DNA from: Colwellia sp. MB02u-6
Lineage (GTDB): Bacteria; Pseudomonadota; Gammaproteobacteria; Enterobacterales; Alteromonadaceae
Length of the DNA stretch: 64,000 bases
NCBI RefSeq assembly: GCF_014077095.1
Contig: NZ_JACGVG010000035.1
Location: forward strand, 310,001-374,000
Reading direction: 5' to 3'
The position numbers were made by a program, and so were the translations under genes. Shown piece after piece: positions 1 to 64,000 of this stretch (position 1 is the stretch's first letter; each line of letters begins with the position of its first letter). A model generated the notes under the pieces. That model was not told the DNA's origin, searched no databases, and saw only the letters and a program-made list of their open reading frames with translations.

Positions 1-730
1 TATTGCGGCCATTGGCGAAATGTGTCGCGAACGTAAAATTATTTTTCATGTTGATGCTGCGCAAAGTGCCGGTAAAATTGAAATTGATTTACAAGTTTTA
101 AAAGTGGATTTAATGTCATTTTCTGCCCATAAAATTTATGGTCCAAAAGGCATAGGTGCACTCTATGTTAGTCGTAAACCTCGTGTTCGTCTTGAATCAC
201 AAATGCACGGTGGTGGCCATGAACGTGGTATGCGTTCAGGTACACTAGCAACTCACCAAATTGTTGGTATGGGTGAAGCATTTAGAATTGGAAAAGAAGA
301 ACTAGTACAAGACGCAATACACGTGACTAAAATGCGTGATCGTTTATGGGCTGGTTTAAACGACATGGAACAAGTTTTTGTTAACGGCGATTTTGACCAA
401 CGTTATCCAGGTAACTTAAATGTCAGTTTCAATTTTGTTGAAGGTGAATCGCTTATCATGGCGTTAAAAGACTTAGCAGTATCTTCAGGTTCAGCCTGTA
501 CTTCAGCAAGTTTAGAGCCATCGTACGTACTTCGAGCTTTAGGGTTAAATGATGAAATGGCGCACAGCTCAATTCGTTTTAGTTTCGGTCGTTTTACTAC
601 AGAAGAAGAAATAGATTATGCCATTGACCTGATTAAAAAGGCAATTGGCCATTTACGTGACATGTCACCGCTTTGGGAAATGTTCAAAGACGGTATCGAT
701 TTAGACTCAATAGAATGGGCTGCTCACTAG
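1..730 (+). CDS. iscS: Cysteine desulfurase IscS, 5' truncated by window edge
   Basis: IscS is the PLP-dependent enzyme that takes sulfur from cysteine and passes it as a persulfide to IscU. The reading frame is open from base 2, so the gene starts outside the window; about 242 C-terminal residues are visible. The PLP-binding lysine lies in the motif [12 protein letters not shown], and the mobile-loop catalytic cysteine in [21 protein letters not shown]-type sequence. The C-terminus ends with the conserved [20 protein letters not shown]-type tail that binds IscU. It is followed after 18 bases by iscU with its own ribosome site (GGAG). The Isc operon order shows this is the housekeeping IscS rather than SufS or NifS. 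Confidence 0.97.
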
Positions 731-748
731 AGCGCTAGGAGAAATATT

Positions 749-1132
749 ATGGCTTATAGCGAAAAAGTAATTGATCATTATGAAAATCCACGCAACGTTG
801 GTTCTTTTGATAAGAATGACACACAAGTTGCTACGGGTATGGTTGGCGCACCTGCATGTGGTGACGTAATGAAGTTACAACTTAAAATTTCAGCGGACGG
901 CATTATTGAAGACGCGAAATTTAAAACTTACGGCTGTGGCTCTGCGATTGCCTCAAGCTCATTGGTAACAGAATGGGTTAAAGGTAAGTCAATTGATGAA
1001 GCCGGCCAAATCAAAAATACGGCGATTGCTGAAGAACTTGCATTACCGCCAGTGAAAATTCACTGTTCAATCTTAGCGGAAGACGCAATTAAAGCGGCAA
1101 TCGAAGATTACCGTAGTAAGCATAAAGGTTAA
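749..1132 (+). CDS. iscU: Iron-sulfur cluster scaffold IscU
   Basis: IscU is the scaffold on which the new [2Fe-2S] cluster is built before transfer to apoproteins. At 127 aa it has the normal family length. The three cluster-ligand cysteines are visible in [18 protein letters not shown] and [11 protein letters not shown], together with the conserved aspartate after the first cysteine. The LPPVK motif, which is the HscA recognition site, is intact just before the third cysteine. It lies between iscS and iscA, as in the standard gammaproteobacterial isc operon. A GGAG ribosome site precedes the ATG. Confidence 0.98.
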
Positions 1133-1146
1133 GCTGGAGACGCAAT

Positions 1147-1470
1147 ATGAGTGTAACGATGACACCTGCTGCATCTGACAGGATAAAATCGTTTATCGAA
1201 AACCGGGGCAAGGGCCTCGGTCTACGATTAGGTATTAAAACAACGGGTTGTTCTGGTTTAGCTTATGTACTTGAATTTGTAGATGATCTAAATGATGACG
1301 ATTCAATGTTTTCCATTAATGATGTCAATATCATTATTGATGGTAAAAGCCTGGTTTATCTTGATGGTATCGAACTTGATTTTATTAAAGAAGGTTTGAA
1401 CGAAGGCTTTAAATTCACCAACCCAAATGCCAAAGGCGCATGTGGTTGTGGTGAAAGTTTTAATGTTTAG
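1147..1470 (+). CDS. iscA: Iron-sulfur assembly protein IscA (A-type carrier)
   Basis: IscA is an A-type carrier that receives and delivers Fe-S clusters or iron. It is 107 aa, the usual length. The three conserved cysteines are present: one in TTGCSGLAY and two in the C-terminal CGCGESF motif. It lies 14 bases after iscU with a GGAG ribosome site, so it is cotranscribed. Family assignment is secure; whether it mainly carries iron or clusters cannot be told from the sequence. Confidence 0.97.
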
Positions 1471-1497
1471 TGATCGATTAATTTCACTGGAGTTGTT

Positions 1498-2025
1498 GTG
1501 AATTATTTTCAGTTATTTGGTTTAGAAATTCAGTTTACTATTGACTTGGCTAAGCTTTCAACAATTTACCAAACATTACAAAAAAAAGTACATCCTGATC
1601 GCTTTGCTCATGGTTCAAGCCAAGAGCAAATGCTATCCGTTAAAAAATCAACCTTGATTAACGATGCCTACCAAACACTAAAAAAACCACTAAATCGCGC
1701 GCAATATCTTTTAGAATTGCGCGGTATTAGCATGCCTAACGAGCAGGCTTCTTTTGGTGACGTGAGTTTTTTAATGCATCAAATGGAACTGCGAGAAATG
1801 CTAGACGAAGTCAAGCATGCTGATGATGTCGATGCAGCTGTGTTTGACGCTTCACAAGTGTTTGAAGCAGAATTCCAGCAACTCTTTAATCAGCTGCAAA
1901 GTCAACTGGCAGAAGATACGCCAGAATCCAATAGCTTAGCTTGCGATGTTTTAAGAAAACTTAAGTTTTATCAAAAGCTTCATGTTGAGCTAGATAAGCT
2001 CGAAGAGTTATTGCTAGAAGACTAA
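1498..2025 (+). CDS. hscB: Co-chaperone HscB (J-protein of the Isc system)
   Basis: HscB is the DnaJ-like partner that delivers IscU to HscA and stimulates its ATPase. The protein is 175 aa, normal for HscB. An N-terminal J domain (about residues 1-75) carries the HPD motif in KKVHPDRFAHG; the C-terminal part is the three-helix IscU-binding domain. The start is GTG, preceded by a GGAG ribosome site about 7 bases away. It sits between iscA and hscA. The 99-base gap to hscA is longer than the other gaps in the operon. Confidence 0.96.
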   Translation: MNYFQLFGLEIQFTIDLAKLSTIYQTLQKKVHPDRFAHGSSQEQMLSVKKSTLINDAYQTLKKPLNRAQYLLELRGISMPNEQASFGDVSFLMHQMELREMLDEVKHADDVDAAVFDASQVFEAEFQQLFNQLQSQLAEDTPESNSLACDVLRKLKFYQKLHVELDKLEELLLED

Positions 2026-2124
2026 ACTATAAAATTAATATGTTAATAACTGTAGTTACTTTTTCTATCAAAATGTAGTTGTTAATAAAAAATCCGTAAA
2101 ACCATCACCTAACGAGCTTTTACA

Positions 2125-3999
2125 ATGGCATTATTACAAATCGCTGAACCAGGGCAAAGTACAGTTCCTCATGCCCATCGCCTTGCGGCGGGTATTGATC
2201 TTGGTACGACAAATTCTTTAATTGCTAGCGTAAAAAGTGGCCTAGCTGAAACTATTGTTGATGATAATGGGGCTGACATTTTACCGTCAGTGGTCAGTTA
2301 TCAAAGCAATAGTATTCTCGTCGGTCATGACGCAAAAGCGTTAGCTGTGAGTGACCCTGAAAATACTATCGTGTCAGCAAAGCGCCTAATTGGCCGCTCT
2401 AAAGCTGATATAACGACAAAATATGCATCACTGCCGTATGCTTTTTCTGGTGATGAAAACCATCCCTTAATAGCAACTCGCACAGGCGAAGTGAATCCGG
2501 TACAAGTGTCGGCCGAAATACTTAAAACTTTAGTGAAACGAGCTGAATTATCGCTAGGTGGTGAACTAACGGGTGTAGTTATTACCGTGCCAGCTTATTT
2601 TGATGATGCACAACGCCATAGTACGAAAGACGCGGCAAAATTAGCCGGTGTCAATGTCTTACGTTTACTTAACGAACCTACAGCTGCTGCAGTTGCTTAT
2701 GGTCTAGACACCGAACATCAAGGAAAACAAGAAGGCGTTGTTGCGGTTTATGATTTAGGCGGCGGCACCTTTGATATTTCCATATTACGTCTCAATAAAG
2801 GTGTATTTGAAGTGTTAGCTACCGGCGGTGATTCTGCGCTTGGTGGTGACGATTTTGATGGCATGCTGGTTGAATATCTGATCAATAAAGTGGGCTTAGT
2901 TCGCCCTTTGTCTACTTCAATGGAACGACAATTAACCCAGCAAGCTTGTTTTGCTAAAGAACAATTGTCAGACAGTGACAGTGTTGAAATATCACTAACA
3001 CTTGCCAATGATAAAACTTGGACCAATATTTTTACCCGAGTTGAGTTTGAGCAGTTGATCGCGCCATTAGTAAAGAAAACACTGCGAGCATGTCGTCGAG
3101 CTGTTAAAGACGCAGAGCTCGACATTAATGATATTATTGAGGTGGTGATGGTTGGTGGTTCTACCCGTGTACCTTTAGTGCGTCAAGAGGTTGAAGGTTT
3201 TTTCAAACGCCAACCTTTAACCTCAATTGACCCTGATAAAGTCGTGGCTTTAGGTGCGGCCATTCAAGCTGATATTTTGGCGGGTAATAAGCCAGAGAGC
3301 GATATCTTGCTACTTGATGTTATTCCTTTATCATTAGGTTTAGAAACCATGGGTGGGCTAGTTGAGAAGGTCATTACTCGCAACACCACCATTCCAGTGG
3401 CTAAAGCGCAAGAATTTACCACCTTCAAAGATGGTCAAACGGCGATGGCTTTACATGTATTACAAGGCGAACGTGAGTTAGTTGATGATTGTCGTTCATT
3501 AGCACGATTTGAACTTCATGGCATTCCGGCAATGACCGCTGGTGCTGCACATATCCGTGTCACTTTTAAAGTAGATGCAGACGGTTTGTTAGAAGTATCA
3601 GCGATGGAAAAATCAACCGGTGTTGAGTCGAGTATTACTGTCAAACCAAGTTTTGGTTTAGAAGCAGATGAAATCACTAACATGCTAAAAGACTCCATGG
3701 AAAATGCTGAGCAAGATATGCAAGTAAGAATGTTGAAAGAGCAGCAAGTTGAAGCGTCCCAAGTGATTGAGTCGATTCAAGCGGCGCTTCTTGCCGATAG
3801 CGCTTTATTAAATACAGCGGAAATCAGCAAAATAGATAGCGCTATTTCTGCGCTGAAACAAATAAGCCAAACAGGTAATGCCGATGAAGTTGAAACGGCA
3901 ATAGCGACATTAAATAATAGCACCGCCACATTTGCTGAACGTAGGATGGATTCATCTATAAGAACAGCATTATCTGGCCATTCAGTAGACGAGGTTTAG
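2125..3999 (+). CDS. hscA: Specialised Hsp70 chaperone HscA
   Basis: HscA is the Hsp70-type ATPase that, with HscB, drives release of the Fe-S cluster from IscU. It has 624 aa with the expected actin-fold nucleotide-binding domain ([11 protein letters not shown] near residue 23, [26 protein letters not shown]) followed by the substrate-binding domain that recognises the LPPVK motif seen in IscU here, and a helical lid. Fdx starts 4 bases after its stop, so the two are translationally close. Nothing in the sequence suggests loss of function. Confidence 0.97.
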
Positions 4000-4003
4000 T
4001 CAA

Positions 4004-4342
4004 ATGCCACAAATTATATTTTTACCCAACGCAGATCTTTGCCCAGAAGGCGCAGTAGTAGAAGCCGAAAAAGGCGAGAGTGTATTAGACGTAGCACTAA
4101 GAAACGATATTGGTGTTGAGCATGCATGTGAGAAAGTGTGCGCTTGTACTACATGTCATATGATTATCCGTGAAGGTTTTGACTCTATCAAAGAGGGCGA
4201 TGAACTCGAAGAAGATATGTTAGATAAAGCTTGGGGTTTAGAGCCTGAATCACGTCTAGGTTGCCAAGCATTAGTGGGCAATGAAGATTTAGTGGTAGAA
4301 ATTCCTAAGTATACCGTCAATATGGTATCTGAAACTCACTAA
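4004..4342 (+). CDS. fdx: ISC-type [2Fe-2S] ferredoxin
   Basis: Fdx supplies electrons for cluster assembly on IscU. The 112 aa protein has the adrenodoxin-type cysteine pattern: three in CEKVCACTTCH and one in LGCQALVG. It begins 4 bases after hscA. It appears to be the last gene of the isc operon here, because a strong terminator follows at once. No iscX gene is present downstream, although iscX follows fdx in Escherichia coli. Confidence 0.97.
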   Translation: MPQIIFLPNADLCPEGAVVEAEKGESVLDVALRNDIGVEHACEKVCACTTCHMIIREGFDSIKEGDELEEDMLDKAWGLEPESRLGCQALVGNEDLVVEIPKYTVNMVSETH

Positions 4343-4366
4343 ATAATTCGATTTATAAATATTTAA

Positions 4367-4398
4367 GGGTAATAACCATGCGGTTATTACCCTTTTTT
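4367..4398 (+). terminator. Rho-independent terminator of the isc operon
   Basis: A perfect 11-bp stem (GGGTAATAACC pairing with GGTTATTACCC) with a 4-base loop is followed by six T residues. It begins 24 bases after the fdx stop codon. Confidence 0.93.
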
Positions 4399-4627
4399 GA
4401 TCGCATTAATCAGCCATTGGAACCATATTGTACAACTAATGTTATTGAATAGACCGCGACCTTTGTTTGATTTTTTATTTTGATAGCAAATCGGCTGGTA
4501 AAATTTTTATTACTTAGATAAATAGACACTTCATTAAAAATTTGCTCTAATTAATGGAGGTTTTTCTTGTTGAAATCACTTAATAAACCGTTATATCGTT
4601 GTTAAATAACTCCTAGGCATCATAAAT

Positions 4628-7039
4628 TTGTCAGTACTATCTAAATCACAAACTATAAAAAGTTTAATCATCACTAATCAGTTTGCTACTGATATTTTGC
4701 TATTAAATACCCCAAATGAGGTTTGGCAGTATTTAGCACAAAATATTGTTGAAAAGCTCGGTTTTGATGATGCCGTTATTTATACTTTAGATGCCGGGGG
4801 GGAAACCTTAAGTCGTATGTCGGGCTTTGAAAAGACAACCTCCTTCAACCATGATAAAAGCAGTAACATTGAAATAAGAAATACTTCGTCTAACTCGATA
4901 GTTATTCCTTTTAATGAAGGTGTTATCGGTAAAGTTGCGGCAACCAAGCAAGCGCTATTAGTCAAAGATATTCGAGAATTTGAAGGTTATATTGTTGAAG
5001 ATGAAACCACACTATCAGAGTTAGCCGTGCCTATTTTATTTAAAGAGCAATTATTAGGTGTTATTGACTCTGAACATGCACGAGTTAATTTTTACACTGA
5101 ATATCACCTGAGAACACTGACCGCATTAGCTTCTCTTGCTGCAATGAAAATATCTCAAATCATCAAAGTAGATGGCTTGGAAGAGGTGATTGAGAATTTA
5201 GAATATGCCAATAAAATTCAAGATGCCTTATTTGAGATTGCTGAGCTTACCTTTACAACTAAAACTATGGAGGGATTTTATCGGAGTTTACATCAATGTA
5301 TTGGACGTATTACTTTTGCAAAAAACTTTTTTGTTGCCTTACTGAAAGATGATGGAAAAATAATTGAATTTCCTTATGCGGTAGATGAATTTGACCAAGA
5401 TATTGTTGACGAGTTAGATCAAGGAAAGATATTCGAACAAGTGGCCATTAATCCGGAACATTTAAGTATTACAGGCTATGCCCTGTCAAAAGATAAACCT
5501 TTTCTACTATATGAAAAAGATATTCAAAAAATGCTTGATAACAAGGAACTCTATATTCTAGGGAGCATACCAAAAGTTTGGTTAGGCGTGCCTTTTGGTC
5601 GTGGTCATAATAAAGGTATTGTCGTTGTACAAAGTTATAATACTGATTTTTTATTCCAAGAAAAAGATAAACAACTGTTATCTTTTGTCGCGAAACATAT
5701 CAATAATGCCATTGATAGAATGGCAGCTAAGCAGAAGCTTCAGTTCTTAGCATTACATGATCCTTTGACAGACTTACCTAATAGATCGCTTTTTAAAGAT
5801 AGAATTCAACATGCGTTTTTACATTGTCAGAATAATCGCCAAGACAATTTAGCCATACTATTTATTGATGTAGATAGATTTAAGCAAGTTAACGACAATT
5901 ATGGTCACCATGTTGGTGATAAATTGCTGATTTACATTGCAAACTTGATTTCTGCGATCTTGAGGAGCACAGATACATTGGCACGTTTAGGTGGTGATGA
6001 ATTTGCCATACTGCTTGATGGTAAGATTGATTATGAGACCATTTGTCGGATAACTGAAGGTATTATCGAGGCGACATCAGGGGCTTTCAATATCGATGGT
6101 TTGAATATTTGTAGTAGTGTCAGTATTGGTATCGCAACTTACAGTGATGCGAGTGAGAGTGCTGATCAATTATTGATTGATGCTGATCATGCTATGTACC
6201 AAGCGAAGCTCAAAGGACGTAATCAGTATGTCGTTTTTGAAGGGCTTGAAGAACAAAATAAATCAACTAATGTTAAAGTCGAGTATGATTTCGATCATGC
6301 AGTTAAAAACTTTGAGTTTATCAGCAATTATCAACCGCTAATCGATTTTGATACCGGTGATGTTATTAGTGCTGAGGTGTTGGTACGATGGCAGCACCCT
6401 AAATTAGGACTGTTGTTTCCAGATGTTTTTATTCCTATTTTAGAAAGATCAGGGCAAATAGTACAGCTTGATCTTTATATGCTGAAGTTGGCGGTGAACA
6501 ACCTCAAGCTTTGGGCAGACTGGCTGCCAGAAAAATTTAAGCTAAATGTTAATGTATCAACATCAGGCTTTGCGTCGCAAGACTTCATTAACTATATGCA
6601 AACACAGCATTTAGAATGTGCAGAGATCACCGAGCGATTATGCATAGAAATTACTGAAGAAAGTTTAATTCTTAACGTTGATGCCGTGAATAAACATTTA
6701 GATATTTTGAAACGTCTTAATATTCCAGTAGCATTAGATGATTTTGGTACGGGTTTTTCATCGCTGAGTTATTTACATCAATTTTCTTTAGATTATTTGA
6801 AAATAGATAAAAGCTTTGTTGATGATTTAAATGAAGTGAACAGTAAGGTCCTGATATTAGACGCCGTGGTTAATTTAGCTAAAGCGTTAAAGATAAAAAC
6901 CACAGCTGAAGGTATTGAAACAGCAGAGCAATATAAAAAGCTTAAAGACATTGGCTGTGATTTAGGGCAAGGCTATTATATCGCAAAACCGCTACTCGAT
7001 ACTGACTTTAAACGTTTTCTTTTAAACAGGGAAAATTAA
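4628..7039 (+). CDS. GAF-GAF-GGDEF-EAL cyclic-di-GMP protein
   Basis: This 803 aa protein probably both makes and degrades cyclic di-GMP. Two GAF-like sensor regions (about 15-185 and 195-365) precede a GGDEF domain with an intact GGDEF signature at 455-459 and an RxxD inhibitory-site motif (RSTD) five residues before it. The C-terminal EAL domain has EVL at 583-585 in place of EAL but keeps the catalytic and metal residues in NVNVST, IEITEE, LDDFGTGFSSLSYL, LKIDKSF and TAEGIE, so phosphodiesterase activity is plausible. No transmembrane segment is visible, so it is likely cytoplasmic. The start is TTG, the only candidate after an in-frame stop at 4607, with a weak ribosome site. It appears monocistronic. 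The GAF ligand is unknown. Confidence 0.9.
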   Translation: MSVLSKSQTIKSLIITNQFATDILLLNTPNEVWQYLAQNIVEKLGFDDAVIYTLDAGGETLSRMSGFEKTTSFNHDKSSNIEIRNTSSNSIVIPFNEGVIGKVAATKQALLVKDIREFEGYIVEDETTLSELAVPILFKEQLLGVIDSEHARVNFYTEYHLRTLTALASLAAMKISQIIKVDGLEEVIENLEYANKIQDALFEIAELTFTTKTMEGFYRSLHQCIGRITFAKNFFVALLKDDGKIIEFPYAVDEFDQDIVDELDQGKIFEQVAINPEHLSITGYALSKDKPFLLYEKDIQKMLDNKELYILGSIPKVWLGVPFGRGHNKGIVVVQSYNTDFLFQEKDKQLLSFVAKHINNAIDRMAAKQKLQFLALHDPLTDLPNRSLFKDRIQHAFLHCQNNRQDNLAILFIDVDRFKQVNDNYGHHVGDKLLIYIANLISAILRSTDTLARLGGDEFAILLDGKIDYETICRITEGIIEATSGAFNIDGLNICSSVSIGIATYSDASESADQLLIDADHAMYQAKLKGRNQYVVFEGLEEQNKSTNVKVEYDFDHAVKNFEFISNYQPLIDFDTGDVISAEVLVRWQHPKLGLLFPDVFIPILERSGQIVQLDLYMLKLAVNNLKLWADWLPEKFKLNVNVSTSGFASQDFINYMQTQHLECAEITERLCIEITEESLILNVDAVNKHLDILKRLNIPVALDDFGTGFSSLSYLHQFSLDYLKIDKSFVDDLNEVNSKVLILDAVVNLAKALKIKTTAEGIETAEQYKKLKDIGCDLGQGYYIAKPLLDTDFKRFLLNREN

Positions 7040-7140
7040 CTTTAAATCGCTTAATGCCGATACAGCTAACTTAAGTTAACGCTAGGTAAGTATTGAGCTA
7101 GACTAGCAATATTTTTAAGCAATACCTTTAAGTAATAGCT

Positions 7141-8172
7141 TTAAGCAGTATTAAGTTTCACTACTTGTTTACCAGTAAAACCGCCGGCTAGCTGTTTTTT
7201 TAGCGCGGTAGAAACATTCGCTGCGCTAAATTTAATTAGGTTAACTTTCGGTACGATTAAATCACCTTTTGCTACGCTATCAAGCAATAAGTTACTCATA
7301 AAACTCATGTGTTGCTGCGCACACAAACTATTAGCTAGCCAAGCACCCGCAAGCGATACAATACTAATGTTAGGTGCCTTTCTAAATAGCAGCTCTTGCT
7401 CAAAGGTCGGTAATGGTTTTAAACATGCAATACGACCACAAAAGCGCATTAATTCAATATTGCGCACTGTGACATCATCGCCAATGGAGTCAAATACCGC
7501 GTCAAAACCTTGCGGACCTAATTCATGGCGAATTTTCTCACAAAGTTTTTTATCCTGATAATCAAATACTGCATCAGCCCCTAACGATTTGACTAATTTA
7601 TGATTATGTTTTGCTGCGGTGGTAAATACAGCTACGCCGCGTTGTTTAGCAAATTGAATCGCCATTTGACCAACGGCACCTGCGCCCGCTTCAATCAATA
7701 AAGTATCACCCTCAACAAGTTGTAATCGGTCGAGTGCAATTAACGCTGTCATACCCGCACAAGGCAGTGTGGCCGCTTGTTCGGGACTGACGCTTTCAGG
7801 TACAACAGAAACCGCATAGTTTGCTACTTTGGCGTACTCACTGAGTGCGCCTTGTGCGCCCATACTGGCATGCCACATAACACGTGCGCCTATATTGGGA
7901 TAAACTCCTTTTGGCGCTTTAACGACTATGCCTACCGCATCTAAACCCAGTATATGCGGGTACTGCCAATGACAAAACCCTGTTTTGGCATATTCTGCAT
8001 CTAAGGGATTCAGGCCAACATATTCTACTTTTATTAAGAGTTCGTTATCGTTGCATTTAGGCACACTAAGTTCAATATTCTCCAAGCGAATTTCTTCGCT
8101 AGCTTCGCGTAAAACAATGGCTTTCATTGTTTTTGAAATATCTTTTTGTGGTGAAAATTCAGTATCAAACAT
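7141..8172 (-). CDS. MDR-family alcohol dehydrogenase / quinone oxidoreductase-like protein
   Basis: This is a medium-chain dehydrogenase/reductase of the zinc-independent quinone-oxidoreductase type. An N-terminal GroES-like domain is followed by a Rossmann NAD(P)H-binding domain with LLIEAGAGAVGQMAIQFAKQRG. The cysteine ligands of the structural zinc site are not seen. The frame extends to a TTG at 8184; I chose the ATG at 8172, but neither has a clear ribosome site, and the ATG at 8127 (MKAIVLREAS) matches the usual family start, so the N-terminus is uncertain by up to 19 residues. The substrate cannot be predicted. It is the last gene on the minus strand after the RND pump genes but is separated from them by over 300 bases. 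Confidence 0.82.
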   Translation of the reverse strand: MFDTEFSPQKDISKTMKAIVLREASEEIRLENIELSVPKCNDNELLIKVEYVGLNPLDAEYAKTGFCHWQYPHILGLDAVGIVVKAPKGVYPNIGARVMWHASMGAQGALSEYAKVANYAVSVVPESVSPEQAATLPCAGMTALIALDRLQLVEGDTLLIEAGAGAVGQMAIQFAKQRGVAVFTTAAKHNHKLVKSLGADAVFDYQDKKLCEKIRHELGPQGFDAVFDSIGDDVTVRNIELMRFCGRIACLKPLPTFEQELLFRKAPNISIVSLAGAWLANSLCAQQHMSFMSNLLLDSVAKGDLIVPKVNLIKFSAANVSTALKKQLAGGFTGKQVVKLNTA

Positions 8173-8187
8173 AGGTAAACTCAATCA

Positions 8188-8497
8188 TTAAAAGCGGGTT
8201 AAAGCATCACTCCAGCAAGTATTAAAGCCATGATAGAAATTAACTTTTGCCAGCAATGACGCAATGACTGCGTCTACAGTTTTCTCTTGGACTATTAAAG
8301 CATTCTGTCGTGTATCTAACAACGCCAAGTAAAGCCTTTGGCCTATTTGCTCTATGGCAGCTACTGGCAAAAACTATTGATAACCGATGAATAATGCGCT
8401 TTAGCGCAGTGTTCTTAGCTACCTTGCTTTGTGCGTAATCGCCAGGATGTTTCAAAGGCTACCTTAAGGTTCTAGCCAGCATAATACTGCGCTGATA
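8188..8497 (-). other. Gene-poor spacer with overlapping weak ORFs
   Basis: This 310-base spacer holds two overlapping minus-strand open frames of 60 and 71 codons, in different frames, neither with a recognisable family or a good ribosome site. On the minus strand it contains a GTAGCTAAGAACAC stretch that faintly resembles the start of the dispersed repeat described near 40.2 and 52.6 kb. I read it as degenerate repeat or decayed sequence, not as a gene. Confidence 0.4.
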
Positions 8498-11400
8498 TTA
8501 TTTTAATGTCGGCACTTTTTTCTCGTTACTGCCTTTAGTCACTAAAATATAAAACACTGGCGTAAACAATAGGCCAAAGAAAGTAACGCCTACCATGCCA
8601 GAAAATACCGCATTACCCATGGCATGGCGCATTTCTGCCCCAGCACCTGTGGCTAATACTAAGGGTATTACGCCTGCAGTAAAAGCAATTGAGGTCATTA
8701 AAATTGGCCTAAGTCGCATACGACATGCGGCCATAATAGCGTCAAGGTGAGACATGCCGTGTTGGTTTTGATCTTTGGCAAACTCCACCATTAAAATCGC
8801 ATTTTTCGAGGCTAAGGCGACCAACACTATTAAGGCAATTTGAGTGAAAATATTGTTGTCTGAACCGACATACCAAACCCCTAATAATGCTGAAAATATG
8901 GTCATGGGCACAATCAGAATAATAGCCAAAGGTAAGCGTAAGCTTTCATATTGTGCAGCAAGTACCATAAAAACTAACAATACGACTAAGGGGAATATAT
9001 ATACCATGGTATTGCCAGCAATAATTTGCTGGAAGGTCACATCGGTCCATTCATAAGCAATGCCTTGAGGTAGCGTATTGGCCAGTATTAGCTCAATGGC
9101 TTGCTGAGCCTGATCCGAGCTATAACCGGGCGCAGGACTGCCATTGAGCTCGGCACTTGGGTAGCCATTGTAATGCATTACGCGATCAGGGCCTGTGGTC
9201 GGTGTAACCATTAATACTGAACCTAGTGGCACCATATTACCTAAGTTATTACGTACTTTTAGATTCAATATTTGTTCAGGATCTTTGCGAAATTCAGCAT
9301 CTGCTTGTGCTTTAACTTGATAAGTACGACCAAATAAATTGAAATCATTGACATAAACTGACCCTAAGTAAATCTGCAAGGCGTTGAATACTTCATCTAA
9401 TGCAATGCCTTGTATCAAGGCTTGTTCACGGTCAATATCAATATCCATTTGTGGTGTTTGAATACGAAAACTTGAATACAAGCCAACGAGGGCAGGATCT
9501 TGTTGTGCTTTTACAATGACTTTTTGCAAGCTATTAAATAGCGCCTCAAAGCCTTTGTTATCTCGGTCTTCAATTTGCAGTTTAAAACCACCGGTTGTCC
9601 CTAAGCCTTGAATAGGCGGTGGTGGAAATACAGCAACATAGGCCGCATCAATCACGCTAAATCGTTGATTAAGTTGTCCGGCAATAGCCATAGCCGACAA
9701 GCTAACATCTTGACGTTTTTCAAAAGCGTCTAAGGTGACAAAAACAATTGCGCTATTAGGGCTGTTAGTAAAACCATTCACTGATAAACCAGGAAATGCT
9801 ACCGTATGGGCAACGCCATCAATGGTATGGGCAATGGCTTCCATTTCTTGTACAACATCTTGGGTACGATCAAGACTCGCCGCATCGGGTAATTGAGCGA
9901 TAGCCACTAAATATTTTTTATCTTGCGCAGGAATAAAGCCGCCAGGTACAGCATCAAATAAGGTGACTGTGCCACCTAATAAAGCGACATAAGCGACGAG
10001 CACAACTATGCTCATACGTATTAGCTTTTGCACTAATTTTTGGTAACCTTTTGCGCCACGGTCAAACAAGCGATTAAAAGGTTTAAACAACCAGCGGCCA
10101 AAAATAGCATTTAAAAAGCGTGTTAAGGCGTCGGGTTTACTGTCATGCGATTTCAATAATAGCGCGGCTAATGCGGGCGATAATGTCAGTGAGTTAAAGG
10201 CTGAAATCACGGTTGAAATAGTAATCGTTAAAGCAAATTGTTTATAAAACTGGCCCGATAAACCAGAGATAAAGGCCGTAGGAATAAATACCGCTAATAA
10301 TACTAAGGCAATGGCAATAATAGGGCCAGTAACCTCAGTCATGGCAACGCGGGTGGCTTCTAAAGGCGATAAACCTTTCTCGATATTACGTTCAACATTT
10401 TCTACCACCACAATGGCATCGTCAACTACGATACCTATGGCTAATACCAGACCAAATAAAGACAAGGTATTGATTGAAATTCCTAGCCATTGCATAACAG
10501 CAAAAGTACCGATTAATGATACTGGGACGGCAATTAATGGAATAATTGAGGCACGCCAAGTTTGTAAAAATACCACCACAACAATCACGACCAGGGCAAT
10601 AGCTTCTAATAAGGTGGTAATTACCGCATCAATAGAGTCACGAACAAAAACGGTGGGGTCATAAACAATGTCATACTCAACCCCAGCAGGAAATTTCTCT
10701 GATAACCGTACCATGGTTGCGCGTACTTGATCGGATAACTCAATGGCATTTGAACCTGGGCGTTGAAAAATAGGCATAGCCAGTGCAGGTTGACCATCTA
10801 GCAGGGCTCTTAAGGCATAATTATTTTGACCTAGCTCTAAGCGAGCAACGTCTTTAAGGCGGATCAACTGACCTTGCTCGCCCACTTTAATAATGACTTG
10901 GTCAAACTCTTCGACACTATTTAAACGACCTTTAACATTGAGTAGAATTTGAAATTGGCTATCGTTAGCAGCGGGTTGTGCACCTAAGCTACCGGCGGCA
11001 ACTTGTTGGTTTTGCGAACGTAATGCGCTTATCACATCCATTGCGGTTAATTTACGGGCAGCTAATGCATCTGGATTTAACCACACTCGCATCGCATATT
11101 GACCGCCGCCAAATAATTTCACATCACCGACACCGGCTAAGCGAGCAATTTCGTCTTTAACATACAAATCAGCATAGTTAGATAAATAAGTCGTATCATG
11201 CGTTTTTTTGGGCGAATAAAGATGCACCACCATGGTCAGATCAGGTGATGACTTTTCTGCCACTACGCCAAGGCGTTGTACTTCTTCTGGTAAACGTGGC
11301 AAAGCACTGTTAACACGGTTTTGAACTTGTACTTGTGCGCGATCTAAATCGGTACCCAAGGCAAAAGTAACAGTTAATGTCATACGACCATCACTAGTAG

Positions 11401-11650
11401 CTTGAGAAAACATATACAACATGTTTTCAGTACCATTTATTTCTTGCTCAAGCGGTGTTGCTACTGTTTGTGCAATAACGGTTGGGTTAGCACCAGGGTA
11501 ATTAGCGGTGACAACAACGGTTGGTGGTACAACTTCAGGGTATTCACTGATTGGTAATTGAAATAATGATATACCGCCACCGATCAAAATAATAAGTGAC
11601 AATACGGCCGCGAAGATAGGCCGTTGAATAAAAAAGTGAGAAAAATTCAT
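8498..11650 (-). CDS. RND efflux transporter, inner-membrane pump (AcrB/MexB type)
   Basis: This is a proton-driven hydrophobe/amphiphile efflux pump of about 1050 aa, the normal family length. It shows the RND layout: a first membrane helix (IFAAVLSLIILIGG), a large periplasmic porter domain, six helices, a second porter domain and a final membrane block. The proton-relay aspartate pair is in LAIGIVVDDAIVVVENVERN. The start ATG at 11650 follows the adaptor gene by 9 bases, and its ribosome site (AGAGC) overlaps the end of that gene; a TTG one codon earlier is less likely. With the adaptor and an outer-membrane channel such as TolC (encoded at 40.3-41.7 kb) it would form a tripartite pump. 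The substrate range is unknown. Confidence 0.96.
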   Translation of the reverse strand: MNFSHFFIQRPIFAAVLSLIILIGGGISLFQLPISEYPEVVPPTVVVTANYPGANPTVIAQTVATPLEQEINGTENMLYMFSQATSDGRMTLTVTFALGTDLDRAQVQVQNRVNSALPRLPEEVQRLGVVAEKSSPDLTMVVHLYSPKKTHDTTYLSNYADLYVKDEIARLAGVGDVKLFGGGQYAMRVWLNPDALAARKLTAMDVISALRSQNQQVAAGSLGAQPAANDSQFQILLNVKGRLNSVEEFDQVIIKVGEQGQLIRLKDVARLELGQNNYALRALLDGQPALAMPIFQRPGSNAIELSDQVRATMVRLSEKFPAGVEYDIVYDPTVFVRDSIDAVITTLLEAIALVVIVVVVFLQTWRASIIPLIAVPVSLIGTFAVMQWLGISINTLSLFGLVLAIGIVVDDAIVVVENVERNIEKGLSPLEATRVAMTEVTGPIIAIALVLLAVFIPTAFISGLSGQFYKQFALTITISTVISAFNSLTLSPALAALLLKSHDSKPDALTRFLNAIFGRWLFKPFNRLFDRGAKGYQKLVQKLIRMSIVVLVAYVALLGGTVTLFDAVPGGFIPAQDKKYLVAIAQLPDAASLDRTQDVVQEMEAIAHTIDGVAHTVAFPGLSVNGFTNSPNSAIVFVTLDAFEKRQDVSLSAMAIAGQLNQRFSVIDAAYVAVFPPPPIQGLGTTGGFKLQIEDRDNKGFEALFNSLQKVIVKAQQDPALVGLYSSFRIQTPQMDIDIDREQALIQGIALDEVFNALQIYLGSVYVNDFNLFGRTYQVKAQADAEFRKDPEQILNLKVRNNLGNMVPLGSVLMVTPTTGPDRVMHYNGYPSAELNGSPAPGYSSDQAQQAIELILANTLPQGIAYEWTDVTFQQIIAGNTMVYIFPLVVLLVFMVLAAQYESLRLPLAIILIVPMTIFSALLGVWYVGSDNNIFTQIALIVLVALASKNAILMVEFAKDQNQHGMSHLDAIMAACRMRLRPILMTSIAFTAGVIPLVLATGAGAEMRHAMGNAVFSGMVGVTFFGLLFTPVFYILVTKGSNEKKVPTLK

Positions 11651-11659
11651 CAAAAGCTC

Positions 11660-12844
11660 TTAATATTTAGCAATAAGGCTGACATCGCCCATTGCAGACA
11701 AGGTAAATACGATATCGGTCGTATCAATGGCAACAGTTCTCGGCTTGATTGGCATACCAGGTCCAACACGGGCTGGGCCGTTAACTGCGATAATATCCCC
11801 TTTGCTCAAACCCGCGGTAATTGCACGTAACTTTCCGTAACGTTCACCAATTTCAACTAATTTGTATTCTAGAACGTTGTTTTTATCTACCGTAAGCACA
11901 AAACGATTTTTCAAATCTGTACCTATGGCACGTTCAGGTATAATAATTTGCTTAGTGATGGCATTAGCTGCGAGCTTAATGCGGGCAAAAGATCCAGCAC
12001 GTAATTGATCGTTTACTTGGTTGTGTTTACCTTCAAATATGGCGCGCACTCTTAATGTACCCGTTGATGGATTAATGCGATTATCAATAAAATTAATGTA
12101 ACCCTCATGGCTAAAGTGTTTCTGTCCGATTTTTTGCATCACCACTTGTTGTTTACTTGCTGCAGTGATATCAGCAAATGAACGATTCCAAGTGCGTTCA
12201 TCAATATCAAAATAAGCATACATTTCATGATTAGATACGATTGACGTGAGGACACTTTGGCCGGCAAGTACGTTATTACCACGGGTGATATTCGCGCGTG
12301 AAATTACACCATTAATAGGTGAGCGAATGGCGGTAAACGCTAAATCAAGTTCTGCGGAAGTGAGTTGTGCTTGCAATGCGGCTAGCTGTGCTTCACGTTG
12401 GTGTAAAATCGAGGTGCGAGATTCAGCTTGCTCTTCAGAGATAGCTTTTTGTGCTGTTAAGCGTATTGCACGTTTGGCTTCACTTTTCGCTTGACCTAAT
12501 GCGGCCTTTGCACTGAGAATTTGTGCCTCCAAACTAGCAACAACGGCGGCAAAAGGGCGATCGTCAAGTTGAAATAATAAGTCGCCTTCTTTTACATCAT
12601 CGCCTTCTTTAAAAGCGATGTGGTTAATAACACCTGAAACTCGTGGCATTAAAGCGACTTCTTGGGGAGATTCTAAACGGCTAGTATATATATACCAATT
12701 TTGTACAGGTTTAACCAACACCTCAGCAACATCAATAGCTTGCAAAGATTGTACTGCTTTTTGTTGCTCTGGCTCTTCTGCACAGCCGGTTATTGCTAAG
12801 CTGAGGGTGAGGATAGCGGCAATAAAAATATTTTTACTCATCAT
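11660..12844 (-). CDS. RND periplasmic adaptor subunit (AcrA/MexA type), lipoprotein
   Basis: This is the membrane-fusion protein that joins the RND pump to the outer-membrane channel. A lipoprotein signal peptide ends in ITGC, so the mature protein would be anchored by a lipid at the inner membrane. It contains the split biotinyl-lipoyl-like halves (VALMPRVSGVINHIAFKEGD and AIRSPINGVISRANITRG) flanking an Ala/Glu-rich hairpin coiled coil (about residues 100-170), then the beta-barrel and membrane-proximal domains. The open frame extends to a TTG at 12862, but the ATG at 12844 gives a normal signal peptide and has GAGA upstream. It is the first gene of the pump operon, divergent from the LysR gene at 12980. 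Confidence 0.94.
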   Translation of the reverse strand: MMSKNIFIAAILTLSLAITGCAEEPEQQKAVQSLQAIDVAEVLVKPVQNWYIYTSRLESPQEVALMPRVSGVINHIAFKEGDDVKEGDLLFQLDDRPFAAVVASLEAQILSAKAALGQAKSEAKRAIRLTAQKAISEEQAESRTSILHQREAQLAALQAQLTSAELDLAFTAIRSPINGVISRANITRGNNVLAGQSVLTSIVSNHEMYAYFDIDERTWNRSFADITAASKQQVVMQKIGQKHFSHEGYINFIDNRINPSTGTLRVRAIFEGKHNQVNDQLRAGSFARIKLAANAITKQIIIPERAIGTDLKNRFVLTVDKNNVLEYKLVEIGERYGKLRAITAGLSKGDIIAVNGPARVGPGMPIKPRTVAIDTTDIVFTLSAMGDVSLIAKY

Positions 12845-12979
12845 GATTCTCGTTTTGCTCAAAATAATACTCTAGGATAATGGCGTGCATGATACGTAAC
12901 TAATGTGTGGACAAAAAGTATAGATTTTTAAATACATTAGTGCCAAAATTGCACCAATGTGTGTGGTACGGAATAAATA

Positions 12980-13927
12980 ATGGATACAACAAGCCGGTTA
13001 TTAATGTTGCTAGATGTGGTTGAATTGGGCTCATTTACCAGCGCAGCGCAAAGCAGGAACATTGACCGCTCGGTTATTTCAAAACAAATTAGCCGACTTG
13101 AAGATGATTTGGGTGTCAGGCTATTAAATAGAACAACCCGGTCTTTTTCACTGACTGCTGCGGGTGCTGAAATGATAAAAAAATCTCGGGAGCTGCGTGA
13201 GTTACTGGGACAAACCGTTAGGTTGGCGGAAAATTATCATCAAGAACCACGAGGAGTATTAAAAATCACCTCGCCAACCATCATAGCTAAGCGATACTTA
13301 CAACCTGTGATCAATGATTTTCAAAAACGTTTTCCGCAAGTTGAAGTTGAGCTACGTTTAGACGATCGTGTGATGGATATTGTTGCAGAAGGTTTTGACT
13401 TGGCTTTTCGTATTGGCGAACCTAAAGACTCGACCTTGATTGCCCGAAAACTGGCCCGTAACCGCATGATTATTTTGGCGTCACCCGAATTTATCCAGAC
13501 CTATGGCATGCCGAAAACTATCGATGAACTCTCACTATTGCCGGCAGCAAGCTATACCAGTAATTCGCTAAGAGTAACGAGTATTAGCACCATTGATCAA
13601 CATGGCGATAAGATTGAAAAATCGATAAAAAGTATCTTTCGAGCGAATGATGCCGAGGTATTGTTATTAAAAGCGCTTTCTGGCACTGCATTTGTGGTGG
13701 TGCCAGCGTTGACCGTTGGCAATGAAGTGGCTGATGGACAGTTAGTCCCCCTGCTGACAGATATAAAATTGTCAGATTATAGCGCCATTTATGCGATATA
13801 TCCTCATCGAGATTTGCCAGTTAGAACGCGACTATTCTTTGATGCGGTTCGAGAATATATTGGTAAAAATACACCTATTTGGGAAAGTAATATTCCACAT
13901 TTTGAGCATTTATATCGGAGTAATTAA
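12980..13927 (+). CDS. LysR-family transcriptional regulator, divergent to the RND pump
   Basis: This 315 aa LysR protein has an N-terminal winged helix-turn-helix (about residues 1-60, with ELGSFTSAAQSRNIDRSVISKQ) and a C-terminal substrate-binding domain. The CrgA/AaeR-like subtype is suggested by PTIIAKRYLQPVINDFQKRFP and the AFRIGEPKDSTLIARKL region. It is transcribed away from the adaptor gene, with about 135 bases between the start codons, the usual arrangement for a LysR regulator and its target. Regulation of the efflux operon is therefore inferred from position; the effector is unknown. Confidence 0.9.
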   Translation: MDTTSRLLMLLDVVELGSFTSAAQSRNIDRSVISKQISRLEDDLGVRLLNRTTRSFSLTAAGAEMIKKSRELRELLGQTVRLAENYHQEPRGVLKITSPTIIAKRYLQPVINDFQKRFPQVEVELRLDDRVMDIVAEGFDLAFRIGEPKDSTLIARKLARNRMIILASPEFIQTYGMPKTIDELSLLPAASYTSNSLRVTSISTIDQHGDKIEKSIKSIFRANDAEVLLLKALSGTAFVVVPALTVGNEVADGQLVPLLTDIKLSDYSAIYAIYPHRDLPVRTRLFFDAVREYIGKNTPIWESNIPHFEHLYRSN

Positions 13928-14377
13928 AGATAACTCATGTAAAGCAATGGGCTAATTTTATAGTTTAATCATTGCTGGGCTTGTGGTGTATCAACTAACC
14001 CCATGCTGATAAAGGTGGGTCGACGGCTATTACCTGTACGTGAGTCGTCATAACTTGATGGGTATAAAGAATTAAGCCGCATATTTTAGGTTGATTGATG
14101 GCCTCTCTATAATCATGGATTACTTTAAGCTGCAATGGATAATATTTCTCAGCGAAGGGTGAGGTATTATCAACCTCATGTTTTTTTCACCTATGGTTGA
14201 CAAATTTAGACTTTTCAACTTGACAAAGTTCTTCAAGTGGTCCGTAAAGCCTTCTACCATTTGGAGTATAGATAGCAAGCTTAACTTATGTCTCCTTGAA
14301 AAGTATCGAAATTTATCTTGTTCATAACAAGGTGTTGTAAACAAGATTTGCTGTTGGATTAAAGCATATCAAGAGTG
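13928..14377. other. Intergenic region without recognised gene
   Basis: This 450-base stretch lies between the LysR gene and the Rap1a/Tai-like gene. A 74-codon minus-strand open frame at 14120-14344 has no recognisable domain and no good ribosome site. I see no convincing terminator or RNA gene. Confidence 0.5.
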
Positions 14378-14836
14378 CTAGCAAGGAAAATCAGCAATCA
14401 GAGTTTCAAATAACACCTGTTTGAGTTGCTTATGAGCTAATTGACTAATATCCATAGATTTAGCAATCGATGAAGCAATTTCTCTTCTGTCATACTCACG
14501 TGGAATACAAAATTGATGCGCATCTTCATTACTCAACATGGAAGACGTTGTTAACACACGTGTTCGATAAGCGCGCTTTAAAAAATCGCTTTGTTGATGA
14601 GCTGTACGCTCAATCATTGCCTTGGGTTTTACCACACCATCTTCGGTGAGTAATGACGAGTCAATAAAGCCATCTATATATAGCTTACAGGCATTTATTT
14701 CACTTTTTTCCTCACCTTGTTGGTAAGCCTTACAAGAGCTGATAATGTCAGACTTAAAGTCAGCCTTTACTGCTGTAGACATAGCCAATAGCCCAATTGT
14801 GGCCATATTAAGTATTAGAAGTTTTAAATTTTTCAT
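14378..14836 (-). CDS. Rap1a/Tai-like secreted protein
   Basis: This 152 aa protein has a signal peptide (about residues 1-25, ending AVKADF) and is probably periplasmic. The mature part has the spacing of the Rap1a/Tai family: an early cysteine pair region (SSCKAYQQGE, NACKLYIDGFIDS), a central FCIPREYDR motif and a C-terminal FETLIADFPC. In Serratia, Rap1a-type proteins are type VI secretion immunity proteins, but most family members have no known role and no effector gene is visible here. The start overlaps the end of nhaA by 29 bases, so the two are likely cotranscribed and translationally coupled. The family call rests on motif recall, not on a search. Confidence 0.65.
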   Translation of the reverse strand: MKNLKLLILNMATIGLLAMSTAVKADFKSDIISSCKAYQQGEEKSEINACKLYIDGFIDSSLLTEDGVVKPKAMIERTAHQQSDFLKRAYRTRVLTTSSMLSNEDAHQFCIPREYDRREIASSIAKSMDISQLAHKQLKQVLFETLIADFPC

Positions 14837-16034
14837 TTTTTTGTCCTTTAGTTACGATTAATTTTTTTGAAGATTGACTTATTAACCAAGCACCAGCAAC
14901 GGCGGATATTAATGATCCAACTAACACGCCAACTTTTACTTGGGTTTGATAAGCCAAACCCTGCTCTTCAAAGGCGAGTGAGCCAATAAATAAACTCATA
15001 GTAAAGCCTACGCCACAAAGTAAACATACGCCGTATAATTGTGTCCAAGTTGCGTCTTTGGGCAAGCGACATAGTTTTAGTTTCACGGCAATAACACAAG
15101 CCGCGAATATACCTAATTGTTTACCAATGAATAATCCACCAATAATACCTATGGATATTGGTGTGAAAAGTTCATTAACCGAAACCCCTGTTAAGCTCAC
15201 ACCCGCATTGGCAAAGGCAAAAAGTGGTAGCACAAAAAACGCTATCCATGGATGTAAGCCATGTTCAATTTGATATGACATAGACTGTGAATTTTCACGG
15301 GCGATAGGAATAAACCAAGCAACGGCAAAACCGGCTAAAGTGGCATGTACACCTGATTTTAACACCGCAGCCCAAACGATAATTGACAGCAAGATAAAAG
15401 GCGTCTTGTTCTCAAGTTTAAGTCGATTAAAAATAAATAGTGTTACTAAACCTATACCTGCGATAATAAGCGAGTTGGTTGCTAGCTCTTGTGAGTAAAA
15501 TATGGCGATGATAATAACGGCACCAATATCGTCAATAATAGCTACAGATAATAGAAACAGCTTTAAACTAGGTGGTAAGTATTTACCAAATAAAATAAAA
15601 ATGCCTAAGGCAAAAGCGATATCTGTTGCGGAAGGAATCGCCCAACCATTCATAGCAACCGCATCTTGATAATTAAAACCCACATAGATTAATGCTGGGA
15701 AAATAATACCGGCAATAGCGGCCAAAACAGGTAATACCACCTGATCAGGACGTGACAACTGACCGTAAAATAATTCACGCTTAATTTCTAAACCAACAAC
15801 AAAGAAAAATAACGCCATTAAACCATCGTTGACCCACAATACTAAGGGTTTACTAATAGCAAAAGTGCCTAAGGTAATGCTAACGGGGAACTCAAGGAAT
15901 TCATGGTAACTCTGACTAAAAAAACTGTTGGCCATTATTAATGCCAGTACTGCGGCTAAGACTAAAATAATGCCAGAACTCGCATCAGTTTGGATAAACT
16001 GTTTCCAACGTAGCACAATAATATTTTCTGACAT
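14808..16034 (-). CDS. nhaA: Na+/H+ antiporter NhaA
   Basis: NhaA exports sodium in exchange for protons and controls pH and salt tolerance, a natural need in a marine bacterium. The 408 aa protein has about 12 hydrophobic segments and the family signatures NDGLMALFFFVVGLEIKREL, PSATDIAFALG and, in helix V, the essential aspartate pair in AIIDDIGAV. A strong AGGAGG ribosome site precedes the ATG. The 3' end overlaps the Rap1a/Tai-like gene, and a NhaR-like regulator is encoded divergently upstream. Confidence 0.96.
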   Translation of the reverse strand: MSENIIVLRWKQFIQTDASSGIILVLAAVLALIMANSFFSQSYHEFLEFPVSITLGTFAISKPLVLWVNDGLMALFFFVVGLEIKRELFYGQLSRPDQVVLPVLAAIAGIIFPALIYVGFNYQDAVAMNGWAIPSATDIAFALGIFILFGKYLPPSLKLFLLSVAIIDDIGAVIIIAIFYSQELATNSLIIAGIGLVTLFIFNRLKLENKTPFILLSIIVWAAVLKSGVHATLAGFAVAWFIPIARENSQSMSYQIEHGLHPWIAFFVLPLFAFANAGVSLTGVSVNELFTPISIGIIGGLFIGKQLGIFAACVIAVKLKLCRLPKDATWTQLYGVCLLCGVGFTMSLFIGSLAFEEQGLAYQTQVKVGVLVGSLISAVAGAWLISQSSKKLIVTKGQKNEKFKTSNT

Positions 16035-16389
16035 GAAACCTCCTTTTATCTAGCTCACACCAATGTCACTAATTTTCTGCTCATTTCACCTGGTAAAGCA
16101 AGCCACTACTGCGTTATTGATTTAATTATTATTACTGCATGTATGCAGCTTATTAGACCATGCAGGAGCCTATTGCCCTGAACAACGAGTTATTAAAATA
16201 TATGCCTTGTATTTGGTCATTTCCCCTAGCTGAAATGTAGACTCGCAAATGAATGAAACTTGTATAATCAATTTATAGCTAATAATTAAAAGCAATGAAA
16301 GTCGATTGTAGCTGTGTTTTTATCAACAAAAAGTTGCTAAGGTTTAGTGCTAGAAGGCTAAACAGTCACAGGGAGATTAAAGAGGTTAT
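16035..16389. promoter_or_regulatory. nhaA-nhaR divergent control region with palindrome
   Basis: This 355-base region separates the divergent nhaA and nhaR-like starts and must hold both promoters. The clearest element is the inverted repeat CTGCAT-GT-ATGCAG at 16135-16148, about 100 bases upstream of the nhaA start. It is a candidate LysR-type site, but this assignment is inference only. Confidence 0.45.
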
Positions 16390-17298
16390 ATGGCTAAGCT
16401 TAATTATCATCACCTACAGTATTTTCATGCAATAGCAACATATGGCAGTATTGCTCAGGCGGCAAAGGTTATGCATATCACACCACAAACTCTGAGTGCT
16501 CAACTCAATTTATTAGAAGAACAATTAGGCTATAGCTTATTTGAACGCAAAGGTAAGCGTTTGGTCCTTAATGACATGGGACGTATTTCTTTTAGTTATA
16601 CCCAGGAGATATTTAGTTTAGGCGATGAACTGCTGCATTCATTAAAAAATCATTCAACAGACTTTTCTTTTCGTTTTTCCATCGGTGTTACTGATGTTAT
16701 CGCGAAAGTTTTTTCATTTAATTTATTGAAATCTGTCTATGCCATGGACAATTCTATCAAGTTGGTGTGTAAAGAAACTAGCTTAGACGTTTTACTTGGA
16801 GAGCTTGCAATGAATAAACTTGACGCGGTGTTAAGTGATACTTCACTGCCTACAGGTTCACCATTAAAAGCCTATAGTCACTTGATAGGTAAATGTGGCT
16901 TAAGCTTTTTTGCTGACAAAAAATTAGCGCAATCATTAAAAGGCGACTTTCCAATGTCACTTGATGGAAGGCCTTTTTTTACCGCTGGCGAAGGCTCAAA
17001 TCAACATTTAAATGTCTTGTCTTGGTTTAATGAATTAGATATTTCACCCAAGATAATTGGCGAGTTTGATGATTCAGTGTTAACTAAATATTTTGGCCAA
17101 GCGGGATACGGTATTTTTTGTGCGCCCACTATGATTGAAAATCATGTTGTCGAGCAGTTTGATGTTGAAATTATTGGGAGAACTAACGATATTATTGAGC
17201 ATTACTACTTAATATCCCCTGAACGAAAAGTAAAACATCCAGCGGTGCAACATTTATTAACCGAAGGTAAGAAGTTATTCAAAAATCCTATGTCGTAA
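16390..17298 (+). CDS. nhaR: NhaR-like LysR transcriptional activator
   Basis: NhaR is the LysR-family activator that induces nhaA in response to sodium. The 302 aa protein has the characteristic NhaR N-terminus (KLNYHHLQYFHAIATYGSI, then QAAKVMHITPQTLSAQL as the recognition region) and a normal LysR effector domain. An AGAGG ribosome site precedes the ATG. In Escherichia coli nhaR lies downstream of nhaA on the same strand; here it is divergent. The pairing with nhaA strongly supports the name. Confidence 0.88.
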   Translation: MAKLNYHHLQYFHAIATYGSIAQAAKVMHITPQTLSAQLNLLEEQLGYSLFERKGKRLVLNDMGRISFSYTQEIFSLGDELLHSLKNHSTDFSFRFSIGVTDVIAKVFSFNLLKSVYAMDNSIKLVCKETSLDVLLGELAMNKLDAVLSDTSLPTGSPLKAYSHLIGKCGLSFFADKKLAQSLKGDFPMSLDGRPFFTAGEGSNQHLNVLSWFNELDISPKIIGEFDDSVLTKYFGQAGYGIFCAPTMIENHVVEQFDVEIIGRTNDIIEHYYLISPERKVKHPAVQHLLTEGKKLFKNPMS

Positions 17299-17595
17299 AT
17301 AGTTATATTATAAAAATCAAGATTTTAAGGTTCAACGATATTGTTAAGTGGTGACGAGCGATAATAGATCATTAAAGCTAATAGCCAAAAAATCATCACC
17401 ATTAGAAGCATAATTTAATGAATGCCATATGCTTTTACTTCTTATTGGCTGAAATTAATAAAAAGGAATTTTTTAGTATTTCACTACAGCGATTCCGCTA
17501 ATAAGGGTTTGAGGTTGGTTGTTTATTGTGCAAATATGACAGGGTAAGAATAGTTTACGTATGATAAAAATAATAGAACTAAAAAGGAGTTTGTT

Positions 17596-20124
17596 TTGAA
17601 TTATTCAACTAAAAATATAATAAAGCCTATGTCAATCATAGGATTATTTTCAATATTATCAGCATGTGGGGGCGGTGATTACACCTACGTAGGCACACCA
17701 GAACCTGAAAAACCTAAGCTGATTACGACGCCAGTTATTGTTACACCTGTACCTTCATTTGATGGCGATGGCGTATTATCAGCAAATATTCGTTGGACAG
17801 ATTATGGTGTACCGCACATTACCGCCGACAACTTAGAGAGCATGTCGTATGGTGTTGGTTATGCGTTCGCTAAAGATAATATCTGTATGCTTGCCGATCA
17901 AATCCTAAAATATAACTCACAACGCGCAAAGTATTATGGCCCTGATATCGTGCCTACCTCAGGAGACTCAGCACATTTAATTAATGACTTTGGTTTTTTA
18001 ACTTTAGGTATTAGAGCGCATGCAACACAAAATATAAAGTCACTTTCAAGCAATAGCCAAGCTTTATTGTCAGGCTATGCAGAAGGTTATAATAAATACC
18101 TAGCGGATACGGGTGTTGCTAATATTGACGGCTCATGTGCCAACATGCCTTGGGTACAGCCGATTAGTGATATTGATATGCTGACTTACACACTTGGTAT
18201 TGCTTTGTTACCAGGAGCTGCAAATTTTCTTGGGCCGATGTTCTTAGCTGCTCCTCCAGGAGAAAGTTTCGCACCTTACCCACAAAGTGCTGATGTTAAT
18301 CGCTATAAAGTTAATTCAAATCCGGTTGTTACAATCCCTAAAAAGAACCTAGGTGGTTTGGGATCAAACGGTTGGGGTTTAGGTAAAGATAAAACTGAAA
18401 ACGGTAAAGGTATGGTGTTAGCTAATCCGCACTTTCCACATACGGGAAATTTACGCTTTTGGCAATTCCATATCACGATTCCTGAGCATTTGAATGTCAT
18501 GGGTAGTTCACTTACCGGCATGCCAGGGGTAGTAAATATTGGCTTTAATGAAAATGTCGCTTGGACCCATACTTTTTCATCGGCTGAGCACTTCGTGGTT
18601 TATCAGTTGACATTGAATCCAAGCGATCCTGCACAAATGTCGCAAGTAATTGACGGAGTAAACCGTTTAATCACAGGTAAAGAAATCGCCATTGATGTTG
18701 CTGTGGGGCTAGGCCAAACGATTAAACTCGCGAAAATGACTTACTCAACTCATCATGGCCCTATGGTGGTTGTTCCAGGAGATTTTGCATGGGGTCCTGG
18801 TGGTAATGCCTTTGCAATTAAAGATGCTAACTTGGGTAATGTTGATATTATCGACCACTGGTTAGCGATGAATTTAGCGGGTAATATCGCTGAATTTAAA
18901 CAAGCCTTTGTTGATTATGATGGGGTGATTTTTAACAATACTATGTCAGCAGACAGTGACGGCAATGTTTTCTATATTGATGACTCAACGGTGCCCAATT
19001 TAACCGCTACCGCCATTAATGAAATGACCACAAATCCATTGCTTGTTGGTGCTAAGCAAGCCGCGGGCTTTACTATTTTACCGGGATTTTTATCCGCATT
19101 TGATTTTGACCGCGCTGTACCCTATGAAAATGCACCCCAATATTCTGGCACCGACTCTGTGCAAAATTCAAATGACAGCTATTGGCTTACCAATATTAAT
19201 GCGCCTATAACAGGTGTTTCACCTTTATATGGTGCGGTAGATAATCAACAGTCTCTACGTTCTCGCTTGGCACAGAAGTTATTGGTAGATAGTGCCGGCA
19301 GTGATGGTTTATTTAATCCGGCAGAGGTCGAACAAGCCTTGTTGAGTAATCGAAGCTATTTGGCTGAAAATATACTGACTGAGCTATTAAGCATTTGCCA
19401 AGCACAAGGCAGTACAGTGGTTAGCCTTGAAACACAGAACGTTGATATCAGTGACGGTTGTGCGGCATTAGCGCTTTGGGATGGTACTTTTAATAAAAAT
19501 AGTAGTGCGGCACATTTATTTCGAGAGTTTGCCTTTTTATTTGATAAAAAACCGCAGTGGCAACAAAGTTTTTCTGCAGATAATGTGCTGACCACACCTA
19601 GTGGTTTAATAAATAATGCCACCACACTGGAACAGTTTGCCCAAGCTCAGCTTAATGTTGAATCAGCGGGGTTAGCATTAGATGCCACATTAGGTTTAGT
19701 GCAGTTTGTTGAGCGCAGTTTAGCTGATGGCAGCGCCTCAGGTCTCAAAATACCTTGGGCAGGCTCTCACAATATAGAAGGTGGCTTTAATGTCTTTGAT
19801 ACGCGCACAGGTAATGACGGTTCATTGTTACCTCGCCATGTTTACCTGGCACAAAATAGCGATTCTACTCTGAGTGCTGAAGGTGGTGGTTATCATATTA
19901 ATTATGGTAGCAGCTGGATGACAGTAGTGAACTTTACCGATGATGGCCCAGTTGCTAGAGGTTTGTTGAGTTACTCTCAATCTCATGAATATGGCAGCGA
20001 TCAGAGCATAGACCAAACCTTGCTCTATTCACAACAACCACAACTTAGACCTTTGCGCTTTACCCAAGCAGATATTGAAGCTAATAAAGTCTCTGAAATG
20101 ACGATTAGTTCTATTTTAGAGTAA
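17596..20124 (+). CDS. Penicillin/AHL acylase-family Ntn hydrolase, predicted lipoprotein
   Basis: This 842 aa protein belongs to the penicillin acylase family, closest in feel to the PvdQ/aculeacin acylase branch, which cleaves acyl amides such as acyl-homoserine lactones or lipopeptides. The N-terminus is a lipoprotein signal with lipobox LSAC (Cys24). The alpha chain starts with IRWTDYGVPHITADNLESMSYG, and the autocatalytic cleavage point and N-terminal nucleophile are at GLGSNGWG (Ser257). AWTHTFS supplies further active-site residues of the beta chain. The start is TTG with an AAGGAG ribosome site six bases away. It appears monocistronic and ends at a bidirectional terminator. Substrate (signal lactone, lipopeptide or other) cannot be read from sequence. 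Confidence 0.88.
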   Translation: MNYSTKNIIKPMSIIGLFSILSACGGGDYTYVGTPEPEKPKLITTPVIVTPVPSFDGDGVLSANIRWTDYGVPHITADNLESMSYGVGYAFAKDNICMLADQILKYNSQRAKYYGPDIVPTSGDSAHLINDFGFLTLGIRAHATQNIKSLSSNSQALLSGYAEGYNKYLADTGVANIDGSCANMPWVQPISDIDMLTYTLGIALLPGAANFLGPMFLAAPPGESFAPYPQSADVNRYKVNSNPVVTIPKKNLGGLGSNGWGLGKDKTENGKGMVLANPHFPHTGNLRFWQFHITIPEHLNVMGSSLTGMPGVVNIGFNENVAWTHTFSSAEHFVVYQLTLNPSDPAQMSQVIDGVNRLITGKEIAIDVAVGLGQTIKLAKMTYSTHHGPMVVVPGDFAWGPGGNAFAIKDANLGNVDIIDHWLAMNLAGNIAEFKQAFVDYDGVIFNNTMSADSDGNVFYIDDSTVPNLTATAINEMTTNPLLVGAKQAAGFTILPGFLSAFDFDRAVPYENAPQYSGTDSVQNSNDSYWLTNINAPITGVSPLYGAVDNQQSLRSRLAQKLLVDSAGSDGLFNPAEVEQALLSNRSYLAENILTELLSICQAQGSTVVSLETQNVDISDGCAALALWDGTFNKNSSAAHLFREFAFLFDKKPQWQQSFSADNVLTTPSGLINNATTLEQFAQAQLNVESAGLALDATLGLVQFVERSLADGSASGLKIPWAGSHNIEGGFNVFDTRTGNDGSLLPRHVYLAQNSDSTLSAEGGGYHINYGSSWMTVVNFTDDGPVARGLLSYSQSHEYGSDQSIDQTLLYSQQPQLRPLRFTQADIEANKVSEMTISSILE

Positions 20125-20144
20125 ATATTTAGCGCGTTATAAAC

Positions 20145-20185
20145 AAAAAAGCTAGCAGTAACCTTAAAGGTGATGCTGGCTTTTT
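20145..20185. terminator. Bidirectional terminator between acylase and mlaC-like gene
   Basis: AAAAAGCTAGCA at 20146-20157 pairs with TGCTGGCTTTTT at 20174-20185 with one G-U wobble, and ACC/GGT pair inside. A and T tracts at the two ends let it serve both convergent genes. Confidence 0.88.
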
Positions 20186-20214
20186 ATTCGCGCTAATAGG
20201 ATCAGTTATCAAAG

Positions 20215-20829
20215 TTAGCTGGTGATTGAAGCAAGCTCTAAGGTCACTTGATCCAAACCTAAATCTGATATTTTACGATTAATTTCAGATTGTTTGCTAC
20301 TAATTAACGATATACCTTCAACAATCATATCGTAGGCTTTCCATTCTTGCGACTTGGTGTCTTTGCGCATTTGAAAGGTAATATTTATATCAGGCTTGCC
20401 CGTGTCGATAATTTTGACATCAACAGAAGCTGATTTCACATTCGCCCTTAGTTGACTTTCTGGTTCAAATAACACTTTTTGATTACTGTATTGTGTTAGA
20501 GCGTTGGCATAAGTACGAACCAAATAAGCGCGCATGGCAGTAATAAACTTTATCCTTTGCTCTGATGTTGTTTGTCGCAAATGTTTACCTAAAATTTTAA
20601 ACGCCGCATATTGATAATCAATTGATGGCATTAATTCTTCTTCAACAATATCTCGCATTAGATCCGGAAATTTTTTCAAAGCATCTTGATTGCTCGCAAT
20701 TTTAGTAAATAGGTTATTACCTGTTACAGCGATAACTTGATATGGAGAAACTGATGGCGTAGCCTCAGCTGCCATACTGTTTTGGACAAAAATAGTGAAT
20801 AACACCAACAGCATTAAGAGCTTTTTCAT
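20215..20829 (-). CDS. MlaC/Ttg2D-family phospholipid-binding protein, orphan
   Basis: MlaC-type proteins carry phospholipids across the periplasm between the outer-membrane MlaA and the inner-membrane MlaFEDB complex. The 204 aa protein has a signal peptide ending near Ala20 and the MlaC-like core (VEEELMPSIDYQYAAFKILG, FITAMRAYLVRTYANALTQY, then DTGKPDINITFQMRKD and WKAYDMIVEGISLI). No other mla gene is near, so it is probably a paralogue of the one in the main mla operon. It lies directly downstream of a TetR gene, with a palindromic operator in its promoter region. An AAGG ribosome site precedes the ATG. Confidence 0.86.
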   Translation of the reverse strand: MKKLLMLLVLFTIFVQNSMAAEATPSVSPYQVIAVTGNNLFTKIASNQDALKKFPDLMRDIVEEELMPSIDYQYAAFKILGKHLRQTTSEQRIKFITAMRAYLVRTYANALTQYSNQKVLFEPESQLRANVKSASVDVKIIDTGKPDINITFQMRKDTKSQEWKAYDMIVEGISLISSKQSEINRKISDLGLDQVTLELASITS

Positions 20830-20872
20830 GATGAGCCTTGTAAGGGATAGTTGATTTTAATTGCAGTTATTA

Positions 20873-20896
20873 TACATACCGACCGCGCGGTATGTA
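20873..20896. promoter_or_regulatory. TetR-type operator before the mlaC-like gene
   Basis: Perfect 8-bp arms TACATACC and GGTATGTA flank an 8-base centre containing GACCG, 44 bases upstream of the mlaC-like start. The half-site ACCGACCG is shared with the site upstream of the tetR gene, so one regulator probably binds both. Confidence 0.75.
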
Positions 20897-20967
20897 AATG
20901 CTGTTTAGGCTTAAGATAGAAGATAAAGTGTTAAGAAGTGTTAACTCAGTGGGGTGTTAATTTAGCC

Positions 20968-21552
20968 TTAACGTTTTAATTGGCCCATGTATCGGCAAAG
21001 CTCTTTGATGACTTTGTCGAACAGCTCTTTGTTTAATGAGCTTTTACTTAAACTTGAAGAGCCATGAAAGGTTGAGACAATAAAGTAAGCGACCTGGCTA
21101 AAATCAAGGTCTGTTTGTAACTGGCTGCTAACCCGCGATAGGTTCGTAGCAATTAATAAGTTTAATTGTTGTTGCATCGCCAGTATGCGAATACGAAAGC
21201 CTTCATCCACACCTGACATTTCCTGACAGAGGTTGTTTAAAGGGCATCCACAGACTAGTTCATCACAACTCATCTCTTTAGACATTGAACTGAAAAAATC
21301 AGATAAGCCTTGAATGGGATCTTCAGCCTCTACGGGCGGTTGCCAAAGCGCAATAAAAGCGGGGGCATAAACTTCCTCAAATACCGCATAACCCAGTTCC
21401 ATTTTATTGGCGAAATGATGATATAACGCCCCTTTAGATATTTCACAGCGTGCTAAAATACAAGACAAGCTAGTGGCGTTGAAACCCTTTCGGTGAATTT
21501 CATCAGCGCTAACTTCTAATATTTTTTGCCGGGTTTGCTCTGGGTCTCTCAT
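20968..21552 (-). CDS. TetR/AcrR-family transcriptional repressor
   Basis: This 194 aa regulator has an N-terminal TetR helix-turn-helix (about residues 8-55; TRQKILEVSADEIHRKGF, then SLSCILARCEISKGALYHHF) and a ligand-binding C-terminal domain with a CGCPLNNLCQEM stretch like that of the AcuR/YxaF-like subgroup, whose members often respond to small electrophilic or lipid-like compounds. It sits upstream of and on the same strand as the mlaC-like gene. Palindromes upstream of both genes suggest autoregulation and control of that neighbour. The ligand is unknown. Confidence 0.9.
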   Translation of the reverse strand: MRDPEQTRQKILEVSADEIHRKGFNATSLSCILARCEISKGALYHHFANKMELGYAVFEEVYAPAFIALWQPPVEAEDPIQGLSDFFSSMSKEMSCDELVCGCPLNNLCQEMSGVDEGFRIRILAMQQQLNLLIATNLSRVSSQLQTDLDFSQVAYFIVSTFHGSSSLSKSSLNKELFDKVIKELCRYMGQLKR

Positions 21553-21594
21553 GGGCTTACCTTAAAATATCTTACAACATAATAGCCTTAGTTT

Positions 21595-21614
21595 AACCGA
21601 CCGACAGGTCGGTT
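21595..21614. promoter_or_regulatory. TetR-type autoregulatory operator
   Basis: A palindrome with 8-bp arms AACCGACC and GGTCGGTT around GACA lies 43-62 bases upstream of the tetR start on the minus strand. It shares the ACCGACCG core with the site at 20873-20896. Confidence 0.78.
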
Positions 21615-21677
21615 GCAAAGATAACGTGTGAAAGCCATGTATTGCCATTGTTGCTAGCCATATTGGTATAGTAAAAG

Positions 21678-23009
21678 CTAAAGCGTTTGCAGCTGAATTA
21701 ACTTTCCAATCGGATGGTCCAACGATGCTGGCGGCATAGTAAACCATTGTGGACCATTTTTGGTCAGGTAAATACAGTCTTCAAGTCGCACACCAAATTC
21801 ACCTTGAATATAAATACCTGGCTCATTAGAAAAACACATACCTGGTTTTAAACGTTCAGTTTCGCCATGAACAAAGTTAACACTTTCATGTCCTTCCATG
21901 CCGATACCGTGGCCAGTTCTGTGCGACAATCCGGGCAATTTGTAGCCAGGACCAAAACCTTTGCTTTGATAAAATTTACGCACGGCATCGTCAACTAAGC
22001 CTGCTTGTGTACCAATTTTTGCTTGCTCAAAGGCAATTTCTTGACCTTGTCTCACCGTTTGCCAAACCTCACGCTGGCGCTTACTTGCTTCACCGAAAAC
22101 AAAAGTACGACTGATATCAGATTGATAACCATGAACATTGCAGCCGCAATCCATTAACACCACTGAACCTTCAGTTAGTATTTGCTTTTGTTTAGTGCCA
22201 TGCGGGTAAGCACTGGCTTGATTAAATAGCGCCATATTCCATGCGCCTTTGCCGCCTAATTGCCCTTGGGCTGTGTGCATTAATGATTTTACATCGCTTT
22301 GGCTCATGCCTATTTTTAACTGAGCGAAAACATGAGCGTAGGCAAGTAAAGTCACTTCATTAGCTTTGTGCATTAACTCAAGCTCATGTTGGCTTTTATA
22401 CATACGACAACCCAGCGTTACTGGCTCGGCACTGACATGCTGCATAGTAGAAAGTTGCGCCATAACGCCACTCATAACAAAATAACGCACTGAATTTTCA
22501 AAGGCAACTTTGCCTTTATTTAAGCCTGAGTCTGTTAATATTTGTTTAATTAAAACGAATGGACTTTCATGCTCTTGCCAAACACGAATGTCATCACCCA
22601 CCGTTAAAATCTCGCGCACACTTGGCGCTTCAAAAAAAGGACAAATAACAGAAATTTTACCTTCACGTGGGATAATAACCGCCGTTAAGCGTTCACTGCG
22701 CCGCCATTGTATACCTGAGAAATAATCCATTGCGGCGCCGGGTTCAAGGATCAAGGCCGATATTTCAAGTTGTTGCATTAATTTTTGTGCTTTGGCTATA
22801 CGCTCTAATCGCTCGGCTGGATTAATGCCGGTCACCGTACCTGTAATCGACTTAAGTGCTGCTCTTTGGCCTTTCCTTTGACCTTTGTTATCAGGTTGGT
22901 TACTTACGCTAGCGGCAAGGGCAGATGACGTCAGGGTTTGTCCAGCAATAGAGAGGGTGGCAATGCTTGCACCACTGGCTTTTAAAAAAGTTCTTTTACT
23001 GATATTCAT
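21678..23009 (-). CDS. M24-family metallopeptidase (Xaa-Pro aminopeptidase-like), Tat signal
   Basis: This 443 aa protein has the creatinase/prolidase fold of family M24. The five metal ligands can be placed: Asp in VLMDCGCN, Asp in GYQSDISRTF, His in GHGIGMEGHESVN, and Glu in SNEPGIYI and VRLEDC. An N-terminal creatinase-like domain spans about residues 60-210. The N-terminus (ISKRTFLKASGASIATLSIAG) is a twin-arginine-type signal in which the first arginine is lysine, so export folded through Tat is likely. An AGGA ribosome site precedes the ATG. It does not share a strand-linked operon with an obvious partner; the substrate is presumably proline-containing peptides. Confidence 0.88.
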   Translation of the reverse strand: MNISKRTFLKASGASIATLSIAGQTLTSSALAASVSNQPDNKGQRKGQRAALKSITGTVTGINPAERLERIAKAQKLMQQLEISALILEPGAAMDYFSGIQWRRSERLTAVIIPREGKISVICPFFEAPSVREILTVGDDIRVWQEHESPFVLIKQILTDSGLNKGKVAFENSVRYFVMSGVMAQLSTMQHVSAEPVTLGCRMYKSQHELELMHKANEVTLLAYAHVFAQLKIGMSQSDVKSLMHTAQGQLGGKGAWNMALFNQASAYPHGTKQKQILTEGSVVLMDCGCNVHGYQSDISRTFVFGEASKRQREVWQTVRQGQEIAFEQAKIGTQAGLVDDAVRKFYQSKGFGPGYKLPGLSHRTGHGIGMEGHESVNFVHGETERLKPGMCFSNEPGIYIQGEFGVRLEDCIYLTKNGPQWFTMPPASLDHPIGKLIQLQTL

Positions 23010-23540
23010 GTCTTATTCCTGTCTATAACCCAGTATAAAAATGCTATCTAGGTTGGAAAGTTATATTAAAGGGTAAAATAATATTAATACTTTACGCTAG
23101 CGTTTATTTTCTTAATGAGCAAGCGCTTACTGATAAAAGCCATTGCGCAGTTTTGGTTTAGTATTTGAGGTTATTTAGCCTTGAGGGTAGGTGCCAATAA
23201 TGAGGATTTATTTTGGAGTTAACCTACCAACCGCTAACGATAGAAAGCGAAGGTTGTACTTTTGTACTCTGGTTCAATTGAGCTAGCTTAAGTTAACGCT
23301 GATTGATCGGAATAAAAGGGCATTGACTTGACATCTGCTATTTATCTGTAAGTCGCTTGATACAAAAGGCTATTAGGTAATTATGTGGCGCAGGTATAAA
23401 ACAGGCTCATTTCTGTTATGGTGAACTCACTAGCTTATTAAGTTGAGATAGATGCTTTTAATTGTTTACAATATAAACATTAGCATAAGATATTCATGTG
23501 ATTTACAGACTAAAAATGACTAAGTACGCTGACATGATTT
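23010..23540. other. Intergenic region without recognised gene
   Basis: This 531-base region holds no open frame with recognisable features. It includes the short sequence CTTAAGTTAACGCT near 23288, which also occurs near 7073. Promoters for the divergent M24 peptidase and zinc-ribbon genes must lie here, but I cannot place them with confidence. Confidence 0.5.
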
Positions 23541-23792
23541 ATGGCAAAACCAAATAAAAAAGGCCCAACAAAAACCATAGATATTTTTTGTATGGGCTGC
23601 AATACCTTGTTATTTAAATACCGAAAGGGTGGCAAAGGAGCCTTAGTAAAAAGCTTTAAAGAACGGATCAGCCAAGATTATACGGTTGAACCTTGTCTTT
23701 GCCCAAAATGCTCTAAACCTTTTGCCCGAGATACTTTGATCCGCGGTTTACCTGCTTATAAATTTATTGGTGGTAAAGTTTGGTTTAAATAA
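23541..23792 (+). CDS. Small zinc-ribbon protein, function unknown
   Basis: This 83 aa basic protein has two CxxC pairs (Cys17/Cys20 in IFCMGCN and Cys53/Cys56 in CLCPKCSK) that would form a zinc ribbon. It starts with a lysine-rich segment, is probably cytoplasmic and may bind nucleic acid. The ribosome site is poor (only GACATGATTT before the ATG), yet the cysteine spacing and lack of alternatives argue for a real gene. It is monocistronic. I do not recognise a named family. Confidence 0.7.
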   Translation: MAKPNKKGPTKTIDIFCMGCNTLLFKYRKGGKGALVKSFKERISQDYTVEPCLCPKCSKPFARDTLIRGLPAYKFIGGKVWFK

Positions 23793-23953
23793 CTCAGACC
23801 TCAGCGTAACAACTCATGTGCATTGTGGTGGTTATTATTGCGTAAAAGTGACAAAGGCAGCGAGTGTTTAGATAGGGCAGTGGCGTATTGTAAATACTTG
23901 TTATTATATTATTGATCTCAGGTATTTGATATTTAGCTCAAGCATTGATGTCT

Positions 23954-24871
23954 TTAACTATTGTTCAGATAAACTTCGGTTCTATTTTTCCCCCGCGCTT
24001 TCGCTTTATATACCGCATTATCTGCTTGAGTAAATAAATCAATAAATGATATTTGCTCATCACAAATACTCACGCCAATACTTACGGTTAGCGAACTGTC
24101 GCCCACTTTAATTTCAGCGATTAACTTATGTAGTCTAAGGCATAGTAATAAGGTATCACTTTTGTTGGTATCGGGTAACATGATCAAAAACTCTTCTCCG
24201 CCAAAACGAGAGATAAGATCTGTTCTTCGGCCAAACTTCTTTAATAACTGCCCGAGTTTTTTCAGTACTCGGTCGCCTTCTAAATGGCCCATAGTGTCAT
24301 TTATTTTTTTAAAATTATCGACATCTAGCATTAATAAACTTACTGAGTAATGAGATCTTATTGCTTGTCCCAGCATTAAATCACTCCGGTATTTCATTTC
24401 TCTTCTATTTAATAACCCGGTTAACTCATCAGTTGAGGCCAGTAATTTCAATGTCTCAGCTTGTATCTCAAGTGTCTCTCTGTTTTTTATCAGCTCCTCA
24501 TAGAGTTTATCTCGTTTAGAAGCATTGAATAAACTCCAATAAATACAACCATTAGCACTCAAACTAGCATTCACGGTTATAGGAATACGTCTTCCATCTG
24601 AATGAAATATAATGAGCTGCATTTCCTCACATATTTTTTCTTGTAAAAGTGTAGGAATTAAATAACTTTGATAAAATATTCTTGAGGATTGAGTAAAGAG
24701 AACATCCACACTTTTACCAATAAGATCATTAGGCTTCCACAAAAGTTGCTTGGTAAAGTATGAATTGATATAGATAATAACTCTTGCGGAATTAGTAACT
24801 AAAGCACCACACGGAAAGCTATCAAGAGAGTAATTTACTACCTTGTTATTCTCAATGTGATATTTTGTCAT
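23954..24871 (-). CDS. PAS-GGDEF diguanylate cyclase, partner of RsbQ-like hydrolase
   Basis: This 305 aa protein has a PAS sensor domain (about residues 12-118) of the type seen next to RsbQ proteins (RIFYQSYLIPTLLQE, then IIFHSDGRRIPITVNASL), a short coiled coil (120-145) and a GGDEF domain with GGEEF at 224-228. An RxxD inhibitory site (RRTD, 215-218) is present five residues before it, so it should be an active, product-inhibited cyclic-di-GMP synthase. No membrane segment is seen. It starts 5 bases after the stop of the RsbQ-like gene, so the two are coupled. By analogy with Bacillus RsbP, the PAS domain would receive the signal from the hydrolase. Confidence 0.9.
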   Translation of the reverse strand: MTKYHIENNKVVNYSLDSFPCGALVTNSARVIIYINSYFTKQLLWKPNDLIGKSVDVLFTQSSRIFYQSYLIPTLLQEKICEEMQLIIFHSDGRRIPITVNASLSANGCIYWSLFNASKRDKLYEELIKNRETLEIQAETLKLLASTDELTGLLNRREMKYRSDLMLGQAIRSHYSVSLLMLDVDNFKKINDTMGHLEGDRVLKKLGQLLKKFGRRTDLISRFGGEEFLIMLPDTNKSDTLLLCLRLHKLIAEIKVGDSSLTVSIGVSICDEQISFIDLFTQADNAVYKAKARGKNRTEVYLNNS

Positions 24872-24876
24872 CTTGA

Positions 24877-25683
24877 TTACTTCGCATATTCTATTATTGA
24901 ATTCATAATAGCTTCAGGATGAGTCATATGTAGGCAATGGCCATCAGCGGCTATTACTTTAAGGTTACTATCAGGCATTTCATGAGCCATGAACTCACCA
25001 ATAGAGATTGCAGCCAGTGCGTCATTTTCACTTTGTAAAATTAATGATGGCTGTTTAATATCTTTTAAAAGGTAACGACTATCAGAGAAAAATGTTACTT
25101 CAGCAAAATTTCTGGCAATAACATGATCGGTAGAACAAAAGCTGCTAGATAGCTCGCCAATAAGATTATCTGAATTAATTATGCCTATCACTAATGGCGC
25201 CAAATAATTAGCCCAGCCGATATAGTTTTTATCCATAAGGTTAAGTAATTCTTTTAGATCTTCTTTGTCAAAACCACCAAAATACTCAGGAGGAAGGTTT
25301 AAATAACAGGGTGAAGGGCAAATCATTATTAGCTTAGAAAATAATGCAGGTTTTTGAATAGCAACAATCGCACCAATCATACAACTGACTGAGTGGCCGA
25401 TGAAAGTGGCGTCAGATAGCTCTAAAACATCACAGATCTCAATGATATCTTCAGCATATCCTTCAAGTTCACTGTAACGTTTTTTACTGTATTGAGATAT
25501 ATCAGAAGCACCTGAGCCAACATAGTCAAACAACACAATAGTGAAGTGCTTGGACAGTTCTGGCGTTAAAAAGCGCCACATATTTTGATCGCAGCCAAAT
25601 CCATGTGCAAGAAACAGGGTGTTACTGCCTTGGCCAATTAATTTAACATTATTTCTAATAAGTACATTATTTTTATCTAGCAT
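24877..25683 (-). CDS. RsbQ-like alpha/beta hydrolase (signal receptor/hydrolase)
   Basis: This 268 aa protein is an alpha/beta-hydrolase of the RsbQ/KAI2/D14 group. The catalytic triad can be placed: Ser98 in FIGHSVSCMIG, Asp221 in LQSENDALA and His249 in DGHCLHMTHP. The oxyanion-side motif HGFGCDQNMWR and DYVGSG are also typical of RsbQ. In Bacillus subtilis RsbQ is required for RsbP (PAS-PP2C) to sense energy stress; in plants KAI2 and D14 perceive karrikin-like and strigolactone signals. Here the downstream gene encodes PAS-GGDEF instead of a PAS-phosphatase. No signal peptide is present. The natural ligand is unknown. Confidence 0.9.
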   Translation of the reverse strand: MLDKNNVLIRNNVKLIGQGSNTLFLAHGFGCDQNMWRFLTPELSKHFTIVLFDYVGSGASDISQYSKKRYSELEGYAEDIIEICDVLELSDATFIGHSVSCMIGAIVAIQKPALFSKLIMICPSPCYLNLPPEYFGGFDKEDLKELLNLMDKNYIGWANYLAPLVIGIINSDNLIGELSSSFCSTDHVIARNFAEVTFFSDSRYLLKDIKQPSLILQSENDALAAISIGEFMAHEMPDSNLKVIAADGHCLHMTHPEAIMNSIIEYAK

Positions 25684-26126
25684 GCTAATTTAGTCCCTAT
25701 TCATGAGGTTAACAACAATTAGTGCTGATCAATTGTATCTTAGTAAATTTAATTGAATCACTCTATTTTAGCAACGTATTTAAAGTTAATTCGATATTAT
25801 TCTGACTTTAATGAGTCAGATATTAACAAAGGCTATTGAGGTGTATGGCAAGTTGCTTGAGAGCACAGCAAGCGTGCTGTATTTTATCCCACACAAGCGA
25901 GCAATAATTTAATAAAATTGCTCTAAGTTGCATTAAATGAGCAGATTTTTACCAAATTGGAGAATAACCGGGTATGTTTAAATGAGCGCTGAAGTGAATC
26001 ATTTAATTATTAGTTAAGTTCTTAATTAAGTAATGCCATCAGTAAATAAGCGCACTCAAATTAACCAATCCACTATATTAAATGGCCTAAGTAATTTGAG
26101 TGACTTAACGTTAATGACTATAAATT
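25684..26126. other. Intergenic region with small hairpins
   Basis: No gene is seen in these 443 bases. A 7-bp hairpin (TCTGACT / AGTCAGA, 25801-25820) and a 6-bp hairpin (ACAGCA / TGCTGT, 25865-25880) are present; neither has a convincing T tract. The promoter of the rsbQ-like gene should lie at its left end. Confidence 0.45.
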
Positions 26127-26378
26127 TTAGTTCTCTTCAGGTAAAACTTTAATCGCCATATAATAGCTGGCTTCTAGCTCATCATTGATACAGTTTAATA
26201 AGTAACTGTTCATTTCTGATGTGGTAATTTCATCTTCTACAGCATCATTTTTACATTGTGCTAAAAGGCTGACGATATATTCTGAAGAGGCTGCCATTAA
26301 TTCGGCTTCATCTTCTTGGCAAAATGCTGCAGTTGACGTTAATGCCAGTACAGTTAATGCTAAAATTAATTTTTTCAT
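26127..26378 (-). CDS. Small secreted protein, function unknown
   Basis: This 83 aa product has a clean signal peptide (MKKLILALTVLALTSTAAFC, cut near residue 20). The mature part of about 60 residues is acidic, helical and has two cysteines (in LLAQCKND and LLNCINDE) that could form a disulfide. An AAGAGA ribosome site precedes the ATG. It follows the PA3496-like gene by 21 bases, so they may be cotranscribed. No family is recognised. Confidence 0.65.
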   Translation of the reverse strand: MKKLILALTVLALTSTAAFCQEDEAELMAASSEYIVSLLAQCKNDAVEDEITTSEMNSYLLNCINDELEASYYMAIKVLPEEN

Positions 26379-26399
26379 ATTGAATCTCTTGATGTTTCA

Positions 26400-26630
26400 T
26401 TACATGTCCCAATAGTCACTTAAAGAATTAAGCTCTCTATCAAGAAATCTTTTTTCATTTAATGAATCTAACCTTTGTCTGATTTGATAATTTTGTTTCG
26501 CTGTTTTTTTAATTGCTTTTTTATTGGTTGAGCCAGAGTCAATTTCAAAACTAGCACTACCCGTATCAAAATTTGGCTCATCATCAATATCAGTATCAGT
26601 ATCAGTATCTGCATATGTATCAATGTTCAT
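26400..26630 (-). CDS. PA3496-family-like small protein
   Basis: This 76 aa protein has an acidic repetitive N-terminus (TYADTDTDTDIDDEP) and a basic, helical C-terminus that fits the PA3496 family of small gammaproteobacterial proteins: QIRQRLDSLNEKRFLDRELNSL followed by a terminal DYWDM. The family has no known function. An AAGG ribosome site precedes the ATG. The Asp-Thr run is encoded by a hexanucleotide repeat. The family call comes from motif recall. Confidence 0.68.
   Translation of the reverse strand: MNIDTYADTDTDTDIDDEPNFDTGSASFEIDSGSTNKKAIKKTAKQNYQIRQRLDSLNEKRFLDRELNSLSDYWDM
26583..26612. repeat. Hexanucleotide tandem repeat inside PA3496-like gene
   Basis: Five consecutive 6-base units (ATCAAT, three ATCAGT, ATCTGC) encode alternating Asp-Thr/Ile/Ala residues on the minus strand. 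The in-frame unit means copy-number change would lengthen or shorten the acidic tail without a frameshift. Confidence 0.85.
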
Positions 26631-27188
26631 TTCTTTACCTTATAAAAAATCATATTTGTGTTTTCAAAGTGATAATGGGCCGATAATTTAAAATTGGAAA
26701 GTGAATTATTTTGCGGTTATTAATCAAATTTTTTTATCGAATTAATTTAATGGTTAAAATCTTGATTAGCATGTCTAAGATAAAACTTCGACGTAATGAT
26801 TAATAGGATGTATAAGCTTATAAGCTCTTATAAAATAATGGATTAATATTATCATGGTCGTTTTATTGTTTAGTGAAAGGTGTTTTTAATCATGTTTTTT
26901 TTGAGTGGCAGCTGGCAAGGGACTATGCGATGCTAAGTTTTTTAAGTCTATAATGTTCGATATCAAGTTTAAGGGGCATTAGCCCTAAAAATAAAGTGGA
27001 GAGTAGGTAAGCGGGAAGCTGTTGACAAATTAATCTATCAGCCAAAGGTTAAGCATATATTTATGGCTATTATTTTAGCTTAACGTTTGTCTAATCAACT
27101 TTTTTATGGTGATGATTAAACTGTGGATACGCGAAAGTCATAGCGGTAGTGAGATTTTTAAAGGCTTTAACCTTAAACTCAGCGTAAA
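26631..27188. other. Intergenic region without recognised gene
   Basis: This AT-rich 558-base spacer has no supported open frame, terminator with T tract, or RNA gene that I can recognise. Confidence 0.5.
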
Positions 27189-27674
27189 TTATCTAAGCTT
27201 TTTGGCTAATAACTCAAGTTTATCCTCTAATTGCGTTAGCTTTTCAGTAATGGCGGTATTTTGAGTAATAATTTGGGCGTTTTGCATTCTCAACTCTCTA
27301 TTTTTAATGTTGGTATCGGCAAAACCAAATATTTTGTTGATAAACATCGCCCCCATAGCACCAAGTATACCTACGCCGAGTATAAACATAATAAAAACAG
27401 ACGCTCGACCAATAAAAGTGATGGGGTAGACGTCACCAAAACCAATCGTGGTAGAAGACATTACCATTAGCCAAATAGCATCGCTATAGCTTTTTATGTT
27501 TGAGGCTTCAAGCCCATATTCAGCTTGATAGGTAATATAGCCCAAGGATAAGTTTAAGGTTAAAAATAATAGGAAAGATGCAATGCCAATAAAGCCATAG
27601 TTGTAATTTTTTATGCCGAAGTCATCGACACGGTATAAATTAGTTTTTTCCATTGCTTTTTGAACGACTATCAT
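27189..27674 (-). CDS. Two-helix potassium channel, last gene of the PspA cassette
   Basis: This 161 aa protein has two membrane helices (about 27-48 and 87-112) around a pore helix and a selectivity filter TTIGFGD (75-81), a variant of the potassium-channel TxGYGD signature with Phe in place of Tyr. A charged C-terminal coiled coil (about 120-160) may hold the tetramer together. No RCK or nucleotide-binding domain is present. It is transcribed in the same direction as the RHH, yjfK, pspA and yjfI genes, 65 bases after the RHH gene, with an AAGAGA ribosome site. An ion-channel role in envelope stress is inferred from the neighbourhood. Confidence 0.85.
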   Translation of the reverse strand: MIVVQKAMEKTNLYRVDDFGIKNYNYGFIGIASFLLFLTLNLSLGYITYQAEYGLEASNIKSYSDAIWLMVMSSTTIGFGDVYPITFIGRASVFIMFILGVGILGAMGAMFINKIFGFADTNIKNRELRMQNAQIITQNTAITEKLTQLEDKLELLAKKLR

Positions 27675-27739
27675 TTTAATCTCTTACATTATCTATGGGC
27701 TTTTATGAACGAGTTAATCGGGGTAAGCTTAGCTCGGCT

Positions 27740-28069
27740 TTAGTCAATAAGACTATTATCGACATAATTAATCAAGTCATCCATTAATTTTTTCTTAATT
27801 TCAAGTTGCTGCTCTGATGATAACGCATATTTTTCAGCCAGTAAGGCATAATCGTCAGCTGACAAGCTTACGGTTAATCTTGGACGTTTAGGGCGCTTAT
27901 TTATCGGTAAACCAAGAATGTCTCGAATTTGCTCTGACGGGCTGATACCAGCCTCTAACGCTTGCTTTCTAATCGCGAGTTGAATTTTCTCATCCATATC
28001 AAAAGCAACTTGCACTGCTTTGACTGCTTTTACGGATGATTGCCATTTGTCAGGAATTTTTCGTGACAC
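27740..28069 (-). CDS. Putative tandem ribbon-helix-helix protein
   Basis: This 109 aa protein is not a named family to me, but its sequence reads as two ribbon-helix-helix units. Unit one (about 18-53): strand VKAVQVAFDMDE, helix KIQLAIRKQALEAG, helix SPSEQIRDILG. Unit two (about 63-104): strand RLTVSLSADD followed by two helices. Two units in one chain could fold as an intramolecular dimer that binds DNA. The start is GTG with a GGGAG ribosome site, two bases after the yjfK stop, so the genes are coupled. It is the obvious local candidate to bind the palindromes at 29987, 30024 and 33898. Function is inferred. Confidence 0.62.
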   Translation of the reverse strand: MSRKIPDKWQSSVKAVKAVQVAFDMDEKIQLAIRKQALEAGISPSEQIRDILGLPINKRPKRPRLTVSLSADDYALLAEKYALSSEQQLEIKKKLMDDLINYVDNSLID

Positions 28070-28071
28070 AA

Positions 28072-28710
28072 TTAACTCCCTGGATACATATCAACAATAT
28101 CGGTGGTGGGTTTAAATAAGGTTAAAAATACTTCAGTATCGCCGTCTTGCCATACTTCAATATCGATGCCTTTATCTTGATCTTCATCAAATAGCGAATA
28201 AAGCTCAAATTGCTCACCACTGTCTTTGCCTTGGTAAGCTGAGAGTTCATCTTTTCGATAATCTTTGCGATGAAAGTAACCTACTTGGGCATAACTGCTT
28301 TGTTGATATATTTCGCTGCTCCAGCCTGACGTGTTACTACTGTCAGCTATGCGCTCTAATTGCGCTTGACCCGGCTCATCAAAAACTTCAGCAAATTGCT
28401 CAAGATCAAACAGTGTTTCAACATCTTGATGCAATATTTTCAGGGAAAATTTTAGATAGGTTTTATCATCAACGTCCAAAGTTAAATACAACTCTGTATT
28501 GTCACCACCCTGCAAAACCCATTCTGCTTGAGTTTTATTTTCAAATTCATAGCTGTTCACGGCTGTTACTTGAAATTCTTGCGCTCTTAGTGCTGCGGGC
28601 AAACCAAAACTGTCTGATAGCACAATGATGTCACCTAGGGTGAGTTCTTTAACATTATTGAGTTTACGTTCTGGTGTTGGTTTCTTAAATATATTTTTAA
28701 AAAAGCTCAC
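28072..28710 (-). CDS. yjfK: YjfK-like protein (DUF2491 family)
   Basis: This 212 aa cytoplasmic protein matches YjfK in length and gene position: in Escherichia coli the order is yjfI-yjfJ-yjfK-yjfL-yjfM-yjfC, and here it follows the yjfI and pspA/yjfJ homologues. Visible features are an N-terminal basic segment (MSFFKNIFKKP), a central beta-rich region (LTLGDIIVLSDSFGLPAALRAQEFQV) and a C-terminal VEVWQDGDTEVFLTLF-like stretch. The biochemical role of the family is unknown. A terminator-like hairpin lies between pspA and this gene, which may set its level below that of PspA. Confidence 0.78.
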   Translation of the reverse strand: MSFFKNIFKKPTPERKLNNVKELTLGDIIVLSDSFGLPAALRAQEFQVTAVNSYEFENKTQAEWVLQGGDNTELYLTLDVDDKTYLKFSLKILHQDVETLFDLEQFAEVFDEPGQAQLERIADSSNTSGWSSEIYQQSSYAQVGYFHRKDYRKDELSAYQGKDSGEQFELYSLFDEDQDKGIDIEVWQDGDTEVFLTLFKPTTDIVDMYPGS

Positions 28711-28755
28711 TATTTGCTCCGAATATCAATGGCTAAACTGGCATTTAATTAAACT

Positions 28756-28789
28756 AAAAAGCCGCTTTGCATCATGGATACAAAGCGGC
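28756..28789 (-). terminator. Terminator or attenuator between pspA and yjfK
   Basis: On the minus strand GCCGCTTTG pairs perfectly with CAAAGCGGC across an 11-base loop and is followed by five T residues. It lies 17 bases after the pspA stop. Since yjfK and the RHH gene continue on the same strand, it probably acts as a partial terminator. Confidence 0.87.
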
Positions 28790-28805
28790 GATAGTAACTT
28801 GTGAG

Positions 28806-29495
28806 TTACTTCTTTTTAGCTTTTAAACGCTCTAATACTGAATTTGCGTTGTTGTCACTAGCGCCAATGCCGGCTTCTTTAAGCTTAGCTTCAAGTGAGT
28901 TATCTGAGTTTTCTGACTCAAGTACTTCAGCAGCTTTCATGCGATCATCAAATTTTTGTTGCTTAGCTTTAATGCGTTCTAATGAGTCTTTGGCACTTAA
29001 TAGCTTAGAGTTACTTGATGAGAAGTTATCGGTAATTGCTGAGGTTGCTTTTTGCACACTTTCTGTGGTTTTCACCATAGACAATTGACGTTTGTATTCA
29101 GCTACGTGACGTTCACTCTTTTTCACTAACTCTTTTAAGCGTTCAGCACTACCTTGAAAGCTATCAAGCGATTGCTGCTGCGTGGCGAGTTCATTTTCAA
29201 GTGTTGATATCTTTTCAGCAACCGCTAAAGCAAGTTCGTCGTCACCTTTTTCTAGGGCTTGAACGGCATAACCTTCATGCTCAGTAACTTCACGCTTAAT
29301 GCGCTCAACGTCACGGCTAGAGGACATTTGTTGTGCCATAACACCAGTTAGGTCACGTTTAGCTTTAGTGAGGTGATTTTCTGCGTCACGAATTTCTTGT
29401 TCAAAAATACGTGTGGCATTTGAGTCAATAATGGTTTCACCGACTTCAGTTGCGCCACCGCGAATAGCGGTCATAATTTTTTTAAAAATACTCAT
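28806..29495 (-). CDS. PspA/IM30-family membrane-stress protein (YjfJ-like)
   Basis: PspA/IM30 proteins polymerise on the inner membrane and protect it under stress. This copy of about 229 aa has the N-terminal amphipathic helix (MSIFKKIMTAIRGG), then a long coiled coil (about 25-185) with the family pattern EQEIRDAENHLTKAKRDL, and a short C-terminal helix ending in basic residues. Two adjacent ATGs exist; the one at 29495 has the better spacing (7 bases) from AGGAG. It follows the yjfI homologue by about 23 bases and so corresponds to YjfJ, a paralogue of the PspA in the pspABC operon. No pspF, pspB or pspC is present nearby. Confidence 0.92.
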   Translation of the reverse strand: MSIFKKIMTAIRGGATEVGETIIDSNATRIFEQEIRDAENHLTKAKRDLTGVMAQQMSSSRDVERIKREVTEHEGYAVQALEKGDDELALAVAEKISTLENELATQQQSLDSFQGSAERLKELVKKSERHVAEYKRQLSMVKTTESVQKATSAITDNFSSSNSKLLSAKDSLERIKAKQQKFDDRMKAAEVLESENSDNSLEAKLKEAGIGASDNNANSVLERLKAKKK

Positions 29496-29518
29496 CATAA
29501 TACTCCTAAGGTGGTTGC

Positions 29519-29932
29519 TTAAATTAAGTAATCACTCATGTCATCAATAATTTCTAGCGCATTATTGCTCAATACCGCTAGTTCGTGTTCGATATCATCA
29601 AATGTTGAGCTAATCGCTAGCGCACCAAAAATGACATATTTATCACCAATTTTCGAAAATGAAGATAATGGCATAGGTATGTTCATTTCTAACATACTGA
29701 CATGCATCTCATTTATCTTGTTTAATTTAACTTCTTCTTCACCCCAGAGGTAGGTGATACAAAGAATTTGATCATCCGTTACCGACACAAAAATAGGTAA
29801 CTCTTCACGGCCGAATACCGAAATTTGTAATACATCGACTTCACCTGATATGGGTTGGCAATCAAACACCATCCCAGTATCTGAATCATCAGCCAAGGTA
29901 TTTAGGTAGTCAGCTATTTTATGAATATTCAT
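29519..29932 (-). CDS. yjfI: YjfI-like protein (DUF2170 family)
   Basis: This 137 aa protein fits DUF2170/YjfI: INIHKIADYLNTLA-type N-terminus, FGREELPIFVSVTDDQILCITYLW in the middle, and MPLSSFSKIGDKYVIFGALAISSTFDDIEHE near the end. It is always found just before the pspA/yjfJ gene in such clusters, and here too. The open frame extends to an ATG at 29944, but the ATG at 29932 has GAGG seven bases upstream. It is the first gene of the cassette, downstream of a promoter flanked by two palindromic operators. Function unknown. Confidence 0.85.
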   Translation of the reverse strand: MNIHKIADYLNTLADDSDTGMVFDCQPISGEVDVLQISVFGREELPIFVSVTDDQILCITYLWGEEEVKLNKINEMHVSMLEMNIPMPLSSFSKIGDKYVIFGALAISSTFDDIEHELAVLSNNALEIIDDMSDYLI

Positions 29933-29986
29933 GTTATTCCTCATGCTCGAATAAGTAGCGTAAAATCAGTGATACTGTTTTACTTA

Positions 29987-30003
29987 ACGACATAATATGT
30001 CGT
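29987..30003. promoter_or_regulatory. Operator palindrome 1, near the yjfI transcription start
   Basis: ACGACATAATATGTCGT is a perfect palindrome with 8-bp arms and one central base. It lies 55-71 bases upstream of the yjfI start and just downstream of the predicted -10 box, with its centre 36 bases from that of operator 2. Confidence 0.85.
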
Positions 30004-30011
30004 ATTGGTTT

Positions 30012-30039
30012 AATTTAGCATCATGACATATTATGTCAA
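30012..30039 (-). promoter_or_regulatory. Predicted sigma-70 promoter of the yjfI-pspA unit
   Basis: On the minus strand a consensus -35 TTGACA (30034-30039) is followed, after 16 bases, by TAAATT (30012-30017) as -10. The -35 box lies inside operator 2, so binding there would block RNA polymerase. Confidence 0.65.
30024..30038. promoter_or_regulatory. Operator palindrome 2, over the -35 box
   Basis: TGACATATTATGTCA is a perfect palindrome with 7-bp arms around a central T. It shares the GACATAnTATGTC core with the sites at 29987 and 33898. Confidence 0.87.
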
Positions 30040-30152
30040 GTGCTTATTTCATCTTTCTTATTTTATCTTAAGTTAGCTTAAGCTATATTAAACGTTTTTG
30101 TGCTAACTAAATGATCAATAATGTAGTTGCAGTTTACCTGCATTCAATGTGC

Positions 30153-31859
30153 TCACTGTAAATGAGCATTGTTCAAGCCTTGTTGATCTTGCCATGCTTT
30201 TTGATGTAATTGATAAATTGCATGACTGCCAAGATAATTAATCGGTACGGTTTCACTGTCTTGATAAAAATCTCGAGAAAATTCAAAGGCATTAGTGACC
30301 ATAGGTAAGGTTAGCCAATGGTGAGCAACAGGCAATTGAGGTAAGCGTTTTAATCTTGTTAAAGGCGCTGCGCCCATTTTACTGGCAATAGTCCAACCCC
30401 ATTCGCCGAAACTAGGTACGTTGTCATGATATTGCTGAACAGTTGAATATCCAGCAGCTTGCACCGTTTTACCAATAGCAATAAAGGCGTCTTTAGCATG
30501 ATAAGGACTGGCCGATTGAATGCCAATTAAGCCATCGCCCGCCAGTAGTTGTTTTAATCTGGCATAAAAGTGAACTGAATAAAGTTTATTCAAATCTGGA
30601 TGGCTAGGGTCGGGTAGGTCAACAATAATGGCGTCAAAGGTTTGATGGCTTTGCAATAGTTGGTCGATAGCGATAAATGCATCAGCGGCAATAATTTCAA
30701 CACGCTCATCGCGCAAACTTGCCGCGTTTAAATCTTCGATGGCATTAGCTAGCCTCAGTGGTAATTTCTCATGTGGATTTTTAAATAATTCAATGAGTTG
30801 CTTATCTAAATCCACTAAGGTGACCTTTTTAGGTTGCCACTGTAAAACATCTCTTAATGCTAGGCCATCACCGCCACCAATAATTAGAATGTTTTCATAG
30901 CGTGCTGAGCCCGCTAACACTGGGCTAACAAGATAACTGTGGTAAATAAACTCATCTGAGGATGAAAACTGTAAGCGGCCATTTAAATAAAAGTTAATAA
31001 TATTGCCTTCGCTAGGGCCCATATTTCTTTTGGTAAAAGTCAGTTGTTGAAAACGTGTTTTGTCACTATAAACAACCTTGTCAAGATAAAGTAAATTACT
31101 CATTTGACTTAACCAGCCATTACCAAATTGGTAAATTGCCATAATCATTACTAATAAAATACCATGAGCTGTTATTAAGGTTTTTCGCCAGGTCAATTTT
31201 TGCCAATAATATAAGATAAATATAATGCCAGCAGTTAGATTTAAAGCGGCAGTTAATGCACTCGCTTTGCTGATGTCTATAGATAAGAGAAATATTACCC
31301 AGATACCGGCACCAATACCGGCACCAATATAATCAGCACCATAAATGGTGCCAAGATTATTTTTAAGATGCTTTTGATGTATTTCTTCGCGTATGCGTGC
31401 AATAAGGGGTATTTCCATACCAATAAAAAAGCCCAGAATTAGCCCGAAAAAATAGGGACTATTAAAGGCAATAAAGCTCAGTTGTTTAAATAAACCGCCT
31501 CGCGGGTAAGCATCAGGGGGCAAGTTAAACATCGATCCTAATATGTCAGGAAAAGTCTGAGTGATGGCGATCAGTCCGCCAATAATGAGTATTGAGCTAC
31601 TACCCAGAAAAGCAATCATTAGCTCTAACCAAACAAAGCCATTAAAGGCACATTGAATTTTTCGTGCCGCAAAAGCACCTAAACCCATAGCGACAATCAT
31701 CAGGCCAATCATGGCGTAAATAGTACTTTCCATAACACCAAGTACACGACCGGCGTAATGTGACAATAGGTATTCATATATCAGGCCACAACCCGCTAAA
31801 ACAGCCATAGTTAAAATCAGGAGCACATCATCCCATAGCCTATTTCTACTGCTTGTCAT
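30153..31859 (-). CDS. Membrane-bound polyamine aminopropyltransferase (spermidine synthase-like)
   Basis: This 568 aa protein joins a membrane domain of about seven helices (residues 10-245) to a C-terminal spermidine synthase-like domain. The latter shows the dcSAM/SAM-binding ILIIGGGDGLALRDVLQW and VTLVDLDKQLIELF motifs and the catalytic-site region DAIIVDLPDPSHPDLNKLYS, with the aspartates typical of true aminopropyltransferases. It should transfer aminopropyl or a related group to a polyamine-like acceptor at the membrane. It is the last gene of the second unit, 103 bases after the DUF350 gene, with a hairpin in the gap. In related clusters it accompanies PspA and DUF350 proteins. Confidence 0.9.
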   Translation of the reverse strand: MTSSRNRLWDDVLLILTMAVLAGCGLIYEYLLSHYAGRVLGVMESTIYAMIGLMIVAMGLGAFAARKIQCAFNGFVWLELMIAFLGSSSILIIGGLIAITQTFPDILGSMFNLPPDAYPRGGLFKQLSFIAFNSPYFFGLILGFFIGMEIPLIARIREEIHQKHLKNNLGTIYGADYIGAGIGAGIWVIFLLSIDISKASALTAALNLTAGIIFILYYWQKLTWRKTLITAHGILLVMIMAIYQFGNGWLSQMSNLLYLDKVVYSDKTRFQQLTFTKRNMGPSEGNIINFYLNGRLQFSSSDEFIYHSYLVSPVLAGSARYENILIIGGGDGLALRDVLQWQPKKVTLVDLDKQLIELFKNPHEKLPLRLANAIEDLNAASLRDERVEIIAADAFIAIDQLLQSHQTFDAIIVDLPDPSHPDLNKLYSVHFYARLKQLLAGDGLIGIQSASPYHAKDAFIAIGKTVQAAGYSTVQQYHDNVPSFGEWGWTIASKMGAAPLTRLKRLPQLPVAHHWLTLPMVTNAFEFSRDFYQDSETVPINYLGSHAIYQLHQKAWQDQQGLNNAHLQ

Positions 31860-31903
31860 GGTTATTCCTAGCTTGAGTTAAATGAGTGTTTAATGAAAGG
31901 GGG

Positions 31904-31941
31904 AAAATAACCAAGCGTAATAATTTACTCTTGGTTATTTT
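31904..31941 (-). terminator. Hairpin between DUF350 and aminopropyltransferase genes
   Basis: AAAATAACCAAG and CTTGGTTATTTT form a perfect 12-bp stem around a 14-base loop. The T run is inside the stem and no longer T tract follows, so it may be a weak terminator, an RNA-processing site or an attenuator. Confidence 0.6.
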
Positions 31942-31962
31942 AATAGCAAAATTTTGATAAAA

Positions 31963-32865
31963 CTATGACATTAACGCCGTTAAAATAAGCGCAATTGAAA
32001 TGCTAATCGCCATCTCAACACTGGCGACACCAATATTGTGTTGATGGTCTACTTCCTCAACTAAGTTGATACCCATCAGCACTAGGCGTTTAGCAATAGA
32101 CGTAAGAATAGCGACTAATATGGTCATAATCATACCAAAGATAAACCAGCCAACTATATTAGCTAATAAGGTCTCTGGACTATAAGTTAAAAAGTGGCTG
32201 GCAGCTGTTACCGCTAGGGCCGTGCTAATAACTTGACCAGCATAACGAATGGCGAGAGCAACTTGGCCTTCAGCAAAGGCATTTTGCATGCAGCTATTTT
32301 GATTGTTTTTAGCGTACTGGCGTTCTTTAATACGGGTAACTAACACTAACATGGCTTGTGAGACTATAAAGCCAGCGATAATAGCGATAAAGGTATTGAT
32401 ATCTAAACCGTAAACCCACAGTAATACCGCGCGAATAATAATGGCGGTGGCAATAGCACCTGAAGCATCGACAATACCAACTGATATATTATGGGCTTTA
32501 ATTTGCGCATTTTTATCTATTTGGTTTAAAGCAAAACGGTCATGAAAAACCCGGCCTACTTTAATTAAAATCAAACCTAAAATGCCATAGCTTGCCATGC
32601 CAACAACTTCCATTAAATAACTTTCGGCATTTTCACCGGTAATGGCACCCGTTAGTACGATACCCAAGGCAGCAACACTACCGGCAACACTGATACCAAA
32701 GGCAAAGTTATCTTCTTTGGCAAGTTCGTCGGTAGAGTTAACTTTTGCAGATAAACCACTAATAAAGCGCATGGCGCAAAGTAATATAATGGCAATCGTT
32801 ATATCGATAGCTAAGAAAATTAATAACTCTATATTTAGACCCGTTATTTCAATAAATGTATTCAT
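31963..32865 (-). CDS. yjfL: DUF350 membrane protein with duplicated domain (YjfL-like)
   Basis: This 300 aa protein is an integral membrane protein of about eight helices made of two DUF350 units (about 15-140 and 155-300), each with hydrophobic helices and a VAIRY- or FGISVAGS-like stretch. YjfL of Escherichia coli has one unit of about 130 aa, so this is a duplicated form. An AGGGAT ribosome site overlaps the stop of the preceding lipoprotein gene (8-base gap). DUF350 proteins recur next to PspA and polyamine-ligase genes. Their activity is unknown. Confidence 0.84.
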   Translation of the reverse strand: MNTFIEITGLNIELLIFLAIDITIAIILLCAMRFISGLSAKVNSTDELAKEDNFAFGISVAGSVAALGIVLTGAITGENAESYLMEVVGMASYGILGLILIKVGRVFHDRFALNQIDKNAQIKAHNISVGIVDASGAIATAIIIRAVLLWVYGLDINTFIAIIAGFIVSQAMLVLVTRIKERQYAKNNQNSCMQNAFAEGQVALAIRYAGQVISTALAVTAASHFLTYSPETLLANIVGWFIFGMIMTILVAILTSIAKRLVLMGINLVEEVDHQHNIGVASVEMAISISIALILTALMS

Positions 32866-32873
32866 ACTTATCC

Positions 32874-33851
32874 CTACTTTCCACGTCTAAAACTTCGTGA
32901 CGTTGTACTCTTACTGTTTCTAAAGCTAGCATTTTTTCCACTTGTGCTTGATCTCGCATAAGTGCTTTTATTGGCTGTTTTGCTAGCAAATCGATTGGCA
33001 CTGGTTTGTGCGCTTTTGCTCTGGCTAGAAATACTTGACGCGCCAGTTCTATTTTTGCTGTAAGTACTGGTGTATTTTTGGCCACGGCTTTGAAATGATT
33101 TTTTGGTGCGAGTATCTAAATCAGTTTGTTTACGTAGTTGATTTGGCGAACTGTAGCGCTTGCGGCCATAATCATTGTAATAACTATAATTTCGGTTACG
33201 GCCCCAATCATTATAACTCGTTCGGCGAGAGCCAAATACATCACCCATCATTGAGTACATACCGTACCAAGCCCAAAACGACATACCATTAGAACCAGTA
33301 GTCCAGTTACCATAAGACGGATTGCCAATAAGCTGTTCACCTGTGCCAAAGTCTTGTGCTTTATTGGCTGCTAGGCTTTGCTCTTTTGACATCGCATTAA
33401 CGCGCGGTAAAGTGCCATCAGACATATCAGCCAAGACATTAAGCGGATCGCTTAATGCATCAGAATATAGAACGGGATCGGCTGCTTGATAAAGGTTTAA
33501 TAACTCACCATAAATAGCTTGAGAACTCTCAAACATTTGTGGTTGTTTTTTTACCGTATTTAGTCGGTCAACTAAGGCAACAAACATCGGGCCTTTTGTG
33601 CCGGTATCTTTTAAAAACTCGTCAATTAAGGGTTTATAATCTGGCTTACTTTGTAGTAATCTCTCCCCGTATTGGGTAATTAAATTAGCATTACGAACTT
33701 GCCCGTTAGCAAGTGCTTGAGCAAGTAATTCAATACGTTGTTCAGTGAGTGGGATTTGTTGAGTGATTTGCCCTTTCATTGGATCTCCACAAGCGGAGAG
33801 CAATAACGTTAGCAAGAGTATCATTGATTTTAGCGGCTGCATTCCTGCCAT
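32874..33851 (-). CDS. Predicted lipoprotein with Tyr/Ser/Lys-rich tail (YjfM position)
   Basis: This protein of about 325 aa starts with a lipoprotein signal peptide (MAGMQPLKSMILLLTLLLSAC). The frame is open to an ATG at 33902, but that lies inside the operator palindrome, while the ATG at 33851 has a good GAGGAC ribosome site 6 bases away and gives a normal signal. The mature N-terminal half is helical; after SFWAWYGMYSMMGDVFG comes a basic, low-complexity tail rich in Ser, Arg, Tyr and Asn. It takes the place of yjfM (DUF1190) in the Escherichia coli cluster and shares a general layout with it, but homology is not established. First gene of the second unit. Confidence 0.75.
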   Translation of the reverse strand: MAGMQPLKSMILLLTLLLSACGDPMKGQITQQIPLTEQRIELLAQALANGQVRNANLITQYGERLLQSKPDYKPLIDEFLKDTGTKGPMFVALVDRLNTVKKQPQMFESSQAIYGELLNLYQAADPVLYSDALSDPLNVLADMSDGTLPRVNAMSKEQSLAANKAQDFGTGEQLIGNPSYGNWTTGSNGMSFWAWYGMYSMMGDVFGSRRTSYNDWGRNRNYSYYNDYGRKRYSSPNQLRKQTDLDTRTKKSFQSRGQKYTSTYSKNRTGASSISSQSKSAQTSANRFASKTANKSTYARSSTSGKNASFRNSKSTTSRSFRRGK

Positions 33852-33897
33852 AGTGTCCTCAAAAATGCTATGGTTATCGCTCATTAGTATCACTTCT

Positions 33898-33910
33898 GAC
33901 ATATTATGTC
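33898..33910. promoter_or_regulatory. Operator palindrome 3, promoter of the lipoprotein-DUF350 unit
   Basis: GACATATTATGTC is a perfect palindrome 47-59 bases upstream of the lipoprotein start. On the minus strand it includes CATAAT, a possible -10 box. Same core as the two sites upstream of yjfI. Confidence 0.83.
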
Positions 33911-34008
33911 TATTTTTTTAAGTATATCAGTGAAATTAATTTGTTATTGGTTGTTACTTATTGTTACTTACCTTGCTCTTTTTCATTTTAGCTTTTATCG
34001 AGGATAAC

Positions 34009-36906
34009 GTGTTTAATTCATCGTCTTTGCCATTTTCGCCATTACTTGCCAGCCAACAAGCTGATAGTTGGCTAGAGTTTTCTCAACAATATCCAAATGT
34101 TACCGATAGTTTATCACCAGAGCGTTTAGCGCTGTTTAAAAGGGCATTAGCGTTAAGTGATTTTATTTTGCGTAGTGCCATACAAGCCCCCGAGTTGCTC
34201 ACTGAGCTTTTTAATAGCGAGCAGTTATTGTCGAGTGAAACACCGCAATATAGCGTGATGCTCGCTGACAGTCTTAATAAATGCTCCACAGAAGAACAAC
34301 TGCAAAAGTGCCTACGATTGTTTCGTTTAAAGCAAATGGTACATATTGCTGTTGGTGATTTTTTGTTGGATATAACGCTTGATGAATCGTTAAAACGACT
34401 GTCTTCATTAGCTGATAGTTTGATTATTGCGGCTAATGCTTGGTTAACAAAGTTTTGTGAAAGCAAATGGGGTGTACCGGTCAACAGTGCTAATGAAGCC
34501 CAAAATTTACTGGTATATGGCATGGGGAAATTAGGTGGTCAAGAGCTTAACTTTTCTTCTGATATTGATTTAATTTTTGTCTACCCTGAAGCGGGAGTAA
34601 CGCAAGGGCTTAGGCGAAGTATCGACAATCAATTATTTTTTACTCGCTTAGGGCAAAAATTAATTACCGCGTTAAATCAACATACCGCTGATGGTTTTGT
34701 TTATCGTGTTGATATGCGTTTACGCCCCTTTGGAGAAAGTGGGCCATTAGTTTTATCGTTTAATGCCATGGAAGATTATTATCAAGATCAAGGGCGTGAT
34801 TGGGAGCGTTATGCAATGTTAAAGGCGCGCTTGGTTGGAGAAGGTAAGTATCATGACCAATTGTCTAACATGTTGCGACCTTTTGTTTATCGACGCTACA
34901 TTGATTTTAGCGTTATCGACAGCCTGCGACGTATGAAAGCTATGATTGCCCAAGAGGTTAGGCGCAAGCAACTCGATAATAATATCAAGCTGGGCGCGGG
35001 TGGTATTCGCGAAGTTGAATTTATTGTGCAAGTTTTTCAAATGATCCGAGGTGGCCGTGTTAGTGATTTACAGCATCGTAACTTACTCACCGTACTGCCT
35101 TTATTGGTAACACACGATGTGCTTACACCACCGAGTGCAAAAGTGCTAACGGCTAGTTATCGATTTTTACGTCGGGTTGAAAATATTATTCAAGCGTTAA
35201 ATGATCAACAAACTCAAACTTTACCTGACAATGAATTAGACCGGCAGCGCTTAGTCAACATTCTTGCTGACGAAAAGTGTACAAACTGGCCATCTTTTCT
35301 GGCACAGCTTGCTACCCATATGCAGGGCGTTCATCAACAATTTGGTGAACTTATTGGTGAGGAAAGTCCAAATCGTCAGGCGCTTGATCAATATTGGACC
35401 ACCCTTTGGGATAGTGAATGGAGCGATGAGGAGGCTATTGCTTGGATTGATCAGTCTCCGCAATTGCTAGAGGCAAAAGCTGGTGTTGAGTTTTCTCACA
35501 GTGAAACTATATGGCAGGCGCTGAGAGATTTTCGTGCCGAAATGATCAAACGCAGCATGGGCAGCCGTGGCCGCCAAGTGCTAGATAAATTGATCCCAAC
35601 CTTGCTGTGGCACCTTGCTGATTTAAGACTAACCGATCAGACATTAGCACGAGTATTAGGGGTGCTAAAAACTGTGGCAACACGTACTGCCTATCTGGAA
35701 TTATTATTTGAGAATGAAGGGGCGTTAAAGCAATTAATTCATCTGTGTCGCAACAGTAGTTGGGTGGCAGAGCACATTGCTAAATTCCCCATATTACTTG
35801 ATGAACTGATTGACCCTAAACTATTTCATCAGCCACCATTGTTATCTTCTTATGTCGCGGAACTCCGTGAAACCATGTTACGGGTACCTGAAGACGATCA
35901 AGAAGCGCAAATGATCACCTTACGTGAGTTTAAACAAGCTAAACAATTACGTATCGCCGCTGCGGATATTACGGATATTTTACCAATTACCAAAGTCAGT
36001 GATCATTTAACCGCATTGGCAGAAGCACTAGTCGAAGAAGTAGCCAACTTAGCATGGCAACAAATGGCGCTGCGTTTTGGTGTGCCAACCAGTAAATTAG
36101 ATGGCCAAGACAAAGGTTTTGCTGTTATTGGTTATGGAAAGTTAGGCGGGATTGAACTCGGTTATAGCTCTGATTTAGATTTAGTGTTTGTCCATGATGC
36201 TGATTTAGCAGAAATGACCTCAGGAGAAAAATCGATTTCTGCTGGACAATTTTACTTAAAGCTTGCTCAACGTATGATGCACTTATTTAATACTCGTATG
36301 GCAAACGGTATTTTATATGAACTCGACATGCGACTAAGGCCTTCGGGCAATGCCGGTCTTTTAATGGTGCACATTGATACCTTTGCTCATTACCAGTCCA
36401 GTGACGCTTGGACTTGGGAGCATCAAGCGTTAGTCCGCACCAGAGTCATTTATGGTCACGCTAGATTAGCCGACAGGTTTAAAGAGATTAAACGCAATAT
36501 TTTAATGAGGACTCGTGATAAAAAAGTGCTACGTGAAGATGTGATAAAAATGCGTAATAAAATGCGCCAGCACTTGGATAAGTCATCAAAAACTGAAGTC
36601 GATATTAAGCAGGGGCGAGGTGGTTTAGTCGATATTGAATTTCTTGTACAATATTTGGTTTTAGCACACAGTGCTCAGCATCCCAATTTGAGCGATTATT
36701 CAGACAACATTAATCTACTTGAGTATTTAGCGAACATAGGCGTTATAACAAAACAACAACAGCAGGCATTAGTGGATAATTACTGCAAGTTACGTGACAT
36801 CAGCCACCATGCAACCCTACAAAACAGCGCAGCTATGATCCCCGCTACTGAATTTACCGCTGAGTATAGTCAAGTTATGAGACTGGTTGAACAGTTATTG
36901 CAGTAG
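34009..36906 (+). CDS. glnE: Bifunctional glutamine synthetase adenylyltransferase/deadenylylase GlnE
   Basis: GlnE adds AMP to glutamine synthetase when nitrogen is plentiful and removes it when nitrogen is scarce, under control of PII. The 965 aa chain has two nucleotidyltransferase domains: the deadenylylase domain with GMGKLGGQELNFSSDIDL (about 170-187) and the adenylylase domain with GYGKLGGIELGYSSDLDL (about 708-725), each with its DxD metal pair, separated by the regulatory region. The frame is open to a TTG at 33961, but the GTG at 34009 has a strong GAGGAT ribosome site and gives the usual length. It is divergent from the lipoprotein gene. Confidence 0.95.
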   Translation: MFNSSSLPFSPLLASQQADSWLEFSQQYPNVTDSLSPERLALFKRALALSDFILRSAIQAPELLTELFNSEQLLSSETPQYSVMLADSLNKCSTEEQLQKCLRLFRLKQMVHIAVGDFLLDITLDESLKRLSSLADSLIIAANAWLTKFCESKWGVPVNSANEAQNLLVYGMGKLGGQELNFSSDIDLIFVYPEAGVTQGLRRSIDNQLFFTRLGQKLITALNQHTADGFVYRVDMRLRPFGESGPLVLSFNAMEDYYQDQGRDWERYAMLKARLVGEGKYHDQLSNMLRPFVYRRYIDFSVIDSLRRMKAMIAQEVRRKQLDNNIKLGAGGIREVEFIVQVFQMIRGGRVSDLQHRNLLTVLPLLVTHDVLTPPSAKVLTASYRFLRRVENIIQALNDQQTQTLPDNELDRQRLVNILADEKCTNWPSFLAQLATHMQGVHQQFGELIGEESPNRQALDQYWTTLWDSEWSDEEAIAWIDQSPQLLEAKAGVEFSHSETIWQALRDFRAEMIKRSMGSRGRQVLDKLIPTLLWHLADLRLTDQTLARVLGVLKTVATRTAYLELLFENEGALKQLIHLCRNSSWVAEHIAKFPILLDELIDPKLFHQPPLLSSYVAELRETMLRVPEDDQEAQMITLREFKQAKQLRIAAADITDILPITKVSDHLTALAEALVEEVANLAWQQMALRFGVPTSKLDGQDKGFAVIGYGKLGGIELGYSSDLDLVFVHDADLAEMTSGEKSISAGQFYLKLAQRMMHLFNTRMANGILYELDMRLRPSGNAGLLMVHIDTFAHYQSSDAWTWEHQALVRTRVIYGHARLADRFKEIKRNILMRTRDKKVLREDVIKMRNKMRQHLDKSSKTEVDIKQGRGGLVDIEFLVQYLVLAHSAQHPNLSDYSDNINLLEYLANIGVITKQQQQALVDNYCKLRDISHHATLQNSAAMIPATEFTAEYSQVMRLVEQLLQ

Positions 36907-36929
36907 CCAATGAAAATAGCTTTGTGATA

Positions 36930-37610
36930 TTAGTTACGCCTGTTCGGTAACAGCAGGCATTCTTTCTCCAAGTAAGCCGTGCCATACTCGATTACAACAA
37001 TGGTACGTTGCTGATAACAAAAGTAAATTGCAAGGCCACTTTCAAAGTGGCCTTGAATAGCTTTGCCGACTTTATAGGAGGTAGTGACAATATCTTTATT
37101 AATTCTAAAGGCATTTTTAACGACAAAGTCACGATTAAGCCACCAAATTACTTGTAGATTATTATCTCCAGCATACTCTGATAATTTGCCAAATAAGGTT
37201 TCGCCAAGACGAAATGGATGGTTATCAGTTTCGCCGATCCAATTTTTTGGTAAGGGTCGAGTGATTAAGCCTCGTGCGGTTAATATTTTCTCTAAATCAC
37301 CTTTTGGCTCTGGTAAATAGACAATGTTATTACGAATTTGCGGACCATCTCCAGTCATGTCACCACGTATGCTAGCATAATAGTTAGAAAGCCCATCAGC
37401 AGCAGCATTGGTACTTTGTTCAGCATCAAGGGTTTCTTCTTGTGCTAAGGACTCAGCTTGTTCTGCTTGATCAGTGTCAACCGTTGTGGCGACAGCTTCA
37501 TCAGCTGGCTCTTGGCTAGCGGAAAACAAGGGCTCTTTGTTGAGCAATAATGCTGATGCTAAGCCAATTAGGATCAAACCTAAAATAATACTTCGTAACC
37601 AAAATTTCAT
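36930..37610 (-). CDS. Single-pass protein with TcpQ-like C-terminal domain
   Basis: This 226 aa protein has one N-terminal membrane helix (about 7-25), an acidic, Ala/Glu/Gln-rich linker (about 30-75), and a folded C-terminal domain of the TcpQ (toxin coregulated pilus biosynthesis Q) type, with LQVIWWLNRDFVVKNAFRINKD and KVGKAIQGHFESGLAIYFCYQQR. The domain would be periplasmic. TcpQ domains occur in pilus and secretion-machine proteins, but no pilus gene is near; the role here is unknown. The 3' end faces glnE, 23 bases away, and lpxL lies upstream on the same strand. Confidence 0.72.
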   Translation of the reverse strand: MKFWLRSIILGLILIGLASALLLNKEPLFSASQEPADEAVATTVDTDQAEQAESLAQEETLDAEQSTNAAADGLSNYYASIRGDMTGDGPQIRNNIVYLPEPKGDLEKILTARGLITRPLPKNWIGETDNHPFRLGETLFGKLSEYAGDNNLQVIWWLNRDFVVKNAFRINKDIVTTSYKVGKAIQGHFESGLAIYFCYQQRTIVVIEYGTAYLEKECLLLPNRRN

Positions 37611-37661
37611 AAATTACTTAAAATTAAATTCATATTTTCCTGACACAATAGCTAATTTTAG

Positions 37662-38600
37662 CTATTTATACAATGACGGATCATCTTCATTCGGGCGAGT
37701 TTTAAAGCGGCGGTGCAACCACATATATTGTTCAGGTTTCACCATGATTGCTTTTTCTAACTCTTGATTTATTCTTAATACATCTGCTGTGTCATCACCG
37801 GTAGGGAAATTCTCCAGCATAGGCTTTATCTCTAAGGTGTAACCACTACCGTCATCATTACGAGTTGGGATTAACACATGTGTTTGGCAATTTTTTTGCC
37901 GAGCAAATATTAATGTACCTGTGGTTGAGGCGGCTTCTGGTACCGCGAAAAAGGGCACAAAAACACTGCGACTGCGACCATAATCTTGATCAGGCAAGTA
38001 AATACAGGCTTCGCCCTCTTTTAGTGCTCGAAGTAAGCCTTTTACATCACGTTTGCCCAGCATATATTTGTTTGAACGACCACGACCACGAAATTGGAAG
38101 TATTCCATTAGCTGATTGTTGTGTGGCCGGTAAAATACCACCATAGGATGACCTGAACCAATGCCACGACAATTTATTTCAACACTTAAATAATGCATGG
38201 TGAGTAATAGTATACCTTTACCTTGCTTTTGTGCCGCTTTAATATGCTCAAGGCCAATAATTTTTGTGTGACGTTTTACCCGCCAATTTGGCCACCACCA
38301 ACCCATACCAGTCTCCAATAGCGCAATACCTGTATTTTCAAAATTACGTTTGAGCATAATTTGGCGTTCGTCATCTGACATCTTAGGAAAACAAAGCTCT
38401 AAATTTCGTAAGGCAACTTTTTTGCGGCTTGAGCCTATTTTGTATAGTAAGCGGCCAATCATTTTTCCGAGAAAAAGCTGAAACCGATAAGGTAACCAAG
38501 AGATAGTGTAAAGAATAAATACCCCAATCCAAGTTGGCCAATATTTAGGTAACAGAAAAGATATTTTAAAATTTGGTTGTAAAACTTTGTTTTTACTCAC
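37662..38600 (-). CDS. lpxL: Lipid A late acyltransferase (LpxL/LpxP family)
   Basis: LpxL-type enzymes add a secondary acyl chain to Kdo2-lipid IVA at the inner membrane. The 312 aa protein has one N-terminal membrane segment (PTWIGVFILYTISWLPY) and the catalytic H(x4)E-type box in LLTMHYLSVEINCRG, with YRPHNNQLMEYFQFRGRG and LLRALKEGEACIYLPDQDYG as family signatures. It is divergent from hldE, another LPS-biosynthesis gene, 69 bases away. The chain length of the acyl donor (laurate or an unsaturated chain as in cold-adapted LpxP) cannot be decided. Confidence 0.9.
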   Translation of the reverse strand: MSKNKVLQPNFKISFLLPKYWPTWIGVFILYTISWLPYRFQLFLGKMIGRLLYKIGSSRKKVALRNLELCFPKMSDDERQIMLKRNFENTGIALLETGMGWWWPNWRVKRHTKIIGLEHIKAAQKQGKGILLLTMHYLSVEINCRGIGSGHPMVVFYRPHNNQLMEYFQFRGRGRSNKYMLGKRDVKGLLRALKEGEACIYLPDQDYGRSRSVFVPFFAVPEAASTTGTLIFARQKNCQTHVLIPTRNDDGSGYTLEIKPMLENFPTGDDTADVLRINQELEKAIMVKPEQYMWLHRRFKTRPNEDDPSLYK

Positions 38601-38669
38601 AGGATGATTTCAACTCATTGAATTGCTTGTGTTACAATATCGCTTATTATATCTGTTATAGGGTACAGG

Positions 38670-40097
38670 ATGAAAGTAGATATTCCCGCTTTTGAAAAAG
38701 CACGTGTTTTAGTCGTTGGTGATATCATGTTAGATCGCTATTGGTCTGGTCCAACACAACGTATTTCACCCGAGGCACCTGTGCCGATTGTTAAAATACT
38801 TCAAGACGAAGATCGCCCAGGAGGCGCAGCCAACGTCGCTTTGAATATTGCGTCACTAAATGGCCAGGTTACTTTACTGGGTATTACCGGCCAAGATGAA
38901 GCGTCGACGACATTGCAAACTCAGTTGTCAGCAATGAATATAAATTGTCAACTTATTCAATCGCAAGCTCACCCAACGATCACCAAATTGCGTATTTTAA
39001 GTCGTAATCAACAATTATTACGCTTAGATTTTGAAGAATCATTTGCTGAACTTGATAAACAGCCGCTAATTGAGCAAACCCAAGCCTTAATTGCTCAGCA
39101 TGATCTTTTGCTGTTGTCAGATTATAACAAAGGCACCTTGTCAGAAGTTCAAGCTCTGATCAAAGTGGCGAAAGCACAAAACATTCCGGTGTTAGTTGAC
39201 CCAAAAGGCAGTGATTTTTCACGCTATCGCGGTGCTACGTTAATTACACCTAATCTTGCAGAATTTGAAGCGGTAGTTGGACACTGTAAAAGTGAGGCCG
39301 ATATCGTCAGTAAAGGCCAAGCATTACTTAAAGCATTAGATTTAACAGCCATGCTAGTCACTCGAAGTGAGCAAGGTATGACCTTGTTACGGCATAATCA
39401 AGAAGAATTTCATTTACCCACGCAAGCGAAAGAAGTTTATGACGTAACTGGTGCGGGAGATACCGTTATTGCAACACTTGCCCTTGCGATAGCCGCCAAA
39501 GCTGAATTTACCCAAGCCAGTGCTTTAGCGAATATTGCGGCCGGCATTGTTGTGGGTAAACTAGGTACCTCGACCGTAAGCGAAGCTGAATTAAGTGCAG
39601 AATTATCATCGGGTCAAGAAAGTGGTTTTGGTGTGATGTCTGAAGAACAGTTAAAAATTGCTGTTGAATTAGCGCAAGCACGTGGCGAAAGTATTGTGAT
39701 GACCAATGGTTGTTTTGACATTCTTCATGCCGGTCATGTTTCTTATTTGACCACGGCCAACACCCTAGGTAGCCGCCTAATTGTTGCGGTAAATGATGAC
39801 GCTTCTGTGACGCGACTAAAAGGCCCAGGTCGTCCTGTTAATCCGGTGGATCGCCGAATGGCGGTATTAGCAGGTCTAGGCGCGGTTGATTGGGTAGTCC
39901 CCTTTAGTGAAGATACCCCGCAACGCTTAATTGCCAATATATTACCTAACACCTTAGTTAAAGGTGGCGATTATAAAGTTGCCGATATTGCTGGGGGCAA
40001 GGAAGTTATTGCGGCGGGTGGCGAAGTGAAAGTACTTAATTTTGAAGATGGTATTTCGACAACTAAAATTATTAACGCAATAAAACAAGAAAATTAG
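38670..40097 (+). CDS. hldE: Bifunctional heptose-7-P kinase / heptose-1-P adenylyltransferase HldE
   Basis: HldE makes ADP-heptose for the LPS inner core by phosphorylating D-beta-D-heptose 7-phosphate and later activating the 1-phosphate with ATP. The 475 aa protein joins a PfkB/ribokinase-type kinase domain (about 1-320; [13 protein letters not shown], and [14 protein letters not shown] with the catalytic Asp) to a nucleotidyltransferase domain (about 343-475; [15 protein letters not shown] with the HxGH motif). Full length matches the Escherichia coli enzyme. It ends before a strong bidirectional terminator facing tolC. Confidence 0.96.
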
Positions 40098-40174
40098 TCA
40101 GGTGAATTTTCTTGTTGCATCGTGGTTCTTTCACATCGATATAGATAAATGTACTAATGTCCTGAAGCCATAAA

Positions 40175-40234
40175 TGGCTAAGAACGGCCAAGTGAACACG
40201 ACATTACTGACTTAGATACAAGTACTTAGTTTTT
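40175..40234 (+). repeat. Dispersed intergenic repeat, copy A
   Basis: These 60 bases align without gaps to 52576-52635 on the opposite strand; by hand count 41 of 60 positions agree and most differences are transitions. Both copies begin TGGCTA, contain GAAC, and end GTACTTAGTTTTT, and both lie downstream of a gene end. A terminator follows copy A. Confidence 0.65.
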
Positions 40235-40277
40235 ATGTTCAGGACAAAAAAATGACTGTTTGTCCTGAACATAAAAA
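40230..40277. terminator. Bidirectional terminator between hldE and tolC
   Basis: A perfect 19-bp stem: TTTTTATGTTCAGGACAAA (40230-40248) pairs with TTTGTCCTGAACATAAAAA (40259-40277) around a 10-base loop. A and T tracts at both ends serve the two convergent genes. It overlaps the end of repeat copy A by five T residues. Confidence 0.9.
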
Positions 40278-40320
40278 AGCAGCATTAATTTATTTTTTTT
40301 CAACTCTTAAGCTAAGGGTT

Positions 40321-41682
40321 TTATTGAGCGGCGATTAAACCTTGGTTGATGTCGGCTAAATCTTGCTCGGTAATGGTTCCGCCAGCCCGCTTTAAGGCTA
40401 ATACATTTTGAATGTAATTATATCGCGTTGACGATAAATTACGCTTGGCGTTATATAAGTTCCTCGTACTGTTTAAGACATCAACAATTGTACGCGTCCC
40501 TACTTCAAAACCTGCTTCAGTCGCTTTTAATGCACTTTGTGCACTCACCACGGCTTGCTCTAATGACTTAATAGCTGATACTGCAGTAATAACGGTATTA
40601 TAGGCATTACGGGTGTTACGCACTACGTTACGATGCGTTTGTTCCATATTCTGGCTTGCCGCAACATAATTGCTTTGCGCTTGACGAACACTGCTTGATA
40701 TTGCGCCACCTGAATAAATGGGCACATATAAAGACACACCAATTGAGTGGCTGTCTAGTGCGGGGTTATTAAAGTTGAGACTATTGACTTCATTATCTTG
40801 TTCGCGGCTACCATAACTGCCATTTAAGCTTAACCTTGGGTAATGTCCTGATTTTGCGATGTTGATATTTTCTTTAGCAATATCAATATTTATTCTTTCT
40901 GCAATCAGTTCTAAGTTTTTCGCTTCTGCAGTTTGCTGCCATTCGTTGGCGCTGTCTGGGTATGGGCGAGAAGTACTAAAGCGTTTAGTATTTAAAATGT
41001 TCAAATCACGGGGATAAACATTGGTAATAACACGTAATGCTTCTTCGGCATTAAACACTTGGTTTTCTGCTCTAATTTCGCTGGTTACGGCGTTGTCATA
41101 CTGAGCCTGAGCTTCATGAACATCAGTAATAGCGGTTAAGCCAACAGAAAATCTTTGTTTTGTTTGTTCTAGCTGACGTTCAATCGCGGCTTTTTCTGCT
41201 TTTGAGAATTCCAAATCATCTTTTGAACTCAGCACCTGAAAGTAGGCTTGTGTTACGCGCACAATTAAATCTTGTTTCGCTAACTGGTATGACACATCAC
41301 TTTGGTGCGCAACTTTCTTGGCATTATCAAGTTTTAACCAAGTACTATGATTATATAACTCCATATCTAAGTTAATACCATAACTCGTAGTGTCACTTTT
41401 ATTAGTCAGGAGCACACCTGAAGATTGTCCAGTATCAGAGGTAGGAATAAACTCATTCTCGCTTTCTGTATAGCTTGCTGAACCGTACACCTGTGGCAAT
41501 AAGACTGAGCGAGCTTGTTCAATACCTTCTTCTGTTGCTAAATATTGCGCGTGGGCTCGAAGAACAACCGGGTCACTAGCTTGGGCTTGTTGGTATACTG
41601 ACAGTAAATCTTCGGCACTAGCTAAAGAGCTACTTGTAGCGCAGGCAAGGCCAATAAATAATGCGGTTATTGTTTTTTTCAT
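40321..41682 (-). CDS. tolC: Outer-membrane efflux/secretion channel TolC
   Basis: TolC is the trimeric outer-membrane duct shared by tripartite efflux pumps and type I secretion. The 453 aa protein has a signal peptide (about 1-23) and two repeats of the OEP fold with long helices: LQARSVLLPQVYGSASYTE-like and NVFNAEEALRVI in the first half, and GHYPRLSLNGSYGSREQD, YSGGAISSSVRQAQSNY and TRTIVDVLNSTRNLYNAKR in the second. Its partner may be the RND pump at 8.5-12.8 kb, which has no channel gene of its own. It is convergent with hldE and divergent from nudF. Confidence 0.94.
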   Translation of the reverse strand: MKKTITALFIGLACATSSSLASAEDLLSVYQQAQASDPVVLRAHAQYLATEEGIEQARSVLLPQVYGSASYTESENEFIPTSDTGQSSGVLLTNKSDTTSYGINLDMELYNHSTWLKLDNAKKVAHQSDVSYQLAKQDLIVRVTQAYFQVLSSKDDLEFSKAEKAAIERQLEQTKQRFSVGLTAITDVHEAQAQYDNAVTSEIRAENQVFNAEEALRVITNVYPRDLNILNTKRFSTSRPYPDSANEWQQTAEAKNLELIAERINIDIAKENINIAKSGHYPRLSLNGSYGSREQDNEVNSLNFNNPALDSHSIGVSLYVPIYSGGAISSSVRQAQSNYVAASQNMEQTHRNVVRNTRNAYNTVITAVSAIKSLEQAVVSAQSALKATEAGFEVGTRTIVDVLNSTRNLYNAKRNLSSTRYNYIQNVLALKRAGGTITEQDLADINQGLIAAQ

Positions 41683-41725
41683 CTTGAAGAGGTTCCTATA
41701 ATAATGAACTGGTTATTATTTTTAT

Positions 41726-41749
41726 AACTACAACTATAACTATAACTAT
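41726..41749. repeat. AACTAY hexanucleotide repeat in the tolC promoter region
   Basis: Four tandem 6-base units (AACTAC then three AACTAT) lie 44-67 bases upstream of the tolC start, where promoter elements are expected. Confidence 0.85.
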
Positions 41750-41869
41750 GTTATCGCGAATAAAGAATTAGCTAAATAAAATAAGTGTTTAGGAAAGTAT
41801 TCTAGTGTAACAAAATGTTAAGTGCTAGGGTATCGGGAAATTGCCGCACAGCAGAAGAGAAAACTAACG

Positions 41870-42505
41870 ATGAGTATAACTAAAGATGCTTTATTACGCT
41901 TTAATTTAACCGACGTAGAGGTGATTAAAAAATCAAGAAAATACCAAGGTTTTTTTGCGCTTGATGAGTATCAACTTCGCCATAAAATGTATGCTGGCGG
42001 CTATAGTAAAGTATTAACAAGAGAGGTTTTTGAGCGCGGTGATGCGGTTGCTTTATTACCCTATGATCCGATAACTGATTGCATAGTATTAATTGAACAA
42101 TTTCGCCCAGGGGCATTACGCAGTAAAACAGGACCTTGGCAATTAGAACTTATTGCAGGTATGTTTTCAGAGAATGAAGTGGCATTAGACGTTGCGATAC
42201 GAGAAGCAAAAGAAGAAGCTAACTTGGATGTGGAGCCTGAAAAAGTGATTAAAGTGATGGATTACCTTTCAAGCTCAGGCGGTATGAGCGAGTGCATTCA
42301 TCTTTATTGTGCCGGTGTTGATAGTGAGCATATTTCAGGTGTTCATGGTTTAGAGACAGAAGGTGAAGATATTTTAGTGCATGTTGTTACGCGCCAAGAC
42401 GCTGAAAAGTTACTTGCAGAGGGAAAGATAGCTAATGCTGCGACTATTATTGCGTTACAATGGCTAGCTCTAAATCTTGATAAGCTCAAAGCTAGCTGGA
42501 AATAA
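41870..42505 (+). CDS. nudF: ADP-ribose pyrophosphatase NudF
   Basis: NudF hydrolyses ADP-ribose to AMP and ribose 5-phosphate. The Nudix box runs from AGMFSENE through REAKEEANL: the glutamates and arginine are present but the usual Gly near the end is Asn. The chosen ATG gives 211 aa and an N-terminus (LTDVEVIKKSRKYQGFFALDEYQLRHK) like that of Escherichia coli NudF; the frame opens to a GTG at 41822 without better support. It is the first gene of the nudF-yqiB-cpdA-yqiA-parE operon, and yqiB starts right at its stop. Confidence 0.94.
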   Translation: MSITKDALLRFNLTDVEVIKKSRKYQGFFALDEYQLRHKMYAGGYSKVLTREVFERGDAVALLPYDPITDCIVLIEQFRPGALRSKTGPWQLELIAGMFSENEVALDVAIREAKEEANLDVEPEKVIKVMDYLSSSGGMSECIHLYCAGVDSEHISGVHGLETEGEDILVHVVTRQDAEKLLAEGKIANAATIIALQWLALNLDKLKASWK

Positions 42506-42970
42506 ATGTCAGTTGTTGTAAAAAAGTATCGCCCTCATTTACCCACATTAATGACCTTGTTTGAAGTTAATTACATGTTATTGCTGCGCGTACTTGCTGA
42601 TAAAGAACAGGTAGGCGAACAACGCTGTTTTTTTATCTCTGATTTTTTGAGTTACCGGGTAAGAGTTGACGAAGTCACCAAATACACAACGTTACTGACG
42701 ATTAATCAAGAAGCCAATATTCACGGTTATAATTTAACCGCGTTATTTCGCCCGAAAATGGTGATTCGCTTATATCATGACGCTCGCATGGCTGAGGTGA
42801 TCAGTAATCAAGATGTACAGCAAATTAAGCCACGTTATGATTACCCTAATAACAACATGCATTTACCTGATGAAAAACAGCAAACTAACTATTTCTTAAA
42901 AGAATGGTTACAGTTGTGTTTGCAATTAGGCCAAGTGCAGATCAATCTCAATATCCTAAAAAATTCCTAA
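42506..42970 (+). CDS. yqiB: YqiB, DUF1249 family protein
   Basis: This 154 aa cytoplasmic protein is the YqiB (DUF1249) homologue: KKYRPHLPTLMTLFEVNYMLLLRVL, then VTKYTTLLTINQEA and LYHDARMAEVI. Its ATG follows the nudF stop directly, so the genes are translationally coupled. The position between nudF and cpdA is conserved across gammaproteobacteria. Function is unknown. Confidence 0.93.
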   Translation: MSVVVKKYRPHLPTLMTLFEVNYMLLLRVLADKEQVGEQRCFFISDFLSYRVRVDEVTKYTTLLTINQEANIHGYNLTALFRPKMVIRLYHDARMAEVISNQDVQQIKPRYDYPNNNMHLPDEKQQTNYFLKEWLQLCLQLGQVQINLNILKNS

Positions 42971-43004
42971 ATTAATGTTAGAGAAAGTAAAGTGAAAGCG
43001 CTTA

Positions 43005-43790
43005 ATGTCAGATAAAACAATGTCCAACAGCTTAAGGTTAAAAAAACTGACCTTAGCGCAAATTAGTGATAGCCACTTATTTGCTGATCGCACAGGCCTG
43101 CATCACCAGGCTAATGTTTACCAGAACTTAACCAATGTACTGTTGGCCATCAAAAATCAGCCCTCAATTGATGCAATTATATTTACGGGTGATTTAACAC
43201 AAGATCACACATTAGGGTCTTATCAGCTCTTTGTCAGCGCATTTGAAGCATGTGAAATTATCACCCCAGTTTATTATATTGCCGGTAATCATGACGAGCC
43301 AAGGTTGTTATCACGTTATTTGTCACACGCCCCTTTTTGTCAAAACAGTATAATTGAAAATGATGATTGGCAAGTGCTATTGTTGGAAACTAAAAGTGCA
43401 ACACCTGCTGGCGAGATCAGCAAAGCACAGTTTGATAGTGTGGGTGGCGTTATTGATCCGACTAAAGCTCAATTGTTATTAATGCATCATCATCCAGTTG
43501 ATGTTGGTTATTTTATTGATAAACATGGCTTAATAAACCAAGCAGACTTTCAACAGTTTTTAACTGACTACCCTTCGATAAAAGCCGTAGGTTGTGGCCA
43601 TATTCATCAAGCATTAACCTTGTCTATGGTGTTGGAACAAAGCACAGTCAATTTATATAGTTGTCCGGCAACATCGATTCAATTTGACATTAATTCAGTG
43701 ACAGCTAAATCAAATGGCCAACCGCCAGGCTATCGACTATTTACCTTGGCTAGTCATGGTGAATTTACCAGTACAGTACATTTTGTTTAA
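43005..43790 (+). CDS. cpdA: 3',5'-cyclic AMP phosphodiesterase CpdA
   Basis: CpdA degrades cAMP and so tunes CRP-dependent transcription. The 261 aa protein is a class III metallophosphoesterase with all five motifs: ISDSHLF, FTGDLTQD, AGNHDEPRL, MHHHPVDVG and GCGHIHQALT. It is between yqiB and yqiA in the conserved operon. A second ATG five codons in is possible. Confidence 0.94.
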   Translation: MSDKTMSNSLRLKKLTLAQISDSHLFADRTGLHHQANVYQNLTNVLLAIKNQPSIDAIIFTGDLTQDHTLGSYQLFVSAFEACEIITPVYYIAGNHDEPRLLSRYLSHAPFCQNSIIENDDWQVLLLETKSATPAGEISKAQFDSVGGVIDPTKAQLLLMHHHPVDVGYFIDKHGLINQADFQQFLTDYPSIKAVGCGHIHQALTLSMVLEQSTVNLYSCPATSIQFDINSVTAKSNGQPPGYRLFTLASHGEFTSTVHFV

Positions 43791-43814
43791 CTTAATGAGA
43801 GGAAACAAATTATT

Positions 43815-44399
43815 ATGATTAATATGTTATACATTCATGGTTTTAACTCATCACCTCAGTCAATGAAAGCTCAGATCACGCGGGATTTTTTTGCTAAAAA
43901 CTACCCGGAAATAAACTTTCACTGTCCACAAATAGCCTCTTCACCCGATACCGCTATGGCACAACTTGAGGCTATTGTTGCCCTTGAACCTCGTTCGACT
44001 TGGTTATTAATAGGCTCGTCTTTAGGTGGTTATTTTGCCACTTATTTAGCTGAAAAATATCAAATGAAAGCGGTACTAATTAACCCTGCGGTTAAGCCAT
44101 TTGAATTAATGAAAGCTTATCTAGGTGAGCAGGTAAATCCTTACACGCACGAGTGCTATCAAGTTAAAGAGCAACATATCGTTGAATTGAAAGCGCTTGA
44201 ACAGGAAAATATTTCTAACAATAATTACTTGGTCATGGTACAAACCGGTGATGAAGTGTTAAATTACCAACAAGCTGTTGAAAAATACTGCCAATGCCAA
44301 CTGGCAATAGTGCAAGGGGGAGATCATAGTTTTATTGATTATGAAAATACCTTGCCTAACATAGCGTTATTTTTCAACTTACCCCTAATATTAGCCTAA
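43815..44399 (+). CDS. yqiA: YqiA esterase-like protein
   Basis: YqiA is a small alpha/beta-hydrolase esterase with activity on acyl-CoA in Escherichia coli. The 194 aa protein has HGFNSSPQSMKA near the N-terminus, the nucleophile Ser in LIGSSLGGYFATYLAEK, Asp in VQTGDEV and His in QGGDHSFIDY. Its conserved place directly before parE supports the name. A GAGAGG ribosome site precedes the first ATG. Confidence 0.93.
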   Translation: MINMLYIHGFNSSPQSMKAQITRDFFAKNYPEINFHCPQIASSPDTAMAQLEAIVALEPRSTWLLIGSSLGGYFATYLAEKYQMKAVLINPAVKPFELMKAYLGEQVNPYTHECYQVKEQHIVELKALEQENISNNNYLVMVQTGDEVLNYQQAVEKYCQCQLAIVQGGDHSFIDYENTLPNIALFFNLPLILA

Positions 44400-44415
44400 T
44401 TATCAGAACCTATAA

Positions 44416-46305
44416 ATGAGCGAACAATATAATTCCGACTCCATTGAGGTCCTAAGTGGCCTTGACCCGGTGCGCCATCGTCCTGGCATGTATACCGACA
44501 CTACTCGTCCTAATCATTTAGGCCAAGAAGTTATCGATAACTCTGTCGATGAAGCATTAGCTAAGCATGCACAAAATATTACCGTCATTCTTGATAAAGA
44601 CCAATCATTAGAAGTGATTGATGACGGTCGAGGTATGCCGATTGATATTCATCCAGAAGAAGGTGTGTCAGGGGTAGAACTTATTTTTTGTAAGCTACAT
44701 GCCGGTGGTAAATTTTCTAATAAAAACTATCAGTTTTCTGGTGGTTTACATGGTGTGGGTATCTCCGTTGTCAACGCCTTATCTACCCGTGTAGACGTGT
44801 CGGTTAGGCGTGATGGTAAAGTCTACGAAATGGCTTTTGAAAGTGGCTATAAAGTCGAAGAGTTAAGAGAAACTGGCACCGTGGGTCGTCGTAATACAGG
44901 CACCCGAGTGAAATTTTGGCCTGACGCCAGTTATTTTGATTCTGCCAAGTTTTCAGCACGTAGGTTAGTACATTTATTAAAAGCTAAAGCCGTACTTTGT
45001 CCCGGATTGATCATAAAATTTCATGATAAAAATGAAGATAATAAATATCAATGGTGTTATGAAGACGGTTTAGTTGACTACTTAAAAGAGTCAGTTAAAG
45101 GTTACCCAAGCTTACCAGAAGAGCCTTTTGTTGGCAGTTTCACCTCACAACATGAAACCGCGGAATGGGCGATAACCTGGTTACCAGAAGGTGGTGAGTC
45201 AATTGGCGAAAGCTATGTTAACTTAATTCCTACGGTGCAAGGTGGTACGCATGTTAATGGTATGCGCCAAGGCTTATTAGAGTCAATGCGTGAGTTTTGT
45301 GAATTTAGAAGCCTACTGCCACGTGGTGTTAAGTTAACGCCAGATGATATTTGGGACAAGTGTTGTTATATCCTGTCGGTGAAAATGGAAGACCCACAAT
45401 TTGCCGGACAAACTAAAGAGCGACTCTCTTCACGCCAATGTGCTGCATTTGTTACTGGCGTAGTAAAAGATTCGTTTAGTTTATGGTTAAACGAGCATAC
45501 TAGTATTGCGGAAACATTAGCTGAATTTTGTATTTTTAATGCTCAACGTCGTTTACGTGCTGGCAAAAAAATCATTCGGAAAAAAGTCACTCAAGGGCCG
45601 GCTTTACCGGGTAAGTTAACCGACTGTGGTAGCCAAGATATTTTGCGTACAGAGCTATTTCTGGTCGAGGGCGACTCAGCTGGAGGTAGTGCAAAACAAG
45701 CCAGAGACCGTGAAGTTCAAGCTATCATGCCGCTACGTGGTAAAATTTTAAATACCTGGGAAGTTGACTCAGGACAAATCTTAGCCTCGGAAGAAGTGCA
45801 TAACATTTCTGTGGCTTTAGGTATTGACCCTGATAGCGATGATTTATCAGGATTGCGCTACGGTAAAATTTGTATTCTTGCCGATGCCGACTCTGATGGT
45901 TTACATATCGCTACTTTGCTTTGTGCGTTATTTACACAACATTTTTTACCTTTGGTTCAAGCTGGTCATGTTTATGTAGCTATGCCTCCGTTATATCGTG
46001 TTGATGTTGGTAAAGAAGTGTTTTACGCTTTGGATGAAGCAGAAAAAGATGGTATTTTGGATCGAATTGAAGCAGAGAAAAAACGTGGTAAAGTTAATGT
46101 ACAGCGATTCAAAGGTCTAGGTGAAATGAATCCGTTACAATTACGTGAAACCACCATGGACCCCAATACGCGCCGCTTAGTACAGTTAACCGTTGATGAT
46201 CATAGTGAAACCATGGAATTGATGGACATGTTGCTCTCTAAAAAGCGGGCCGGTGATCGCAAAGTTTGGTTACAATCTAAAGGTGATCTGGTTGAATTAG
46301 ATTGA
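44416..46305 (+). CDS. parE: DNA topoisomerase IV subunit B (ParE)
   Basis: ParE is the ATPase subunit of topoisomerase IV, which unlinks daughter chromosomes. The 629 aa protein has the GHKL ATP-binding domain (EVIDNSVDEAL, DDGRGMPID, GLHGVGISVVNAL) and the TOPRIM metal site (LVEGDSAGGSAKQARDR, PLRGKILN, DADSDGLHI). It is the last gene of the nudF operon. ParC is encoded 3.8 kb downstream, with two diguanylate cyclase genes in between. Confidence 0.98.
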   Translation: MSEQYNSDSIEVLSGLDPVRHRPGMYTDTTRPNHLGQEVIDNSVDEALAKHAQNITVILDKDQSLEVIDDGRGMPIDIHPEEGVSGVELIFCKLHAGGKFSNKNYQFSGGLHGVGISVVNALSTRVDVSVRRDGKVYEMAFESGYKVEELRETGTVGRRNTGTRVKFWPDASYFDSAKFSARRLVHLLKAKAVLCPGLIIKFHDKNEDNKYQWCYEDGLVDYLKESVKGYPSLPEEPFVGSFTSQHETAEWAITWLPEGGESIGESYVNLIPTVQGGTHVNGMRQGLLESMREFCEFRSLLPRGVKLTPDDIWDKCCYILSVKMEDPQFAGQTKERLSSRQCAAFVTGVVKDSFSLWLNEHTSIAETLAEFCIFNAQRRLRAGKKIIRKKVTQGPALPGKLTDCGSQDILRTELFLVEGDSAGGSAKQARDREVQAIMPLRGKILNTWEVDSGQILASEEVHNISVALGIDPDSDDLSGLRYGKICILADADSDGLHIATLLCALFTQHFLPLVQAGHVYVAMPPLYRVDVGKEVFYALDEAEKDGILDRIEAEKKRGKVNVQRFKGLGEMNPLQLRETTMDPNTRRLVQLTVDDHSETMELMDMLLSKKRAGDRKVWLQSKGDLVELD

Positions 46306-46700
46306 TTTCCCAACGGATTAATCAAAAAAGTTGAGTTGATTAATTTACGATATTAATAAATACCCTTTGCCGTAAGCTAAGGGTTATCCTTAAGGTTGGC
46401 AACATAGGCGAACACAGTAGATTTTTTGCGTTAAGTAATCAGCTACCCGATAACGGTTACCAATGTGCTATAGCCTTAAGTTAAGGTTACAACAACGAGT
46501 TTGATGTAAGATAATGATATGGTTACCTTATTGATGACCTAGATGGCAATGAAATAGCAGAAAGTGACTGGGAAATGGCAAGTGACTGAAAATAGCTTGA
46601 AAATAACCTTAGTGATATATGGCTTGTTTTTTTTAGCATAATAAATAATAGCTTATGATTTATCTAAATTCGTTTTATACTATTAATTGTATATTATCAC
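46306..46700. other. Intergenic region between parE and the TPR-GGDEF gene
   Basis: This 395-base spacer has a weak inverted repeat (ACCCTT / AAGGGT, 46362-46384) after parE without a T tract, and no supported gene. The promoter of the TPR-GGDEF gene should be in its last part, but I cannot place it. Confidence 0.5.
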
Positions 46701-48638
46701 ATGGATTGTTGGAGCACAGATCTGTTGAGACGTTTGGTAAAGTTGACTATTCAAAATAGTGGCCTAATTTTCTTTGTTCTTTTATCGATATCTTGTAAAT
46801 TAAATGCTTTACAACCTTTAACTGAGAGCGATTTTAATACGCTTTTGTTACATGCTGAACAGCTTAATAACAGTGATCCTAAAGCTGCATTAGTTCTATT
46901 AAATAGACATAAAACCGAGCTAAACACCCAACCTATCACCAACCAAGTAAATTACTATCGCATTCAATCCGCAGCATATACCGATCAAGCGTTGTACAGT
47001 CTAAGTGAGGCATCGTCAGAGCAGGGCTTAAAACTTGCCAAACAAATGAATAACCCTAGCATATTTATTGCAGATCTCGCTTACACTAAAGGTTTTGCGA
47101 TCGAAAACTTGGGTGATCTGGGAGGGGCTTTTTTACTTTATCAAAACGGCTTAGACGTTGCACGCTCGATGAATAATCAGAAATTAATTGCGCGCGGTCT
47201 GATTAACACTGGTGCGATCTTGTATTTACAGCAAGATTACAAACAGTCATTAATTACGCTTAATCAAGCCTTAGCACTGGCAAATGCTATTGGCGATGAT
47301 GCACTTTTAGGTGAAATTAACAATGAACTGGGTCTTTTATATGGTCATTTAGGTGAAAAAAATCAAGCCCATGACTATTTTCAACAGGCGTATCAATATT
47401 ATAAAACTGCAGATAAACATAACTATGCTCTTAAAAGTTTGCATAATGTGGCTAATAACCACACTAACCAAAAGAATTTTGAGCAAGCTATTAAAGTTTA
47501 TCGCGTGTTAGAAAGCGAAATTGAGCCCAATAGCAGTCATCAGTTTATCGCTAATGTTTATAGAGAGTTAGCTTGGGCGTTACTCAACAAGAAAGATGCT
47601 GAGACCGAAAGTGCTTATCAATATATTCTCCTTGCGGGTGAATATATTGAAGATGTAGAACAACATTTAGTCAAACTTCAATACCTTATAAATAAAGCTT
47701 ATATTTTAGAAAAAATGGCGCGTTATCAAGAAGCATTAGTCAGCCTTGAGCGAGCTAAAATATTGCTTGAGCGTAAAACTAGCAATATTTATGACACTAG
47801 TGAGCTAAAAATCCTCTTTTTAAGCGCTAAATTGCATTATGCTTTAGGCCATTACAATCAAGCATATGAAATTCAAACTCAATATTTTACTCGGTCTATA
47901 ACCGGCGAGCAGGCACGGGAAACGACTGAAGTCGATGAGTTAATGTTGCAATATGAAAGTGAAACGGCTCAACGACATAATAATATTTTAGAGAAAAAAC
48001 AGCGCATACAGCACTTACAACTTCAGAAAATGACACTTGACGTCAATAGCCGTAAGGCATACGTTGGCATATTAGCACTTTGTACTTTGTTATTAGCTTG
48101 GTGCTTATATTACGTTATCAAAGAGCAAAGGAACTTAATTAACGCCACTCGAACTGATAGTTTAACGGGTGTCGTTAACCGAGGTAGATTACTTGAGTTA
48201 GGTGAAGAATACTTTATAACTGCTCAAAACCAACAACAAGCCTTTAGTGTTTATATGATTGATATCGATTTATTCAAAAAAATCAATGACCAATTTGGTC
48301 ATGTTATTGGTGACAAAGCACTAAAAGAAATTGCTATTCAAGGTCAAAATCTAATGCGATCGAGTGATGTTTTTGGCCGCTTTGACGGTGAAGAATTTAT
48401 TGCATTATTGCCAAATACTGGAAATGATGAAGCATTGGAAGTCGCACAGCGACTTCAAGAAAATATTGAACAAGCAAAATGGCAAACTCAGCAAATCAAA
48501 CAATTAACGGTAAGTATTGGTGTAGCGACATTTGAGCAAGGTAATTATGCCAACTTTTCGGCTTTGTTAAAAGTAGCTGACGAAGAATTGTTAAAAGTCA
48601 AACAATCTGGCAGTAATACAGTGAGTTACTATGAATAA
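46701..48638 (+). CDS. TPR-sensor GGDEF-domain membrane protein with DGEEF motif
   Basis: This 645 aa protein has an N-terminal hydrophobic segment or signal anchor (about 18-36), a periplasmic TPR-like helical repeat region (about 45-420), a membrane helix (about 452-472) and a cytoplasmic GGDEF domain. The A-site reads DGEEF (562-566), with Asp in place of the first Gly, while the upstream YMIDIDLFKKINDQFGH region and the RxxD inhibitory motif (RSSD) are intact. Activity is therefore uncertain. A TTG at 46725 with GGAG upstream is an alternative start. Its last codons lie in the first copy of a 99-bp tandem duplication. Confidence 0.86.
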   Translation: MDCWSTDLLRRLVKLTIQNSGLIFFVLLSISCKLNALQPLTESDFNTLLLHAEQLNNSDPKAALVLLNRHKTELNTQPITNQVNYYRIQSAAYTDQALYSLSEASSEQGLKLAKQMNNPSIFIADLAYTKGFAIENLGDLGGAFLLYQNGLDVARSMNNQKLIARGLINTGAILYLQQDYKQSLITLNQALALANAIGDDALLGEINNELGLLYGHLGEKNQAHDYFQQAYQYYKTADKHNYALKSLHNVANNHTNQKNFEQAIKVYRVLESEIEPNSSHQFIANVYRELAWALLNKKDAETESAYQYILLAGEYIEDVEQHLVKLQYLINKAYILEKMARYQEALVSLERAKILLERKTSNIYDTSELKILFLSAKLHYALGHYNQAYEIQTQYFTRSITGEQARETTEVDELMLQYESETAQRHNNILEKKQRIQHLQLQKMTLDVNSRKAYVGILALCTLLLAWCLYYVIKEQRNLINATRTDSLTGVVNRGRLLELGEEYFITAQNQQQAFSVYMIDIDLFKKINDQFGHVIGDKALKEIAIQGQNLMRSSDVFGRFDGEEFIALLPNTGNDEALEVAQRLQENIEQAKWQTQQIKQLTVSIGVATFEQGNYANFSALLKVADEELLKVKQSGSNTVSYYE

Positions 48639-48752
48639 ATATTCGTGGCTAACTTTTCGGCTTTGTTAAAAGTAGCTGACGAAGAATTGTTAAAAGTCAA
48701 ACAATCTGGCAGTAATACAGTGAGTTACTATGAATAAATATTCGTGGCTAAC
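48552..48752. repeat. Perfect 99-bp tandem duplication across a gene junction
   Basis: Bases 48552-48653 are repeated exactly at 48651-48752 (period 99, identity 102 of 102 bases with a 3-base overlap). The unit holds the last 28 codons and stop of the TPR-GGDEF gene and the first codons of the next GGDEF gene, whose ATG overlaps the stop (ATGAATAA). In copy 1 the ATG at 48631 now leads to a 12-codon frame that stops at 48667-48669; only the copy at 48730 leads into the full downstream gene. Confidence 0.97.
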
Positions 48753-50004
48753 AGGCCTTGCTTTATATTTGTTGATGATCTTCATCAGTACGGCTGCGAA
48801 TGCTGATGAAATTATTGGACAGCAAGAGGTATTTAATCAACTTAATAGCCTCTATGCTAAACAGCAAAGAGCCGTTGTTTTTTTAGCGGTTAATAGCGAA
48901 ATATTATCGCTTAACAGCTTGAGTGTGCATGACAAAGTGGCAGCCCAAGTTAAATTATTAGCTTGGGAAAAATTTTCTCTACCATTAAATGTCGCTGAGC
49001 AATATTTATTGTATGTTGTGCGTGCCAATATTGTTGATGTTGCAGGACAAGAATATAAAGTTATTAATTGGCTCAATAAAGCACTTAAACTTGAGCCTTT
49101 ATTGGCTGAAAAACAACTCGACTCACCTTTATTCTCCAGTGTTTACCTGACCCTTGCAAACATTTATGCAAGCCAAGGTGAAGATAAGCAAGCCTTTGAT
49201 AGTAAAAAACAGTATATGAAAAAGTATTTTTCCCATTTGAAACAGCAGAAAGAATACCGTGTTAAACGTTTAAATGAAAAATACCATGTTGAAAAAAAGC
49301 ATGAAGAAAATGAGCTACTGACACAAAACAGTCAAATACAGTATTTTGCGCTGGCTCGTGCTGAATCTGAACGTAGTCAACAGCATCGTAATATTGCCAT
49401 TTTTATTGCCGTAGGAAGTCTTTTCATTTTACTACTTTTACGACAATTTAAAATCCGTCAAGCCTTAAAGTTACTGGCAAAAACTGATAGTTTAACGCGA
49501 TTGCCTAATCGTCGTTCATTCTTCAGTCACGGTGCTAGTTTGATGACCCAAGCATTAACCGCTAATAAAACACTCAGTATTTTAATCTTAGATATAGATA
49601 ATTTAAAAAATATAAACGACAACTTTGGTTATGAAGCCGGCGACAGCGTTATTGCTCATGTTGGTGAATTAGCCGGTGAAACTATGCGTTCTCGAGACTT
49701 TCTGGCACGTATTGGTGGTGAAGAGTTTGCCGCTATTTTACCAGAAGCTACAATTGCACAAGCGCGTGCGATTGCAGAGCACATACGTGAGAAAATTCAA
49801 GCTAATATCAGTAAAAATAAAAACAATAGTATTCAGGTTACTGTCAGTATAGGTATTGCCAGCATCGCTGATGTGAGAGAAAGTTTTGATAGTTTTTTAC
49901 ATGCGGCTGATTTAGCTATGTATCAAGCAAAGGCTAATGGTCACAATCAAGTTTGTAGCTATTCTATAGAAAGAAAAGAAAGAAAAGAAAGCAAAGAAAA
50001 TTAA
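48730..50004 (+). CDS. Membrane-anchored GGDEF diguanylate cyclase
   Basis: This 424 aa protein has a signal peptide (about 1-25, ending STAANA), a periplasmic helical region (about 26-215), a membrane helix (about 219-238) and a GGDEF domain with GGEEF at 329-333 and the RxxD inhibitory site (RSRD). It should be an active cyclic-di-GMP synthase. The C-terminus is a charged tail (ERKERKESKEN) encoded by tandem 9-base units. The start at 48730 lies in the second copy of the 99-bp duplication and has only a weak ribosome site (GTGAG), which suggests it once relied on coupling to the upstream stop. It is a partial paralogue of its neighbour. Confidence 0.88.
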   Translation: MNKYSWLTGLALYLLMIFISTAANADEIIGQQEVFNQLNSLYAKQQRAVVFLAVNSEILSLNSLSVHDKVAAQVKLLAWEKFSLPLNVAEQYLLYVVRANIVDVAGQEYKVINWLNKALKLEPLLAEKQLDSPLFSSVYLTLANIYASQGEDKQAFDSKKQYMKKYFSHLKQQKEYRVKRLNEKYHVEKKHEENELLTQNSQIQYFALARAESERSQQHRNIAIFIAVGSLFILLLLRQFKIRQALKLLAKTDSLTRLPNRRSFFSHGASLMTQALTANKTLSILILDIDNLKNINDNFGYEAGDSVIAHVGELAGETMRSRDFLARIGGEEFAAILPEATIAQARAIAEHIREKIQANISKNKNNSIQVTVSIGIASIADVRESFDSFLHAADLAMYQAKANGHNQVCSYSIERKERKESKEN

Positions 50005-50145
50005 GATTAATCACTGTTGAACGATATTTATCGTCTAAAAGTGTTCTTTCCACTAGTATAATCAGCTAAGCTACCCCAGAACAACCATAATAAAAGTAAC
50101 GCTTAATAATTCGGCATTAAGTGAGCTTTTTAGGAAAATATTTTA

Positions 50146-52434
50146 ATGTCAGATGTTCTCGACTTTAGTTTAGATGGTATTGAACAACGCCCTCTAAGAC
50201 AATTCACTGAAGAAGCTTATTTAAATTACTCGATGTATGTCATTATGGATCGTGCATTACCTCATATTGGTGATGGCTTAAAACCGGTGCAACGACGTAT
50301 TGTTTATGCCATGTCAGAACTTGGTTTATCTGCATCAGCAAAATATAAAAAATCTGCTCGTACTGTCGGTGATGTACTAGGTAAATTTCATCCCCATGGC
50401 GATTCTGCCTGTTACGAAGCTATGGTGTTAATGGCACAGCCATTTTCATACCGTTACCCATTAGTTGACGGACAAGGAAATTGGGGCGCTCCTGACGATC
50501 CAAAGTCATTTGCCGCCATGCGTTATACTGAAGCTCGTTTATCACGCTTTAGTGAAGTTTTACTGGCCGAATTGGGCCAAGGTACTGTTGATTGGTCGCC
50601 TAATTTTGATGGCACCATGCAAGAGCCTAAAACCTTACCTGCACGTCTACCACATATTTTACTCAACGGTATTACCGGCATTGCTGTCGGTATGGCAACA
50701 GACATTCCCCCGCACAATGCTAGGGAAGTAGCGAACGCCTGTATCCATTTAATTGAGCAACCGAAAGCTGAATTAGCCGATCTACTCGATATTATTCATG
50801 GGCCAGATTATCCAACTGATGCTGAAATCATTACGCCTAAAGCTGATATTGAAAAAATTTATCAAACCGGTCGTGGTAGCATTAAAATGCGTGCTGTCTA
50901 TGAGCAGTTACATGGTGATGTGGTTATTACCGCATTACCACATCAGGCTTCTGGTGGAAAAATATTAGAACAAATTGCTAATCAAATGCAGGCAAAAAAA
51001 CTACCAATGGTGGTTGATTTACGTGATGAATCAGATCATGAGAACCCGATCCGTTTAGTGATTGTCCCCCGTTCAAATCGTGTCGATATTGAACAGCTGA
51101 TGCAGCACTTATTTGCTACCACAGATTTAGAAAAAAACTTTCGTGTAAATTTAAACATGATTGGTTTGAACAACAAACCCGCGGTTAAAGATATTAGAAC
51201 CATATTAAGCGAGTGGTTAGAATATCGACGTGAAACTGTGCGTCGTCGTTTGCAATATAGATTAGATAAAGTATTAGCGCGTTTGCATTTGTTAGATGGC
51301 TTATTAATCGCATATCTTAATATTGATGAAGTTATTGAAATTATAAGAGGTTTTGACAAGCCTAAAGCAGAGCTAATGTCACGCTTTGAACTGTCAGAAC
51401 GCCAAGCCGAATCGATATTAGAAATTAAACTTCGCCAACTGGCTAAGCTTGAAGAAATTAGGATTCGTGCCGAACAAGATGAGTTGAACATAGAACGCGA
51501 ATACCTTGAAAAAATACTTAGTTCCAAAGTTCGCATGAACACCTTGATGAAGAAAGAAATTCTAGAAGCAGCTGAAACATACGGTGATGATCGCCGCTCT
51601 GTTATTGTTGAGCGACAAGAGGCAAAAGCCCTATCTGAAAAAGATCTTATGCCGAGTGAGCCCGTGACTGTTGTGGTTTCGCAAAAAGGTTGGGCACGTT
51701 GTGCAAAAGGGCACGACATTGATGGACAAGCATTAAGTTACAAGTCAGGTGATGAATACTTATGCTTAGCAAAAGGGCGTAGTAATCGTCCTGTGGTGTT
51801 TTTTGATTCCGCAGGTAGGGCTTACGCCACTGATGCTCATAGTCTACCCTCAGCACGTAGCCAAGGAGAGCCACTAACCGGACGCTTTAATCTGACGAGT
51901 GGTGAAAATTTTGAAAAAGTATTGATGGCTGATGACCAATGTCGTTACTTACTCAGTAGTGATGCCGGTTACGGTTTTGTGGCTAGCTTTGCCGATATGG
52001 TCAGTCGTAATAAAAATGGTAAAGCATTATTAACTTTGTCTGTGGCGGCGAAAGTAATGACGCCACAAGTTATTAGTAGTTTAGAGACAGAATTAGTGCT
52101 TTCAATTACCTCAGAAGGACGCATGCTGGTTTTTCCAATCAAAGATTTACCTATTTTGAGCAAAGGTAAGGGTAATAAAATAATTAATATCCCTACTGCA
52201 AGAGCCAAAACACGTGATGAATATGTAACCTTGCTCGAAGTGTTACCACCCAATAGTGCCATTACCTTGCATGCTGGTAAGCGCAAGTTAACGTTAAAAG
52301 TGAGTGACATTGAACATTATAAAGGTGAACGTGGCCGTCGAGGTAATAAGCTACCTAGAGGTTTACAACGAGTTGATCATATCGTTATAGAGCAACAAAG
52401 CTCAGATATAGAGCCTGAAATCTCAGAAAGTTAA
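50146..52434 (+). CDS. parC: DNA topoisomerase IV subunit A (ParC)
   Basis: ParC is the DNA-breaking subunit of topoisomerase IV. The 762 aa protein has the GyrA-type breakage-reunion domain, with the active-site Tyr in [13 protein letters not shown] and the quinolone-resistance region [16 protein letters not shown] carrying the wild-type Ser and Glu. The C-terminal beta-pinwheel (from about residue 500) follows a coiled-coil gate. It begins about 140 bases after the second diguanylate cyclase gene and ends at a terminator. Confidence 0.98.
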
Positions 52435-52453
52435 CACTTGTGATTTAGCACAA

Positions 52454-52490
52454 AAAAAAGCCTTAAGATTAAATGTCTTAGGGCTTTTTT
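52454..52490 (+). terminator. Terminator after parC
   Basis: A stem of 15 pairs with one G-U wobble (AAAAAAGCCTTAAGA at 52454-52468 and TCTTAGGGCTTTTTT at 52476-52490) with a 7-base loop and a T run. Confidence 0.9.
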
Positions 52491-52575
52491 ATGTTCACGA
52501 CGAGCGGTATGCTGCGATCACATGGATGTGAAATAGCAGTGATGCTCAGGACGAGTGATCAGTTTTTTACCTGAC

Positions 52576-52635
52576 AAAAACTAAGTACCTACATCTATGT
52601 TGGCAATACTACGAACTTGTGGCTGTTCCTAGCCA
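52576..52635 (-). repeat. Dispersed intergenic repeat, copy B
   Basis: On the minus strand these 60 bases align without gaps to 40175-40234 (41 of 60 identical by hand count). The end of the following minus-strand gene overlaps its last bases: the final codons of that gene (encoding about QSKVDG) end at 52629, inside the repeat. Confidence 0.65.
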
Positions 52636-53195
52636 TCCACCTTAGATTGTACTTGGTGTGCGGTTACTTGTTGAATTAGCGTCGAAAGTTGCGTGATTTT
52701 TTTATTTGATAATTGCCGATAATCAAAATAAGGACAAATAATAATGCCTAAATCGATATTAATGGCGAAATCATGACTCAGCCATATGCAGCTATCACAA
52801 AACCCTAGTTGTTCAGCGTAACCTTTGCCTAATATTATGTGTATTTTTTGAATGGGCTTAGCGCTGAGTAAATCAGCCCCTAAAAAGTCAGCCTTTGATA
52901 AATCAGGTACTGAAAAAAGTAAGCAATGATCACTTTCTGCCTGTAATAGCACGCTGTCTCTTAAGTTTTGCCAGCTAGTAAATTGTTCTGGTGATATTTC
53001 AAATAACAACTTAGCGTAGACATTAAAAATTTTTCGCCAATGGTTACCAGTTTCACGAGCAATATGGGCAATTTCATCCACTACTAACGCTTTAACATTA
53101 GTCAGGCTTTGATAGTGTGCTAATGGAGGGCAGTTTCTTATATAGAAAATAATATTGGCGTCAAGAGTACCTAAACCAACAGCTTTATCTTGCAT
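52629..53195 (-). CDS. Conserved hypothetical protein
   Basis: This 188 aa protein has no signal peptide or membrane segment. It has a clear beta/alpha pattern and a motif-like stretch, CPYFDYRQLSNKKITQLSTLIQ, near the C-terminus, plus KGYAEQLGFCDS. I recall this as a conserved gammaproteobacterial family of unknown function (possibly DUF6942) but cannot confirm that. The last two or three residues come from the repeat at 52576-52635, suggesting the original C-terminus was altered by insertion. It is the downstream neighbour of the DUF3545 gene on the same strand. Confidence 0.68.
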   Translation of the reverse strand: MQDKAVGLGTLDANIIFYIRNCPPLAHYQSLTNVKALVVDEIAHIARETGNHWRKIFNVYAKLLFEISPEQFTSWQNLRDSVLLQAESDHCLLFSVPDLSKADFLGADLLSAKPIQKIHIILGKGYAEQLGFCDSCIWLSHDFAINIDLGIIICPYFDYRQLSNKKITQLSTLIQQVTAHQVQSKVDG

Positions 53196-53333
53196 TTTTA
53201 CCCATTTTATTCGTTAGGTCACCCATTATTTACGTAGAAAAAGTGGCCAAATATAAGACGTTTATTTAATAATTAGTAGAATGGATAACAAATTTAGTGA
53301 AATTGGTGTTATTTTTCCTAATAAAAATCCAAT

Positions 53334-53360
53334 AAAAAACCCGGTACAATCCGGGCTTTT
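53334..53360 (-). terminator. Terminator of the DUF3545 gene
   Basis: CCCGG and CCGGG form a 5-bp stem around TACAAT. On the minus strand it is followed by six T residues, about 30 bases after the DUF3545 stop; on the plus strand four T residues follow. Confidence 0.8.
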
Positions 53361-53390
53361 AATTGTTTATATTAGCAATACTAAGCTTAA

Positions 53391-53564
53391 TTAAAACTCT
53401 TTCAACATATTTTCCAAAGAATCATCAAACGCTTTTAATTCTTTTTCCAGTTGAAATTTTTCTTTCAGTTGTTCAATTTCACGCCACTTTCTTTTTTTAT
53501 TTTTACTTGTACTCGATTTAGGCTGTTTGCCTAAAGAGCCCAATACTTGTTGAAAATTTCCCAT
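53391..53564 (-). CDS. Small DUF3545-family-like protein
   Basis: This 57 aa gene is too short for common cut-offs. A GGAG ribosome site lies 6 bases before the ATG, and a terminator follows. The sequence starts MGNFQQVLGSLGKQ, then a Ser/Lys-rich basic stretch and KRKWREIEQLKEKFQLEKEL, the charged helical core of DUF3545, ending in an acidic helix. The function is unknown. Codon pattern, ribosome site and terminator together make it a real gene. Confidence 0.78.
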   Translation of the reverse strand: MGNFQQVLGSLGKQPKSSTSKNKKRKWREIEQLKEKFQLEKELKAFDDSLENMLKEF

Positions 53565-53683
53565 GGTATGCTCCTTATTTCTACAACTGCAGTATTTTTT
53601 ACCACATCTGTTAACAATTTGGAAACATTATTTTTATTTTAATTACAAGCGTATGGGTTTAACAAGTTTCATAACTTAAAGAT

Positions 53684-54646
53684 TTAAAGCATTGCTTGTA
53701 ATTGTTGCTCAAGTTTAACTTGGTCGATGGCAAAGTTTCGAATGCCCTCTGCTAACTTCTCTGTTGCCATGGCATCTTGGTTCATTTGCCATCTAAACTG
53801 TACTTCATTAAGTGCAGGTTCATCGGCTAATGCTACATGATCACTGAAAAGTTTTTGCGATACTGTCGCCGTTGAATTAGCTAATTCGTCCATCAGGTTT
53901 GGGCTAATCGTTAATCGGTCACAGCCAGCGAGTTCAAGTATCTCACCAATATTTCGGAAACTAGCACCCATCACTACGGTTTTGTAACCTTTAGCTTTGT
54001 AATAATTATAAATACTGGTTACTGATACTACGCCTGGATCTTCGCTGGCTGAGTATTCACTGCGGCCAGTGTCTTTTTTATACCAATCTAAAATGCGACC
54101 AACAAAAGGTGAAATTAAGTAAATATTGGCTTCAGCACAGGCCTGTGCTTGAGCAAAGTTAAACAACAAAGTTAAATTGCAGTTAATGCCTTCGGCTTCT
54201 AATTGCTCTGCAGCTTTAATACCTTCCCATGTTGAGGCTACTTTGATCAATATACGATCATTACTAATGCCAGCCTCGTTGTACATAGCGATAAGTTTAT
54301 ATGCTTTAGCAATTGATGCTGCCGTATCAAAAGATAAGCGCGCATCAACTTCTGTTGAAATTCTACCTGGGACTGTCTTTAATATTTCTAAGCCAATGAG
54401 TACTGAAAACTTATCTGCAGCGTCGATGACTTGCTGTTCAGTGTTTGATGATTGAGTTTTTGCCCACGCTACTGCGCTAGCAAGTAATTGCTGATAATTA
54501 GCTAAAGAGGCTGCCTTTAATAGTAAAGACGGGTTAGTGGTGGCGTCTTGTGGTTGAAACTTAGCAATAGCTTCAATATCGCCGGTATCAGCAACAACCG
54601 TGGTCATTGCTTTTAGTTGAGAAAGTTGAGAAAGTTGATCGGTCAT
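53684..54646 (-). CDS. talB: Transaldolase B
   Basis: Transaldolase moves a dihydroxyacetone unit between sugar phosphates in the non-oxidative pentose phosphate pathway. The 320 aa protein has [13 protein letters not shown] near the N-terminus and the Schiff-base lysine in [17 protein letters not shown], followed by [17 protein letters not shown] and [16 protein letters not shown]. An AAGGG ribosome site precedes the ATG. It is divergent from yaaA; the two genes are also neighbours in Escherichia coli. Confidence 0.97.
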
Positions 54647-54941
54647 AACATGTCCCTTGACGTTGATAATGTAACCAGGTGGTTTTATTGAGTAAATTTT
54701 GGTGAAATATTACAACATTTACAAGTGTTTTGATTGAAAATAGTGAAATTTTTATCTTATTCGGTTCTATTTGTATCAAATTATCATAATTTAGCAAGTG
54801 TGATGGTGAAATAATGTAGATAAAACATTTTATTGCCTGTGTGTACGCTAATGGTTAAGTGTGCAATTGATAATGAAGATAATTATATTCGTTTTTTCCT
54901 GTGTTATAGTGACAAAAACTTTAAGATAGAGTAGATAAATA

Positions 54942-55718
54942 ATGTTACTTGTTGTTTCTCCGGCGAAGAACTTAGATTATGAATCCCCCGTTGCTACCGA
55001 GTTATATTCACAGCCTGAACTATTAGCAGACAGTAAAGTGCTAATGAAAAAGTGTAAAACACTAACGCCTGCGGATATTAGTTCATTAATGGCTATCAGC
55101 GATAAATTAGCTGGCTTAAATGCGGCACGTTTTGGTGAATGGGCAACGCCTTTTACGCCAGACAATGCTCGACAAGCTGTACTCGCTTTTAATGGCGACG
55201 TATACACTGGCTTAGATGCTAAATCGTTTAGCGAGGATGACTTTACTTTCGCTCAGCAGCATATGCGGATATTATCAGGGTTATATGGCCTATTAAAACC
55301 ACTAGATTTGATGCAAGCATATCGACTAGAAATGGGTAAAAAATTAGATAATGATCGCGGTAGTAATTTATATCAATTTTGGGGCGATATTATCACCGAG
55401 CATTTAAATATCGCTATTGCTGCCCAAGGCGATAATGTGTTAATTAATTTAGCGTCAAATGAATACTTTAAAGCGGTTAATAAAAAAGTATTAAAAGCCG
55501 AAATAATAACCCCAGCATTTAAAGATTGGAAAAATGGTCAATTTAAAATGATCAGTTTTTTTGCCAAAAAAGCCCGAGGTTTAATGGCACGTTATATTAT
55601 TGAGCACCAAATCACAGATCTTGAAAAGCTAAAAGACTTTGACGTGGCAGGTTATCAATATTCCAGTGAACTAAGTAAAGCTAATGACTGGGTATTTACC
55701 CGTAAAGAGCTAGATTAA
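54942..55718 (+). CDS. yaaA: Peroxide-stress protein YaaA (DUF328/UPF0246)
   Basis: YaaA limits free iron and damage during hydrogen peroxide stress. The 258 aa protein starts [16 protein letters not shown] and shows [36 protein letters not shown] and [11 protein letters not shown], all typical of the family. It binds DNA with a helix-hairpin-helix-like fold. It is divergent from talB. Control by OxyR is known in Escherichia coli; no site is visible to me here. Confidence 0.95.
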
Positions 55719-56235
55719 GCGGATTTAATTTACTTGACTATAATCGCTATAAATTTAAAAGATATACAATTGATAGCGATTATAGTGCCAACTTCCTGAG
55801 CGTTTAATAACACGACGTCTACCATGTTTAATACGACGTAATTTATATCTGATCTGATATTTTTAAACAGTAAATTTAACCTGTGGGTATTGTTTTTTAA
55901 ACGACTAAATGACCCAGATGATCTTCAAGTACAAAATATAAATCAACAGTCCAACACTTTTAAAGCAATTACAGAATATAGTTATAAAAGTTATGCTAGT
56001 TTAACTATAACAATATTAACTATGGGCCTCTTTTATTTTAGCTTTACCACTCGAATGAATAAAATACTGTAAAATTGCTAAACAAACTAAAGCCTCAATT
56101 CGGTTATGTGACATTGTAATGGCCTCATTACCCAACCAGTCAAAATTGTAGTTCAAACACTTATGGTGAGCTAACTAAAGATAACCGCAAGCCTTGCTAA
56201 TGTGGTCCTATATGTTGAACAGCAATCACCATAAT
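55719..56235. other. Gene-poor region upstream of the LysR remnant
   Basis: After yaaA about 520 bases lack a supported gene. A 60-codon plus-strand frame at 55890-56072 starts with TTG, has a hydrophobic end, and no recognisable family. No terminator with a T tract is clear after yaaA. Confidence 0.5.
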
Positions 56236-56263
56236 GACAATATAGGGTGTACCATATATTGTC
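56236..56263. repeat. 28-base near-perfect palindrome at the LysR remnant junction
   Basis: The arms GACAATATAGGGT (56236-56248) and ACCATATATTGTC (56251-56263) match at 12 of 13 pairs around a 2-base centre. Similarity to LysR proteins begins inside its right arm. It may be a recombination scar, an operator or a mobile-element end. Confidence 0.7.
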
Positions 56264-56483
56264 CGCGCTTAAAGGCATGGGTATTGTGCTTTTTCTTGAT
56301 TGGCTTATTGCTGAGCATCTCAAAAATGGCGCTTTGATTAAACTATTACCAAACTACAATACCGCTATTAAGAAAACACCTGAGCATGTTACGGCCATTT
56401 ATCCTAATACCAGCCACGTACTTCTAAACGTAAGACAAATAATTGTCTACTTTAGCGGAGTGTATGGCTCATCGCTTTATTGA
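56247..56483 (+). pseudogene. LysR-family regulator remnant (C-terminal fragment)
   Basis: The 78-codon frame from a GTG at 56247 matches only the C-terminal end of a LysR substrate-binding domain: ALKGMGIVLFLDWLIAEHL, then NGALIKLLPNY and a HVTAIYPNTSHVLLNVR stretch that fits the common IYPSRRHLPLKVR-type sequence. The helix-turn-helix and about 215 residues are missing. An in-frame stop lies at 56235. I infer a decayed gene; no intact copy is adjacent. Confidence 0.7.
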
Positions 56484-56548
56484 GAATTAAATTAAATTGA
56501 AAAGTTAAATTAAAAAATTAAACCAGATTAAATAGTAAGCTACAAACA

Positions 56549-56580
56549 AAAAAACCTAAACAGTGAGGTTTAGGTTTTTT
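56549..56580. terminator. Terminator downstream of srmB (minus strand)
   Basis: AAAAAACCTAAAC (56549-56561) pairs perfectly with GTTTAGGTTTTTT (56568-56580) around a 6-base loop. It can work in both directions and lies 83 bases after the srmB stop. Confidence 0.85.
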
Positions 56581-56663
56581 AGTTTAAATTGACAGTTATT
56601 AATTTCTAGCTAACTAATATTGGGTAACTTTTAACTGACAGCTTAGCACTGGCCGTGTTTAGT

Positions 56664-57905
56664 TTAACTAGAAGCTTTACCACGTTTCGCGATTTTCTTC
56701 GCTTTAGCTTTCTTTTGAGCAACGGTTCTTTTTACTTTGGTTTTTTTAACAGCAACTCGTGCTTCTTTGTACTGCGGTCTTAACGTTTCAATCACACGGC
56801 GTGGTAAACGTTCTTCAATATAACGTTCAATTTTACCAATAACCAGCATGTCATGCGCTTCAACTAGTGAGATAGCGGTGCCTTTATTGCCCGCTCGACC
56901 TGTTCGCCCGATGCGATGTAAATAAATATCGGCGGTGCGTGGCATATCAAAATTGATAACATGGGTGATATCGTCAATATCAAGGCCACGTTCAGCGATA
57001 TCGGTAGCAACCAAAACATTAACCGTACCATTGCGCAAACGTTCGACTGAAGTGTTGCGTTTGTCTTGTTGCATTTTACCTTCAAGCCAGACACAAGGCA
57101 CGTTATCAGCATAAAGTTTACCTGATAGGTATTGCACGGTCTCACGTTTATTGGCAAAAACCAGGGCACGTCCTACTTCTTCTTGTTGCAATAAGTTTAG
57201 TAATAAGGTGAATTTATGATCTTTGTTATCTGCTAAGTGCATCCACTGGTGAATTTTCGCTTTTTCTTTTCGAGAAGGGTTCGCTTCCAAAAATACCGGA
57301 TCGTTCAACAGTTCGCGAGAAAAACGTACTACGGCAGCGCCTTCCAGTGTGGCGGAAAAGAGCATGGTTTGTTTACGCCAACGTGCTTCTCCAACAATGC
57401 GATTAATAGTTTCAGCAAAACCCATAGTGAGCATACGGTCAGCTTCATCTAAAATAAGGATTTCAATTTCACGGCTATCAAATTGCTCGCTTTCAATGTA
57501 TTCCATTAATCGGCCAGGTGTAGCAACCAAAATATCGGTGTTACCTGTAAGTACTTCTTTATGGCTGCCGTAATTAACACCACCAGTAATAACCGCAGAT
57601 TTAATGTTGGTTAGCGCGGTTAACTTTTTACATTGCTCATAAGTTTGTATGGCAAGCTCACGTGTTGGCGATAAAATGAGTACACGTGGAAAACCTTGCT
57701 GGGGGCGAGGGTAGTCGAGCAAGTGTTGAGCAGCAGGTAAAATAAATGCTGCTGTTTTTCCCGTTCCTGTTGGGGCTGAAGCTAATACGTCTTTGCCTGT
57801 CATAGCCACAGGAAGTACTAACTCTTGGATAGACGTTGGCTTTTTATAGCCTGCATTTTCAATGCCGCCCAATAATGCGGAATCTAGGTCAAACTGCTCA
57901 AACAT
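56664..57905 (-). CDS. srmB: DEAD-box RNA helicase SrmB
   Basis: SrmB helps assemble the large ribosomal subunit, and such helicases are important for growth in the cold. The 413 aa protein has all DEAD-box motifs: Q motif (PTSIQELVLPVA), Walker A (APTGTGKTAA), PTRELA, TPGRL, DEAD (LILDEADRM), SAT (LFSATLEG), then VLVATDIAERGLDID and HRIGRTGR. The IHQWMHLADNKDHK and ISLVEAHDMLVIGKIERYIEE segments are typical of SrmB rather than RhlE or DeaD. The C-terminal tail is Lys/Arg-rich, fitting RNA binding. Confidence 0.93.
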   Translation of the reverse strand: MFEQFDLDSALLGGIENAGYKKPTSIQELVLPVAMTGKDVLASAPTGTGKTAAFILPAAQHLLDYPRPQQGFPRVLILSPTRELAIQTYEQCKKLTALTNIKSAVITGGVNYGSHKEVLTGNTDILVATPGRLMEYIESEQFDSREIEILILDEADRMLTMGFAETINRIVGEARWRKQTMLFSATLEGAAVVRFSRELLNDPVFLEANPSRKEKAKIHQWMHLADNKDHKFTLLLNLLQQEEVGRALVFANKRETVQYLSGKLYADNVPCVWLEGKMQQDKRNTSVERLRNGTVNVLVATDIAERGLDIDDITHVINFDMPRTADIYLHRIGRTGRAGNKGTAISLVEAHDMLVIGKIERYIEERLPRRVIETLRPQYKEARVAVKKTKVKRTVAQKKAKAKKIAKRGKASS

Positions 57906-58006
57906 GTAATAATTTTCTTTGGGGATTAATGAAGAGGATTATAATGGCAAAATACGATTTATCCTAAAGATCTTGCCAAATTTGTCTATTTATTATGATA
58001 TTTAAC

Positions 58007-58531
58007 TTAATCTACTAGGATATCTGTGATTTCATCGCTAATTTTTTGGCACCACTGTCTAATCCGTGCTTCGCTAGCATCGTATTGATTGTCTTCATCA
58101 AGGGCTAAACCAACAAAATTTTGCTCATCCTCTGTTAGTGCTTTTGACTCCGCAAAGTCATAACCTTCATTAGGCCAATAACCGATAACATAGCCGCCTT
58201 GTGCCAGCACTTGGTCATGTAACATGCCAAGGGCATCTTGAAACCAATCAGTGTAACCAATTTGATCCCCCATGCCATAAAGGGCAACAATTTTTCCTTC
58301 AAGATCAATGTTGGCGATTTCTGGCCAATGTGACTCCCAATCTTCCTGAATTTCACCATAGTCCCAAGTAGAAATACCTAAAATTAAGATGTCGTGGTTT
58401 ACCATTTCCGTCAGTGGCGTATCTTTGATATTAAATAAGGTGACGTTATCTTGGCCAAGTTCAGCTTGAATTTTTTCTGCTGCTATTTCGGTATAACAAG
58501 TAGTTGAGCCGTAAAATAATGCGATGTTCAT
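58007..58531 (-). CDS. fldB: Flavodoxin FldB
   Basis: Long-chain flavodoxins carry one or two electrons on FMN. The 174 aa protein has the FMN phosphate loop GSTTCYTEIAAEKI and the ring-binding loops STWDYGEIQEDW and YGMGDQIGYTDWFQDA, with the long-chain insertion near the C-terminus (ESKALTEDEQNFVGLALDEDNQ). The neighbourhood (fldB before dsbC-recJ-prfB-lysS) matches Escherichia coli fldB, though xerD, which lies between fldB and dsbC there, is absent here. Confidence 0.93.
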   Translation of the reverse strand: MNIALFYGSTTCYTEIAAEKIQAELGQDNVTLFNIKDTPLTEMVNHDILILGISTWDYGEIQEDWESHWPEIANIDLEGKIVALYGMGDQIGYTDWFQDALGMLHDQVLAQGGYVIGYWPNEGYDFAESKALTEDEQNFVGLALDEDNQYDASEARIRQWCQKISDEITDILVD

Positions 58532-58805
58532 TGATAAATTACCGAGGTTTAACGAACCACGTTAGGTGGTCGGTGAGCGAGTGGTGGGATTTTAGCAAAT
58601 TTCTCGCCAATAAGATGCTTTGCTGTGCCACTGAAAGTCATATTTTATCAGATCAGTTCGCTATTTGGCGGCTTAGTGTTATTGCAATTATGCCTTTTTC
58701 ACTGTAATTTTAGGGTGCTTAAAGCGGTCTTTGTATTTATCTAAAATTACAAAAGTAATTTTCCGCTTATTTTCCGCTCATAGAGTTAAGGTATGGTATT
58801 GATTT

Positions 58806-59585
58806 ATGTCTAAGAAATTTTTATTAGCTGCTGCATTTGGCTTGTTAAGTTTGACCCACAATGTTGTAGCGTATGCTGAGCTAGCAAATAACAGCGTGAT
58901 GTTACCTGTTACTCAGTTGCAAGTGGTAAAAGCAAAGTTGTCACAAACGTTAGGGTTTAATGTTGCTAGTATCAAGCCATCTCCCATGGCAGGTGTCGTT
59001 GAAGTGCTTACCGATCAGGGCTTATTTTATGCTAGCGCCGATGGCAACTTTTTATTGCATGGTAAAATGTATGGACTAGGCGAAAATGTCAGTAATTTAA
59101 CTGAAGAAAGTTTAGCGCAAGTGCGTGTTAACGGTATGGTTAAATTCTCTGATGCTATGATTGTTTATCCGGCTAAAAACGAAAAGCATGTAGTGACCGT
59201 TTTTACTGACATTACCTGCGGTTATTGTCGTAAAATGCACGAACAAATGAGCGCTTACAACGATAAAGGCATCACAGTGCGTTATTTAGCGTATCCACGT
59301 GCCGGCGTAAAAGATCAAACTGGCAGTTATTCACAAGGTTTTAAAGATTTACGCTCAATATGGTGTCATGAAGATCCTCAGTCGGCGTTAACAAAAGCAA
59401 AAAGTGGCTCTTCAGTGGCGGCACGTATTTGTGATATGCCTATCGAAGATGAATTTGACTTTGGTCGTCAAGTGGGCGTTTCTGGAACACCAGCCATTAT
59501 ATTGGCCAATGGCATGATGGTGCCAGGTTATCAAGACCCAAGTAAATTATTTACGTTATTAGAAACCTCTCAACAAGGTGGCTAA
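58806..59585 (+). CDS. dsbC: Thiol:disulfide isomerase DsbC
   Basis: DsbC is the periplasmic disulfide isomerase that corrects wrong bonds. The 259 aa protein has a signal peptide (about 1-24), an N-terminal dimerisation domain (about 28-95) and a thioredoxin fold with active-site CGYC in TDITCGYCRKMHEQM, and the cis-Pro in VSGTPAIILANG. A second cysteine pair (IWCHED, ARICDMP) matches DsbC. It is the first gene of the rightward block before recJ. Confidence 0.96.
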   Translation: MSKKFLLAAAFGLLSLTHNVVAYAELANNSVMLPVTQLQVVKAKLSQTLGFNVASIKPSPMAGVVEVLTDQGLFYASADGNFLLHGKMYGLGENVSNLTEESLAQVRVNGMVKFSDAMIVYPAKNEKHVVTVFTDITCGYCRKMHEQMSAYNDKGITVRYLAYPRAGVKDQTGSYSQGFKDLRSIWCHEDPQSALTKAKSGSSVAARICDMPIEDEFDFGRQVGVSGTPAIILANGMMVPGYQDPSKLFTLLETSQQGG

Positions 59586-59636
59586 TATCAAACCAATTGA
59601 TAAATTTTTTTGATGGGTATCACTTAATTTTTTGAT

Positions 59637-59666
59637 AAAATGGCAAGTCATTCACTTGCCATTTTT
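59637..59666 (+). terminator. Terminator after dsbC
   Basis: AAAATGGCAAGT pairs perfectly with ACTTGCCATTTT around a 5-base loop and a T run follows. It would limit readthrough into recJ. Confidence 0.9.
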
Positions 59667-59697
59667 GTCTCTAGCGTTTCAAGTATAAGGTGCATTC

Positions 59698-61467
59698 ATG
59701 CATAAAGAGATCATTCGTCGAGAGCAAGTTAGCGATGAGCATTTACCCGATACATTACATCCACTTGTTCGACAAATATATGCACGACGCGGTGTTACCA
59801 ACAAAGAACAACTTGAATTAACCGCGTCTCATTTATGTGCTGTTGATACGTTAAAAGGCTTACCTGAAGCATGTGAACTGTTATATCAGGCCCTGCAAGG
59901 AAAAAAAAACATCACGGTAATTGGTGACTTTGATGCTGATGGAGCCACAAGTACAGCTTTAATGATGGAAGCATTGTACATGCTAGGTTCAACCAATCAT
60001 CATTTTTTAGTCCCTAACCGATTTAAGTACGGCTATGGCTTAACCCCTGAAATTGTTGATATCGCCAACTCACAAGGCGCACAAGTATTAGTGACGGTTG
60101 ATAATGGCATTAGCTGCATTGCTGGTGTTAAAAGGGCGAAGGAGTTAGGGTTGCAAGTGGTAGTTACTGACCATCATTTACCTGGCGCGCATACACCACC
60201 TGCCGATGCCATTGTTAATCCAAATCAAGTGGGTTGTAATTTTGCCAGCAAGTCGTTGGCTGGTGTTGGTGTCGCATTTTACTTTATGTTGGCGTTAAGA
60301 AAATATCTACGTGAACAGCAATGGTTTGAACAGCAGAAGATTAAAGAGCCTAATATTGCACAGTTACTTGATTTAGTTGCCTTAGGTACGGTTGCTGATG
60401 TGGTGTCACTAGATGCGAATAATCGAATTTTAGTCGAACAAGGACTCAAGCGCATTCGAGCAGGAGCGACGCGCCCGGGTATTCAAGCCTTAATAGAAAT
60501 TGCCGGTAAAAATCAGCAAAAATTAGTGGCCAGTGATTTTGGCTTTGCTTTAGGCCCACGTATCAATGCAGCAGGTCGATTAGACGATATGGCATTTGGT
60601 ATTAACTGTTTACTAGCAAAAGATTTATCAAGCGCTAGAGTAATGGCCGCCGATTTGGATGACTTAAATAAAGCGCGCCGGGAAATAGAACAGGGTATGC
60701 AAATTGAGGCCGAGCAAGTACTGGCCAGTTTACAGTTCAGTGAGAGCAATTTACCCCATGGTATTAGTTTGTTTCATGGCGACTGGCATCAAGGCGTCAT
60801 CGGCATTGTCGCTGGACGCTTAAAAGAAAAGTATCATCGTCCGAGTATTGTTTTTGCCAAAGGTAATGATGACGATGCTAGTGGTATTAATAATAGTGAC
60901 GCTGACAGTATTGATATTAATAGCAATGAAATAAAAGGCTCAGCACGCTCTATTCCAGGTTTACATATTCGTGATTTACTCGAGTATATTGACAGCCAAC
61001 ACCCGGGTATTATTATAAAGTTTGGTGGTCATGCCATGGCGGCAGGTTTATCAATACCGGCAAATAAATTCGAACAGTTTTCAGCGCTATTTGAGCAATA
61101 TGCCGAGCAGTGGTTAAGCAAAGAAGCTTTAACGGGTGTACTGGCCTCAGATGGTGAGCTATTAACTAATGATATGACACTGGCTTTTGCACAAGTCTTA
61201 CGTGAGGCCGGACCGTGGGGACAAAATTTTCCAGAACCGTTGTTTGATGACGTTTTCACGCTTGTACAGCAACGTATTGTTGGCGAAAAACACTTAAAAC
61301 TTGTGGTAGAAAAAGACCAGAAAGTATTTGATGCCATCGCCTTTAATGTTGATATTAAGCGTTGGCCAGACAACCAGACCAAGCAGGTGAAGTTAGCCTA
61401 TCGTCTGGACATTAATGAGTTTCGTGGTAAACAGTCAGTACAATTAATGGTTGAACAATTAGACTGA
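59698..61467 (+). CDS. recJ: Single-strand-specific 5'-3' exonuclease RecJ
   Basis: RecJ degrades single-stranded DNA from 5' ends in recombination repair and mismatch repair. The 589 aa protein has the DHH-family motifs: VIGDFDADGATSTALMM, TVDNGIS, VTDHHLPG and, in the DHHA1 domain, GSARSIPGLH and KFGGHAMAAGLSI. An Asp/Asn/Ser-rich insertion of about 22 residues (encoded near 60864-60930) lies between the core and the GSARS motif. An AAGGTG ribosome site precedes the ATG. The place before prfB is conserved. Confidence 0.96.
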   Translation: MHKEIIRREQVSDEHLPDTLHPLVRQIYARRGVTNKEQLELTASHLCAVDTLKGLPEACELLYQALQGKKNITVIGDFDADGATSTALMMEALYMLGSTNHHFLVPNRFKYGYGLTPEIVDIANSQGAQVLVTVDNGISCIAGVKRAKELGLQVVVTDHHLPGAHTPPADAIVNPNQVGCNFASKSLAGVGVAFYFMLALRKYLREQQWFEQQKIKEPNIAQLLDLVALGTVADVVSLDANNRILVEQGLKRIRAGATRPGIQALIEIAGKNQQKLVASDFGFALGPRINAAGRLDDMAFGINCLLAKDLSSARVMAADLDDLNKARREIEQGMQIEAEQVLASLQFSESNLPHGISLFHGDWHQGVIGIVAGRLKEKYHRPSIVFAKGNDDDASGINNSDADSIDINSNEIKGSARSIPGLHIRDLLEYIDSQHPGIIIKFGGHAMAAGLSIPANKFEQFSALFEQYAEQWLSKEALTGVLASDGELLTNDMTLAFAQVLREAGPWGQNFPEPLFDDVFTLVQQRIVGEKHLKLVVEKDQKVFDAIAFNVDIKRWPDNQTKQVKLAYRLDINEFRGKQSVQLMVEQLD

Positions 61468-61633
61468 AGGTTATCAATACCATTATCACCTTAAGGGCTG
61501 AAAAAAATATTATAAAAACGGCATTGCATTACCCAAGCAAGCGTTTATTTAATCGCATAATTAGGCTATAATGCGCGACTATTTTTTTTGTTTTTCCCTT
61601 TATTCATCAATTACGGCGTGACAGTTAAAAAAT

Positions 61634-62732
61634 ATGCTAGAAGTTAATCCAGTACTCAATAAAATTAAAGAAATTCGTGAACGCACCAATCTGCTTCGGG
61701 GGTATCTTTGACTACGACCAAAAGTCAGAACGCTTGGTTGAAGTTACGCGAGAATTAGAATCTGCCGATGTGTGGAATAACCCTGAGCGCGCACAAGCAC
61801 TAGGTCGTGAACGTGCGGGATTAGAAGCTGTGGTTGAAACCATTCTACAAATGGACTCAGGTTGTGAAGACATTGAAGGCTTGGTTGAACTTGCCGTTGA
61901 AGCCGACGACGAAGAAACCTTTAATGATGCCGAAGCTGAAACAAAAACCTTAGAAGTTAGCCTTGAAAAACTAGAATTTCGTCGAATGTTTTCTGGTGAT
62001 CACGACGCCAATAATTGCTATTTAGATATTCAATCAGGATCTGGTGGTACAGAAGCACAAGATTGGGCAGAAATGCTTATGCGCATGTATTTACGCTGGG
62101 GTGAAGCCAATGGTTACAAAACAGAAGCCATCGAAGTTACTGGCGGTGATGTCGCTGGTATTAAAGGTTGTACCATTAAATACACAGGTGAGTATGCTTT
62201 TGGTTGGTTACGCACAGAAACCGGTGTGCATCGTTTAGTACGTAAGTCACCCTTTGATTCAAGTGGTCGTCGTCATACCTCGTTTGCTTCTGCGTTTATT
62301 TACCCAGAAATAGACGACAATATTGAAATTGATATTAACCCAGCAGATTTACGCATAGACACCTTTCGTGCCTCTGGTGCGGGTGGTCAACATGTTAATA
62401 AAACTGATTCTGCCATACGTATTACCCATGAGCCAACCGGTGCAGTAGTAGCTTGTCAGGCTGATCGTTCACAGCATAAAAACCGCGCCACCGCGATGAA
62501 ATTGCTAAAAGCTAAATTGTATGAAATGGAAATGCAAAAGCAAAATGAAGGTAAACAAGAATTAGAAGACGGCAAGTCAGATATTGGCTGGGGCAGTCAA
62601 ATACGCTCTTATGTTTTAGATGACAGCCGTATCAAAGACTTACGTACCGGCATAGAAAATCGCAATACTCAAGCAGTATTAGATGGTGATTTAAACAAAT
62701 TTTTAAAAGCTAGTTTGAAATCTGGCTTATAA
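61634..62732 (+). CDS. prfB: Peptide chain release factor 2, programmed +1 frameshift
   Basis: RF2 ends translation at UAA and UGA. Reading starts at ATG 61634 and runs 25 codons to an in-frame TGA at 61709-61711; a +1 shift at CTT-TGA-C then joins the frame that runs to 62732, giving 365 aa, the same as the Escherichia coli protein. The SPF tripeptide (RKSPFDSSG) and GGQ ([15 protein letters not shown]) are intact. The CDS span therefore skips one base (61709). Lower RF2 means more frameshifting, so the gene is autoregulated. It lies between recJ and lysS. Confidence 0.98.
61697..61712 (+). promoter_or_regulatory. prfB frameshift site
   Basis: The site reads CGG GGG TAT CTT TGA C. The GGGGG run acts as an internal Shine-Dalgarno sequence three bases before the CTT slip codon, and TGA is the RF2 sensor stop. 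The usual AGG GGG is here CGG GGG. Confidence 0.97.
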
Positions 62733-62842
62733 GTACTTAATTAATTTAAACTATTTTTAATAGAATATACCTGTAATAGCATTATTTGAGCGCTAAATAA
62801 CTTAGCTTGAATTCCATGTTACGTTAACACACGAGAAATAAA

Positions 62843-64000
62843 ATGACTGATCAAGCACACCAAGACGAAAATAAATTGATTGCCGAGCGTCGTGGCAAAT
62901 TAGCAAAAATTCGAGAAAACTGTCCGGCTAATGGCCACCCTAACAAGTTTGACCGAAAACATTATGCTGCTGATTTGCAAGCTGAACACGGTGAAAAAGA
63001 TAAAGAAACGCTTGAAGCTGAAACCGGTCTTTACAGCATTGCTGGTCGAGTAATGGCAAAACGTGGTCCATTTTTAGTATTACAAGATATGACGGGCCGT
63101 ATTCAGGCTTATGCCCATAAAACGGTGCAAAAAGATATTAAAGAGCGTTGGGGCACTTTAGACATTGGCGATATTATTGGTGTTACCGGTACTATGCATA
63201 TGTCGGGTAAAGGCGACTTATACGTCAATATGGATAAATACGAGCTGTTAACAAAGTCACTGCGTCCATTACCAGAAAAGTTTCATGGCTTATCAGATGT
63301 TGAAACAAAATATCGCCAACGTTACGTTGATTTGATCATCAATGAAGAGACGCGTAACACCTTTAAAATTCGTTCAAAAATTGTTGATGGTATTCGCAAG
63401 TTTTTAACTGACCGTGATTTTATGGAAGTTGAAACACCTATGCTACAAACGATTCCAGGTGGTGCAACGGCGAAACCTTTTGAAACATTCCACAATGCCC
63501 TAGACATTCAAATGTATATGCGTATTGCGCCAGAGCTTTACTTGAAGCGCTTGGTTGTCGGTGGTTTTGAGAAAGTTTTTGAAATTAACCGTAACTTCCG
63601 TAATGAAGGCTTATCATCACGTCATAATCCAGAATTTACCATGATTGAATTCTACCAAGCTTATGCTGATTATCATGACCTAATGAACCTGACTGAAGAA
63701 ATGTTACGTACCCTAGCTGAAGACGTCATGGGCTCAGCGATTATTCGTAATACTGTTAAAAACTCTGACGGTGAAGTCGTAGAAGAGAAGTTCTATGATT
63801 TTGGTCAGTCATTTACTCGTTTGTCTATGGTTGATGCTATTTTACAATATGGTACTGACCTTGATGAAGCGGTTTTACGTGACCCAGAAGCTAATTTTGA
63901 TGCTTTAAAAGCGATGGCAAAACAAGTGGGTGTTAAGGAAACTGAAGCATCTAAAGTCTGGGGTGCTGGTAAGTATGTTTGTGAGATTTTTGAAGAAGTT
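62843..64000 (+). CDS. lysS: Lysyl-tRNA synthetase, class II, 3' truncated by window edge
   Basis: LysS charges tRNA-Lys. The frame is open from ATG 62843 to the end of the window (386 codons seen). The N-terminal OB-fold anticodon-binding domain (about 55-165) with [21 protein letters not shown] is followed by the class II catalytic core: motif 1 in [17 protein letters not shown] and motif 2 in [29 protein letters not shown]. Motif 3 would lie past the edge. It follows prfB as in Escherichia coli. Confidence 0.97.

Follow-up and report, generated by a model that had tools for sequence, protein, structure and literature searches.

The window analysed here, a stretch of 64,000 nucleotides from Colwellia sp. 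MB02u-6, carries a cassette of yjfI, pspA and polyamine-related genes and raises the question of how such a cassette is controlled. To our knowledge, YjfI-PspA-polyamine cassettes are widespread but have no known control or function. The genes, promoter elements and predicted operators are listed in Table 1, in which the starts of yjfI (29932) and the lipoprotein gene (33851) are likely the true ones, judging from conserved start positions and leaders. No toxin gene adjoins the gene of the ribbon-helix-helix (RHH) protein, whose neighbours are the DUF4178-like and ion-channel genes. The window contains the gene set of the second group of CesT/Tir (YjfI)-PspA operons with a spermidine-synthase-like gene in Ravi et al. 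2024 (PMC11237479), namely DUF2170, PspA, membrane aminopropyltransferase, DUF350, lipoprotein and DUF4178, the last below cut-off. The same source already gives an RHH transcription factor as the final operon gene "in some cases".

Table 1. Genes, promoter hexamers and predicted operators of the cassette, in window coordinates.
Feature	Position	Strand	Basis
Ion-channel protein downstream of RHH gene; operon membership uncertain	27189..27674	-	PF07885 E 1.1e-08
Proposed regulator: RHH protein of 109 aa with two RHH-like halves	27740..28069	-	Co-occurrence with sites; sub-cut-off RHH profiles; model
DUF4178-like protein	28072..28710	-	PF13785 E 0.00011, below cut-off
PspA/IM30 family protein, YjfJ-like (= PspA2)	28806..29498	-	PF04012 E 6.4e-42
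YjfI, DUF2170; ORF open from 29944, conserved start 29932	29519..29932	-	PF09938 E 6e-35
Inner operator (predicted), yjfI promoter, over expected transcription start	29987..30003	.	Spacing conserved
-10 hexamer TAAATT, yjfI promoter, spacer 16	30012..30017	-	11/11 aligned genus promoters; 70/80 named loci
Outer operator (predicted), yjfI-pspA-DUF4178-RHH operon, holds -35 box	30024..30038	.	TTGACA in 80/80 named RHH loci
-35 hexamer TTGACA, yjfI promoter, overlaps outer operator	30034..30039	-	11/11 aligned genus promoters
Membrane-fused polyamine aminopropyltransferase	30153..31859	-	NF002956 E 7.7e-177, above cut-off
DUF350 (YjfL-type) membrane protein	31963..32865	-	PF03994 E 1.7e-34
Lipoprotein, first gene of second unit	32874..33851	-	ORF, conserved leader and start, without Pfam match
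Single operator (predicted) upstream of lipoprotein-DUF350-aminopropyltransferase unit	33898..33910	.	Pattern search and conservation

A pattern search of the window with GACATANTATGTC recovered the three palindromes of 17, 15 and 13 bases named in the original prediction, each as a perfect site: one copy at 29989-30001 inside the perfect 17-base palindrome, one at 30025-30037 inside the 15-base palindrome, and a third that is itself the 13-base site at 33898-33910. The predicted distance of 36 bases between the centres of the two yjfI-side palindromes was reproduced. No fourth copy with 0 or 1 mismatch was present in the window. Matches with up to three mismatches numbered 28, against 28.9 expected by chance; only the perfect copies are therefore informative, and window sites with two or three mismatches were dropped as chance matches.

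The motif proved rare rather than frequent genome-wide, as the 4.01-Mb window genome holds six perfect sites where base composition predicts about 0.45 per 4 Mb, and the reversed control pattern has no perfect match in that genome. When one mismatch was allowed, the real pattern gave 13 matches and the reversed control 3; the seven one-mismatch sites were left out of the regulon. One of these seven precedes a BAX-inhibitor-like gene. Three of the perfect sites belong to other loci than the cassette and are found upstream of nhaA, of nfeD-qmcA and of a second pspA-pspC operon. The idea that the cassette forms one regulon is supported but was drawn too small; with every second perfect site located elsewhere in the genome, the putative regulon would be genome-wide in the genus. 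Across 17 genus genomes, 115 sites were found, against none with the reversed control. All 81 inspected sites (of 82 in 12 genomes) precede one of nine envelope-related gene kinds, whose names are backed by profile searches: yjfI (24 sites, in 12 twins), the second psp operon (12), the lipoprotein gene (11), NfeD (11), NhaA (11), HtpX (7), YqiJ-like (2), YidC-like (2) and QmcA-like (1). HtpX is a target in 7 of the 12 genomes; the window genome lacks a good orthologue (best 32% identity). The lipoprotein-unit site is found at an equal distance in 11 of the 12 genomes inspected, the missing site, that of G011, being outside the inspected set.

In the yjfI promoter, the -35 hexamer TTGACA lies within the outer palindrome and the -10 hexamer TAAATT between the two palindromes, so the pair spans only part of the promoter instead of bracketing it as had been proposed, namely the -35 box and the stretch immediately beyond the -10 box. 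The related claim about what the pair would cover, the -35 box and the transcription start, held, with TTGACA in the outer copy and the inner copy over the expected start. The arrangement is kept before homologous yjfI genes in relatives: at all 80 named RHH loci there are at least two sites before yjfI, the outer one carrying TTGACA (preceded by TT), at a spacing of 33-39 bases that is exactly 36 in 53 of the 80. Promoter alignments revealed a conserved partner hexamer 16-17 bases from the hexamer within the site in five of six promoter groups. In these alignments the site overlies the -10 box in the NhaA, second psp and HtpX promoters, and the -35 box in the NfeD promoter and at the outer yjfI copy. 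The palindrome itself contains -35-like and -10-like hexamers, so the overlap of site and promoter element is partly built in.

The distribution of the site matches that of the RHH gene. Among 147 genomes of the family, all 65 with the RHH gene carry two or more sites, 381 in total, compared with 9 of the 82 without it that have any (11 sites), and the reversed control yields 9 sites in total. Most RHH-positive family genomes hold 6-13 copies, while RHH-negative ones are near chance level. For the 15-base form, 52 of 52 fall in RHH-positive family genomes, and among 295 genomes of the order, where the RHH gene occurs in 91, it is present in 23 of the 24 that carry this form. Because the genomes are related, the Fisher P for the co-occurrence overstates the evidence. 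As the site is nearly confined to genomes with the RHH gene, the RHH protein is probably the regulator of the site-bearing genes.

The comparison was extended to 45 more yjfI-linked RHH loci, most of them in other families, a count that leaves out region L340, which contains no cassette gene. At least two perfect sites are present in 25 of these loci, one in 12 and none in 8; among the 8, L348 and L349 share one genus and the sequence of L257 ends 15 bases upstream of the gene. Beyond the order, perfect sites are kept in 4 of 8 RHH loci, with RHH identities of 33-55%. In lineage f11 the site is shifted (GACATTnAATGTC for the inner copy, GACATATAATGnC for the outer) and the RHH proteins are diverged as well; no link between site variants and single RHH strand residues was found, as loci with altered residues keep the site. 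The twin before yjfI is present in 11 of 11 genomes of family f2, but a third site in only 2 of the 11, so that a wide regulon is not general. Since only the yjfI twin is general in f2, autoregulation seems to be the older state and the wider regulon a feature of particular lineages. For a few sites outside the genus, the adjoining gene has no evident role in the envelope (L053, L065, L072, L118, L120). Forty-eight family genomes are DUF2170-positive and RHH-negative, and the perfect site was absent from all 20 such loci examined. In 19 of these 20 genomes tblastn with the window YjfI found no match, which indicates that their DUF2170 belongs to a divergent subfamily; they were consequently dropped as a clean control and lend weak support only.

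The assignment of the 109-aa protein to the RHH class is weak when made from sequence alone. Among Pfam RHH-type profiles, the NikA-like profile was matched by 9 of 27 members, the FitA-like RHH profile by 3 of 27 and RHH_1 by 1 of 27, with best E values of 0.0067-0.14; for the window protein every Pfam RHH-type match lies under the curated cut-offs, and the PHROG match to an Arc-like repressor was likewise weak (E 0.077). A model of the lone chain (mean pLDDT 73) has helices at residues 27-40, 44-52, 71-80 and 88-107, in the expected order, with both strand regions unformed. Foldseek returned nothing at E <= 0.001, its weak matches including tandem-RHH AvtR, an F-plasmid relaxosome chain and single-chain Arc, and no useful solved relative turned up. 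As in RHH repressors, the predicted operator stands at the promoter of the gene's own operon in all 80 named loci, and an independent RHH label for such proteins comes from Ravi et al. (PMC11237479).

The best explanation, which we regard as quite probable, is that an RHH repressor controls its own operon and a set of envelope-stress genes through GACATAnTATGTC. This sequence would be the operator of the RHH protein, the product of a late gene of the yjfI-pspA operon, which would repress its own operon via the twin operator over the -35 box and transcription start. In the genus it would also repress the lipoprotein-DUF350-aminopropyltransferase unit, nfeD-qmcA, the second pspA-pspC operon, and nhaA with a band-7 gene, and in some relatives an HtpX-type M48 protease, YqiJ and a YidC-type insertase, in these cases via single or paired operators over the -10 or -35 box. 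Membrane stress would release the repressor, and the regulon genes would rise together, beside and independently of PspF-driven pspABC. DNA binding, repression and release under stress are what we infer from these patterns. Our guess is that YjfI and/or PspA2, encoded in the same operon, bring about the release. YjfI has a CesT/Tir-type chaperone fold. A further reading, which we put forward tentatively and consider somewhat doubtful, is that PSP control has a third kind of module in addition to those of PspF and LiaRS, made up of YjfI, PspA2 and the RHH protein: PspA2 on damaged membrane might lead YjfI or PspA2 to bind or release the RHH protein. The repressor of the polyamine-transfer, band-7, NfeD, antiporter and second-PspA genes would then have its activity set directly by an effector bound to the membrane. 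Some distant loci have the bare gene order YjfI-PspA-RHH (L075, L257, L325, L327, L328, L346), which would be the core of such a module if that reading is true.

The site might instead be bound by another transcription factor encoded elsewhere, the RHH protein being, for example, an antitoxin-like or partner protein. The closest candidate is an Lrp/AsnC-type gene opposite nhaA; this family often uses odd-centred palindromes, the type is confirmed by Pfam, and in each of the 11 genus genomes with the nhaA site the gene lies on the far side of that site at a distance of 205-228 bases. However, that site is 39-53 bases from the nhaA start and so adjoins nhaA rather than the AsnC gene, and among the loci examined no AsnC gene stands beside the other site-bearing promoters, while the RHH gene is the sole DNA-binding-type gene inside site-carrying operons. 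Together with the parallel presence of site and RHH gene in the 147 family genomes, this renders another factor quite unlikely. It is also unlikely that the RHH protein acts as an activator or dual regulator whose binding switches the regulon on. RHH proteins that act both as activators and repressors exist and activation is compatible with the sequence alone, but a repressor is favoured because the sites lie on the -10 box, the -35 box or, for the inner yjfI copy, the expected transcription start.

That the palindrome is no operator at all, but a sigma-factor promoter signature or a small mobile repeat, appears very improbable. It does include TTGACA- and TATTAT-like hexamers used by six promoter groups; yet it is symmetric over 13-17 bases, supplies either the -35 or the -10 box depending on the promoter, and is near chance level in RHH-negative family genomes that presumably have the same housekeeping sigma factor. 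Its flanks, unlike those of a mobile repeat, are not conserved between promoters. The RHH protein as a replacement of PspF was rejected, given that PspF is present in 147 of 147 family genomes. The PspF/pspABC locus of the window genome carries no site. At the second psp operon (L016) pspF is absent, a sulfurtransferase-like gene precedes the operon and the PspF locus is elsewhere; its promoter has conserved sigma-70-like hexamers, TTGACC-16-TATTAT being the commonest form in 12 genomes, and judged from these the promoter would not be of the sigma-54 type.

With an operator, a regulator and a regulon defined, there would be a first point of entry to the YjfI-PspA-polyamine cassettes. The proposed regulon of the autoregulated RHH repressor would reveal a grouping of envelope genes made by the cell itself (two PspA paralogues, band-7/NfeD, a Na+/H+ antiporter and the aminopropyltransferase), would predict membrane or ion-gradient damage as the class of inducer, and would offer a simple reporter. 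It would also exemplify a membrane-stress regulon that arose in a single lineage out of simple autoregulation, with the PspF system still intact alongside.

MetJ, Arc and CopG are autoregulatory RHH repressors, and the proposed regulator would resemble them as a small basic-strand DNA binder whose own promoter is overlaid by paired or palindromic operators; it differs in having two RHH-like halves per chain, no above-cut-off sequence match and an envelope-gene regulon. The PspF regulon of the E. coli phage shock response likewise couples a PspA/PspC effector operon to its own regulator, but PspF is a sigma-54 activator, whereas here an RHH repressor is proposed to act at sigma-70-type promoters. 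The Bacillus subtilis sigma-W regulon includes NfeD and flotillin/band-7 proteins with PspA, and the E. coli CpxR regulon includes HtpX; both overlap in content with the regulon proposed here and differ in the kind of regulator and in the site. The bac operon of Pseudomonas aeruginosa is also headed by a YjfI-PspA pair, and its YjfI homologue, BacA, has been proposed to control the operon negatively (PMC10948618). Its authors propose a sigma-54 promoter, and the available part of that report mentions neither an RHH gene nor a palindrome. Literature searches found no published description of the GACATAnTATGTC operator and its regulon. The nearest known system is the second group of Ravi et al. 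(PMC11237479), which shares YjfI/DUF2170, PspA, the membrane-fused aminopropyltransferase, DUF350, lipoprotein, DUF4178 and sometimes the final RHH gene; in the part of that work available it is described by gene neighbourhoods, to which the present analysis adds a predicted operator, its promoter geometry, a wider putative regulon and the link between the site and the RHH gene.

The three palindromes assigned to the window by the original prediction were all confirmed as perfect at their positions (table), and the proposed cover of the yjfI promoter held as well: the outer palindrome includes the -35 box and the inner one spans the expected start of transcription, with the -10 hexamer placed between the two. 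The window genome (4.01 Mb, 42 contigs) contains six perfect GACATANTATGTC sites, against approximately 0.45 predicted from base composition. Outside the window, the site is located upstream of three gene groups: an NhaA-type Na+/H+ antiporter gene with a band-7 gene behind it, an NfeD gene with two band-7 genes behind it, and the second psp operon, in which a small gene that matches no Pfam family comes before the PspA and PspC genes. Genes at site-bearing loci were named using Pfam and NCBIfam; nhaA, qmcA and htpX are the customary names for proteins of these types. A one-mismatch copy was also seen 137 bases upstream of a gene named by eye as a BAX-inhibitor/YccA-like membrane protein.

Coordinates of sites and genes in the window and at individual loci (L numbers; G numbers are genomes, G000 being the window genome)
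Feature	Location	Positions
RHH gene	window	27740-28069 (-)
PspA2 gene	window	28806-29498
Inner site of yjfI twin	window	29987-30003
Outer site of yjfI twin	window	30024-30038
Third site	window	33898-33910
One-mismatch copy GCCATAATATGTC	L019 (G000:C28:14422)	near 4923
Extra dyad TTGGTCAATTTCACTA ... TTGACCA	L016	6410-6470
Stretch with AATTGGTATAA-like ends	L179	6800-7095
Twin at YidC-type insertase gene	L107 (G010)	4972-5011
Twin at carbonic anhydrase-like gene	L053 (G114)	1468-1514

In the 17 genus genomes searched, the number of perfect sites ranged from 6 to 9 per genome and summed to 115, and the reversed control pattern gave 0. In 12 genomes, 81 of the 82 sites counted were inspected (the remaining one is in G011), and all 81 were upstream of genes of nine kinds: yjfI (twin site, 12 of 12 genomes), the second psp operon (12 of 12), the lipoprotein, NfeD and NhaA genes (11 of 12 each), an M48 protease gene of HtpX type (7 of 12), YqiJ or YqiJ-like genes (2 sites), a QmcA-like gene (1 site) and a YidC-type insertase gene (twin site, one genome). 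The YqiJ-like gene of G010 generated no Pfam match, its label resting on 28% identity. The insertase twin, in the same genome, is spaced 27 bases apart.

As the palindrome resembles both promoter hexamers, independent promoter evidence comes from the conserved partner hexamer that lies beyond it. Across the genus, the palindrome lies over the -35 at yjfI and over that at nfeD (for nfeD, TTGACA in 11/11; TACTTT in 9/11, spacer 17), and over the -10 at nhaA (TATTAT in 11/11; -35 located 17 bases before), htpX (TTG-type -35, spacer 16) and the second psp promoter (TTGACC in 9/12, spacer 16), while its assignment to a hexamer is ambiguous at the lipoprotein promoter. The second psp promoter of the window genome and its genus relatives shows an extra conserved dyad, the right arm of which is the -35 box, and a second regulator likely acts there.

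Conservation of the site at homologous yjfI genes was borne out: the best 80 of 180 stretches coding for relatives, obtained from a scan of species genomes and mostly from Colwellia, Cognaticolwellia, Thalassotalea and relatives, all contained at least two sites (GACATWnWATGTC) no more than 400 bases upstream. In these best 80 loci, the twin spacing was 36 in 53, 35 in 19 and 33-39 in the others, TTGACA was present at the outer site in 80/80, and the -10 was TAAATT in 70/80, with a spacer of 16 in 76/80. L179 is an outlier, its twin being separated from yjfI by approximately 345 bases including foreign-looking sequence; this stretch of approximately 300 bases is perhaps a small inserted repeat.

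An RHH-type gene was located 3' of pspA in every genus yjfI cluster read to its end and in the distant clusters read, and was turned into a profile for genome searches. It was detected in 65 of 147 family genomes, all 65 of which carry the 13-base site in at least two copies each (381 sites); the site occurs in 9 of the 82 genomes without the gene (11 sites), and the reversed control gave 9 sites over the 147 genomes. Fisher's test gives P 2.8e-32, with kinship ignored, and all 52 family genomes bearing the 15-base form have the gene. Among 295 genomes of the order, the gene was present in 91; the 15-base form was found in 24, and a comparison of the two lists by reading shows the gene in 23 of these. 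The remaining genome, G333, has a single site, at genes that show no evident link (L073). A draw of 274 genomes from the class contained the gene in 10, 8 of them outside the order.

Another 48 loci, drawn from other orders and families and from divergent members of the family, included 45 with a yjfI hit, of which 25 have at least two sites, 12 have one and 8 have none. Where no perfect site was present, L255, L256, L337 and L338 contain a one-mismatch copy, L348, L349 and L352 only degenerate copies, and the sequence of L257 ends just before the gene. Outside the order, perfect sites were found at L345, L346, L350 and L351, with spacings of 15, 18 or 46, and were not found at L347, L348, L349 and L352. 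Family f11 has GACATTnAATGTC as its inner site and an imperfect outer site. In family f2, the twin lies beside the RHH gene in 11/11 genomes and a third site occurs in only 2/11. As f2 generally has the twin only, whereas the regulon in the window's genus comprises five to eight promoters, we infer from this sequence comparison that autoregulation predates the wider regulon. Separately, a twin spaced 34 bases apart lies upstream of a gene reading by eye like carbonic anhydrase, and in family f16 (L076, L081, L082) a site lies 303 bases upstream of a gene for a 260-residue secreted coiled-coil-like protein.

PspF is present in 147/147 family genomes and in the window genome adjoins its own pspA, pspB-like and pspC-like genes; the best site match in this 10-kb region has no fewer than two mismatches. 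Three PspA genes were thus seen in the window genome, two of them under the RHH site. Many of the RHH-lacking DUF2170 loci of the family (L259-L278) carry another conserved element, TGTGACGTATAATTTACA or TGTGAATTATAATTTACA, approximately 100-190 bases upstream of yjfI (16/20 by eye), which resembles a TyrR box; this cassette lineage may be under a different regulator. The operator was not found in open-licence PubMed Central papers apart from an unrelated plant paper, and the accessible part of PMC5343134 does not mention pspA or yjf.

In the structure model of the 109-residue RHH protein (mean pLDDT 73), helices at 27-40, 44-52, 71-80 and 88-107 are preceded by two strand-like stretches, an arrangement consistent with a single chain containing two RHH units. 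All its profile matches were weak, and a structure search with the model gave no significant match; RHH is the label for this gene in such operons in PMC11237479. Most likely, the putative RHH repressor would act by occluding its promoters, that of its own operon included, and membrane stress would lift repression. YjfI and PspA2 are natural candidates for conveying the signal to it, as yjfI, pspA and the RHH gene alone, of eight cassette genes searched for, stay together in some distant loci (L325, L327, L328, L346). For BacA, the YjfI homologue of P. aeruginosa, a negative effect on its own operon is reported in PMC10948618.
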